A DNA stretch of 32,476 nucleotides from a virus, in the IMG/VR virus record IMGVR_UViG_3300036800_000053, positions 1 through 32,476 of that record. The stretch is one strand, 5' to 3'. A program made the translations under genes and the position numbers. Positions 1 through 32,476 of the stretch are shown piece by piece (position 1 is the stretch's first letter; each line of letters starts with the position of its first letter). A model generated the notes under the pieces. It was given only the letters and a program-made list of their open reading frames with translations. It ran no database searches and was not told the origin of the DNA.

Positions 1-582
1 CCTCCGGTCCATGGGACCAATCCTCAATTGCAAGGCAATAGGGATACCTCGAACGAAGAATTGCGACGTCAACTCGCTGAGGCGCAAGCCAAGCATGCTG
101 AGTCTGAAGCAGCAAAAGCTAAGCTTCTTGCCGATAATCATCAATATCGTGAGGAGCGTAGACAGCAAAACGAGGCAGCACAGGCCGCTGAGCAGCAACG
201 TTTGAAGGAACAAGGCGAATTCAAGCAACTTGCAGAGCAAGCATCGGCACGTGTGAAGGAACTCGAACCTGTCCAAGAGCGTTACACAGCACTCTCAGGA
301 CTTCTTGCAGACCAGATTAAAGCCCAGATAAAGGACTGGCCGAAAGAAATCAAGGATTTGCTGCTAGGTGAAGACGCTACCATTGAAGATCGCTTTGCTC
401 AGGTTAGAAAGTTCACACCCCTGGCTGCAAACTATGCGACTCAGGCGCAAGCTCAGCAACGCGCAAGTCTCCCTGGAAACAAGCCAGGGCCACAACAAAT
501 ACAAAATTCTGAACAGACTCGCGAACAACAAGTCAGCGACTTCCGTTTAAGGCGCAAGCAAAGCGGAATGTACGGTCTGTAG
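1..582 (+). CDS. Scaffold-like head protein, 5' end cut by window
   Basis: The reading frame is open from base 1, so the true start lies outside the window. A TTG at 28 is in frame but has no ribosome site. The visible part is very rich in Ala, Gln, Glu, Lys and Arg and predicts a long coiled coil (bases ~60-270). It then has a more compact region with WPKEIKDLLLG and a Gln/Pro-rich, positively charged C-terminus. This composition, and its place just before the decoration and capsid genes, fits a phage capsid scaffolding protein (Gp20/DUF4355-type). These proteins guide procapsid assembly and leave or are cleaved before DNA packaging. The role is inferred from composition and order, not from a catalytic motif. 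Confidence 0.72.
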   Translation, partial: PPVHGTNPQLQGNRDTSNEELRRQLAEAQAKHAESEAAKAKLLADNHQYREERRQQNEAAQAAEQQRLKEQGEFKQLAEQASARVKELEPVQERYTALSGLLADQIKAQIKDWPKEIKDLLLGEDATIEDRFAQVRKFTPLAANYATQAQAQQRASLPGNKPGPQQIQNSEQTREQQVSDFRLRRKQSGMYGL

Positions 583-646
583 TAACAATTTAGTGTGTTT
601 ATCTTTTTGACCGCTCTTTACAAGCGGGGAAGGATGATACAAGCAT

Positions 647-1045
647 ATGGCAGCAATCAGCAAGGTTGGCAATCCTTCCTTGGCTTCCATGAACCTCGAT
701 CCTGGTGCGCAAAAGCTACCTGCACTCATTGCAGGGGAAGCCTTGGCTGCTGGAGATGCCTGTTACGTCAAGTCAGACGGCTTGATATGGCGTGCCATCG
801 GTACAGCGGTAAACGCTGCAGCCAAGGTCAGAGGCTACGCAGCAACTACCATCAACGTTGGTGAGCCAGTCTCCCTCATCTTCAATGTCTCCATGAACTA
901 CGGCAGCGGTCTAACCCCCGGTGCTGATGTCTTTTTGGGCGCTGCAGCAGGCGGCCTCGATACAGCAGCTACCACAGGTGGAACCGCTCCTATTGGCTTT
1001 GTAGAAGACGCAACACGTATCTATCTGTATCAGAGCAGGTACTAA
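647..1045 (+). CDS. Capsid decoration/cement protein, DUF2190-like
   Basis: This 132-residue, Gly/Ala-rich all-beta protein has the DUF2190 pattern. An N-terminal LPALIAGEALAAGDACYV segment is followed by a G-x-A turn and a repeated glycine turn near the C-terminus (TAPIGFVEDA). Such proteins bind the outside of HK97-type capsids or form trimeric spikes. It lies 13 bases upstream of the major capsid gene, the usual place. The ribosome site is unusually distant (GGGGAAGGATG about 14 bases upstream), with a weak hairpin at 611-627 between this gene and the scaffold gene. Fold assignment is from sequence pattern alone. Confidence 0.72.
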   Translation: MAAISKVGNPSLASMNLDPGAQKLPALIAGEALAAGDACYVKSDGLIWRAIGTAVNAAAKVRGYAATTINVGEPVSLIFNVSMNYGSGLTPGADVFLGAAAGGLDTAATTGGTAPIGFVEDATRIYLYQSRY

Positions 1046-1058
1046 AGGAGATTAGATC

Positions 1059-2117
1059 ATGGGTTTTGGTACAAATACCTCCTTTGATACGCTAGCGTTT
1101 GCTCGTAACACAACGGTAGCGCAATTTGGAGAAGACAGAGCATTTGACGCTATAGAGATGGCATTTCAGGCTCACAACGCGCAGATCACTGAGATGCTAG
1201 ATGATCTCTCAGAGCCAACAACCGATCAAATCAGGGCATACGGCGGACCTGACACCATGGCAATGGAAGAATTGGATGAGTTCGGTAGCCCAGAAGCTCA
1301 GAAGATTTCCGCAGGTGTGACGGTCGGCTTTCCCTGTAAGTATTATGGGATCGGTTTGCAATGGACGAGGCTGTACTTCCGGTCTGCCATGGCTAACGAG
1401 CTGGCTGCTCAGGCCACAGCCGCTATGGATGCTGATGTGAAGATGATACAGCGAGATCTCAAACGGGCCATCTTCTACCCAACCAACTACTCATTCATCG
1501 ATAGGTTGCATCCGAAGAAATTGACCTTGCCAGTCAAAGCTCTCATCAATGCGGACTCGAGTGCGATCCCGCTGGCTCCTGACGGCACAAGCTTCAATGC
1601 TGCTACCCATACGCACTACCTCGGCACATCTTCCTTTGCTGCAGCAGATCTTGACGCTGGGATCTCAACCGTCAATGAGCACTTTCTTTCAGGCAAGATC
1701 CAGATCTTCATCAACATTGCGCAGGAAACGGCCGTTAGAGCTTTCACAGGCTTTACAGCAAGGCTTCCTGTCACTGTCATCGGCGCTATCACTGCTCAGC
1801 AGACTGTTGCAGAGTTGGATGTCTGGAATGTCACAAATCGCTGTATTGGTGACTATAAAGGCGTAGAAGTATGGGTAAAACCCTGGATTATAGCCAACTA
1901 CGTGCTTTTCCTACACAGCGGCACGGGTGACAAAGTGCTGGTAAGACGCTCGATCACTGGCGAGAATAGCGATCTGCAGTTGCTCTATGACTTGGAAGAG
2001 TATCCATTGCGCTCAAAGGCCATGGCAAGAGAGTTCGGCTTCGGAGTATGGAACAGAGTCGCTGCAGCTTGTTTGCAAACGAATAACGCATCTTACACAC
2101 AACCGACTATCAACTGA
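1059..2117 (+). CDS. Major capsid protein, HK97 fold
   Basis: This 352-residue protein is the expected size for an HK97-type capsid subunit and has the family's C-terminal signature. A Gly-x-x-Ser-Asp-Leu stretch (ENSDLQLLYDLEEYPLRSKA) is followed by FGFGVWNRVAAA. It has no obvious long N-terminal delta domain, consistent with the separate scaffold gene upstream. The start is supported by AAAGGAG about 8 bases before the ATG. It follows the decoration protein by 13 bases and precedes a small unknown gene by 14. Function is well supported by position, length and C-terminal pattern. Confidence 0.88.
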   Translation: MGFGTNTSFDTLAFARNTTVAQFGEDRAFDAIEMAFQAHNAQITEMLDDLSEPTTDQIRAYGGPDTMAMEELDEFGSPEAQKISAGVTVGFPCKYYGIGLQWTRLYFRSAMANELAAQATAAMDADVKMIQRDLKRAIFYPTNYSFIDRLHPKKLTLPVKALINADSSAIPLAPDGTSFNAATHTHYLGTSSFAAADLDAGISTVNEHFLSGKIQIFINIAQETAVRAFTGFTARLPVTVIGAITAQQTVAELDVWNVTNRCIGDYKGVEVWVKPWIIANYVLFLHSGTGDKVLVRRSITGENSDLQLLYDLEEYPLRSKAMAREFGFGVWNRVAAACLQTNNASYTQPTIN

Positions 2118-2131
2118 TTTAGGGGGATGAC

Positions 2132-2407
2132 ATGGCAGACAAGAATACTACTCCCCCATCTGAGGGAGATCCAAAGGACACCGCTGGTTTCCCTGTAGGG
2201 GAATACGGTAGCCATCCAACAACAAGCGATCACAGCACGCTTGTTGACGCTCTCAAGCAAGCCTTTGGAAGGAAAGACGATCCTACTGAGGTGAAGGTGG
2301 GCATGGATGAGACTATTCCAGGTGGCAAGTACATGGTACGTGGTCAGTGGGTGAACGCGAACGGCGAGCCCATTGACGAAAAAGGCAACAAGCTCAAAAA
2401 GGACTGA
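2132..2407 (+). CDS. Small hydrophilic protein between capsid and connector genes
   Basis: This 91-residue acidic/basic protein has no hydrophobic segment. The first ~30 residues are Pro/Gly/Thr-rich and probably disordered. The C-terminal half has a short beta-like block (GGKYMVRGQWVNANGEPIDEKG) of the type found in small phage proteins between capsid and connector genes. A good AGGGGG ribosome site precedes the ATG, and the next gene starts 2 bases after its stop. It is surely translated with the head genes. A minor head or head-joining role is plausible, but no family was recognised. Confidence 0.7.
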   Translation: MADKNTTPPSEGDPKDTAGFPVGEYGSHPTTSDHSTLVDALKQAFGRKDDPTEVKVGMDETIPGGKYMVRGQWVNANGEPIDEKGNKLKKD

Positions 2408-2409
2408 TT

Positions 2410-2847
2410 GTGGATAGAACCGCTGCTACTACGCTTTTAACACAACAATATAGAGAGTTGACGGTAGATGCTAAGTTCACATCTCAAAACATAACAGATG
2501 CGTACTCAGCGGCTATTGACATGTCTTTGAGGCAACTTGGCTATCAGGAAAGCGATCTAGCGACTGCTGATGTTCTCCAGTCGAATGTGCTCAAGTACAT
2601 TGCGTGCTTGAACTACTACGCACTGAAGCGGTTCTCAACTCTGCTCTCGATCAAGTTCGATGTGAAAGCAGGTAGCGGTGCTGTAGAGGCTGCGAGGTCA
2701 CAGGCTTTCAAAATGGTGACGGCTCTTATGGAGCAAGCAGCAGAGGAATTGACACAATACGGCATCTTTGTTGGCAGCTCGCAAGGCTTCCAAATCGGCA
2801 CTATGACGCTCGACTTCCAGGAGCCTAGCGTCCTATCGGAGTTCTAA
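2410..2847 (+). CDS. Head-tail connector protein (adaptor-type)
   Basis: This 145-residue, mostly helical protein starts at a GTG preceded by AAGGA with 7-base spacing. The N-terminal helix (TTLLTQQYRELTVDAKFT), the central NVLKYIACLNYYALKRFS and the C-terminal AAEELTQYGIF fit small helical head-completion proteins (gp15/gp6 adaptor-type) that extend the portal. It lies directly after the capsid region, and its stop abuts the next start (TAA then ATG with no gap). The role is inferred mainly from gene order and helical character. Confidence 0.65.
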   Translation: MDRTAATTLLTQQYRELTVDAKFTSQNITDAYSAAIDMSLRQLGYQESDLATADVLQSNVLKYIACLNYYALKRFSTLLSIKFDVKAGSGAVEAARSQAFKMVTALMEQAAEELTQYGIFVGSSQGFQIGTMTLDFQEPSVLSEF

Positions 2848-3222
2848 ATGCCAATTTTCACACCAGACGACATGCAGACCTTTGCGGATATCGTCACAGA
2901 TCTCGCAATGGACAAGGACTGCACAATAACGAGGACTCCTAAGACTGATGCCCCCTACGGACAGCAGGCAGGAACTCCTATTGTCGTCATTGAGACGGTT
3001 TGTCTGGTGAAAATGTTGCCTACTCCATACCTGATCCAAGATCACGGAGACCGCCTAGGGACGCTTGCCAAATGGGATGTTTCATTCCCGCTCAACACTA
3101 ATCCGCAAATAGGTGATGTTCTTACAATCGAAGGGCAAAAGATGCTCGTGGCGCTTGTGATGACAACACAATCCTATAGTGTCGTAGACGAAGTTTTGGC
3201 TGGAGAGGTGATGTATGCCTGA
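2848..3222 (+). CDS. Head-closure/stopper-like protein
   Basis: This 124-residue protein has a beta-rich middle and end: DRLGTLAKWDVSFPLNT, then PQIGDVLTIEGQKMLVALV and a C-terminal YSVVDEVLAGEVMY. The 'GDVLTIEGQ...V' pattern is typical of small beta-barrel head-closure proteins (gp16/Stf-type stoppers). It starts exactly after the previous stop and its end overlaps the next gene by 8 bases, indicating coupled translation within the head-tail joining block. The family assignment is tentative. Confidence 0.6.
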   Translation: MPIFTPDDMQTFADIVTDLAMDKDCTITRTPKTDAPYGQQAGTPIVVIETVCLVKMLPTPYLIQDHGDRLGTLAKWDVSFPLNTNPQIGDVLTIEGQKMLVALVMTTQSYSVVDEVLAGEVMYA

Positions 3223-3616
3223 TGAGTGGAACAATTGGCTAAAAGTTGCTGAGGCTATGATACCTGCATGTAGAGAAGCTGTCACTAATACAGCAAAAGC
3301 AGGAGAAATACACGTCAAAGCTCAAATTGTGCTGAATGGGCAAGTAGACACGGGTAACATGCTCAAAAGTGTCTATGCAAGCACACCAGACGGGAGCAGC
3401 TACGAGACTGTTGATAGAGGGCTACCTGAAATCACACCTGAGAACGAAACAGAGGCTATTCTAGCGGTATCAGTGGACTACGCGCAATTCCCCAATTACG
3501 GGACTACTCACCAGTCTGCTAAACCGTTCTGGGAGCCAGGACTAGACCAGATGAGCGACGACTTTGACATTAACATGAAAATTGTAGCTCAAAAGCTAGA
3601 AGATGCAGGAAGATAA
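3215..3616 (+). CDS. HK97 gp10-like head-tail joining / tail completion protein
   Basis: This 133-residue protein carries the gp10 signature: a VDTGNMLKSVYAS segment near residues 42-55, then SVDYAQFPNYGTTHQSAKPFWEPGL around residues 85-110. The combination 'DTG...L..S', 'YA...YGT' and 'PF..P' is diagnostic of the HK97 gp10/YqbI group that finishes the tail's head-proximal end. The N-terminal half is helical. The ribosome site GGAGAGGTG lies inside the end of the preceding gene. The next gene starts 0 bases after its stop. Confidence 0.85.
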   Translation: MPDEWNNWLKVAEAMIPACREAVTNTAKAGEIHVKAQIVLNGQVDTGNMLKSVYASTPDGSSYETVDRGLPEITPENETEAILAVSVDYAQFPNYGTTHQSAKPFWEPGLDQMSDDFDINMKIVAQKLEDAGR

Positions 3617-4054
3617 ATGAGTGTAGCAGAAGCAGCTTTAGGTTTGTCCTTCTTTCTTACCACGCTTAGAGCTGACTCTGTGCTTGTTGGTCTTTCACCG
3701 GGTGGCATTCGAGTAGGAGCTATGCCAGTCGGGTCAACGTATCCAGGGACGGTTATCGGCTTTCAGAGCGGGACTGATGTGATTTATGTAAATGCTAGAA
3801 GATCATCAGTTGACGCTCTTTATCAGGTAAAAGCAGTGGGACAGCTAGATGATCCGCAGTCGGTAGTGGACTTGGCAAGCCAAATTGACATCGATCTTGG
3901 AGGTGACCAAGGCTTGAAGAATGTCTTCATCCCAAATGGGTACATCGGATCTTGCCACAGGGAGTCGCCACTACTTTTGATCGATGTTGATAAATCAGGT
4001 GCACAATTCATGCATTTAGGCGGATTATATCGCGTACGCATACAGCAAAGGTAA
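3617..4054 (+). CDS. Tail terminator-like protein
   Basis: This 145-residue protein sits immediately before the major tail protein, where lambda gpU/DUF3168-type tail terminators are found. It begins with a helix, then alternates beta strands (GTVIGFQSGTDVIYVNA, ALYQVKAVG) with a helix (SVVDLASQIDIDLG), and ends in a strand (GGLYRVRIQQR). This is the alpha/beta pattern of terminator proteins that cap the tail tube for head attachment. An AGGAAG ribosome site lies within the end of the preceding gene. The call rests on order, size and secondary-structure pattern. Confidence 0.68.
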   Translation: MSVAEAALGLSFFLTTLRADSVLVGLSPGGIRVGAMPVGSTYPGTVIGFQSGTDVIYVNARRSSVDALYQVKAVGQLDDPQSVVDLASQIDIDLGGDQGLKNVFIPNGYIGSCHRESPLLLIDVDKSGAQFMHLGGLYRVRIQQR

Positions 4055-4063
4055 GGTAAAAAT

Positions 4064-5347
4064 ATGAGCTTTACTCCTGAGCCTTCCACTATTGGCGTAA
4101 CAAATCAGGTAGGTGTCGAAGTAACGCCAGGAACGGCGGTTCCTGCTAATAAGCGTATCGATAACCTCCTGTACAAATTCGGGCCTAAAGGTAATTTTAA
4201 GAAGACAGCAGGCACAGGGCGTAAATATCCTAGTGTACAACAACTGCTTTCTGAATGGGTAGAAGGCTCGTTTACTGGCAGCATGGACTACAATAGCATG
4301 CTGTATCCATTTACAGGTGCGCTGGGAGTAACCACACCAGTTGCTCATGGTTCGTCAGCCGTTGCCAAGGATTGGATCATCGATGCCTCTCTCTCAGGAG
4401 CAAAGCAGCCTCAAACCCTCTCATTTGAACAAGGCGACCCGGCGATTCGTGCTCACAAATTCGCGTATGGCCTCACCAGAAAGATCGGATATAAGCTCGA
4501 TAGGCAGACCGATGCCTCTATTTCTGGTGATATCCTTGCTCAGATCGTCACCGATGGCATCGCCATGACTGGCAGCCCAACGGCTGTTGCACTCGCTCCT
4601 GTCACTGGTCAGCACTTCAATTTCTATCTTGATCCAACATTCGGCGCTCTTGGCACAACTCAGCTTTTGAAGGTGCTCAAAGCCGAATTTAACATGGATA
4701 CTATCTATGGTCCTGCATGGTATCTTAATCGCTCTCTTCCCTCTTTCAGTGCTCATGTTGACCTTAACCCGAACTCTACCTTTAAGTTTGCAGTGGCAGC
4801 GGACGCTGTAGGTATGGCCCTACTCAATACGATGCGAGACGGCACGACGCGGTTTGTACGGGTTGAGGCACAAGGTGCTGTTATCGATAATAACCAGACG
4901 GGAACTATCACAGGCGGTCCTACAGGTGGCACATTTACACTGACATACAAAGGACAAACAACGGCAGGTATTGCCTATAACGCAATAGGATCAGTAGTCA
5001 ATATTGCCTTTCAATTGCTTTCAACTGTCGGCACGGGATGTACGGTTACAGGTAGCGCGGGCGGTCCCTACACTTTCACCTTTAGCGGAGCGCTTGCAAC
5101 AGACACTACCGCTATCACCGCATCAGGCGCAGGCCTTACAGGTGGATCGTCACCGACTATCACGATCACACAAACCCAAGCCTACAACCGTTTCTGGCAT
5201 GACATGGCACTGAAGATTGGACAGCCTAGCGAGTGGGGAGATGACAACGGGATCTACATGATCGAGTGGGACTGCGACATCTACGAAGATAGCGGCTGGG
5301 GACATTCCCATCAGGTAACACTTACCAATTTAATTACAGCTCTTTAG
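4064..5347 (+). CDS. Major tail tube protein with inserted beta domain
   Basis: This 427-residue protein is the right size and place for the tail tube subunit. The N-terminal ~275 residues form the tube-type domain (VGVEVTPGTAVPANKRI near the start, typical of tube proteins). Residues ~280-370 are a Gly/Thr-rich insertion (GGPTGGTFTLTYKGQTTAG ... TFTFSGALA ... ITASGAGLTGG). It resembles beta domains that recur as add-ons in tail proteins of actinobacterial and soil phages. The tube fold resumes at the C-terminus (IEWDCDIYEDSGWGH). The inserted domain probably projects from the tail surface. Confidence 0.82.
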   Translation: MSFTPEPSTIGVTNQVGVEVTPGTAVPANKRIDNLLYKFGPKGNFKKTAGTGRKYPSVQQLLSEWVEGSFTGSMDYNSMLYPFTGALGVTTPVAHGSSAVAKDWIIDASLSGAKQPQTLSFEQGDPAIRAHKFAYGLTRKIGYKLDRQTDASISGDILAQIVTDGIAMTGSPTAVALAPVTGQHFNFYLDPTFGALGTTQLLKVLKAEFNMDTIYGPAWYLNRSLPSFSAHVDLNPNSTFKFAVAADAVGMALLNTMRDGTTRFVRVEAQGAVIDNNQTGTITGGPTGGTFTLTYKGQTTAGIAYNAIGSVVNIAFQLLSTVGTGCTVTGSAGGPYTFTFSGALATDTTAITASGAGLTGGSSPTITITQTQAYNRFWHDMALKIGQPSEWGDDNGIYMIEWDCDIYEDSGWGHSHQVTLTNLITAL

Positions 5348-5356
5348 GACGGAATT

Positions 5357-5725
5357 ATGCCAATCAAACTATCCCAACTTGCAGCGAAAGCAGCGCCGCT
5401 CACACTTACGTTCGATGATGGAAGCTTTCTCGAGCTTGAGTACTACCCAAACAAAATCACAGACGAGTTGATCATGGGGTGGAACGAGGCAAAAACAAAG
5501 GGAGATCGTGGAACTGCTGAGTACGTTCGGGAGAACAACGAGGTGTTTCTCACTTTCATCAAATCGTGGGATATGCTTGAGGACGACGAGGTAACCTTTG
5601 TACCTCTTACACCAGAAACCATGATAAAAGTTCCTACTCTCATCAAGGGATACATTTTAGATGCCATCATGGGAGAAATCCAATCGGGGGAAGTGGGGAA
5701 GCCCAAGATAAAGAAGAAGAAATAA
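5357..5725 (+). CDS. Tail assembly chaperone, first of pair
   Basis: This 122-residue protein lies between tail tube and tape measure genes, the fixed place of gpG-type chaperones that load the tape measure during tail assembly. It opens with a beta segment (LTLTFDDGSFLELEYYPNKIT) common in Gram-positive and actinobacterial phage chaperones, is helical in the middle, and ends in a lysine run (KIKKKK). Its TAA stop overlaps the next ATG as TAATG. The second gene is in the -1 frame, which is open across the junction. Expression could be by reinitiation or by -1 slippage; no perfect X-XXY-YYZ heptamer was found. Confidence 0.75.
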   Translation: MPIKLSQLAAKAAPLTLTFDDGSFLELEYYPNKITDELIMGWNEAKTKGDRGTAEYVRENNEVFLTFIKSWDMLEDDEVTFVPLTPETMIKVPTLIKGYILDAIMGEIQSGEVGKPKIKKKK

Positions 5726-5922
5726 TGCTTGGGCGCTTTCTCGCAACGGACGGGCTGATGGGAGAATACCCTTTTGATTATGTAGTTGTTAAAGCTGCAA
5801 AGTATCTAGGAGTAGCTCCCTGGGATTTGATAAAACAACCGCTATTCTGGAGACAAAGAGCATTAATGTTTATGAGAGCAGAAGCAAGCGGAAGAAAGCA
5901 AAAAGAGGCACATGGAGGCTAA
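5725..5922 (+). CDS. Tail assembly chaperone, second of pair
   Basis: This short 65-residue reading frame begins on the last base of the preceding stop codon. It contains GRFLATDGLMGEYPFDYVVV, then PWDLIKQPLFWRQRALMFMRAEA, a pattern typical of the downstream (gpT-type) chaperone frame before tape measure genes. It may be made as a separate protein by stop-start coupling or as a C-terminal extension of the first chaperone by -1 frameshift. The end of the gene supplies GGAGG for the TTG start of the tape measure. Genuine by context; mode of translation unresolved. Confidence 0.72.
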   Translation: MLGRFLATDGLMGEYPFDYVVVKAAKYLGVAPWDLIKQPLFWRQRALMFMRAEASGRKQKEAHGG

Positions 5923-8922
5923 TTGAGCGTTACAGTATCGCAGCTCGCAACAAAGGTTGTGATGACAGGAGCGGATCAAGCAAAAGCTGATCTGATAGCG
6001 ATGGATGCTAATTCAAGACTGGCTCAGGCTGGCTTGAATATGCTCCAAAACGCGTCTAAAGGCGCCATTGCGTCGCAACTGTCTGAGCAGATAAATAATG
6101 CTCAAGGTGGACTGATGGACCTTGCGTCGCGTGCTAATGCTGCTGGCCTCGACATCTCCAAATTATCCACTCTCCAAGCCAAAGCTGCTGAGAGTGCCGC
6201 AAAACTGGGAGTAGCCGAATCACAATATGCTTCTGCTCAGCAAAAAGCCAACGAATTGATCCAAAGCGGGACGGCTTCCGCTGAGCAAATTGTGCTAGCT
6301 CAAGCAAAAGCCGCTTTATCTGCTGAAAAGGTGAATGTAGCAGAAAATGCTGTATATGTCGCAATGCAAAAAGTCAATACGGAGTCCGACCGCCTTAATG
6401 TCGCGCTCAAAGAGAATGCAGACGCGGCTATCAGCACGTCAAGTGCCATGGACATCGTAAAAGGCGCGATGGCGAATGTTGGGGAGGGCATGCAATCCGC
6501 TATCACGTGGATGAGTGATTTTGCTAGTAAGGCCGTTTCTTCTGCTGGTGAGTTTGTTTCTAGCTTCAATGGTGTCTCGGACGAGATGACCATGGTTTCT
6601 GACAAGATGGTGACGACTGAAGCAACGGCAAAGGAGTCCTCTGGCGGTTTCCTCTCTGGATTCAAGAATGCAGCAGGCGGCATTCTAGACTTTGGCTCCA
6701 AGGTTGGCTTTGCGCTCATGGGTGTACAAATGGGCGTACAGATGGTTTCGGGGGCAGTCGCTGCTGTGATCGGACCTGCTGAAGCCTATCAAGAAATCCT
6801 CAAACAGACAAATGACGTATTGAAGAGCACACAAGGCGCTGCTGGCATGTCAGCACAGGCGGTTGCCGACCTCGCTACCTCACTCTCTCATTCCACATTT
6901 TACTCACGTGATGCAGCACAAGAAGGCGAAAATCTCCTTCTCACTTTTACCAACATTGGCTCAAAGACCTTCCCACAGGCTACCAAGACCATGCTCGATA
7001 TGTCTAAGGCCATGGGCCAAGATGTGAAGAGTTCGGCTATCCAGATGGGTAAGGCTCTCAACGATCCTGAGAAGGGTATCACAGCCCTGACACGTGTGGG
7101 CGTCGTCTTTACGGATGAGCAGAAAAAGCAAATCAAGGCCATGCAGGATGCAGGGGACATGGCCGGGGCGCAATCTGTCATTTTGAAAGAACTGAACAGG
7201 GAATTTGGTGGAAGTGCGGATGCCACAACAACACTGGCTGGTAAGTGGGAGATCCTGAAAAATCGGTTTGAGGAAGTCAAGGAAAATATCGGGAATTTTC
7301 TTATCCCAATCCTCAGTAATCTGGAAAGCTTCGTGATTGACCGGATCATGCCTGCCCTCGACACCTTCGGAAATTGGTTCTCAAACATCGCTATGCCAGT
7401 ACTGACGGCTTGGGGTCATGCTCTCCAGGTCTATGTTATCGACAAATTCAATGATCTAAAAGCATTTATGGATAAAAACGTTATGCCCAAACTCGTAGAG
7501 TTTTGGAGTTATGTTACGACAAAGATTGTGCCTATATTAATCGTTTGGGGACATAACATACAAGTATACGTTATAGACAAGTTTAATGACTTAAAAGCAT
7601 TTATTGAGAAGAACGTTATGCCTGCCATCTCTACATTCTGGGGATACATTCAAACGAAGATTGTACCTATCCTAGAGTCATGGGGACACAGTATACAGGT
7701 CTACGTCATTGAAAAGTTTAATGACCTTAAAACGTTTATAACGTCTCAAGTTCTACCCAAGTTGTCTGAATTTTGGGATTTTGTACAGAAAAAGATTGTT
7801 CCTACACTACAGGTATGGGGGAACAACATCAAGGTATGGGTTATTGGTAAACTGTCCGATCTCTGGTCATTTATTCAGACAAAAGTTATGCCCAGTTTGT
7901 CCGATCTTTGGTCATTCATCACAACTCAGATAGTGCCTGTGCTCGTTTCGTGGGGGACCACTATCAAAACGTGGGTCATCGACAAACTATCGGATCTTTG
8001 GAGCTTTATCACGACAAAAGTTATGCCCAAGCTCATAGAGTTATGGTCATTTGTTCAAACTCAAATCGTGTCTGCCTTTAGCAATTGGGGAGACAAGATA
8101 AAAAATGTGCAAGATAAAATAAGCGACTTTAAGACATTTATCGATACGCAAGTGATACCAGTTCTAAAAATGATGTGGCAGTGGATTAATGATCATATCG
8201 TACCTGTATATCAGTCATTATGGGATGTAGTAACGAAAGTGAGTGGCAATTTTGATAGCTTGAAGACGAGCACGGGCCATTTGATGGACTCTCTAAAGAA
8301 ACTGTGGGATGTCATCTCTCCTATACTCACACCTGCTATTGCTCTGCTTGCCTATACCGCGGGAGTGGACGCAGGAGGCAAATTCGACGGATTGAAGCAA
8401 GCCATTGATGTTTGCGGTGATGTATTGAATATGTTTGTAAAAAACATAAGTATGGGAATTGATGCATTAGGCACGATTATTTACTGGCTTTCAGTGGCCA
8501 TTGACTGGGTGAATAAATTTGATGCAGCTTTAACAAATGCAGCATCAGATTTTTTACACATGATAGGGATTGGTAGTGGACAGCAGATAAACAGCAGCGG
8601 TCAGCCTGTAGCTGCTCCATCTACAGGAGGCGGCGCGGTTGCAAGCTTTGCATCAGGTATCGAAAACTTCGGAGGTGGATTTGCCTATGTGCATGCTGGC
8701 GAAATTCTTACCTACTTGCCGAAGGGATCGAATGTATACAGCCCGTCCCAATCAGCAAATATATTGAATGGAGCAGGGCTTGCCTCTACAGGATCGGGCA
8801 TTCAGCAACCAATTCATGTCCACAACTACAACATTATCGACGGCCAGATGATGACCAACAATGTAGGGCCTCGCATAATCAAATCAGCTCGCACTAAGGG
8901 GCCACTGAGGGCTAATTTATGA
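5923..8922 (+). CDS. Tape measure protein with 45-residue repeats
   Basis: This 999-residue protein is the tail-length ruler and the longest gene of the tail core. It starts at TTG 4 bases after GGAGG. Residues ~20-180 are Ala/Gln-rich helical. Residues ~255-290 are Gly-rich and hydrophobic (VGFALMGVQMGVQMVSGAVAAVIG), a possible membrane segment. Residues ~300-430 are the conserved tape-measure region (ALNDPEKGITALTRVGVVFT). Residues 497-721 are five tandem 45-residue repeats starting at WGH/WGN/WGT, with a degenerate sixth to about residue 765. The C-terminus (FAYVHAGEILTYLPKGSNVY) matches the usual end domain of siphovirus tape measures. Its stop overlaps the next ATG by 4 bases (ATGA). Confidence 0.9.
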   Translation: MSVTVSQLATKVVMTGADQAKADLIAMDANSRLAQAGLNMLQNASKGAIASQLSEQINNAQGGLMDLASRANAAGLDISKLSTLQAKAAESAAKLGVAESQYASAQQKANELIQSGTASAEQIVLAQAKAALSAEKVNVAENAVYVAMQKVNTESDRLNVALKENADAAISTSSAMDIVKGAMANVGEGMQSAITWMSDFASKAVSSAGEFVSSFNGVSDEMTMVSDKMVTTEATAKESSGGFLSGFKNAAGGILDFGSKVGFALMGVQMGVQMVSGAVAAVIGPAEAYQEILKQTNDVLKSTQGAAGMSAQAVADLATSLSHSTFYSRDAAQEGENLLLTFTNIGSKTFPQATKTMLDMSKAMGQDVKSSAIQMGKALNDPEKGITALTRVGVVFTDEQKKQIKAMQDAGDMAGAQSVILKELNREFGGSADATTTLAGKWEILKNRFEEVKENIGNFLIPILSNLESFVIDRIMPALDTFGNWFSNIAMPVLTAWGHALQVYVIDKFNDLKAFMDKNVMPKLVEFWSYVTTKIVPILIVWGHNIQVYVIDKFNDLKAFIEKNVMPAISTFWGYIQTKIVPILESWGHSIQVYVIEKFNDLKTFITSQVLPKLSEFWDFVQKKIVPTLQVWGNNIKVWVIGKLSDLWSFIQTKVMPSLSDLWSFITTQIVPVLVSWGTTIKTWVIDKLSDLWSFITTKVMPKLIELWSFVQTQIVSAFSNWGDKIKNVQDKISDFKTFIDTQVIPVLKMMWQWINDHIVPVYQSLWDVVTKVSGNFDSLKTSTGHLMDSLKKLWDVISPILTPAIALLAYTAGVDAGGKFDGLKQAIDVCGDVLNMFVKNISMGIDALGTIIYWLSVAIDWVNKFDAALTNAASDFLHMIGIGSGQQINSSGQPVAAPSTGGGAVASFASGIENFGGGFAYVHAGEILTYLPKGSNVYSPSQSANILNGAGLASTGSGIQQPIHVHNYNIIDGQMMTNNVGPRIIKSARTKGPLRANL
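7411..8085 (+). repeat. Five tandem 135-bp repeats in tape measure gene
   Basis: Repeat units begin at 7411, 7546, 7681, 7816 and 7951, each exactly 135 bp (45 codons) and each starting with a TGG (Trp) codon. A sixth, degraded unit starts at 8086. At protein level each unit reads WGxxIxVxVIxKxxDLxxF, then a V-M/L-P and a IVP motif. Units 1-3 (FNDLK type) and 4-5 (LSDLWSF type) form two subfamilies, so amplification probably occurred in steps. Such repeats lengthen the tape measure in fixed increments. Confidence 0.93.
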
Positions 8923-11900
8923 GTGCGACAACATTAACTATCACCATAGCAGGAGGCGTGTACAACGTCTGGGAGGGCTCATACAGCCTCCAAGACCAGA
9001 TTGAACAGCGATCACAACTTACCTTCATCGTACATGATCCATCGGCCTCTTTCCTCTTCAAGAAAGGGCAAAGGATAACGGTATCAGACACATTAGAGTC
9101 TTTGCTATTCGATGGCAACATAACCGATATTGTGCGTGACCCAGGCGTGGGTACGGACATGTACCACACGATTACATGTGTTGATAAGATAGCAGTGCTA
9201 GATGGGCAAACATCAAATAAGCTGTATGTCAATCAATATGCTGGTGTGATAGCTGTTGACCAGATAAAAGACCAGTGGACAAATGGCATTCTTGCAACAT
9301 TTGCCATCGACACAGACACGACACAGGCCAATTTTAAAGAGGGTAACCTTGCTGGGACAGTGGCGTCCGCTAATGTGGATGATGGGAATTTGGAACTGGC
9401 TCCGGCTGGCTCAGCACTCAATATTGTCGAGAGTACAACCTCAAATTTCAGCACAGGCTCGCTCACGAACGCTACAGCCTCTAGCAACACGCTCGCACCT
9501 ACAGCCACTAGTAGTATCAAGCTTGTTGGCACGGAGTCCCTGACACAAGACGGGAATGCGTATACCTACATTCAGATATTCCAAGGCGGTGGCATCGTCG
9601 TTGTCGGCTCTCGCTACCTTTCTTATGACGTGTGGGTAGCAGATGGCTCGCCGACTGGTCAAGTGGGCGTTGACATCGTGTTCACCGATGGCACAACACT
9701 GCGAGATGCAACACAGGATTATAGGTACCGTGACTCTCAGAACATAAATCCACATCCAAATAATGATATTGGAGGCTTTGCAAAGGGCACTTGGTGGCGT
9801 CGGACCTTTCTGCTTGACAACTTCTCAGGTAAAACGATTGCATACGTTACAGTCGTGCTAGAGGGGAATGTGCAAGGGGAATACGTTGCGTACTTCAAGA
9901 ATATCAATGAGGTGAATAGTAGCGGTACAGTCATTAATTCATTCTTTAACGGCACATTTGGTGTAAATCCACCTAGAAAGTTGTTCAATAGCGGTTATTC
10001 TAGCGTTTCCTGCACACTTGTCAATACGTACGATTGCTCTACATCTAATCGGGTCAGCTCATCATATAACATGAGCCATGTCAATATCCTCAAAAGTACG
10101 TTTATATCTTGGATTGCAACTGAGCCAACAAATACATCTGTACAGGTTGAATATTCTATTGACGGTGGGAACAGTTACACTATTTGTACAAATGATGCTC
10201 CTCTGCCAAATCTGCCTGCTGGCCTCAACGTAGCAGGCAAGTCTATCCAATTCAGACAAACATTTCTCCAATCAGAGAAAGCTCTCCCAGATGATAAGCC
10301 CTTCCTCAAAAGCATGCACGTCTCTCTTGTGCCCTCGTATACAGCCTCAAAAAATGATGCGGTATGGTCGGGAACCACAAATGCAGAGTGGAACAACGTT
10401 GGTATGACTTTCACGAATACACAGGTACCGGGTGTGCTCTTGACGCTCTTCCAGGCCGTCAGGAATTGGCACGGTGCCGATCTCTCGGGTATGACATTGT
10501 TTGGAGCAGGAGCATCAGGCCCGGGGCCAACGACTGTCAGACTGCACTGCAACCTTGGCACGCTCTGGATTGAGATAGGCACATCCATGGAAGGACACGC
10601 AAGAGCCGATTTTGTAGGCACGTGGGGAGACGGTAGGATAGATTGTGATGTCTACTTTGATAGGACAGATGCTTTTGCATCAATTGAATATCGAAGAACG
10701 AATGACAGTAACTATGATGCAAACTATGCCTATGCTGTCCAATTTGCACTCAACACGGTATCCCTGCAAAGAGGATCGAATAGTAGCGCCTCATCGAACG
10801 GGACAAGAACACAGGTAGCTACTGCTGCCAGTGGAATAGCTAGCGCGTCTTGGCATCACGTCACCATCATATTTAACGGGTCTAATCATCAAGTATGGGT
10901 AGATGATACCGTCTTAATCAATGCAACTGATAGCACGTATTTATCAGCAGGACGTATTTCATTTCGTGCTTCTAATGCAAACGTGTCGCAAGGGTATCAA
11001 GGACAGTTCAACAATTTTGGCATAACTGTAGTCGGGATGAGCGGGACGTTCCTCAATCCATCCACATCGCTCACAAGTCTCGGGACCTATCTCAACAGCG
11101 TGATTAGCTGGCAAGATGAGAGTATCAACGGACAGAACACGAGCCTGCTGGTCGAGAGCACTATCAATGGTGGCAGTAGTTTTCAGACGTGCACGAATGG
11201 TGGGCCTGTCAGCACCAATTTTACCCCAGGACAGTCACTCAGCGGTATCTCTTTTCAGCTCAGAGTCACGCTCACAACAGCAAGTGCTAGTGCCATGCCA
11301 CAACTTCAAAGCTTAGTAGCGCGAGTCTTGGGAGGCTTCTCTAGCTCAGGGACGCGGATCCACAAAGCACTGCTACTGACAAATGTTGGTGTGTGTGGAT
11401 CCACAATCGTCGCATGGAACGCCCTTACACCAGTAGGTACAAGCGTAGCAGTGGCTACGAGCTTGGATGGTGTGAGTTATACCAGCATTGCGAACGGCGG
11501 GGCGATTAATGGCATCACGCAACAGCCTGCGCCCACCATTGACAGCTTCAATCTCAATACAAGCGGCTCGTATATCATGACCTTCCAAGCAGGTGGGAAT
11601 GTTGGTGTGTGGAACTTCGATACGATCAACTCGCGGGTCACTGTGAACAGCGGATTTGCTACTGTGCTGCTCAACTCTACGATATCGGTCAAAGATGTAG
11701 ATGTAGTGATGGATGCGGACGCGCTCAACCAGGACGGGCTCGTATGGAGGTGGCAGGATGCGAGCAACTTCTATGAGCTACTTGTCTTCGATGCCTCTTC
11801 TGATACAGGAACAACGAATATTCTCAAATTATTCAAAATTGTGAGTAACGTCACAACTCAAATAGGCTCAAATGTCGCTATCAGCTTTACAAGAGGACAA

Positions 11901-13484
11901 CAAAAAAGATATAGAGTGCTGATGGTGGGGACATCTATTCAAGTGTGGATGGATGGGACGCGGCTTATCAATACGACGGACGCGGCGCTCGCTGGTCCTG
12001 GCAAAGTTGGTTTGATGCATGTCTCAGGAACGGGTATCAATGGTGGAAGTTTCCATCTGCTCAGGATACAGCCACAAGGGGACAATCTTACAGGAAAACT
12101 GGTCTACGTCAAGGAAACTTTGACGAGCACGGTCCCGACTGTCACACCACAAATCACCAATACAACCACGCTCGTCACCAATCCGAATATCGGTATGGGA
12201 AGCCTCGTCCCTCTTGCAGATTATCGCAACACATACAAAACGGACAATATTAAAGATCTTGCAAAACGCTCTAACTACTACTGGAATGTGAAACAAGACG
12301 GCTCTTTCATCTTCCTTCCCAGGACAGCGGTTCCCTCACCATGGGCCCTTTCCTCTAGCAACCCGCCTGACATTCTCGACGAGGGATTGCAGCTAGAGGA
12401 TAGCGCAGACGCTTATAGGAATAGACAGACACTCATCAATGTACAATCCACTATCGTGTCTTCAGAGACGCTTACAGGGAATGGAACCGACACAACATTC
12501 ACTCTAGGCTTACCTGTTGTTTCAATGACTTCCATGGCCTTGAATGGGCAAAGTAAGACATTTGGATTGAAAGGGACAGCGGGAGCGGACTTTTACTATG
12601 CAGTGGGGGATAGCGGGATCACTCAAGACGCAAGTGGCGATGTGCTGCAGAAGGACTTTGACCAGCTCATTGTCTCCTATGTCGGCCAGACGACCACCAC
12701 CGTTACGCGGGACAACACTGGTCAATTTGCAGGCACAACTTCACAGAAGGACTACCTAGACCAATCAGGTTTATCTATCCCTGTACAAACTGTGCTCAAC
12801 CAAGTTAGTGCAGTCATCAATGCGAGCGGGAATAGCGATGATCTAGACGTGAGTCTGGTCAAGAGGATCGCATTTGATGCCAACATCACAGCGCAGAGCG
12901 GCACAAGTCCCACAGTCAGATTTTTCATTGACAGGAAAGCTACCGATGGGAGCTATGTCCAAATCTATGACAGCGGGGTGATATCTGCCCTTCAAGCGGT
13001 CTCCACCACGATAGGCCCTAAATGCACGGTGACCGAGGTCTTAGGCACGACTGTGAGGGCTCGGTGGACTATTGGAGGCTCGTCTAGCCCAACGAAAACC
13101 TTCTCAATCTCAATTCAGGGACGTGTAGACCCAGGGCTCGCTGGCATCGGGATAGTAGAAGCTGTGGAAGATGTGAGCAGCATGAATCTAGACGTGCCAG
13201 GAGCTAATGCTCTAGGCGATTCCAGATTGCAGCAGCTCGGCGTGATAGGGCAAATACTACGGTTCAAAACGGAGCGAACGGGGCTCGCAGTCGGTCAATA
13301 TCTTACCGTGTTGCATCCTGTGCTCAAACTCAACGACGCGGCCATGCTTATCACGAAAAGTACACGCACACAAGCATCCATCACTGATTCAGGTTCGCAG
13401 TCGCAGTGTTACAGGTTCGATATAACTGCAGTTAGCGGCCCGTCCTTATCCGAATGGGAAGCAGCATTAAATGACACTCTATAA
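8919..13484 (+). CDS. Large tail-tip/hub protein with repeated beta modules
   Basis: This 1521-residue protein follows the tape measure with an ATGA overlap. Residues 1-130 look like a tail-hub N-terminus (ITVSDTLESLLFDGNITDI). The middle is modular. Beta-sandwich units at about 367-470, 707-803 and 808-864 share ISW...TSVxVExSxDGG...TNGGP. Two LamG/concanavalin-like units at about 474-705 and 876-1050 share HQVWVDDTxLIN / IQVWMDGTRLIN. Residues ~1090-1300 and ~1410-1521 resume hub-like sequence (DSRLQQLGVIGQILRFKTER). Residues ~1310-1402 hold a domain duplicated as the next gene. It is probably the tail-tip hub with glycan-binding insertions; no catalytic motif was seen. Confidence 0.8.
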   Translation: MSATTLTITIAGGVYNVWEGSYSLQDQIEQRSQLTFIVHDPSASFLFKKGQRITVSDTLESLLFDGNITDIVRDPGVGTDMYHTITCVDKIAVLDGQTSNKLYVNQYAGVIAVDQIKDQWTNGILATFAIDTDTTQANFKEGNLAGTVASANVDDGNLELAPAGSALNIVESTTSNFSTGSLTNATASSNTLAPTATSSIKLVGTESLTQDGNAYTYIQIFQGGGIVVVGSRYLSYDVWVADGSPTGQVGVDIVFTDGTTLRDATQDYRYRDSQNINPHPNNDIGGFAKGTWWRRTFLLDNFSGKTIAYVTVVLEGNVQGEYVAYFKNINEVNSSGTVINSFFNGTFGVNPPRKLFNSGYSSVSCTLVNTYDCSTSNRVSSSYNMSHVNILKSTFISWIATEPTNTSVQVEYSIDGGNSYTICTNDAPLPNLPAGLNVAGKSIQFRQTFLQSEKALPDDKPFLKSMHVSLVPSYTASKNDAVWSGTTNAEWNNVGMTFTNTQVPGVLLTLFQAVRNWHGADLSGMTLFGAGASGPGPTTVRLHCNLGTLWIEIGTSMEGHARADFVGTWGDGRIDCDVYFDRTDAFASIEYRRTNDSNYDANYAYAVQFALNTVSLQRGSNSSASSNGTRTQVATAASGIASASWHHVTIIFNGSNHQVWVDDTVLINATDSTYLSAGRISFRASNANVSQGYQGQFNNFGITVVGMSGTFLNPSTSLTSLGTYLNSVISWQDESINGQNTSLLVESTINGGSSFQTCTNGGPVSTNFTPGQSLSGISFQLRVTLTTASASAMPQLQSLVARVLGGFSSSGTRIHKALLLTNVGVCGSTIVAWNALTPVGTSVAVATSLDGVSYTSIANGGAINGITQQPAPTIDSFNLNTSGSYIMTFQAGGNVGVWNFDTINSRVTVNSGFATVLLNSTISVKDVDVVMDADALNQDGLVWRWQDASNFYELLVFDASSDTGTTNILKLFKIVSNVTTQIGSNVAISFTRGQQKRYRVLMVGTSIQVWMDGTRLINTTDAALAGPGKVGLMHVSGTGINGGSFHLLRIQPQGDNLTGKLVYVKETLTSTVPTVTPQITNTTTLVTNPNIGMGSLVPLADYRNTYKTDNIKDLAKRSNYYWNVKQDGSFIFLPRTAVPSPWALSSSNPPDILDEGLQLEDSADAYRNRQTLINVQSTIVSSETLTGNGTDTTFTLGLPVVSMTSMALNGQSKTFGLKGTAGADFYYAVGDSGITQDASGDVLQKDFDQLIVSYVGQTTTTVTRDNTGQFAGTTSQKDYLDQSGLSIPVQTVLNQVSAVINASGNSDDLDVSLVKRIAFDANITAQSGTSPTVRFFIDRKATDGSYVQIYDSGVISALQAVSTTIGPKCTVTEVLGTTVRARWTIGGSSSPTKTFSISIQGRVDPGLAGIGIVEAVEDVSSMNLDVPGANALGDSRLQQLGVIGQILRFKTERTGLAVGQYLTVLHPVLKLNDAAMLITKSTRTQASITDSGSQSQCYRFDITAVSGPSLSEWEAALNDTL

Positions 13485-13496
13485 GGAGAAACATGC

Positions 13497-13868
13497 ATGA
13501 GTAAGGTAGTTCTACTCAATCAAGCAGCAGCCATGAAAACGTCAAATAGCGATACAGGCAACATTTCATGGGGGAATGCGTCAACGATTGCAGTAGACGT
13601 TATTGCTACTAATCAGCAAGGGACATCACCTACACTTCAAATCCTTGTAGATCGTCTGGGAGCCGATGGAGTGACTTATTTCAACATGTATGATAGTACC
13701 GCTATTTCAGTGAGTACAGCTAGTACAACTCCGGTTGTGATTAAGCGGTCAATTGGCCCGGGCTGCACGACTACTGAGGAAATTGGATCGAGCGGACGTG
13801 TGAGGTGGGTCATTGGTGGCTCAGCAAGCCCGGGCGCATTATTCGCGGTTTCGATACAGGGGGAGTGA
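13497..13868 (+). CDS. Stand-alone copy of a tail-tip beta domain
   Basis: This 123-residue beta-rich protein has AAGGAG about 9 bases before the ATG. It parallels residues ~1310-1402 of the preceding tail protein: GTSPTLQILVDRLGADGVTYFNMYDS here against GTSPTVRFFIDRKATDGSYVQIYDS there. Then come IGPGCTTTE / IGPKCTVTE, VRWVIGGSASP / ARWTIGGSSSP and FAVSIQGE / FSISIQGR. It is therefore a paralogous domain expressed as its own protein, probably a minor tail-tip or fibre component. Partner and function are unknown. Confidence 0.75.
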   Translation: MSKVVLLNQAAAMKTSNSDTGNISWGNASTIAVDVIATNQQGTSPTLQILVDRLGADGVTYFNMYDSTAISVSTASTTPVVIKRSIGPGCTTTEEIGSSGRVRWVIGGSASPGALFAVSIQGE

Positions 13869-13908
13869 AGTGTACGCTTGGATCTTTATCAACAAGGAGG
13901 AAAAGTAA

Positions 13909-14346
13909 ATGGCAGGCATGTCAGCATATCTTGAGGACTCGGTTCTCAAATGGCTCAAAAACGCATCACTTACAGGTACGGCCTTTAATGGAAGTACCCC
14001 ACCTACTACGCATTATGTAGCATTATTCACTACCAACCCAACGGCAGATGACGGGACTGGTGCCGTTGAGGTATCCGGTGGTAGCTATGCGAGAGCTAGC
14101 ATCACAGCGTCAAGCGGCTATTCGGCTATTAGTGGATCAGGTACAAGCCCACACCAGATAAGCAATAGCGGCACGGTGACATTTGCCACGCCCACAGCCA
14201 ATTGGGGCGCTGTGATAGGTATAGGTATCTACGATGCATCAACGTCAGGAAACCTATTATACTGGAATAGCATCACTTCGCAGACAATCAACACCGGGGT
14301 GGTAGCTAGTTTTGCCGCTTCTGCTCTTGTCATCACTCAAGACTGA
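13909..14346 (+). CDS. Gp80-like tail fibre/minor tail protein
   Basis: This 145-residue protein has the pattern of a small tail-fibre-associated family. YVALFTTNPTADDGTGAVEVSGGSYARA is followed by FATPTANWGAVIGIGIYDASTSGNLLYWNSI. The 'TxNPTADGTGxEVSGGxYAR' and 'WGxxxGxGIYDAxxxGNLLYW' blocks are diagnostic. It starts after AAGGAGG with good spacing and lies among other tail-tip genes. It probably forms a small beta-barrel module of the tail tip or receptor-binding apparatus. Confidence 0.8.
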   Translation: MAGMSAYLEDSVLKWLKNASLTGTAFNGSTPPTTHYVALFTTNPTADDGTGAVEVSGGSYARASITASSGYSAISGSGTSPHQISNSGTVTFATPTANWGAVIGIGIYDASTSGNLLYWNSITSQTINTGVVASFAASALVITQD

Positions 14347-14370
14347 TTTACAGCTTATAAGGAGGAAATC

Positions 14371-15264
14371 ATGCCTTTAACACCAGGAACAGCAGATGTG
14401 CTGCAAACGATGGCAGCCCCCACCGTTGTACAGAATGCAACGGGCGCGGGCGCGGCTATCACCTATAATATTGTCGCTGTAAACGAGGCAGGTGCTGATG
14501 GTGCTCCAAGTCCCTCGTTTGTGACGGGAGCAAACAACGCAGCCACTGCCAACAATACGATAAGTTGGGTAGCCATACCAGGCGCGTCGGCCTATCGCGT
14601 GCTCAAAAATGGCGCCTTGCTGGCAACGCTCGCCGCTGGGGTAACTTCATACACTGATAGTGCGGGCGCGTCGGGCGCAACCTATGTAGCTCAAACATCC
14701 AACCCTATAGCGCCTGTTCCGGTAGCAAATAGCGTGCTAGATGGTGGCAAACCAACCTATAGCGCAGCCAAGCAAGGTCTTGTGCCTGCTGCAACACCTA
14801 CTGATGTTTTTACGATCATCGGATCAGCTTCAAAGATCATCCGTATATTGCGTATTGAGATTGTCGTCACGTCTACAGCAGCTACAGGCGCGGCTATTGA
14901 TGTCCTGCTCTTGAGACGTTCGACAGCGGACACAGGCGGTACATCAACGACTACAGCACTTATTCCACACGACAATCTTGACCCTCCAGCTACGTCAGTC
15001 GTGACCAGCTACACAGCCAATCCAGGAGCACTTGGTACGATTATTGGTGTTGCGCTGCGAGCGACAAAGCTCATGCCCACGCTCGCAACTTCCACTGCTA
15101 CAGACTTCCCACTCCCTGATAGGGTTTTCTGGGATTTTGGCAACCGTCCAGGCAAGGGGATTGTGCTGAGAGGCGTTGCTGACACGCTCGCAATCAACCT
15201 GAACTCAGTGTCACTAGCAGCGGGCGCTTCCATGTCGATTGGTGTGGAACTTACAGAGGAGTAG
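14371..15264 (+). CDS. Virion protein with N-terminal fibronectin-III-like domain
   Basis: This 297-residue, Ala/Thr/Ser-rich protein has an ideal ribosome site (AAGGAGG). Residues ~18-110 resemble a fibronectin type III/Big-like fold, ending in the usual WVAIPGASAYRVLKNGALLATL ... TSYTDSAGASG pattern. Residues ~130-297 are a separate beta-rich domain (IIRILRIEIVVTSTAATGAAIDVLLLRRSTADTGG) found in virion structural proteins placed beside tail fibres. Both suggest an exposed tail appendage protein, perhaps binding carbohydrate. Confidence 0.68.
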   Translation: MPLTPGTADVLQTMAAPTVVQNATGAGAAITYNIVAVNEAGADGAPSPSFVTGANNAATANNTISWVAIPGASAYRVLKNGALLATLAAGVTSYTDSAGASGATYVAQTSNPIAPVPVANSVLDGGKPTYSAAKQGLVPAATPTDVFTIIGSASKIIRILRIEIVVTSTAATGAAIDVLLLRRSTADTGGTSTTTALIPHDNLDPPATSVVTSYTANPGALGTIIGVALRATKLMPTLATSTATDFPLPDRVFWDFGNRPGKGIVLRGVADTLAINLNSVSLAAGASMSIGVELTEE

Positions 15265-15267
15265 GCC

Positions 15268-16407
15268 ATGAGCGGCAATTTTACTGGAACGCAACCAACG
15301 GATGGGGCAACAGTCCCGATAAGCTCGGAGTACTCACCACAAAATAATACGTTTCCTGCCATGCAAGGCGCGGACGGGGCCTATGTTGACGCATTTGGGA
15401 ACCCGTCAACGGCTCCCGTCATGTCTTTCATACAGCCTAGAGTTGTACAGTGGAAGACTGCACAGACTGGAGCAGGAGCAAAAAGCTTATCTTGCTCCTT
15501 TCAAAATCCCAACACGGGCGGGAATTCCATTGTCGTCTGCCTCGGCGCGGGCGATATGGAGGATGCGGTTACTAGCTTCCAAATAACGGACACGAAAGGC
15601 AATACATACACTAAAGTTGCATTTCAACCACAAGGAAGCACACTTGAATCTGCTATCTTTTTTGCAAGTGGCATAAAGCTAGGATCGAACACGATCACGG
15701 TCAACATCACAGGTCCCACTGCTGTACCTACTGGCATCTCCATGAAGATCTATGAGGCCTGGGGATTGATTGCTTCCTTGGATGCACTTGATCAGGTTGA
15801 TGTGGGGAATAGCGCAGGCTCAACACTGGCGACGGCTACATCGATCACACCATCCGTCCCCAATTCCATAGCCTTTACAGCTCTCGCAGTGGGAGGAGTC
15901 ACAACTATCACACCTGCCAGTGACTGGTCTGCCAACGATGGGACAATCTTTCCTTGGGGTGGAAACCTTGGGGCATTTGACTCTCAAGTAAGGCAGCTCT
16001 CAACCGTGGTAACGGTGACACCCCAAGCAAATTTGTCACTTTCTAGCGCGTGGGCTATGTGTAGCGCGACTTTTAGAACAATTGTACTACCCGTAGAGGG
16101 GACATTTAAGTATGCCCCTGCCTCAAATGCTCCCATGACATCCGTGAACGCGTCTTTAAATCCAATACAACTTCTTGTAGCAAACGGAGCACGAAAAGGT
16201 GTTAGTGTGTTCAATGCGTCTAATCCACTAAGTACATCACCAGCTACAATATTCATAGCATATGGCATTGTTACAACGAAAACACTATATGTAACGCAAA
16301 TCCCGCCAGGGGCACTTTGGGAGATGCCATTGCCAATTGTCCCTCTACCCATCTATGGGTGGTGGAGTGCTGTCAACGGGGCTGCCCAGATAACGGAGGT
16401 ATCATAA
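15268..16407 (+). CDS. Beta-rich tail appendage protein
   Basis: This 379-residue protein starts 3 bases after the preceding stop, with GAGGAG as ribosome site. Residues ~55-275 form a beta-sandwich region (SCSFQNPNTGGNSIVVCLGAG, ITDTKGNTYTKVAFQ, GSNTITVNITGP). Such 'VV..G...~~~~~DTxGNTYT' domains are common in phage and cell-surface adhesins. Residues ~285-379 are a second short domain (VFNASNPLSTSPATIFIAYG ... PLPIYGWWSA). No catalytic motif is visible. Placement before the tailspike suggests a structural or adhesive appendage. Confidence 0.65.
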   Translation: MSGNFTGTQPTDGATVPISSEYSPQNNTFPAMQGADGAYVDAFGNPSTAPVMSFIQPRVVQWKTAQTGAGAKSLSCSFQNPNTGGNSIVVCLGAGDMEDAVTSFQITDTKGNTYTKVAFQPQGSTLESAIFFASGIKLGSNTITVNITGPTAVPTGISMKIYEAWGLIASLDALDQVDVGNSAGSTLATATSITPSVPNSIAFTALAVGGVTTITPASDWSANDGTIFPWGGNLGAFDSQVRQLSTVVTVTPQANLSLSSAWAMCSATFRTIVLPVEGTFKYAPASNAPMTSVNASLNPIQLLVANGARKGVSVFNASNPLSTSPATIFIAYGIVTTKTLYVTQIPPGALWEMPLPIVPLPIYGWWSAVNGAAQITEVS

Positions 16408-16408
16408 A

Positions 16409-17911
16409 ATGCCTTTATTCTTGCCTAATCAGGCTACATCCACAATTGTCAGCAATACCAAGGCATTTTTGATTAATGCTAGGGATTTTGGCACAGTTGG
16501 AGATGGTATCCATGATGATACAACGGCCCTACAGAATGCCTTGAATGCAGTAGCACCACCTACCCCGTATTCCCCCTTGCCAGGCAATACTCTTTATATC
16601 CCGTTTGGGACATATTTGGTCTCGAAAACCTTATTGTTCTATGGGAATACGAAAATATTTGGAGCTGGCTCAAGCTCAGGTGGAACGACGATACAGGCGG
16701 CTCCAGGATTATCGACTCCTATTCTAGCTTCTTACGGTTGGTACAACAACAACACGGTAGCAGATTATCCGGTTGAAATTTCTGACTTACAATTGAGCGG
16801 CAACGGAACCATGACCGGATCAAATGGCCATGGTCTCGTAGTGATGAATTTCTGGTCTATTATTGAGCAAATTTTGATCACGGGTGTATCAGGTGTCGGG
16901 CTTATGCTTTCTGCTCAGACACAAAATAATATTCATATCACAAATACTTGCAATGAAGCAAAAATAATAAGAGTGCAAGTGCGTAATTCTGGTGGAAGAG
17001 GTATTTTTATTCAAGACAATGGGACTCCTCTTAATTCCTGCACGGATGGATTTCTTGAAGATTGTATTGTGCAGAATGCAGGTGATAGAGGTATTGATTT
17101 TCAATGCTCGTCTGGCTGGCTCGTACAAGGAAATCACGTATATGGTACGGTGCGTGATGCGTTCAAATTCGACCAGTGCTATGCAACACGTGTAACAGGA
17201 AATTATGTCGATGAGTTTGGATCAGGTTCTTCTTCTGGTATTTCTGGTATTGTCATGAATATCCTGGACGGAAGAGGATCATCGTGCATAGGAAACCATA
17301 TTGGATTTGAGAACGGTGTTGCAGCAGGTCCTTATTATGGGATAAACATTAACGGGCAGGGATCAAGTTCGTTGAGTGCGGTAGCTATAATTCATGGAAA
17401 TACAGTCAACGGAGGAAATCAAAGCGGATCAATTGGCTATTTGCTTCAAACAAACAGTTCATCATTATGGAAAGCGTACTTTGTTCAAAATGATTTCAAA
17501 AACGTAGCAACAGGAGTTACTTATGTTAGTGATGTAGATGTTGTAGGAGGTGACCTAGCTACCCTAGGCCATATTGGTTGTATTAGTACAAGACTTCCAA
17601 CGGCGGCGGCGGGCGCAAATGCAGGAAGCAGTCCTCCTGTCCCTGTTCGCAACAACTGCACAGACGTGGCAGGAAATATCACCTTTGGCACAGGGACATC
17701 ACCAGCGGCGGGCGCTATGGTTGTACTAACTTTTGCTGTAGCGTACGGAACTGCTCCAAAGGTTACGGTTACACCTATCAATTCAGCATCAGCAGCACTT
17801 AACTTTTACGTGACAAGTACAACGACAACCTTTACTGTTTCCTGTGTAACTGCTCCATCAGCAAGTCAAGGAAATACCATCTATGGATTTAATTATCATG
17901 TATTCCTGTAA
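16409..17911 (+). CDS. Tailspike with pectate-lyase-type beta-helix
   Basis: This 500-residue protein carries the pectate lyase superfamily entry motif ARDFGTVGDGIHDDTTALQNAL near residues 24-45. YIPFGTYLVSKTL and repeated right-handed beta-helix turns (residues ~60-385) follow. Residues ~395-500 form a C-terminal beta domain (PKVTVTPINSASAALNFYV) common at the tips of tail fibres. Tailspikes of this kind bind and often cut host capsule or cell-wall glycans. The active-site residues cannot be named from sequence. GGAGG lies upstream, and it follows the preceding gene by 1 base. Confidence 0.85.
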   Translation: MPLFLPNQATSTIVSNTKAFLINARDFGTVGDGIHDDTTALQNALNAVAPPTPYSPLPGNTLYIPFGTYLVSKTLLFYGNTKIFGAGSSSGGTTIQAAPGLSTPILASYGWYNNNTVADYPVEISDLQLSGNGTMTGSNGHGLVVMNFWSIIEQILITGVSGVGLMLSAQTQNNIHITNTCNEAKIIRVQVRNSGGRGIFIQDNGTPLNSCTDGFLEDCIVQNAGDRGIDFQCSSGWLVQGNHVYGTVRDAFKFDQCYATRVTGNYVDEFGSGSSSGISGIVMNILDGRGSSCIGNHIGFENGVAAGPYYGININGQGSSSLSAVAIIHGNTVNGGNQSGSIGYLLQTNSSSLWKAYFVQNDFKNVATGVTYVSDVDVVGGDLATLGHIGCISTRLPTAAAGANAGSSPPVPVRNNCTDVAGNITFGTGTSPAAGAMVVLTFAVAYGTAPKVTVTPINSASAALNFYVTSTTTTFTVSCVTAPSASQGNTIYGFNYHVFL

Positions 17912-17924
17912 AGCTGAGGCGTAA

Positions 17925-19013
17925 ATGACAGTATTATACAAGCCAAGAGCATTCGGAGGTGCGGTTCCATATGGAGCCACTACGTCACTTTCCTGCACGC
18001 TAGCAGGCTCGGGTACTCTTGCGCCTGTTTTGTCGGCTAATACGGCACTATCTGTATCTTTAGATGGAATAAGCCTACTATTAGGTATTGTATCGGCTAA
18101 TACCGCTCTCTCAACGTCATTAGATGGAATAGGCACACTAGCAGGGACCCTATCACTCAACACGGCTCTTTCATCCACTCTTTCAGGCATCGGGACTTTA
18201 GTAGGCACATTATCAGCTAATGCTGTATTAGCTGAAGAATTTGATGGAGTAGGGACACTTACTCCTGTACTCTCAGCATCGACGCCTTTATCTGCCACAT
18301 TAGCAGGTATAGGCACGCTAACAGGTACAACTTCACTTACTACGTCACTTTCAGTCACAGAAGCGGGAATAGGCACACTTAACGGCACGATATCGGCTAA
18401 TACAGCACTAATTAGCACATTTGCAGGCGTCGGGACGCTCAACGGCACGCTCTCTTCAAGCTCAAATGTCGCACTAGTCGGTACCATTGCAGGCGTCGGG
18501 ACGCTCAACGGCACGCTCTCAGCTAACACGGCGCTGGCTAGCACGCTAACAGGACAGGGAACGCTAACAGGCACTCTGACAGCCAATACACCGCTATCTA
18601 CTAGCCTTGTGGGTATAGGGACGCTTACAGGAGCAGTCATACTCAGTACAGCACTTGGCACAACGTTGGCTGGGATGGGCACGCTCAACCCTACACTCTC
18701 AGCAAATACGAGCCTTGCGCTCAACTTGGTAGGAACAGGCACGCTATCAGGCAGCATGAACGCATCGGCTCCCCTAGCTATTGTGCTCGCTGGAGTAGGG
18801 ACGCTCAACGGCACGCTCTCGATCAGGATTGCACTCTCGATCACGATGGCAGCATACGGTGTGCTTATTCCCAATCTCAGCGGGGCTGCAATCATCTTTC
18901 CAGATGCAAACGTTGTGGTGTACGCACGAGGTGGCAATGTAAAAGTCAATGCTAGAGATGGAAATGTAGAAGTACACGCTAGAGAAGGAAATGTTACAGT
19001 ACATGAGGTGTAA
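17925..19013 (+). CDS. Repeat protein, 15 x 20-residue units, tail adhesin candidate
   Basis: This 362-residue protein consists almost wholly of repeats. After a 21-residue leader (VLYKPRAFGGAVPYG) come 15 units of about 20 residues. The consensus is L-S-x-x-L-x-G-I-G-T-L-x-G-T-L-S-x-N-T-A; the eighth unit is two residues longer. The C-terminus switches to three 9-residue units of the form A-R-x-G-N-V-x-V-x. Regular Leu and Gly-Thr-Leu spacing suggests a beta-solenoid. Its place between tailspike and BppU-like genes suggests a fibre or adhesin. No known family was recognised. The long minus-strand frame here is a by-product of the repeats. Confidence 0.78.
   Translation: MTVLYKPRAFGGAVPYGATTSLSCTLAGSGTLAPVLSANTALSVSLDGISLLLGIVSANTALSTSLDGIGTLAGTLSLNTALSSTLSGIGTLVGTLSANAVLAEEFDGVGTLTPVLSASTPLSATLAGIGTLTGTTSLTTSLSVTEAGIGTLNGTISANTALISTFAGVGTLNGTLSSSSNVALVGTIAGVGTLNGTLSANTALASTLTGQGTLTGTLTANTPLSTSLVGIGTLTGAVILSTALGTTLAGMGTLNPTLSANTSLALNLVGTGTLSGSMNASAPLAIVLAGVGTLNGTLSIRIALSITMAAYGVLIPNLSGAAIIFPDANVVVYARGGNVKVNARDGNVEVHAREGNVTVHEV
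17988..18893 (+). repeat. Fifteen imperfect 60-bp tandem repeats
   Basis: Each unit codes for about 20 residues. The best-conserved DNA core is GGxACGCTxAAxGGCACG-like around the Gly-Thr-Leu codons; for example GTCGGGACGCTCAACGGCAC recurs exactly around 18427 and 18490. The neighbouring units near 18420-18540 are the most alike, suggesting recent duplication there. These are in-frame coding repeats, not spacer-type repeats. Confidence 0.9.
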
Positions 19014-19016
19014 GAT

Positions 19017-19376
19017 ATGACAACGATTATACCTATAAATGACTACTCACCTATATATCAGTTCGACACGGGAAATCCATTTGTTATCTATGTTGCACAA
19101 GCAAATGGATTTAAATCTATACTTGGTGCTACTATCACCATGCACATGCAGAATGTAGACAATCCTGCAACCATTCAGACGTGCAGTGGAACATGGACTA
19201 TCGATCCTTTGGACAATGGTAAAGCATCTTATGCATATCAAGCTTCTGATGTTGCTGTAGCGGGATCATGGTATATGTGGATCAATATAGCAATTTCAGG
19301 GCGCAACGTCCATGTAGACGACGGGAACGGGATGCCTATCGTGTTAGTTATCCTACCCTTACCAGTGGGGGTATAG
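19017..19376 (+). CDS. BppU-like baseplate/upper-fibre domain protein
   Basis: This 119-residue beta protein has the layout of BppU N-terminal domains. YQFDTGNPFVIYVAQANGFKSILGATITMHM is followed by GTWTIDPLDNGKASYAYQASDVAVAGSWYMWI, a conserved 'G-x-Y-x-Y...D...G-x-Y' block. In lactococcal and many other phages such domains dock receptor-binding proteins to the baseplate. Here it stands alone between the repeat protein and the endolysin. The family likeness is moderate, and its exact partner is unknown. Confidence 0.7.
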   Translation: MTTIIPINDYSPIYQFDTGNPFVIYVAQANGFKSILGATITMHMQNVDNPATIQTCSGTWTIDPLDNGKASYAYQASDVAVAGSWYMWINIAISGRNVHVDDGNGMPIVLVILPLPVGV

Positions 19377-19381
19377 GCTAG

Positions 19382-19410
19382 TTGAGTAGACGCACACGTT
19401 GGTATAGAAT
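19382..19410 (+). promoter_or_regulatory. Candidate lysis-cassette promoter
   Basis: TTGAGT (19382-19387) is followed after 17 bases by TAGAAT (19405-19410). This lies in the 56-base gap between the BppU-like gene and the endolysin, upstream of a near-perfect ribosome site (AAGGAGGTGA). It could let the lysis genes be transcribed separately from the long late operon. Matching is 4/6 and 5/6 to the sigma70 consensus, so chance is possible. Confidence 0.4.
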
Positions 19411-19432
19411 GACACACAATAAGGAGGTGACA

Positions 19433-20524
19433 ATGGTTGCGCAGTTCGTAGACGTTTCGCAGTTTCAACCGCAAAATCTCGATTGGCAGGCATACAAAGC
19501 TTGGTCAGCACAAGGTGACGGTATTAGCCGTGTTGCCATTCGATCAAGCTATGGAGTCGGGTATAAAGATGTCCATTTTGCTCAATATCGAGCAGGAGCA
19601 TTGTCAGCAGGAATTGATCAAATCATTTTCTATCACTACAGTTATCCAAGTTTGAATAGCCCGTCTAGCGAGGCTAATTCACAATTTAACATTGTTGGTA
19701 GTATTAGACCGCAAGATCTGCTCGTCCTGGATTTTGAGGAGAACGTACCACAAGCAACAGCAGAGTGGGCATATGAGTGGCTTGTGGTACAGGAAGCCAA
19801 TTACAGGAAGCTTCCATGCCTCTATGCCAGCACAGCTTACATTCGAGAGAGATTGCAGGATGTACGGCTCGCACAGTACCCGCTCTGGCTGGCCGACTGG
19901 CAATTTACGCCAGACGAGAGGCCACCTGTACCAAAGCCTTGGATAACATATGAGTGCGTGCAGTATACAGATCGCGCTACAAACGTCCCTGGAATTCCAG
20001 GAGTAGTTGACTGCAATATCTACCTAGGGGCAAGCATACCACCACCACAGGAGGACATACCCGTGTCAATTGATTTAACAAACGCTACTGTTGCATCACA
20101 CTTTACCGGAGATGCTAACCAGTGGACATGCAAAGATACGAAATTCACTCTGCATGGTGAAATCTTGGCTTTCTATCAATCCTTTGGAGGTAACGCGCTA
20201 TGCGGGCTTACCCATCTCGGATTGCCTTTATCGGCAGAAACGCCCATTCTCAGCAAGCCGGGGAGTGTTTATCAGCGTTTTGAACGTGGTGTGCTTGCAT
20301 TCGATCCCAACAAATTAACCGACAATCCGCCAGGATCAGGCCGTGTCTACTTGCTCCATATCGATAGCGGCCTAGGCCAAGACCCTCGAGTCGCCATTCT
20401 ACAGGCACAGGTAGACAATCTCAAAAATCTGCCAGTGGTAGCCAATTTAGAACAAATTACCACTATTGGTCAACGTATTCGTGATGACGTAGACCTTGTT
20501 GTAAAGCTCGCTACCGTCAATTAG
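19433..20524 (+). CDS. Endolysin: GH25 muramidase with C-terminal wall-binding region
   Basis: The ATG at 19433 follows AAGGAGGTGACA and is preferred over an upstream in-frame TTG at 19382 whose codons overlap promoter-like DNA. The 363-residue protein begins with the GH25 motif FVDVSQFQP (Asp7). LLVLDFEEN (Asp100, Glu102) provides the acidic catalytic pair, and PLWLADW follows. Residues ~1-205 form the muramidase domain, which cuts the MurNAc-GlcNAc bond of peptidoglycan. Residues ~215-330 contain an LGFP-like pattern (LTHLGLPLSAETPI ... YQRFERGVLAFDP) likely to bind cell wall. It heads the lysis cassette. Confidence 0.9.
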   Translation: MVAQFVDVSQFQPQNLDWQAYKAWSAQGDGISRVAIRSSYGVGYKDVHFAQYRAGALSAGIDQIIFYHYSYPSLNSPSSEANSQFNIVGSIRPQDLLVLDFEENVPQATAEWAYEWLVVQEANYRKLPCLYASTAYIRERLQDVRLAQYPLWLADWQFTPDERPPVPKPWITYECVQYTDRATNVPGIPGVVDCNIYLGASIPPPQEDIPVSIDLTNATVASHFTGDANQWTCKDTKFTLHGEILAFYQSFGGNALCGLTHLGLPLSAETPILSKPGSVYQRFERGVLAFDPNKLTDNPPGSGRVYLLHIDSGLGQDPRVAILQAQVDNLKNLPVVANLEQITTIGQRIRDDVDLVVKLATVN

Positions 20525-20531
20525 GGTTTGT

Positions 20532-20822
20532 ATGACAGATCAGTATGGAAGAGATCCGCGTGTGGACAAACATGAACAGATCCTTGATAAGCTTGTAGAG
20601 CAGCAAATAAGGATAGAAGAAATGCTCAAAGTGCAAATCCGTCGTGCTGACATTCAAGAAGAGGCATTAAAGAAGAAAAGCGAGAATGATGCGACAAAGG
20701 AGGTTGAACTAGCAAAAACGCTCGCAACCATCGGGCAGTCTATGACCATTCTCAAATGGGTAGCAGGCGTCATAGGCGGTACTCTGCTCTTAAATGTCGC
20801 TCAGCATTTTATGCCAAAGTAA
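20532..20822 (+). CDS. XhlA-like membrane-associated lysis protein
   Basis: This 96-residue protein has a charged coiled-coil N-terminus (KHEQILDKLVEQQIRIEEML) and one C-terminal membrane segment (ILKWVAGVIGGTLLLNVAQHF). That is the layout of hemolysin XhlA-type proteins, which act with holins in Bacillus-type phages. It lies 7 bases after the endolysin and shortly before two more membrane proteins. Its role in lysis is inferred from structure and context. Confidence 0.75.
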   Translation: MTDQYGRDPRVDKHEQILDKLVEQQIRIEEMLKVQIRRADIQEEALKKKSENDATKEVELAKTLATIGQSMTILKWVAGVIGGTLLLNVAQHFMPK

Positions 20823-20832
20823 GGAGGTAAGC

Positions 20833-21141
20833 GTGCTTACGCTTTCCATTGTTGATATTATCCCTATCATTTTCTGCTTGTTTGGTATTGCTTTACCGCA
20901 ATTCTATACCAACACAAAATACAAGGCTGCTGTGATTGTTATATGTATGTTCCTTGTATCATTCGTTGGTGCGTGGATCATGCTTGTAGCATTCAAGCAA
21001 GCATTCAGCATGATGTTCGCACGCCTATTCTCTCTCATAGGCATTTCACACGTTGTTTTTAGTACAGCTCAATCAAGTATGTATTGGAAGATTGTACTTG
21101 AAAGAGTTGGTTTTTACAAGAAAGAGGAAGAAACCACATGA
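20833..21141 (+). CDS. Small membrane protein in lysis cassette, putative holin
   Basis: The start is a GTG at 20833, 5 bases after AAGGAGG; an in-frame ATG at 20794 lies inside the preceding gene without a ribosome site. The 102-residue product has three hydrophobic stretches (IVDIIPIIFCLFGIALPQF, AAVIVICMFLVSFVGAWIML and a weaker FSLIGISHVVFS). It ends in a charged tail (KKEEETT), the usual holin topology. No family was recognised. It overlaps the next gene by 4 bases (ATGA). It could be a holin, antiholin or pinholin-type partner of the LL-H-like protein. Confidence 0.7.
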   Translation: MLTLSIVDIIPIIFCLFGIALPQFYTNTKYKAAVIVICMFLVSFVGAWIMLVAFKQAFSMMFARLFSLIGISHVVFSTAQSSMYWKIVLERVGFYKKEEETT

Positions 21142-21545
21142 ACGCACTTATCGTACAACTTGCGCCACAAATCGCGATCATCGTCGTTGCAATCGTGGGC
21201 TACATTTTCCACATTGTCGTCTTGCACATTCCTGCTCAGCAGAGAACGTACATCAGCCAGTGGGCAGACGTAGCAGTGGCGGAGGCTGAGCAATTTGGAG
21301 CAAACAAAACGGATGCTGAGAAAAAGCAGATGGCTATGAACACGATCACAGGCTTTTTCAAGGCGTTTAACCTGCCACTTCCACCGAGCGACGTGCTCAG
21401 CTCGTTCATAGAGGCTGCTGTCAACGCTCTGGACAAAGCCACACCTGTTACTGTAGTGCCTGCTCCCATGGCTCAATCTGTTGATCCAAACATGGCTATT
21501 AGGCCATTAGGCATGCCAGCAACACAATCAGGTGGCAATTCATGA
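21138..21545 (+). CDS. Holin, LL-H type
   Basis: This 135-residue protein has one N-terminal membrane segment (QIAIIVVAIVGYIFHIVVLHI). A soluble helical part follows, with the LL-H holin pattern AVAEAEQFGANKTDAEKKQMAMNTITGFFKAFNLPLP and LSSFIEAAVNAL. The C-terminal ~35 residues are Pro/Met-rich and probably disordered. The ATGA overlap at both ends shows translational coupling. LL-H-type holins make the membrane lesions that release endolysin. Confidence 0.85.
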   Translation: MNALIVQLAPQIAIIVVAIVGYIFHIVVLHIPAQQRTYISQWADVAVAEAEQFGANKTDAEKKQMAMNTITGFFKAFNLPLPPSDVLSSFIEAAVNALDKATPVTVVPAPMAQSVDPNMAIRPLGMPATQSGGNS

Positions 21546-21892
21546 GCCTTCAGCAGGATCAGCAAGACATAGCCGATGCTGAAGCCGCTCTTGTGGCGCT
21601 AGGGCCTCTCAACGCATCAAATTTTGATCAAGCGCTCGTGCAACTGGCAAAGAGACGGGCTGCTCAGCTCGATATCCAGAAATATCAAAATGAGCAGTTC
21701 AGGCCAGACGCATTCAACTTGATCAATCAAATTCAGTCGGCTATTGCGAGCAGTGACAAGGTAAGCGTCATTTCACTCTTCTTGCGCAAGTTTGCAGAGT
21801 ATAGCGCAACACAGACGCAAGCACTAGAGCCGACACATCCTACTGTCAAATCGATAGTAGACGCTATGCCACCAATGGGAGGTAGTTCTTGA
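21542..21892 (+). CDS. Small helical protein of lysis cassette
   Basis: This 116-residue soluble, Ala/Gln-rich helical protein has no membrane segment or signal. It begins with a likely coiled coil (DQQDIADAEAALVAL, VQLAKRRAAQLDIQKYQ) and ends in VKSIVDAMPPMGGSS. It is coupled to the holin upstream (ATGA) and overlaps the next TTG start by 4 bases. Function is unknown. Position suggests a lysis accessory or a minor virion protein expressed with the cassette. Confidence 0.65.
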   Translation: MSLQQDQQDIADAEAALVALGPLNASNFDQALVQLAKRRAAQLDIQKYQNEQFRPDAFNLINQIQSAIASSDKVSVISLFLRKFAEYSATQTQALEPTHPTVKSIVDAMPPMGGSS

Positions 21893-22614
21893 GATTAGGA
21901 AAACTTGAACCAAAACACGACCCACGTACCTTACATTTAGCTAACTACTTAAATACAGGTCAATTGCCTAAGATCCCCACTCAGCAAGATTGGAGTGGGA
22001 AAGTACGCAATTGGGGGATGATGGGTAACGATACGCTAGGTGACTGCACGATAGCCGCTGCAGGCCATCTGATTGAAGGATGGTCGGCTAATGCCAGCAC
22101 TGAGCTTGTGCCTACTGATAGCGCTATCATCACAGCCTACTCTGCTGTGAGCGGCTATGATCCCGCGACCGGAGCCAACGACAATGGAGCATACGAACTC
22201 GACGTGCTGAACTACTGGAGAAAGCAGGGAATAGCAGGAGATAGGATCTATGCCTATGTGTCCTGTGAGCCACGAAATCACGCCCATGTGAAGGCAGGCG
22301 TGTATTTGTTTGGTGGCGTCTATATCGGCCTTGCCTTGCCTCTCTCAGCGCAAAATCAGGCCATTTGGTCAGTGGTCGGAGGACCGAACTCGCGAGCAGG
22401 ATCATGGGGAGGACACGCCGTACCCGTCGTATCCTATGACGCTCACTTTTTGACTGTAGTGACCTGGGGACAGCTTTTGAAGATGACATGGGGATTTTGG
22501 GATAAGTATTGTGATGAGTCTTATGCTATATTGTCGCAAGATTTCATCAACGGAGGAAAAGCACCTAATGCGATAGATTGGGCGTCATTGCAGAAGGATT
22601 TGAGCAGTATATAA
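21889..22614 (+). CDS. Papain-like cysteine peptidase-fold protein
   Basis: This 241-residue protein starts at TTG 6 bases after GGAGG. It has the papain-like layout: LGDCTIAAAGHLIEGW (Cys53, the expected nucleophile at a helix start), GSWGGHAVPVVSYD (His176), then VVTWGQLLKMTWGFWDKY. The last part sits where papains have Asn-Ser-Trp-Gly; here the third catalytic position is Thr or Val instead of Asn. DESYA near residues 209-213 fits the family's end. It may cut cell-wall peptides together with the muramidase, or be a non-catalytic relative. It is the last late gene, directly before the operon's hairpin. Confidence 0.7.
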   Translation: MRLGKLEPKHDPRTLHLANYLNTGQLPKIPTQQDWSGKVRNWGMMGNDTLGDCTIAAAGHLIEGWSANASTELVPTDSAIITAYSAVSGYDPATGANDNGAYELDVLNYWRKQGIAGDRIYAYVSCEPRNHAHVKAGVYLFGGVYIGLALPLSAQNQAIWSVVGGPNSRAGSWGGHAVPVVSYDAHFLTVVTWGQLLKMTWGFWDKYCDESYAILSQDFINGGKAPNAIDWASLQKDLSSI

Positions 22615-22640
22615 GCTTGTATAACTTTTTGAGCAACAAA

Positions 22641-22667
22641 GAGAGAGGGATTGAACGTCCCTCTCTC
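22641..22667. terminator. Bidirectional terminator between converging genes
   Basis: A perfect 10-bp stem (GAGAGAGGGA / TCCCTCTCTC) with loop TTGAACG lies between the end of the plus-strand late operon (22614) and the end of the minus-strand gene (22670). Downstream T-richness is modest in both directions (AGTTATTTC on plus, TTTGTTG on minus), so it probably serves both strands. Confidence 0.82.
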
Positions 22668-22669
22668 AG

Positions 22670-22933
22670 TTATTTCTCTCCCAGCAGCTCTTGCCTCAAT
22701 ATGATGCGAGCTGCTTCAGCTACTTTATAAGCAAAAGTTGTCTTATTATCTTCCATCCAATCTTTTATCTCACGTGCAACCTGAGCATCTGGTGTTGCCA
22801 TGTGAAGATCAACTTCCGTGCTTGCCTGTACACGTGCAGAGGTTCGATTGATGTAATTCTCAATCATGATGCGCCTTCTATCGTTCTCTATCTCTTGCGC
22901 AACATGATCTACGATATCGTGTATGTTATCCAT
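22670..22933 (-). CDS. Small helical hypothetical protein
   Basis: The start at 22933 is supported by AAGGGAG 5 bases upstream; an in-frame ATG at 22990 has no such site. The 87-residue, highly charged, mostly helical protein (VAQEIENDRRRIMIENYINR, REIKDWMEDNKTTFAYKVAEAARIILRQELL) has no membrane segment or cysteine. A TATACT -10-like box at 22984-22979 on the minus strand lies 46 bases upstream. The expected -35 position falls inside the inserted inverted-repeat element. Function is unrecognised. Confidence 0.7.
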   Translation of the reverse strand: MDNIHDIVDHVAQEIENDRRRIMIENYINRTSARVQASTEVDLHMATPDAQVAREIKDWMEDNKTTFAYKVAEAARIILRQELLGEK

Positions 22934-22993
22934 TATTCTCCCTTGCTTTCTTCTCAACAGATTGATAATTGCAGCACAAGTATAGCACAAAGA

Positions 22994-23262
22994 GAGGTAC
23001 CCCTAAGATCCGTGCAATTTTGTGCAGTAAAGCAATTTGTTATATTGGTGAGCTTAGCAGATATCCCAAGAAGTCTCTGGGCAAAGTTTGTGCCCTTGAC
23101 AGCACGCACGAAAAGTATGCTAAAACAGTCTAATGCACTGCAACTAATGGGATTTGGCCGCAATCTCTATCAGCAGATCGACATCTTTTTGACCAGAAAG
23201 TTGGCATTTTTAGAACAAACGTGCGCTAATGCACATTTTTACAAGGATCTTAGGGGTACCTC
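22994..23262. mobile_element. 269-bp miniature inverted-repeat element, Tn3-type features
   Basis: The ends are perfect 18-bp inverted repeats starting GAGGTACCCCTAAGATCC (22994-23011, and reversed at 23245-23262). Similarity continues inward: 32 of the first 40 bases match between the two ends. AAAGA directly flanks both ends (22989-22993 and 23263-23267), a 5-bp target duplication. A ~38-40-bp terminal repeat beginning G-x-GGTACC, an inner GTGCA-TTA block and a 5-bp duplication are features of Tn3-family elements and their transposase-less derivatives (TIMEs). The inside carries no credible gene. It sits in the divergent promoter region between the minus gene at 22670 and the plus gene at 23359. 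Confidence 0.8.
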
Positions 23263-23285
23263 AAAGAGGGCTCTACAAAAAGGCA

Positions 23286-23314
23286 TTGATACGCATGAGT
23301 TCATCAGCTATACT
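23286..23314 (+). promoter_or_regulatory. Promoter of second holin-like gene
   Basis: TTGATA (23286-23291), 17 bases, TATACT (23309-23314); five of six bases match consensus in each box. It lies 45 bases upstream of the ATG at 23359 and just outside the inverted-repeat element. The same decamer core TATACTTGTG occurs on the minus strand at 22984-22975, ahead of the opposing gene. Confidence 0.65.
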
Positions 23315-23358
23315 TGTGGTAGATATATTTACTATACATGAGCTTGTCAGGAGGAGAC

Positions 23359-23784
23359 ATGGACAATCCGCTTATTTTGCCGTCAATTGTCATTGGTTTA
23401 TCGTATATTGTCCTAGGTGTGTTGTTATTCTTTTGTGCTAAAATGTTTCTCGCATCCTCAGAACGCAAGCTGAACATTCTCAAGACAAGTACGTCTATTG
23501 CAGCTATCTCTGTTGATCAGAGGTATCCTCAAGAGCATCCTGAGCAGAGGAAAAAGAGGATTGCTATTCTGACGGTGGCTATCCTGAAAGAGCTGAATCA
23601 CCCCGTAGAGGAGCACTTCACTATAGATGCACTCATAGACTCATCTATACGCAACATTGACACTGAGGCGAGTCTTGTGGCAATTCGGATGAGTGAGATG
23701 CCAACGGATGAGATGAGGCTGCAGAACACGCCTGTGTTGGGCATGAGGCAAAGATCGAAGAGTGGCATGAGAAGCTTGCATTAG
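23359..23784 (+). CDS. Second LL-H-type holin-like protein
   Basis: The ATG at 23359 follows AGGAGG with 4-base spacing and is preferred over an in-frame ATG at 23338. The 141-residue product has one N-terminal membrane segment (LPSIVIGLSYIVLGVLLFFCA). Its soluble part recalls the LL-H holin at 21138: 'EQRKKRIAILTVAILKELNHPVE' against 'AEKKQMAMNTITGFFKAFNLPLP', then IDALIDSSIRNID against LSSFIEAAVNAL. The C-terminal 40 residues are Met/Arg-rich. It is the only plus-strand gene to the right of the late operon and has its own promoter. Holin, antiholin or superinfection-type membrane role is inferred. Confidence 0.65.
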   Translation: MDNPLILPSIVIGLSYIVLGVLLFFCAKMFLASSERKLNILKTSTSIAAISVDQRYPQEHPEQRKKRIAILTVAILKELNHPVEEHFTIDALIDSSIRNIDTEASLVAIRMSEMPTDEMRLQNTPVLGMRQRSKSGMRSLH

Positions 23785-23810
23785 GATTGAGCCAGTTGAG
23801 AGCATGAAAA

Positions 23811-23836
23811 AACCGGCTCCGTGGTGGAAGCCGGTT
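23811..23836. terminator. Terminator between converging genes
   Basis: Stem AACCGGCT / AGCCGGTT (8 bp) with a 10-base loop. Read on the minus strand it is followed by TTTTTT, an excellent intrinsic terminator for the leftward operon ending at 23864. On the plus strand the tail (TTGATTGTTG) is weaker but may stop transcription of the gene ending at 23784. Confidence 0.85.
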
Positions 23837-23863
23837 GATTGTTGTGTGTGGTGGTGGCGTGGG

Positions 23864-24118
23864 CTACGGAGCCCGCTCGCTCACCTTGTCGCTGGTATAG
23901 AACATCCCATGCTTATTTTGGGGATGCTCCGATCCTGTGCGGACGTAACGTTCTTCCCCATTGACAGTCGCTACCCCCTGATAATATTCCGGGTAGGTGC
24001 GATATTCATCATTCGTGATATGATGAATATCACGAACCGCTAATATCTGCGTTCCGTTTGCGGTTCCCACTTGTCGGAAACCGCTATCTTCAACTGCTCT
24101 CTCAATTCGTTTTGCCAT
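23864..24118 (-). CDS. Hypothetical small protein, last gene of leftward operon
   Basis: This 84-residue protein is supported by a GAAAGGACGAAAG leader before the ATG. The first half reads IERAVEDSGFRQVGTANGTQILAVRDI, the rest HHITNDEYRTYPEYYQGVATVNGEERYVRTGSEHP-like beta/turn sequence. No cysteines or membrane segments occur. A 5-bp hairpin (GGGCT / AGCCC) covers its stop codon, and the strong terminator at 23811-23836 follows. It is preceded by a 121-base gap with direct and inverted repeats (24139-24234). Function unknown. Confidence 0.65.
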   Translation of the reverse strand: MAKRIERAVEDSGFRQVGTANGTQILAVRDIHHITNDEYRTYPEYYQGVATVNGEERYVRTGSEHPQNKHGMFYTSDKVSERAP

Positions 24119-24138
24119 CTTTCGTCCTTTCTCGACTA

Positions 24139-24234
24139 GAGGACCGAGGCCCTCATGCTATACCAACTCTTCACAGTCCACACATTGAGCTGTGAAGCTT
24201 GAGGACTCGGGCGCGCATGGCTCGAGGTCCTCAT
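24139..24234. repeat. Repeat-rich leader with competing hairpins
   Basis: The gap between two minus-strand genes holds a perfect 8-bp inverted repeat (CTTCACAG 24169-24176 / CTGTGAAG 24190-24197). There is also an imperfect direct repeat, GAGGCCCTCAT (24146-24156) and GAGGTCCTCAT (24224-24234). Two different left arms (AGGACCGAGG at 24140 and GAGGACTCG at 24201) could each pair with the single right arm CGAGGTCCTC (24223-24232). On the minus strand it would be a leader of the gene starting at 24118. An in-frame 32-codon reading frame also crosses it but lacks a ribosome site. Confidence 0.5.
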
Positions 24235-24239
24235 TACAA

Positions 24240-24662
24240 CTAATCTTTATACCACTTGTGCCCTGGGAAACGCATTCTCTCTTTCTGCTCATTGCGAACA
24301 TCAAGATCGACAATCACAAACCATTCAATGGGCTCTGTTGAGTCCCAATTTGCATCTTTGTGCCAAGAGACGCCGTTGAAGTAGGCGTGCCCGCAGGTCT
24401 CACTATAGGAGCCTGACGGATACGATCGCCCGACTTTCATCCTGCCAAGATACTCACCTTCAGTAGGTTCTTGCTCTACAAGGACGTAGGCGAGATTTCT
24501 AGGCTTCCCTGGCCCATCTATGCGACCCTTTCCCTCAGGTCGTAATCCCCCTTTCTCCTGGATATCCCAAAATGTAGATGTAATCCCCATGCTCTTTCGA
24601 GGATCATCGGGGGCATAGTGGGTCGTATTTCCCATGCTTGCCCATGCTTCAGGCCAGCTCAT
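24240..24662 (-). CDS. Hypothetical protein
   Basis: The start at 24662 is chosen because AAAGGACG lies 4 bases upstream. A longer version from 24734 would overlap the preceding gene by 28 bases and lacks such a site. The 140-residue protein is Trp/Gly/Pro-rich: NTTHYAPDDPRKSMGITSTFWDI, YLGRMKVGRSYPSGSYSETCGHAYF and IEWFVIVDLDVRNEQKERM. The C-terminal 'EWFVIVDLDVRNEQ' looks like a buried strand plus helix. A 6-bp hairpin GGGGAA / TTCCCC (24677-24695) lies just before the ribosome site. No family was recognised. Confidence 0.65.
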   Translation of the reverse strand: MSWPEAWASMGNTTHYAPDDPRKSMGITSTFWDIQEKGGLRPEGKGRIDGPGKPRNLAYVLVEQEPTEGEYLGRMKVGRSYPSGSYSETCGHAYFNGVSWHKDANWDSTEPIEWFVIVDLDVRNEQKERMRFPGHKWYKD

Positions 24663-24706
24663 AGAACGTCCTTTCTGGGGAAAATAGTCTTCCCCCAAAC
24701 ACTTTT

Positions 24707-25378
24707 CTAAATGGAAGAGATGCCCTTTTCCCAATCCGCAATTACATCCTTATGGACTCTCTCTCTCAGAATCTTTCTCCACGTACCTTCTGATACTCCC
24801 TTCGGAGTCGATGGCCATGTAGAGAAGATACCCCATTGCCCGCCGTGATAGAAAATCTGTGGACGCCCAGCCGCTGCAATCCACACTTTTATTTCCCGAT
24901 AGCGAGAAGTATTCTGATCTGCCTGAAAGATTAGGGACCCTTCAGGGACAAACACACGCTGCGTGCCGTAGGACCATTGCCCATTTTTTTGATAGGCAAT
25001 TTGATCCATCCGAGGATCAATTAATTCTCCCAATGGAGAATACACATACAATTTGTGGAATTCTGCATTTGCATTGGGACCATCTTCCCATTCGAAAGAC
25101 ACTTCCCTGGACTCTTCTACTTCTACAAAATCATGCTGAATATTTTGATTTGCCATTTGCTCTAACTCGCTTTCTTGTGCTAGGGCACTGCCTGACATCA
25201 GGCGTGCTAATTTTAACTCTTCAGGAGAAAACCACAACTCGCAAGGGATAGTTCTGAGAGCCTCGTAGAGGCTCTCTTCCGAATTGTATTGCTTATCTGG
25301 CAGCTTCCCAGAGAGCGAAGAGGGATCGGGCATTCCATAGATGCCCGATCCGATCGGAGGATCGCACGGCTTTCTCAT
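24707..25378 (-). CDS. Hypothetical protein overlapping its upstream neighbour
   Basis: This 223-residue frame ends 44 bases before the 24662 start and overlaps the upstream gene by 86 bases. Residues ~30-75 are helical (SEESLYEALRTIPCELWFSPEELKLARLM), residues ~85-200 beta-rich and aromatic (LYVYSPLGELIDP, WSYGTQRVFVPEGSLIFQ, KVWIAAAGRPQIFYHGGQWGIF). The C-terminal part is helical (WRKILRERVHKDVIADWEKG). Neither ATG 25378 nor ATG 25333 has a clear ribosome site. Two perfect hairpins (25387-25404, 25323-25351) flank the first ATG, so coupling or recoding from the upstream frame is possible. Function unknown. Confidence 0.6.
   Translation of the reverse strand: MRKPCDPPIGSGIYGMPDPSSLSGKLPDKQYNSEESLYEALRTIPCELWFSPEELKLARLMSGSALAQESELEQMANQNIQHDFVEVEESREVSFEWEDGPNANAEFHKLYVYSPLGELIDPRMDQIAYQKNGQWSYGTQRVFVPEGSLIFQADQNTSRYREIKVWIAAAGRPQIFYHGGQWGIFSTWPSTPKGVSEGTWRKILRERVHKDVIADWEKGISSI
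25256..25276. repeat. Perfect 9-bp hairpin within coding sequence
   Basis: GAGAGCCTC (25256-25264), loop GTA, GAGGCTCTC (25268-25276). It lies inside the minus-strand gene 24707-25378. Further stems in this gene are TTGATCC/GGATCAA (25001-25020), ATTCTCC/GGAGAAT (25024-25041) and GCAC-T-GCCTG/CAGGC-GTGC (25185-25207). Confidence 0.75.
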
Positions 25379-25661
25379 CTAATCTTGGGGAGATATTTCT
25401 CCCCTGATGACGGATATATCTTTGGCTCTCATTCCCCATATAATTTGTGTCCCCCTCTTCCATGGGGAGATTCCACGGATTGCAATATCCTTCGTACATG
25501 GCATTTTGAGGAACATCCTCTATTGCCATTTCTCTTTTTTCCCATTTCCACTCACTCCACTCCTTTGTTGTCCACTTTGGAGGAAGAGAATATATTCTTC
25601 CTCCAGACTCTCGAAATTCCTTATGCTCCTTTTGTCCTTTTGGAGCGTAGAATTCCATCAT
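25293..25661 (-). CDS. Hypothetical Trp-rich protein, first gene of leftward operon
   Basis: This 122-residue frame lies directly behind the consensus promoter at 25749-25720. Its N-terminus (EFYAPKGQKEHKEFRESGGRIY) is followed by a Trp/Lys/Glu-rich stretch (PPKWTTKEWSEWKWEKREM). The last ~29 residues overlap the downstream gene and look less protein-like. The ribosome site is weak (AGAAAG, ~9 bases upstream), and two ATGs lie in tandem. A perfect 10-bp hairpin (25578-25605) lies within the coding sequence. Function unknown; the frame is believed real because of promoter placement. Confidence 0.55.
   Translation of the reverse strand: MMEFYAPKGQKEHKEFRESGGRIYSLPPKWTTKEWSEWKWEKREMAIEDVPQNAMYEGYCNPWNLPMEEGDTNYMGNESQRYIRHQGRNISPRLDEKAVRSSDRIGHLWNARSLFALWEAAR
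25323..25351. repeat. Perfect 11-bp hairpin in gene overlap
   Basis: GGATCGGGCAT (25323-25333) / ATGCCCGATCC (25341-25351), 11-bp stem with a 7-base loop. It lies where two minus-strand reading frames overlap, directly downstream of the ATG at 25378, and includes the alternative ATG at 25333. Confidence 0.8.
25387..25404. repeat. Perfect 7-bp hairpin before ATG 25378
   Basis: GGGGAGA (25387-25393), loop TATT, TCTCCCC (25398-25404). On the minus strand it ends 8 bases before the ATG at 25378 and would hide the only GGGGAG ribosome-like sequence in that area. Confidence 0.7.
25578..25605. repeat. Perfect 10-bp hairpin within coding sequence
   Basis: TGGAGGAAGA (25578-25587) / TCTTCCTCCA (25596-25605) with an 8-base loop. 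It lies within the minus-strand gene 25293-25661, in the codons for residues ~19-28. Confidence 0.75.
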
Positions 25662-25719
25662 AATATTTTTCTTTCTGAGATTGCTCTCACTCGCAAGAAC
25701 AACTCTTGCTTACACTAGT

Positions 25720-25749
25720 ATTATATGATAAATCTTACAGAACTGTCAA
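25720..25749 (-). promoter_or_regulatory. Consensus promoter of leftward operon
   Basis: On the minus strand TTGACA (25749-25744), 18 bases, TATAAT (25725-25720): both boxes perfect. The block GTAAGATnnATCATATAATACT that ends here also occurs at the 26757-26729 promoter, so the two are related. A 6-bp hairpin GCAAGA / TCTTGC (25693-25709) lies in the leader between promoter and the ATG at 25661. Confidence 0.9.
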
Positions 25750-25778
25750 GGGGGTTTGGGTCCAATCTGGGAAGTCCC

Positions 25779-25793
25779 GTTAAACCCGTTTAC
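25779..25793. promoter_or_regulatory. Operator-like palindrome, copy 1
   Basis: GTTAAACCCGTTTAC is a near-palindrome (GT-AAAC, 2-3 bases, GTTTAC) that touches the stop codon of the RHH regulator gene. It lies 30 bases upstream of the perfect promoter at 25749. A second copy in reversed orientation (13 of 15 bases identical) lies at 26266-26280. Binding by the RHH protein encoded between them is a reasonable guess. Confidence 0.5.
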
Positions 25794-26062
25794 TACTCTG
25801 GTATATGCGTCTCGACATAGTGCAATCCGCAATACCACTTGCTTGGCTCACACTTGCCGGTCTTGCACTCGACTTCAGCAGGATTGTCGCACATTGAGCA
25901 AGTCTGCTGCCGCCTAATTTCTGCCCTTAGAGCAGTGTTGGCAAAATCGCTCCGCTGTCCCTCAGGGAGACTGTCGATATACTCAGCAGTCTCCCTGTCG
26001 ATTGTGAAGGATCGTTTGACGCGATCCTTGGAGGGCCGTCCACCAGGATGCTTACCTTCCAT
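25793..26062 (-). CDS. Ribbon-helix-helix regulator with C-terminal zinc finger
   Basis: The start at 26062 is preceded by CAGAAGGACG; the frame runs on to 26257 but that part is low-complexity and crosses palindromes. The 89-residue protein has a basic N-terminus (GGRPSKDRVKRS). A ribbon-helix-helix-like segment (SFTIDRETAEYIDSLPEGQRSDFANTALRAEIRR, residues ~18-51) fits DNA-binding Arc/CopG-type dimers. C55-x2-C58, C66, C71, C78-x2-H81 then form a likely zinc-binding tail. Palindromes upstream (26108-26131) and on either side (25779, 26266) are candidate operators, suggesting autoregulation. The fusion of RHH and zinc finger is uncommon. Confidence 0.72.
   Translation of the reverse strand: MEGKHPGGRPSKDRVKRSFTIDRETAEYIDSLPEGQRSDFANTALRAEIRRQQTCSMCDNPAEVECKTGKCEPSKWYCGLHYVETHIPE
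25963..25997. repeat. Perfect 11-bp hairpin inside RHH gene
   Basis: CAGGGAGACTG (25963-25973) and CAGTCTCCCTG (25987-25997) form a perfect 11-bp stem with a 13-base loop within codons 25-38 of the regulator. CTGTCGAT is also repeated directly on both sides of the loop. Confidence 0.8.
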
Positions 26063-26080
26063 AATTCGTCCTTCTGGGGA

Positions 26081-26102
26081 CCCAATCCCTGAAGGGATTG
26101 GG
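26081..26102. promoter_or_regulatory. Hairpin in leader of RHH gene
   Basis: CCCAATCCC (26081-26089), loop TGAA, GGGATTGGG (26094-26102): a perfect 9-bp stem with a tetraloop. Read on the minus strand it ends 18 bases before the RHH start codon, immediately ahead of the ribosome site. It may act on translation or protect the mRNA 5' end; there is no T-run, so it is not a terminator. Confidence 0.65.
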
Positions 26103-26107
26103 AGGAA

Positions 26108-26131
26108 AGAAACAGCCTGCAGGCTGTTTCT
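26108..26131. promoter_or_regulatory. Perfect 24-bp palindrome upstream of RHH gene
   Basis: Bases 26108-26131 form a perfect uninterrupted palindrome centred on CTGCAG, with half-site GAAACAGCCTG. It lies 46 bases upstream of the RHH regulator's start codon. A zero-loop palindrome of this length suits a dimeric DNA-binding protein better than an RNA hairpin; autoregulation by the RHH protein is an inference. Confidence 0.6.
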
Positions 26132-26265
26132 GTTCGATAAGATAGCCCCTTGCGGGGGACCGTTTTGTGTCGGATACGGACAAACCCCTCTGGTTTCCCA
26201 GGTAATGGTAGCCTTGACGATGTTAGAAAGCGGTTTGTTTGTCAGCAGCACTGGCACTAACCCTC

Positions 26266-26280
26266 GTAAACCTGTTTAAC
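26266..26280. promoter_or_regulatory. Operator-like palindrome, copy 2
   Basis: GTAAACCTGTTTAAC is the reverse-orientation partner of 25779-25793; read on the minus strand it is GTTAAACAGGTTTAC, 13 of 15 identical. The two copies bracket the RHH regulator gene and its leader. Confidence 0.5.
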
Positions 26281-26426
26281 CACTGACCGTAGAGCATCGG
26301 ACTGGCTATCGCATCCTATGGTACCTATGTATTCGCCTCTAACGTAGCCCGATAGCTACCGAAGTAGCCCTGGCTGGGTCTGGTCAGGTGAAGCTAGAGA
26401 GAAGACGGGCAGAAACCACCCCATCT

Positions 26427-26690
26427 CTACAAGCCCATCCCCTTTAGGGGATCGGGTCCCTGACCCTCATCCAGGAAATTGTCGATACTCATTTGAAGAC
26501 CGTCAAATGAGGAACATGAGATTTGTCCAGCACCTCTTTCATGCTCATCATCCGCGTTTCGACCCCAAAGAACAATCTCGCCGTCTTCAGCTTGATTTTG
26601 CAGCATGCCGAACACGTTGCCTGTGACTGCGTGGTAGTAGACCTCATTGCGGTCTAAATCGGTGATGTCCCAGAAAGTAACTTGTTTCAT
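26427..26690 (-). CDS. Small hypothetical protein
   Basis: This 87-residue protein lies behind a perfect promoter (26757-26729) with GAAGGAG before the ATG. The N-terminus (KQVTFWDITDLDRNEVYYHAVTGNVFGML) looks like a beta-beta-alpha fold, then EDGEIVLWGRNADDEHERG and a final helix (SSFDGLQMSIDNFLDEG). A stem of ATCCCC/GGGGAT with flanking CCC/GGG (26434-26456) lies within the last codons. No domain was recognised. The tidy promoter suggests constitutive or early expression. Confidence 0.7.
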   Translation of the reverse strand: MKQVTFWDITDLDRNEVYYHAVTGNVFGMLQNQAEDGEIVLWGRNADDEHERGAGQISCSSFDGLQMSIDNFLDEGQGPDPLKGMGL

Positions 26691-26728
26691 TCGCTTGCTC
26701 CTTCGTTTGCGTTGTTTGATCTATGAGT

Positions 26729-26757
26729 ATTATATGATTTATCTTACTAAATGTCAA
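26729..26757 (-). promoter_or_regulatory. Consensus promoter of gene 26427-26690
   Basis: On the minus strand TTGACA (26757-26752), 17 bases, TATAAT (26734-26729): both boxes perfect. Directly upstream is TTGAAAAG, and 45 bases upstream the box CATGACGGG. Both are shared with the promoter at 27833-27805, while the spacer and -10 block are shared with the promoter at 25749-25720. Confidence 0.9.
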
Positions 26758-26802
26758 CACTTTTCAATGTGAATATGTGGCATCGCTAGAAAGTCGTCCA
26801 TG

Positions 26803-26822
26803 CCCGTCATGCATCTCTATTG
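26803..26822 (-). repeat. Promoter-upstream box, copy 1
   Basis: CAATAGAGATGCATGACGGG on the minus strand matches 18 of 20 bases with the copy at 27869-27888. It lies 45 bases upstream of the -35 of the promoter at 26757. Both copies are followed by ATGCCA and TTGAAA before the promoter, so whole promoter regions appear duplicated. Confidence 0.65.
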
Positions 26823-26834
26823 TGGCAAAAAGAG

Positions 26835-26860
26835 AGCTGCTAGATGGTGGACTAGCAGCT
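26835..26860 (-). terminator. Terminator of three-gene leftward operon
   Basis: AGCTGCTAG (26835-26843) / CTAGCAGCT (26852-26860), a perfect 9-bp stem with an 8-base loop. On the minus strand it is followed by CTCTTTTTG. It lies 5 bases after the stop of the gene ending at 26866 and before the next gene's promoter. Confidence 0.88.
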
Positions 26861-26865
26861 TGGGG

Positions 26866-27144
26866 CTATATTCTCTCATCCAAGAACTCTTCAATCTCTT
26901 TGAGAAACTTGAAACTTTGTGCTCGTCTCTCTTCGACTGTATTATCATCAGGAGAGACATACGGAGCAATCCAGTATCTTGGTTCCTGTGGATACTGATG
27001 GCCCACAGGAATATATTTGCTTGTGCTATTCATCCAATTCCAACCAGCCTCTTGCAACTTCTGATTGACCCGATCCTTGATCTTCGGACCGGACCCAGAA
27101 CGGGCGCCACCCCAATTGGGATTATTTTCTATTCTTCTGCTCAT
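26866..27144 (-). CDS. Small hypothetical protein, Gly/Arg-rich N-terminus
   Basis: This 92-residue protein has its ATG overlapping the stop of the upstream gene (ATGA), so it is translationally coupled. The N-terminal NPNWGGARSGSGPKIKDRVNQKLQEAG has the WGGARxGSGxK lead often seen in small phage DNA-associated proteins. The middle is Pro/Tyr/Trp-rich (IPVGHQYPQEPRYWIAPY), and the end is helical (VEERRAQSFKFLKEIEEFLDE). It is the last gene before the terminator at 26835-26860. Function unknown. Confidence 0.68.
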   Translation of the reverse strand: MSRRIENNPNWGGARSGSGPKIKDRVNQKLQEAGWNWMNSTSKYIPVGHQYPQEPRYWIAPYVSPDDNTVEERRAQSFKFLKEIEEFLDERI

Positions 27145-27374
27145 AGGCCATACTCATTTCTTCTGTAGGCTAGACCGTCTTGCGCACTAGGATCAAGACG
27201 GCACTCTACAAATACATCATCATTGGCTTGTGCCTTGGCAACCGTCTCCCTGCCAAGATCCTGCATTGCTTGCTGCACGGCTTTAGCAGCCCACATATCC
27301 TTGAATATCCCCACATCCTCACCATCTAAACACACAGAATACTCATGCGGATAATGCACTTCATTCAATTTCAT
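27141..27374 (-). CDS. Small hypothetical protein
   Basis: This 77-residue protein is preceded by AGGAGA with 7-base spacing. A strand-turn-helix start (YSVCLDGEDVGIFKDMWAAKAVQQAMQDL) is followed by a charged, probably extended C-terminus (VFVECRLDPSAQDGLAYRR). It is the second gene of the unit starting at promoter 27833, 10 bases after the DUF3820-like gene. No family was recognised. Confidence 0.68.
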   Translation of the reverse strand: MKLNEVHYPHEYSVCLDGEDVGIFKDMWAAKAVQQAMQDLGRETVAKAQANDDVFVECRLDPSAQDGLAYRRNEYGL

Positions 27375-27384
27375 AATTCATCTC

Positions 27385-27756
27385 CTATGCAATCTTGATT
27401 TGCACGACAACTTGATCTTTCAGCTCTTTTGCATCAGAAAGGCCGATTTCGACCTTCTGACCAATCTCAAGACTTGCTGCCACCCCTACAAGAGATGGAT
27501 CAACATTGACGCAGAAGGACAGAAATCCTTGCTTCAATTCGAGAGACTTCCCCTCTTCTATGACATCCTCAATTTGAAATTTCCCGACATGCATGCTTTT
27601 CTCCTCTTTCTTTTCCAGGAGTTGCTTGGCGTCGTCTGCATACGGCTGGTTGCAAGGCTTGAGCACCGCTTTATGTGTTGCCAGCCACTTGACATAGCCC
27701 TCTTCGCATCTCTCAAGCGCTTTGCCCTTGTTCTTGCCGAATGGTAGACTTCTCAT
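27385..27756 (-). CDS. DUF3820-like protein
   Basis: This 123-residue protein starts after GGGAG. Its N-terminus (SLPFGKNKGKALERCEEGYVKWLATHKAVL, residues ~3-33) matches the small DUF3820/QSregVF_b pattern 'PFGKxKGxxL...YxxWL', found alone or joined to nuclease and replication proteins in phages and bacteria. Residues ~55-123 form a separate beta-rich part (FQIEDVIEEGKSLELKQGFLSFCVNV ... VAASLEIGQKVEIGLSDA). The exact biochemical role is unknown. It heads a three-gene unit with a perfect promoter and terminator. Confidence 0.75.
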   Translation of the reverse strand: MRSLPFGKNKGKALERCEEGYVKWLATHKAVLKPCNQPYADDAKQLLEKKEEKSMHVGKFQIEDVIEEGKSLELKQGFLSFCVNVDPSLVGVAASLEIGQKVEIGLSDAKELKDQVVVQIKIA

Positions 27757-27804
27757 TTTACAACTCCCAGACTTTCAAATTTGTACTTCACTTTGTATAC
27801 TTGG

Positions 27805-27833
27805 ATTATATTTCATTCAAGATGAATTGTCAA
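27805..27833 (-). promoter_or_regulatory. Consensus promoter of DUF3820-like gene unit
   Basis: On the minus strand TTGACA (27833-27828), 17 bases, TATAAT (27810-27805): both boxes perfect. TTGAAACG lies directly upstream, and the CATGACGGG box 35 bases upstream, as at the 26757 promoter. Confidence 0.9.
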
Positions 27834-27868
27834 GCGTTTCAAGTTGACTTTCTGGCATGATGCAAAAA

Positions 27869-27888
27869 CCCGTCATGCGTCTCTAATG
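27869..27888 (-). repeat. Promoter-upstream box, copy 2
   Basis: CATTAGAGACGCATGACGGG on the minus strand, 18 of 20 identical to 26803-26822. It overlaps the last codon and stop of the 25-residue gene at 27883. Its distance to the following -35 (35 bases) is 10 bases, about one helical turn, less than in copy 1. Confidence 0.65.
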
Positions 27889-27960
27889 GATGTATATCGA
27901 TATAATGACACCCAGTACCATTAGAAGCACAAATACCAGTATTGGTGTAAATCTATTCAT
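27883..27960 (-). CDS. 25-residue single-span membrane miniprotein
   Basis: The short frame codes MNRFTPILVFVLLMVLGVII followed by SIYIH, almost entirely one membrane helix with a basic N-terminus (Arg3). It has a good ribosome site (GGAGA, 5-6 bases before the ATG) on the minus strand. It lies 25 bases beyond the terminator at 27988-28020, so it may be expressed by read-through from the promoter at 28116. Candidate roles include a mini-holin, toxin or membrane modulator; none can be assigned. Confidence 0.55.
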   Translation of the reverse strand: MNRFTPILVFVLLMVLGVIISIYIH

Positions 27961-27983
27961 CAATTTCTCCTGCAACTGGACAG

Positions 27984-28081
27984 CAAAAAGCGGCTATCCA
28001 CTACTAATAGATAGCCGCTTCGTGAAAGGCCAGGTACTTGTTGCTAACAAGCGTATCCAGCATTCCAAAGTAAAAACTGCT
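27984..28081 (-). ncRNA. Candidate ~97-nt small RNA
   Basis: A promoter (TTGACA-N17-TAGTAT, 28116-28088) would start transcription near 28081, and a strong terminator (28020-27988 plus T-run) would end it near 27984. The segment between contains a 6-bp hairpin CTTGTT / AACAAG (28037-28051) and no reading frame with a ribosome site; the only one is 19 codons, without one. This is what a stand-alone small RNA gene would look like. Its target is unknown, and a leader or attenuator for the miniprotein downstream is an alternative. Confidence 0.5.
27988..28020 (-). terminator. Terminator of candidate small RNA
   Basis: AAGCGGCTATC (27988-27998) / GATAGCCGCTT (28010-28020), a perfect 11-bp stem with an 11-base loop. 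On the minus strand it runs into TTTTT (27989-27985). Confidence 0.9.
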
Positions 28082-28097
28082 AGGGACATACTAGCAG
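28072..28097 (-). terminator. Hairpin with T-run overlapping a -10 box
   Basis: CTGCTAG (28077-28083) / CTAGCAG (28091-28097), a perfect 7-bp stem with a 7-base loop. On the minus strand it is followed by TTTTT (28076-28072). The left part of the stem contains the TAGTAT -10 box of the promoter at 28116. It may be a back-up terminator for the nuclease gene, an operator on the small-RNA promoter, or both. Confidence 0.65.
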
Positions 28098-28116
28098 ACT
28101 CATCAATATTTGTCAA
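28088..28116 (-). promoter_or_regulatory. Promoter of candidate small RNA
   Basis: On the minus strand TTGACA (28116-28111, perfect), 17 bases, TAGTAT (28093-28088, 4 of 6). It lies between two terminator-like hairpins and faces no gene with a ribosome site for 120 bases. Confidence 0.65.
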
Positions 28117-28138
28117 CCCTCGAAATGAGCACAAAAAT

Positions 28139-28163
28139 AGGGCTACCGACAATTGATAGCCCT
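28139..28163 (-). terminator. Terminator of HNH nuclease gene
   Basis: AGGGCTA (28139-28145) / TAGCCCT (28157-28163), a 7-bp stem with an 11-base loop. On the minus strand it is followed by TTTTTG after one A. It starts 7 bases after the nuclease stop codon. Confidence 0.8.
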
Positions 28164-28169
28164 GACTTC

Positions 28170-28661
28170 TTATATCAATGGGAGCTGTATGATCTTCCTA
28201 GACGGTTCTCGCGTCTGGCACCAATCCGCGTAGTCTGCTAAAGCCCTAATACGTACCGGATCTTCATCTAACTTGCCTAGAGATGTATTGCAGTGGCTAC
28301 ATAGGAGCGCACGGACTTCTCCTGTTTTGTGGTCATGGTCGACTGCCAAGGGATTTATTTCTCCATTCTTTGACCAAGGGCGTTTGCGCGTTTCAGGTTG
28401 CTTGCAAACCTTGCACACGCCATTCTGCTCTTCAAACATCTGATCATATTGCAGTGGGGTCATGCCGACTCTACGAAGATTCCCTTTTCGCCACTTTGCG
28501 GAAGTTGTATTTTCTCTTCTCTGCTTGTTACGACAATCTCGACACCAGCTATCGAGTCCATCTCTTGCGTTTCTTTTTTCGGGGAACCGATCAAAAGGGA
28601 GCCAGTTATCGCACTTCGTGCACTTTTTCTTGTAGACATGCTGTGGTATGCTGTTATTCAT
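28170..28661 (-). CDS. Endonuclease VII-like HNH nuclease
   Basis: The 163-residue version from the ATG at 28661 is preferred. A GTG at 28673 is in frame but sits on top of the AAGGAG site. An N-terminal zinc module (C14-x2-C17, C40-x2-C43) is followed by a His-Me/HNH core of the T4 endonuclease VII type. That core has GVCKVC (C83, C86), LAVDHDHKTGEVRALLCSHCN (D108-H111, C121, C124, N125) and SLGKLDEDP. Such enzymes cut branched or nicked DNA, and many phage HNH proteins aid packaging or act as homing nucleases. It is a free-standing gene with its own promoter and terminator, typical of a mobile or moron-like insert. Confidence 0.87.
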   Translation of the reverse strand: MNNSIPQHVYKKKCTKCDNWLPFDRFPEKRNARDGLDSWCRDCRNKQRRENTTSAKWRKGNLRRVGMTPLQYDQMFEEQNGVCKVCKQPETRKRPWSKNGEINPLAVDHDHKTGEVRALLCSHCNTSLGKLDEDPVRIRALADYADWCQTREPSRKIIQLPLI

Positions 28662-28739
28662 AGCTTGGGTCACTCCTTGCTATCACGCCCTGGGGTGTAT
28701 CAGCACCGCCGGGGCAAACACATATTTAGTTACCTCTAC

Positions 28740-28768
28740 ATTGTACCATGAATCGGCTTCAGAAGCAA
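28740..28768 (-). promoter_or_regulatory. Promoter of HNH nuclease gene
   Basis: On the minus strand TTGCTT (28768-28763), 17 bases, TACAAT (28745-28740; 5 of 6). It lies just after the terminator at 28782-28819 and 79 bases before the nuclease start. Confidence 0.65.
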
Positions 28769-28781
28769 GTTTAGGCCATAA

Positions 28782-28819
28782 AAATAGGAGGCTAATCAAT
28801 AGCGATTAGCCTCCTATTT
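28782..28819 (-). terminator. Strong terminator after excisionase-like gene
   Basis: A perfect 16-bp stem (28782-28797 with 28804-28819; core AGGAGGCTAATC) and a 6-base loop. It is followed on the minus strand by T residues. It ends 12 bases after the stop of the HTH gene and is the longest perfect hairpin in the window. Confidence 0.92.
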
Positions 28820-28830
28820 GCTTGCCATTT

Positions 28831-29040
28831 TTAAACAGGTAGCGCCGTAGAATTCAAGATAGCCTCAAATGTACTACGCTTAATGCGATATGCTTGACGC
28901 TTATTCTGGTGAGGCAAAACAACGGCTTCAAGCGCGCCTGCCTTAACCCACCTTCGGATTGTAGTATCGTCACACCGCAACTGTTGCGCTACCTCACGAA
29001 CGGTCAAAAGGTCCGATGTCACTGTTGCATTCTGAGTCAT
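28831..29040 (-). CDS. Excisionase/MerR-type helix-turn-helix protein
   Basis: This 69-residue protein has the excisionase-family winged-HTH pattern LLTVREVAQQLRCDDTTIRRWVKAGALEAV, then YRIKRSTFEAIL. GGAGAG precedes the ATG. Proteins of this type bind DNA as recombination directionality factors or as small transcription regulators. No integrase is visible in the window, so its use in excision cannot be decided. It has its own promoter (29119-29091) and a very strong terminator. Confidence 0.85.
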   Translation of the reverse strand: MTQNATVTSDLLTVREVAQQLRCDDTTIRRWVKAGALEAVVLPHQNKRQAYRIKRSTFEAILNSTALPV

Positions 29041-29090
29041 GGGTTACTCTCTCCTTTGATGAAAAGATATGGTTACACTTAATGCCCTAA

Positions 29091-29119
29091 AGAGTACCAT
29101 CTATCCCAACCAATGTCAA
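29091..29119 (-). promoter_or_regulatory. Promoter of HTH gene
   Basis: On the minus strand TTGACA (29119-29114, perfect), 17 bases, TACTCT (29096-29091). It is 51 bases upstream of the HTH gene's start codon and directly after the stop of the 53-residue gene at 29143. Confidence 0.65.
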
Positions 29120-29142
29120 CCATTCCGGTACTCATGACAATC

Positions 29143-29304
29143 TCATCTATTCACCAAGTCCTCTAGCTGCTCATCGCAGAGCTTTACAATATTTGCTAAA
29201 GCCCTGACGTATATTTCGGCCTTAAATAAAGCTGATTGATGCTGTGATGCCTCATCTACAGCTTCTTGTGCCAGTTTGCAAATTTTCTCTATGAGATCAA
29301 TCAT
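29143..29304 (-). CDS. 53-residue helical protein
   Basis: A short frame with the common AAAGGAC ribosome site 8 bases before the ATG. The product is a charged helical protein (MIDLIEKICKLAQEAVDEAS, then LFKAEIYVRALANIVKLCDE) with two cysteines and no membrane segment. Regular leucine/isoleucine spacing suggests a helical hairpin or coiled-coil dimer. It lies between the zinc-microprotein operon and the HTH gene, possibly as the last gene of that operon. Function unknown. Confidence 0.6.
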   Translation of the reverse strand: MIDLIEKICKLAQEAVDEASQHQSALFKAEIYVRALANIVKLCDEQLEDLVNR

Positions 29305-29437
29305 GGTCAAAGTCCTTTCAGTGTTGAATGCCTCTCAATCGCAATGAGAGACCAATATGAGAGAGCAATGGCGACACTATCCACTTATCCGATTTCACGC
29401 GCTACACGTCCGCCATGGCTACCACGTTCGTAAATGG

Positions 29438-29767
29438 CTAGGGATTTGTACCTCTACCATCAACGCTCTCGAATTCTATCTCGAATTTGAGAAGGCATGG
29501 ACAACACCAGATCCCTAGCCGCTCATACCATACAAACTTCTCTACACTCATCCCGCATCTTGCCTGCCTATCGATGTACCAATGCCCACACTTACCATGC
29601 TCAGCACAATAGATGCTCCCTCCGGGGCTCAAGAGGGTAGCAGGCTCACTACATCCGCGTTTGCAGCACGACCCGAGTGGCTGCGCAATCGTCGGCGGGT
29701 TCGTCGGCGGAATCTTTGCGCTTCCTGCTACTGTGACAGGCGTGTCGAATAGTTGCTCTTGGATCAT
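29438..29767 (-). CDS. Cysteine-rich zinc-binding protein
   Basis: The start at 29767 overlaps the upstream stop as ATGA and is preferred over an in-frame ATG at 29839. The 109-residue protein has a disordered, Pro/Thr-rich first third. A zinc motif follows, C34/C35-x3-C39 ... YCAEH (C54, H57), with the C-x-x-P-A ... Y-C-x-x-H pattern shared with the tail of the RHH regulator. More cysteines occur at the end (GIWCCPC). Zinc binding is well supported. Its role, DNA, RNA or protein contact, is not. Confidence 0.68.
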   Translation of the reverse strand: MIQEQLFDTPVTVAGSAKIPPTNPPTIAQPLGSCCKRGCSEPATLLSPGGSIYCAEHGKCGHWYIDRQARCGMSVEKFVWYERLGIWCCPCLLKFEIEFESVDGRGTNP

Positions 29768-30039
29768 CTCGCCACCACTCTTCTCACTAGGTCTCTGTCT
29801 TGTTCTTCCATCAGTCTTTCCCAGGCATCCCATACCCACTTGGGAGCGCGGGTATAGTGCATGTATTTTTTGCTAAAACCGCAGTCTTTACATGTTACAC
29901 TTATCTCTCCTGTTGGTGCTGGGTCCGAATGCCATCCTATCCCACCTTCTGGTGGGTTGCCGTTCTCAAAATGGAATGATGTACTGACCTCCGTGTGCTC
30001 ATACAGCGTAAAATTCTTGTGTTTGCATTTCATCTTCAT
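29764..30039 (-). CDS. Zinc-ribbon-like small protein
   Basis: This 91-residue protein is coupled at both ends by ATGA overlaps. CKHKN at residues 5-9 and CKDCGFSKKY in the second half form a likely zinc ribbon with a loop of ~45 residues that reads SFHFENGNPPEGGIGWHSDPAP. The C-terminal helix is basic (WVWDAWERLMEEQDRDLVRRVV). It belongs to the run of small cysteine-rich proteins. No named family was recognised. Confidence 0.68.
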   Translation of the reverse strand: MKMKCKHKNFTLYEHTEVSTSFHFENGNPPEGGIGWHSDPAPTGEISVTCKDCGFSKKYMHYTRAPKWVWDAWERLMEEQDRDLVRRVVAR

Positions 30040-30224
30040 TCACCTTTTGCCCATTCATTCCATACTCTCAATTTCACTTTATCCTTACACACCCTGCACA
30101 CTGCTATTTCATCCTTATCGTCTACTTCCTCCTCTGATCCAAATTCTTTCAAGCAATCACCGCACATCACAACTTTGCAATACATGCACAAAACTACATA
30201 ATGAGCACATAGTGTTTTATTCAT
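30036..30224 (-). CDS. Zinc microprotein, possible cross-brace finger (copy A)
   Basis: The ATG at 30224 is 5 bases after the upstream stop, with AAAGGA as ribosome site; an in-frame ATG at 30254 would run into that gene. The 62-residue product has C6, H8, C13-x2-C16, C21-x2-C24 and C43-x2-C46, enough ligands for two zinc ions in a RING/FYVE-like cross-brace. It ends in KVKLRVWNEWAKGE, nearly the same as the C-terminus of the upstream gene (KVKLENWQEWAKG). Function unknown. Confidence 0.68.
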   Translation of the reverse strand: MNKTLCAHYVVLCMYCKVVMCGDCLKEFGSEEEVDDKDEIAVCRVCKDKVKLRVWNEWAKGE

Positions 30225-30229
30225 ACTTC

Positions 30230-30412
30230 TTATCCTTTCGCCCATTCTTGCCAATTCTCTAGCTTTACCTTCTCTACAATCTTTCGCTGTCCCTCGGTCA
30301 ACTCATGCCTCTCAGCTCGTCGCACAAACTCTTGTGGCTCAAATGCTGAGCGCTCGAGTGCAAATCGGCAGGTGGGACAGAGGCAGTAGCGACCGTGTGG
30401 GGAGATGTTCAT
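30230..30412 (-). CDS. Zinc microprotein with duplicated C-terminus (copy B)
   Basis: This 60-residue protein is preceded by GGAGG, and its ATG overlaps the upstream stop. The N-terminal knuckle is H6, C10-x-C12-x2-C15 (RYCLCPTCRFALE), followed by a charged helix (FVRRAERHELTEGQRKIVE). The final 13 residues, KVKLENWQEWAKG, recur in the next gene. In both genes the AAA-GG of the last Lys-Gly codons serves as the Shine-Dalgarno site for the following ATG. Confidence 0.7.
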   Translation of the reverse strand: MNISPHGRYCLCPTCRFALERSAFEPQEFVRRAERHELTEGQRKIVEKVKLENWQEWAKG

Positions 30413-30654
30413 ACAGCCTCCTCTCTCATGATTGTTTGAAGCAGTCTCCTATGGGTGTTCACACTCTCATTGCAACTTGTGCATAGGTACATACTTCTTG
30501 CATAATCTGTATATTCATGCAACGGCCCAAACCGTATCATCAGATTGTAGAGCATGATGTGGCTCTTGCAGTGCCATCTTCCACACCTATCACATCTTCT
30601 CTTTGCTATCCTTGAGCACAATGAACATCTTTCTTCAAATAATTCTTCATTCAT
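30409..30654 (-). CDS. Zinc microprotein, cross-brace ligand pattern
   Basis: This 81-residue protein has ligands C10-x2-C13, C21-x2-C24, C29-x2-H32 and C58-x2-C61. Eight ligands are spaced as in cross-brace (RING, FYVE or B-box type) double zinc fingers. The segment between the third and fourth pairs is hydrophobic/aromatic (IMLYNLMIRFGPLHEYTDY), and the end is a basic helix. Its start and stop both overlap neighbours (ATGA). A DNA- or protein-binding role in early replication or host takeover is a guess. Confidence 0.7.
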   Translation of the reverse strand: MNEELFEERCSLCSRIAKRRCDRCGRWHCKSHIMLYNLMIRFGPLHEYTDYARSMYLCTSCNESVNTHRRLLQTIMREEAV

Positions 30655-30773
30655 CCTGCCCCCTCCATCGCTTCTGGTAGCAGCCAGTCGATATACCCTA
30701 GCATCACTACATAATGTGCCGACGTTCGTAGCTCAGGACGGCGTGCATCCCTGCCTACAAATTGCGCTCTCAT
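30651..30773 (-). CDS. 40-residue coupled small protein
   Basis: A frame too short for usual gene finders exactly fills the space between two operon genes. Its ATG overlaps the upstream stop and its TGA overlaps the next ATG, both as ATGA. The product starts MRAQFVGRDARRPELR, followed by a hydrophobic/aromatic segment (HYVVMLGYIDWLLPEAM). It has no cysteine, unlike its neighbours. The double 4-base overlap is strong evidence that it is translated. Function unknown. Confidence 0.68.
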   Translation of the reverse strand: MRAQFVGRDARRPELRTSAHYVVMLGYIDWLLPEAMEGAG

Positions 30774-31084
30774 ACTAATTTCATCCCCCTTGCGCGTGCT
30801 CTAGCAGCTATAGGGTTTTTCATATCTGTTAGCTGCTCTTTACTCAAAGACTTGATATGCTCCAATACACCATTTACCATGTCGTCTTTTCCCGTACGGA
30901 TAGCCACTTCCCAGAACATCTTATTGTCCTTGCATCCATCTATTCCAATGGCATATTTCATTGGCTGTACAACTTCCGGTCGGCCTTGGACTGGATGCAA
31001 TTTCACACTCTCTAGCCCAGTAAACCTCAGAGCAGGATATTTGTGCTCAGCAGCCCATTTGAGTAATTCTTCCCGTGTCATCAT
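30770..31084 (-). CDS. Hypothetical protein after helicase loader
   Basis: This 104-residue protein has its ATG directly after the loader's stop, with AGGAG inside the loader's end. The N-terminal helix (EELLKWAAEHKYPALRFTGLESVKL) is followed by a strand (KYAIGIDGCKDNKMFWEVAI), a helix (DDMVNGVLEHIKSL) and a basic C-terminus (AARARARGMKLV). No family was recognised. Its position suggests a replication accessory. Confidence 0.7.
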   Translation of the reverse strand: MMTREELLKWAAEHKYPALRFTGLESVKLHPVQGRPEVVQPMKYAIGIDGCKDNKMFWEVAIRTGKDDMVNGVLEHIKSLSKEQLTDMKNPIAARARARGMKLV

Positions 31085-31879
31085 TTACAGCTCCTCTCGG
31101 TAGTCGGACCCTGCCATCTCTACATCAATCTGGCCGATCTTCAATCGTGAGCAGACGGCACCTCCTACGAAGCTTGCCAAATCAGAGAGGCGGTTTGTTG
31201 AGATAGCCATAGGTCTGCCAGACTGAACGCGTCTATCAACAATGGAGAAATAAATCTCCTCTCGAAATTCTGTCCACTTGGCTTTGTCCACATCGTCTAT
31301 CACCAGGAGCGGCGTCTGGATAGCTCGATCGATGAGAGGATAATAGTCCTCATTGTGCCCTATGCGCTCTTGGATGGCCCCAAAGAGCATGGGCGCTGTG
31401 GTGAAAAGACTGTATGTCGGTTTGGCATTGTAGAGAGACTTATTGCACACAGCGGCTAGCAGGTGCGTTTTTCCCGTGCCAAATGTGCCATGAAGGGCAA
31501 GTGTGCCCTCGGGATTAGCAGCATAGAGCATAGCGGACTCATAGCCCTCCTGTTGCCTCTCAGCTTTAAAATTTTCAAAAGTCTTTTGCCTCATAGCAGT
31601 CATCGCCCACTTGCTCCCCAGCCACGTGTAGGTATTTCTCGACTGAGCCTCGAGTATCTCGGCTCGGATCTTTGCCTGCTCCAATCGTTTCTGCTCTGCG
31701 ATGCGACACGGACATTTCCCGGGGGAATACCGGACCTCATCACCAATGAGAATTTCTCTCGGCTCGATGAGCACATGGCAGACAGCGCAGATCGTGGTAG
31801 CAGAAGCGGCACTACAGGGAAGCGCTAAGTAACGATTTTTCATTGATGGCCCTAGCAGGCTTAAATTGACTTTTTGCAT
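31085..31879 (-). CDS. DnaC/IstB-type AAA+ helicase loader
   Basis: This 264-residue protein has four N-terminal cysteines in a zinc-like arrangement (C31-x2-C34, C56-x-C58), a helical linker, and an AAA+ core. Walker A is GTFGTGKTH (131-139), Walker B LLVIDDVD (191-198), sensor 1 STN (227-229) and the arginine of CSRL (245). This is the layout of DnaC/DnaI-type loaders, which place the replicative helicase on DNA. It follows a replication-initiator-like gene by 5 bases, the classic pair. The AAAGAG at the upstream gene's end is the likely ribosome site. Confidence 0.87.
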   Translation of the reverse strand: MQKVNLSLLGPSMKNRYLALPCSAASATTICAVCHVLIEPREILIGDEVRYSPGKCPCRIAEQKRLEQAKIRAEILEAQSRNTYTWLGSKWAMTAMRQKTFENFKAERQQEGYESAMLYAANPEGTLALHGTFGTGKTHLLAAVCNKSLYNAKPTYSLFTTAPMLFGAIQERIGHNEDYYPLIDRAIQTPLLVIDDVDKAKWTEFREEIYFSIVDRRVQSGRPMAISTNRLSDLASFVGGAVCSRLKIGQIDVEMAGSDYREEL

Positions 31880-31884
31880 AATAT

Positions 31885-32475
31885 CTACTCTTTATAGTTT
31901 CCTGAAGCTATTGCACGTTGGCGCAAGCGATCCAAATTACGCTGTCTTGTTTCTTCAGAGACCAGGAATGCTGGCCTTTCCGTTGCCTGACTTGGAAGGG
32001 GCTGTTTTTGCCTCTTGGCTTTCTTGATCTCCTTGTGGATGTTATTTGCCACATTGCAGATATCTAGCCCCTTCTCTTGCCAGTACGCGTCCTCACTCAT
32101 GGACTGATAGACCCGCCTTACCTCATCCTCTGTGTACTGCTCTGCTAATCCTTTTGCACATGTGCTAGCCTGTGTAAGCTTGTAGTGACCTATGAGAGTA
32201 TGCCCACGCCATGCATCAAATATCAGCAAGCACTTCTTTGTCCCCCACGGCATATCATCAGACGGTGGTTTTGGCGGTTCCTTGGGAGCAAGCGGTTCCG
32301 TATGCTTCTCTTTTTTCTTGGAAGAGGATTTAGGTTTCTCTACAGGCAATAAGGACTGTTGTTCTATAGATTGAACATTTCGTGTAGCCATCTCGTCTAT
32401 ATGAAATGCCTCTTCTTGTGACTGTTCTTGAGAAGAAACTGAAAGAGATGATTGAGAAGTGGGAGGGCTAGCGAC
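31885..32475 (-). CDS. Replication initiator/DnaD-like protein, 5' end cut by window
   Basis: The frame is open to the window's right edge. An ATG at 32391 has no ribosome site, so the true start probably lies beyond. The N-terminal visible part is Ser/Gln/Glu- and then Lys/Pro-rich (disordered). A helical C-terminal domain follows, with LTQASTCAKGLAEQYTEDEVRRVYQSMS and GLDICNVANNIHKEIKKAKRQK. This recalls the C-terminal region of phage replisome organisers/DnaD-type proteins that recruit the helicase loader. Adjacent placement to a DnaC-type gene supports this. The family is not certain. Confidence 0.65.
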   Translation of the reverse strand, partial: VASPPTSQSSLSVSSQEQSQEEAFHIDEMATRNVQSIEQQSLLPVEKPKSSSKKKEKHTEPLAPKEPPKPPSDDMPWGTKKCLLIFDAWRGHTLIGHYKLTQASTCAKGLAEQYTEDEVRRVYQSMSEDAYWQEKGLDICNVANNIHKEIKKAKRQKQPLPSQATERPAFLVSEETRQRNLDRLRQRAIASGNYKE

Positions 32476-32476
32476 G

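Follow-up and report, generated by a model that had tools for sequence, protein, structure and literature searches.

The 269-bp segment at positions 22994-23262 of the analysed viral DNA (the window, i.e. the whole 32,476-nucleotide stretch of record IMGVR_UViG_3300036800_000053) is almost certainly a non-autonomous mini-transposon of the TIME/MITE kind, made up of the two ends of a Ktedonobacteria Tn3-family transposon whose interior has been mostly lost. This reading is founded on the character of the ends, the 5-bp duplication, a sister copy inserted elsewhere in a related phage, the absence of a transposase from the phage records and the presence of larger Tn3 relatives in probable hosts. 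The segment lies between two phage genes with an AAAGA direct repeat at either border, and is organized as follows:

22989-22993: left target-site duplication AAAGA, 5 bp, read from the sequence as an exact match to 23263-23267
22994-23034, + strand: left terminal inverted repeat, 41 nt (GAGGTACCCCTAAGATCC...GCAGTAAAG), from inverted-repeat search and homology to transposon ends
23035-23221: core, no gene supported; ~74% identity with the sister-copy core
23222-23262, - strand: right terminal inverted repeat, with GTGCATTAGCGCAC.TTTGTTCTAA common to chromosomal mini-elements
23263-23267: right target-site duplication AAAGA, exact repeat of the left copy

Perfect 18-bp inverted ends, a length of 269 bp, the lack of a gene and AAAGA at both borders had been noticed in a sequence-only reading of this DNA and were all confirmed by reading the sequence. 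The arms (22994-23034 and 23222-23262) are 80% complementary over 41 nt with the outermost 18 nt perfect, a tool-derived value equal to the end similarity of 32/40 counted earlier. They represent the longest perfect inverted repeat of the window with arms at most 600 bases apart, as well as the only inverted repeat of the window flanked by a direct repeat of at least 5 bases. The longest perfect arm in 60 Markov-simulated windows was 15, and arms of at least 12 together with a repeat of at least 5 occurred in none of them (0/60). Open reading frames crossing the element (one of 216 aa and a few short ones) disregard its borders, and none is supported as a gene. The Tn3 transposase domain PF01526 was detected neither in the window record, which is a partial genome, nor in the record of the sister phage.

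The exact 18-mer of the element end matched one other viral record, IMGVR_UViG_3300037153_000557 (55 kb), the major capsid protein of which shares 79% identity with that of the window phage. The sister copy carried by this record is 268 bp long, 80% identical to the window element and oppositely oriented. It separates the gene of the decoration protein from that of the capsid protein and is bordered by TAGGA on either side (...GGTACTAGGA-[element]-TAGGAGGGATTAGATTATG). Because the break of the sister contig falls within the element, its left border was read at the contig end and its right border at the contig start. The corresponding place is present in the window phage:

1043-1059, + strand: empty site matching the sister insertion, in the gap between the decoration and capsid genes

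No insert occurs at this place in the window phage, in the related phage L043 or in about 30 other relatives. The sister copy represents another insertion, having a duplication and an empty site of its own, and the comparison with related phages that had been suggested as a check thus turned out in favor of a mobile element: a related copy stands at another site, with its own 5-bp duplication, where relatives are empty. The two copies share 90-95% identity in the outer 40 bp versus 74% inside, a pattern that selection of the ends for transposase binding would produce. Ahead of the full copy at the start of the sister contig lie 78 bp of foreign DNA (L004 1-78), which matched nothing in anything searched and may represent sequence bordering a third insertion (...CTCCTGATA joined to GAGGTACC).

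Searches for exact partners of the ends gave the same phage only. The identical first 18 bp (GAGGTACCCC ends) were found in none of the bacterial genome contigs and, among viral contigs, in the sister phage alone; both 10-bp ends at 255-284 bp from each other, or the degenerate end pattern described below, likewise retrieved only the sister phage from viral contigs. The element matched none of the annotated phages and plasmids, neither the genome contigs nor the viral contigs yielded an intact autonomous partner ending in the identical GAGGTACCCC, and an intact cognate TnpA was not found in the genomes searched. The 14-mer GGTACCCCTAAGAT occurred in 30 stretches of viral contigs, which, apart from the sister phage, look like chance occurrences without a partner arm and were rejected; these chance matches perhaps often encode Gly-Thr-Pro-Lys-Ile.

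The surroundings of the insertion comprise the following features:

22673-22933, - strand: leftward gene of the cassette, 87 aa, matching no family; relatives have another gene in this slot
22977-22982, - strand: possible -10 box (TGC-TATACT) for the leftward gene, at a distance of 11 bp from the left border of the insert, proposed by sequence reading
23286-23314, + strand: promoter-like site TTGATA-N17-TATACT facing rightward, 23 bp from the right border of the insert, from the promoter scan
23359-23784, + strand: rightward gene, 141 aa, unknown function, with homologues of 96% (L040) and 53% (L041) identity

The proposal that the element is inserted in a promoter region stands in part: the insert is placed just upstream of the possible leftward -10, and the rightward promoter-like site is left intact beside it. 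The latter is largely conserved in the relatives L040 and L041, and this conservation is its support, the number of sites returned by the promoter scan being no higher than in shuffles. The possible -10 at 22977-22982 was not picked up by the promoter scan, and a good -35 for the leftward TGC-TATACT is absent, by reading, in the present as well as in the reconstructed upstream DNA; the leftward genes of L040 and L041 have their own TTGACA-N17 promoter-like site. The element might influence the leftward gene. The insert is flanked by a perfect 12-bp inverted repeat, CACAAGTATAGC / GCTATACTTGTG, at 22975-22986 and 23307-23318, which holds both TATACT boxes; without the insert, its copies would stand 46 bp from each other.

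The slot delimited by the late-operon terminator and the conserved rightward promoter (window 22641-23286; L040 3932-4906; L041 4026-4908) contains a different leftward gene in each related phage, which places the element at the edge of an exchangeable cassette. Relatives lacking the element carry another leftward gene at the position of 22989 and hence offer no exact empty site for the window insertion, and no relatives of the leftward gene 22673-22933 were found in viral contigs. A genuine mini-element might therefore have been brought in at the edge of a cassette by recombination, instead of being inserted in this phage, an origin that would explain why homology to L040 and L041 stops at the right border (about window 23264-23267) and why the left gene differs between relatives. 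We consider this quite unlikely, since the exact AAAGA duplication and the right flank AAGAGGGCTC, which is also present in L040, make both borders look like one clean insertion, and since cassette exchange occurs at this very place in relatives that have no element.

Elsewhere in the window, a full-length HEARO RNA (RF02033, the class that provides IscB/IsrB nucleases with guide RNAs) was identified at 26202-26464 on the - strand (115 bits, E 2e-23). No ORF of IscB/IsrB length is located near it; the phage apparently carries this omega RNA on its own.

The origin of the ends was traced through the probable hosts. Thermosporothrix hazakensis ATCC BAA-1881 encodes a relative of the capsid protein with 43% identity (L076), providing a host link, and its genome, G009, searched with the element, gave two end matches facing each other at a distance of 4.5 kb. 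Two larger transposons with homologous ends were delimited:

L084 3002-7568: T. hazakensis (G009) transposon, 4,567 bp, AAATT duplicated outside, inverted-repeat identity 30/38
L166 4804-11245: transposon of genome G042, 6,442 bp, AAGAG duplicated outside, ends near-identical

Adjoining the left end of the G009 transposon is a decayed TnpA represented by three PF01526 pieces (best E 4.5e-34) together with a piece of a resolvase. The closest class transposase to these TnpA pieces (66% identity) is that of the G042 transposon, whose ends show one difference only in the first 53 bases and whose tnpA (DUF4158 and PF01526, E 5e-133) is interrupted by an IS630-like insertion; this transposon also encloses a serine resolvase (PF00239, E 2e-44) and an APH-like gene. 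Both transposons resemble the element in the 5-bp duplication and in ends homologous to ~55 bp, and differ from it by carrying a tnpA, broken in both, a resolvase or a piece of one, and passenger genes. The likeness of the left end of the element to transposon ends extends to ~55 bp (...CAATTTGTTATATTG), with 91% identity to G009 over element positions 10-55 and 100% identity to G042 over positions 35-53, and past the 38-bp repeat all three have AAA(G)CAATTTGTTATATT in common; in the first 38 bp, 22 to 30 positions of the larger transposon ends are identical to the left end of the phage element. In place of the full Tn3-type transposon with the same ends that the sequence-only reading had proposed to look for, G042 and G009 gave larger transposons with homologous, not identical, ends bounding a broken Tn3 transposase gene and a resolvase or a piece of one. 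Some apparent transposase matches near solo ends were discarded, since the query ORFs that gave them are probably not transposases. As a positive control, the finder of inverted ends with a duplication recovered the Tn3 elements in L153, L165 and L173, which have GGGG or GGCC starts and 5-bp duplications; their ends are not those of the phage element.

A mini-element of a non-Tn3 transposase family that also generates 5-bp duplications, with a fortuitous likeness to Tn3, would be in line with ends that begin with GAGG, GGGG being common in Tn3, and with the failure to find an exact autonomous partner in genome and viral contigs. This explanation is largely refuted and very improbable, as homologous ends bound two segments with Tn3 transposase, resolvase and 5-bp duplications, and as the likeness to these ends runs to ~55 bp. 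The kinship found is with the GAGG(N5)CTAAGATCC end family of Ktedonobacteria and not with the Tn4430-type ends suggested earlier, the GGGGTACC start of which would resemble GAGGTACC.

The distribution of related ends follows the class of T. hazakensis, which we take to be the Ktedonobacteria. The element had matches in 9 of the 47 genomes of this class (best E 2e-12), mostly at the element ends. Among 400 genomes sampled from the host phylum, which included most of these, one further genome gave a single interior match (E 0.002), and 392 genomes of another phylum gave five matches, all of them interior and all with E >1e-3, so that outside the class related ends appear to be not above chance. 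The degenerate end pattern GAGG(N5)CTAAGATCCT..C.A...TGTGCA, allowing up to 3 mismatches, detected 47 ends in 10/47 class genomes versus 0 with the reversed pattern as control. The chromosomes of the host class also harbor mini-elements of 220-250 bp whose ends belong to this family (L105, L106, L108/L109, L110, L211 and L212). None of these has recognisable target duplications, which we read as the result of age or of recombination between copies; a TIME without bordering direct repeats has also been reported (PMC4133298). Several truncated ends of the host class (L117 2796, L153 2030, L118 4446, L201 7439, L202 7909 and L203 8055) continue into GTAACTGTTCAG, its variants or its complement, which gives the impression that a further repeat or insertion element was joined to these ends or made use of them.

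That the segment is a functional regulatory RNA, terminator hairpin or operator array of the phage rather than a mobile element has practically no probability, and is refuted as its primary nature by the second insertion site: the strong folding (z -5.1) is a consequence of the arms, and neither the site between divergent genes nor the terminator-like hairpins at 23221-23235 on both strands outweigh the lack of an Rfam match in 22989-23267, a core that is the least conserved part between the copies, a sister copy elsewhere in opposite orientation with its own target duplication, and relatives that have the same rightward promoter without the element.

By the features tested, the element is a TIME; the kind is known, and the lineage and the phage setting are new. 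An autonomous Tn3-family transposon would contain tnpA and a resolvase or res site, and no such gene is inside the 269 bp. TIMEs are short (about 200-300 bp) and devoid of a transposase gene, as is the 269-bp element, and have terminal repeats of ~38 bp homologous to Tn3-family ends, which are found here in two transposons with Tn3 TnpA. Their duplications of 5 bp (or 6 bp) correspond to AAAGA in the window, TAGGA in the sister phage and AAATT and AAGAG in the larger transposons, and mobility is evident from two phages, two sites and the empty site for the sister copy. The idea of a Tn3-type, transposase-free element in a phage is hence supported by homology, beyond resemblance.

TIME1-4 of Pseudomonas (PMC4133298) are alike in size (262 versus 269 bp), in imperfect terminal repeats of ~38 bp, in having no gene, in 5-bp duplications and in sharing their ends with a Tn3-family transposon. 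Their ends are of the Tn5044/Tn5563a type and they reside on plasmids or chromosomes, whereas the present element has GAGG(N5)CTAAGATCC ends of Ktedonobacteria and is found on phage contigs. TIME244 / IS101 and the TIME-COMPs (PMC13367494) are likewise Tn3-derived mini-elements, and one TIME-COMP has been described in putative phage-plasmids (PMC13367494). TIME-COMPs bound resistance genes, in contrast to the single cargo-free element described here in phages of another bacterial phylum. A literature search for Tn3 elements in Ktedonobacteria found no paper, and the lineage of the element is apparently undescribed.

Mobilisation in trans by a host transposon, as the sequence-only reading had proposed, is the simplest reading given that no Tn3 transposase was detected in the window and sister phage records. 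Most likely, a host Tn3 transposase would have acted on the element at a time when the temperate phage resided in its host. The host TnpA would bind the ~38-bp ends of the mini-element, which would then be inserted into AAAGA of the phage by replicative transposition, most likely in the prophage or during infection, and the cointegrate would be resolved after insertion. Replicative transposition followed by cointegrate resolution is characteristic of the Tn3 family. The sister phage and the relative G802 encode a tyrosine integrase, so that the window and sister phages are probably temperate, and the prophage state would offer the opportunity for insertion; the same opportunity has been suggested for transposases in temperate phages generally (PMC8136500). 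The 262-bp TIMEs, which have ends of 38 bp and duplicate 5 or 6 bp of the target, are able to transpose, and trans activation is not rare, Tn3-family elements included (PMC4133298). The element would now be a passive passenger of a temperate phage, which might carry it to new hosts. The occurrence of two divergent copies in two related phages, along with no exact-end copy in the bacterial genomes scanned, could also indicate that the GAGGTACCCC lineage is phage-adapted, persisting and spreading mainly in temperate Ktedonobacteria phages by means of host Tn3 transposases and moving Tn3 ends between hosts, a suggestion that we regard as doubtful.

A passage of PMC8136500 credits Leclercq and Cordaux 2011 with the view that transposable elements are rare in phages. 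The survey in PMC8136500 looked for transposase genes, and gene-less elements would thus escape it. Two insertions, located at separate sites of related and probably temperate phages and having ends traced to a Tn3 lineage of the probable host, point to an action of host transposons on phage genomes and to phages as possible carriers of Tn3 ends. Moreover, the element serves as a host marker, pointing to Ktedonobacteria, for phages that have only distant relatives in the annotated phage collection.
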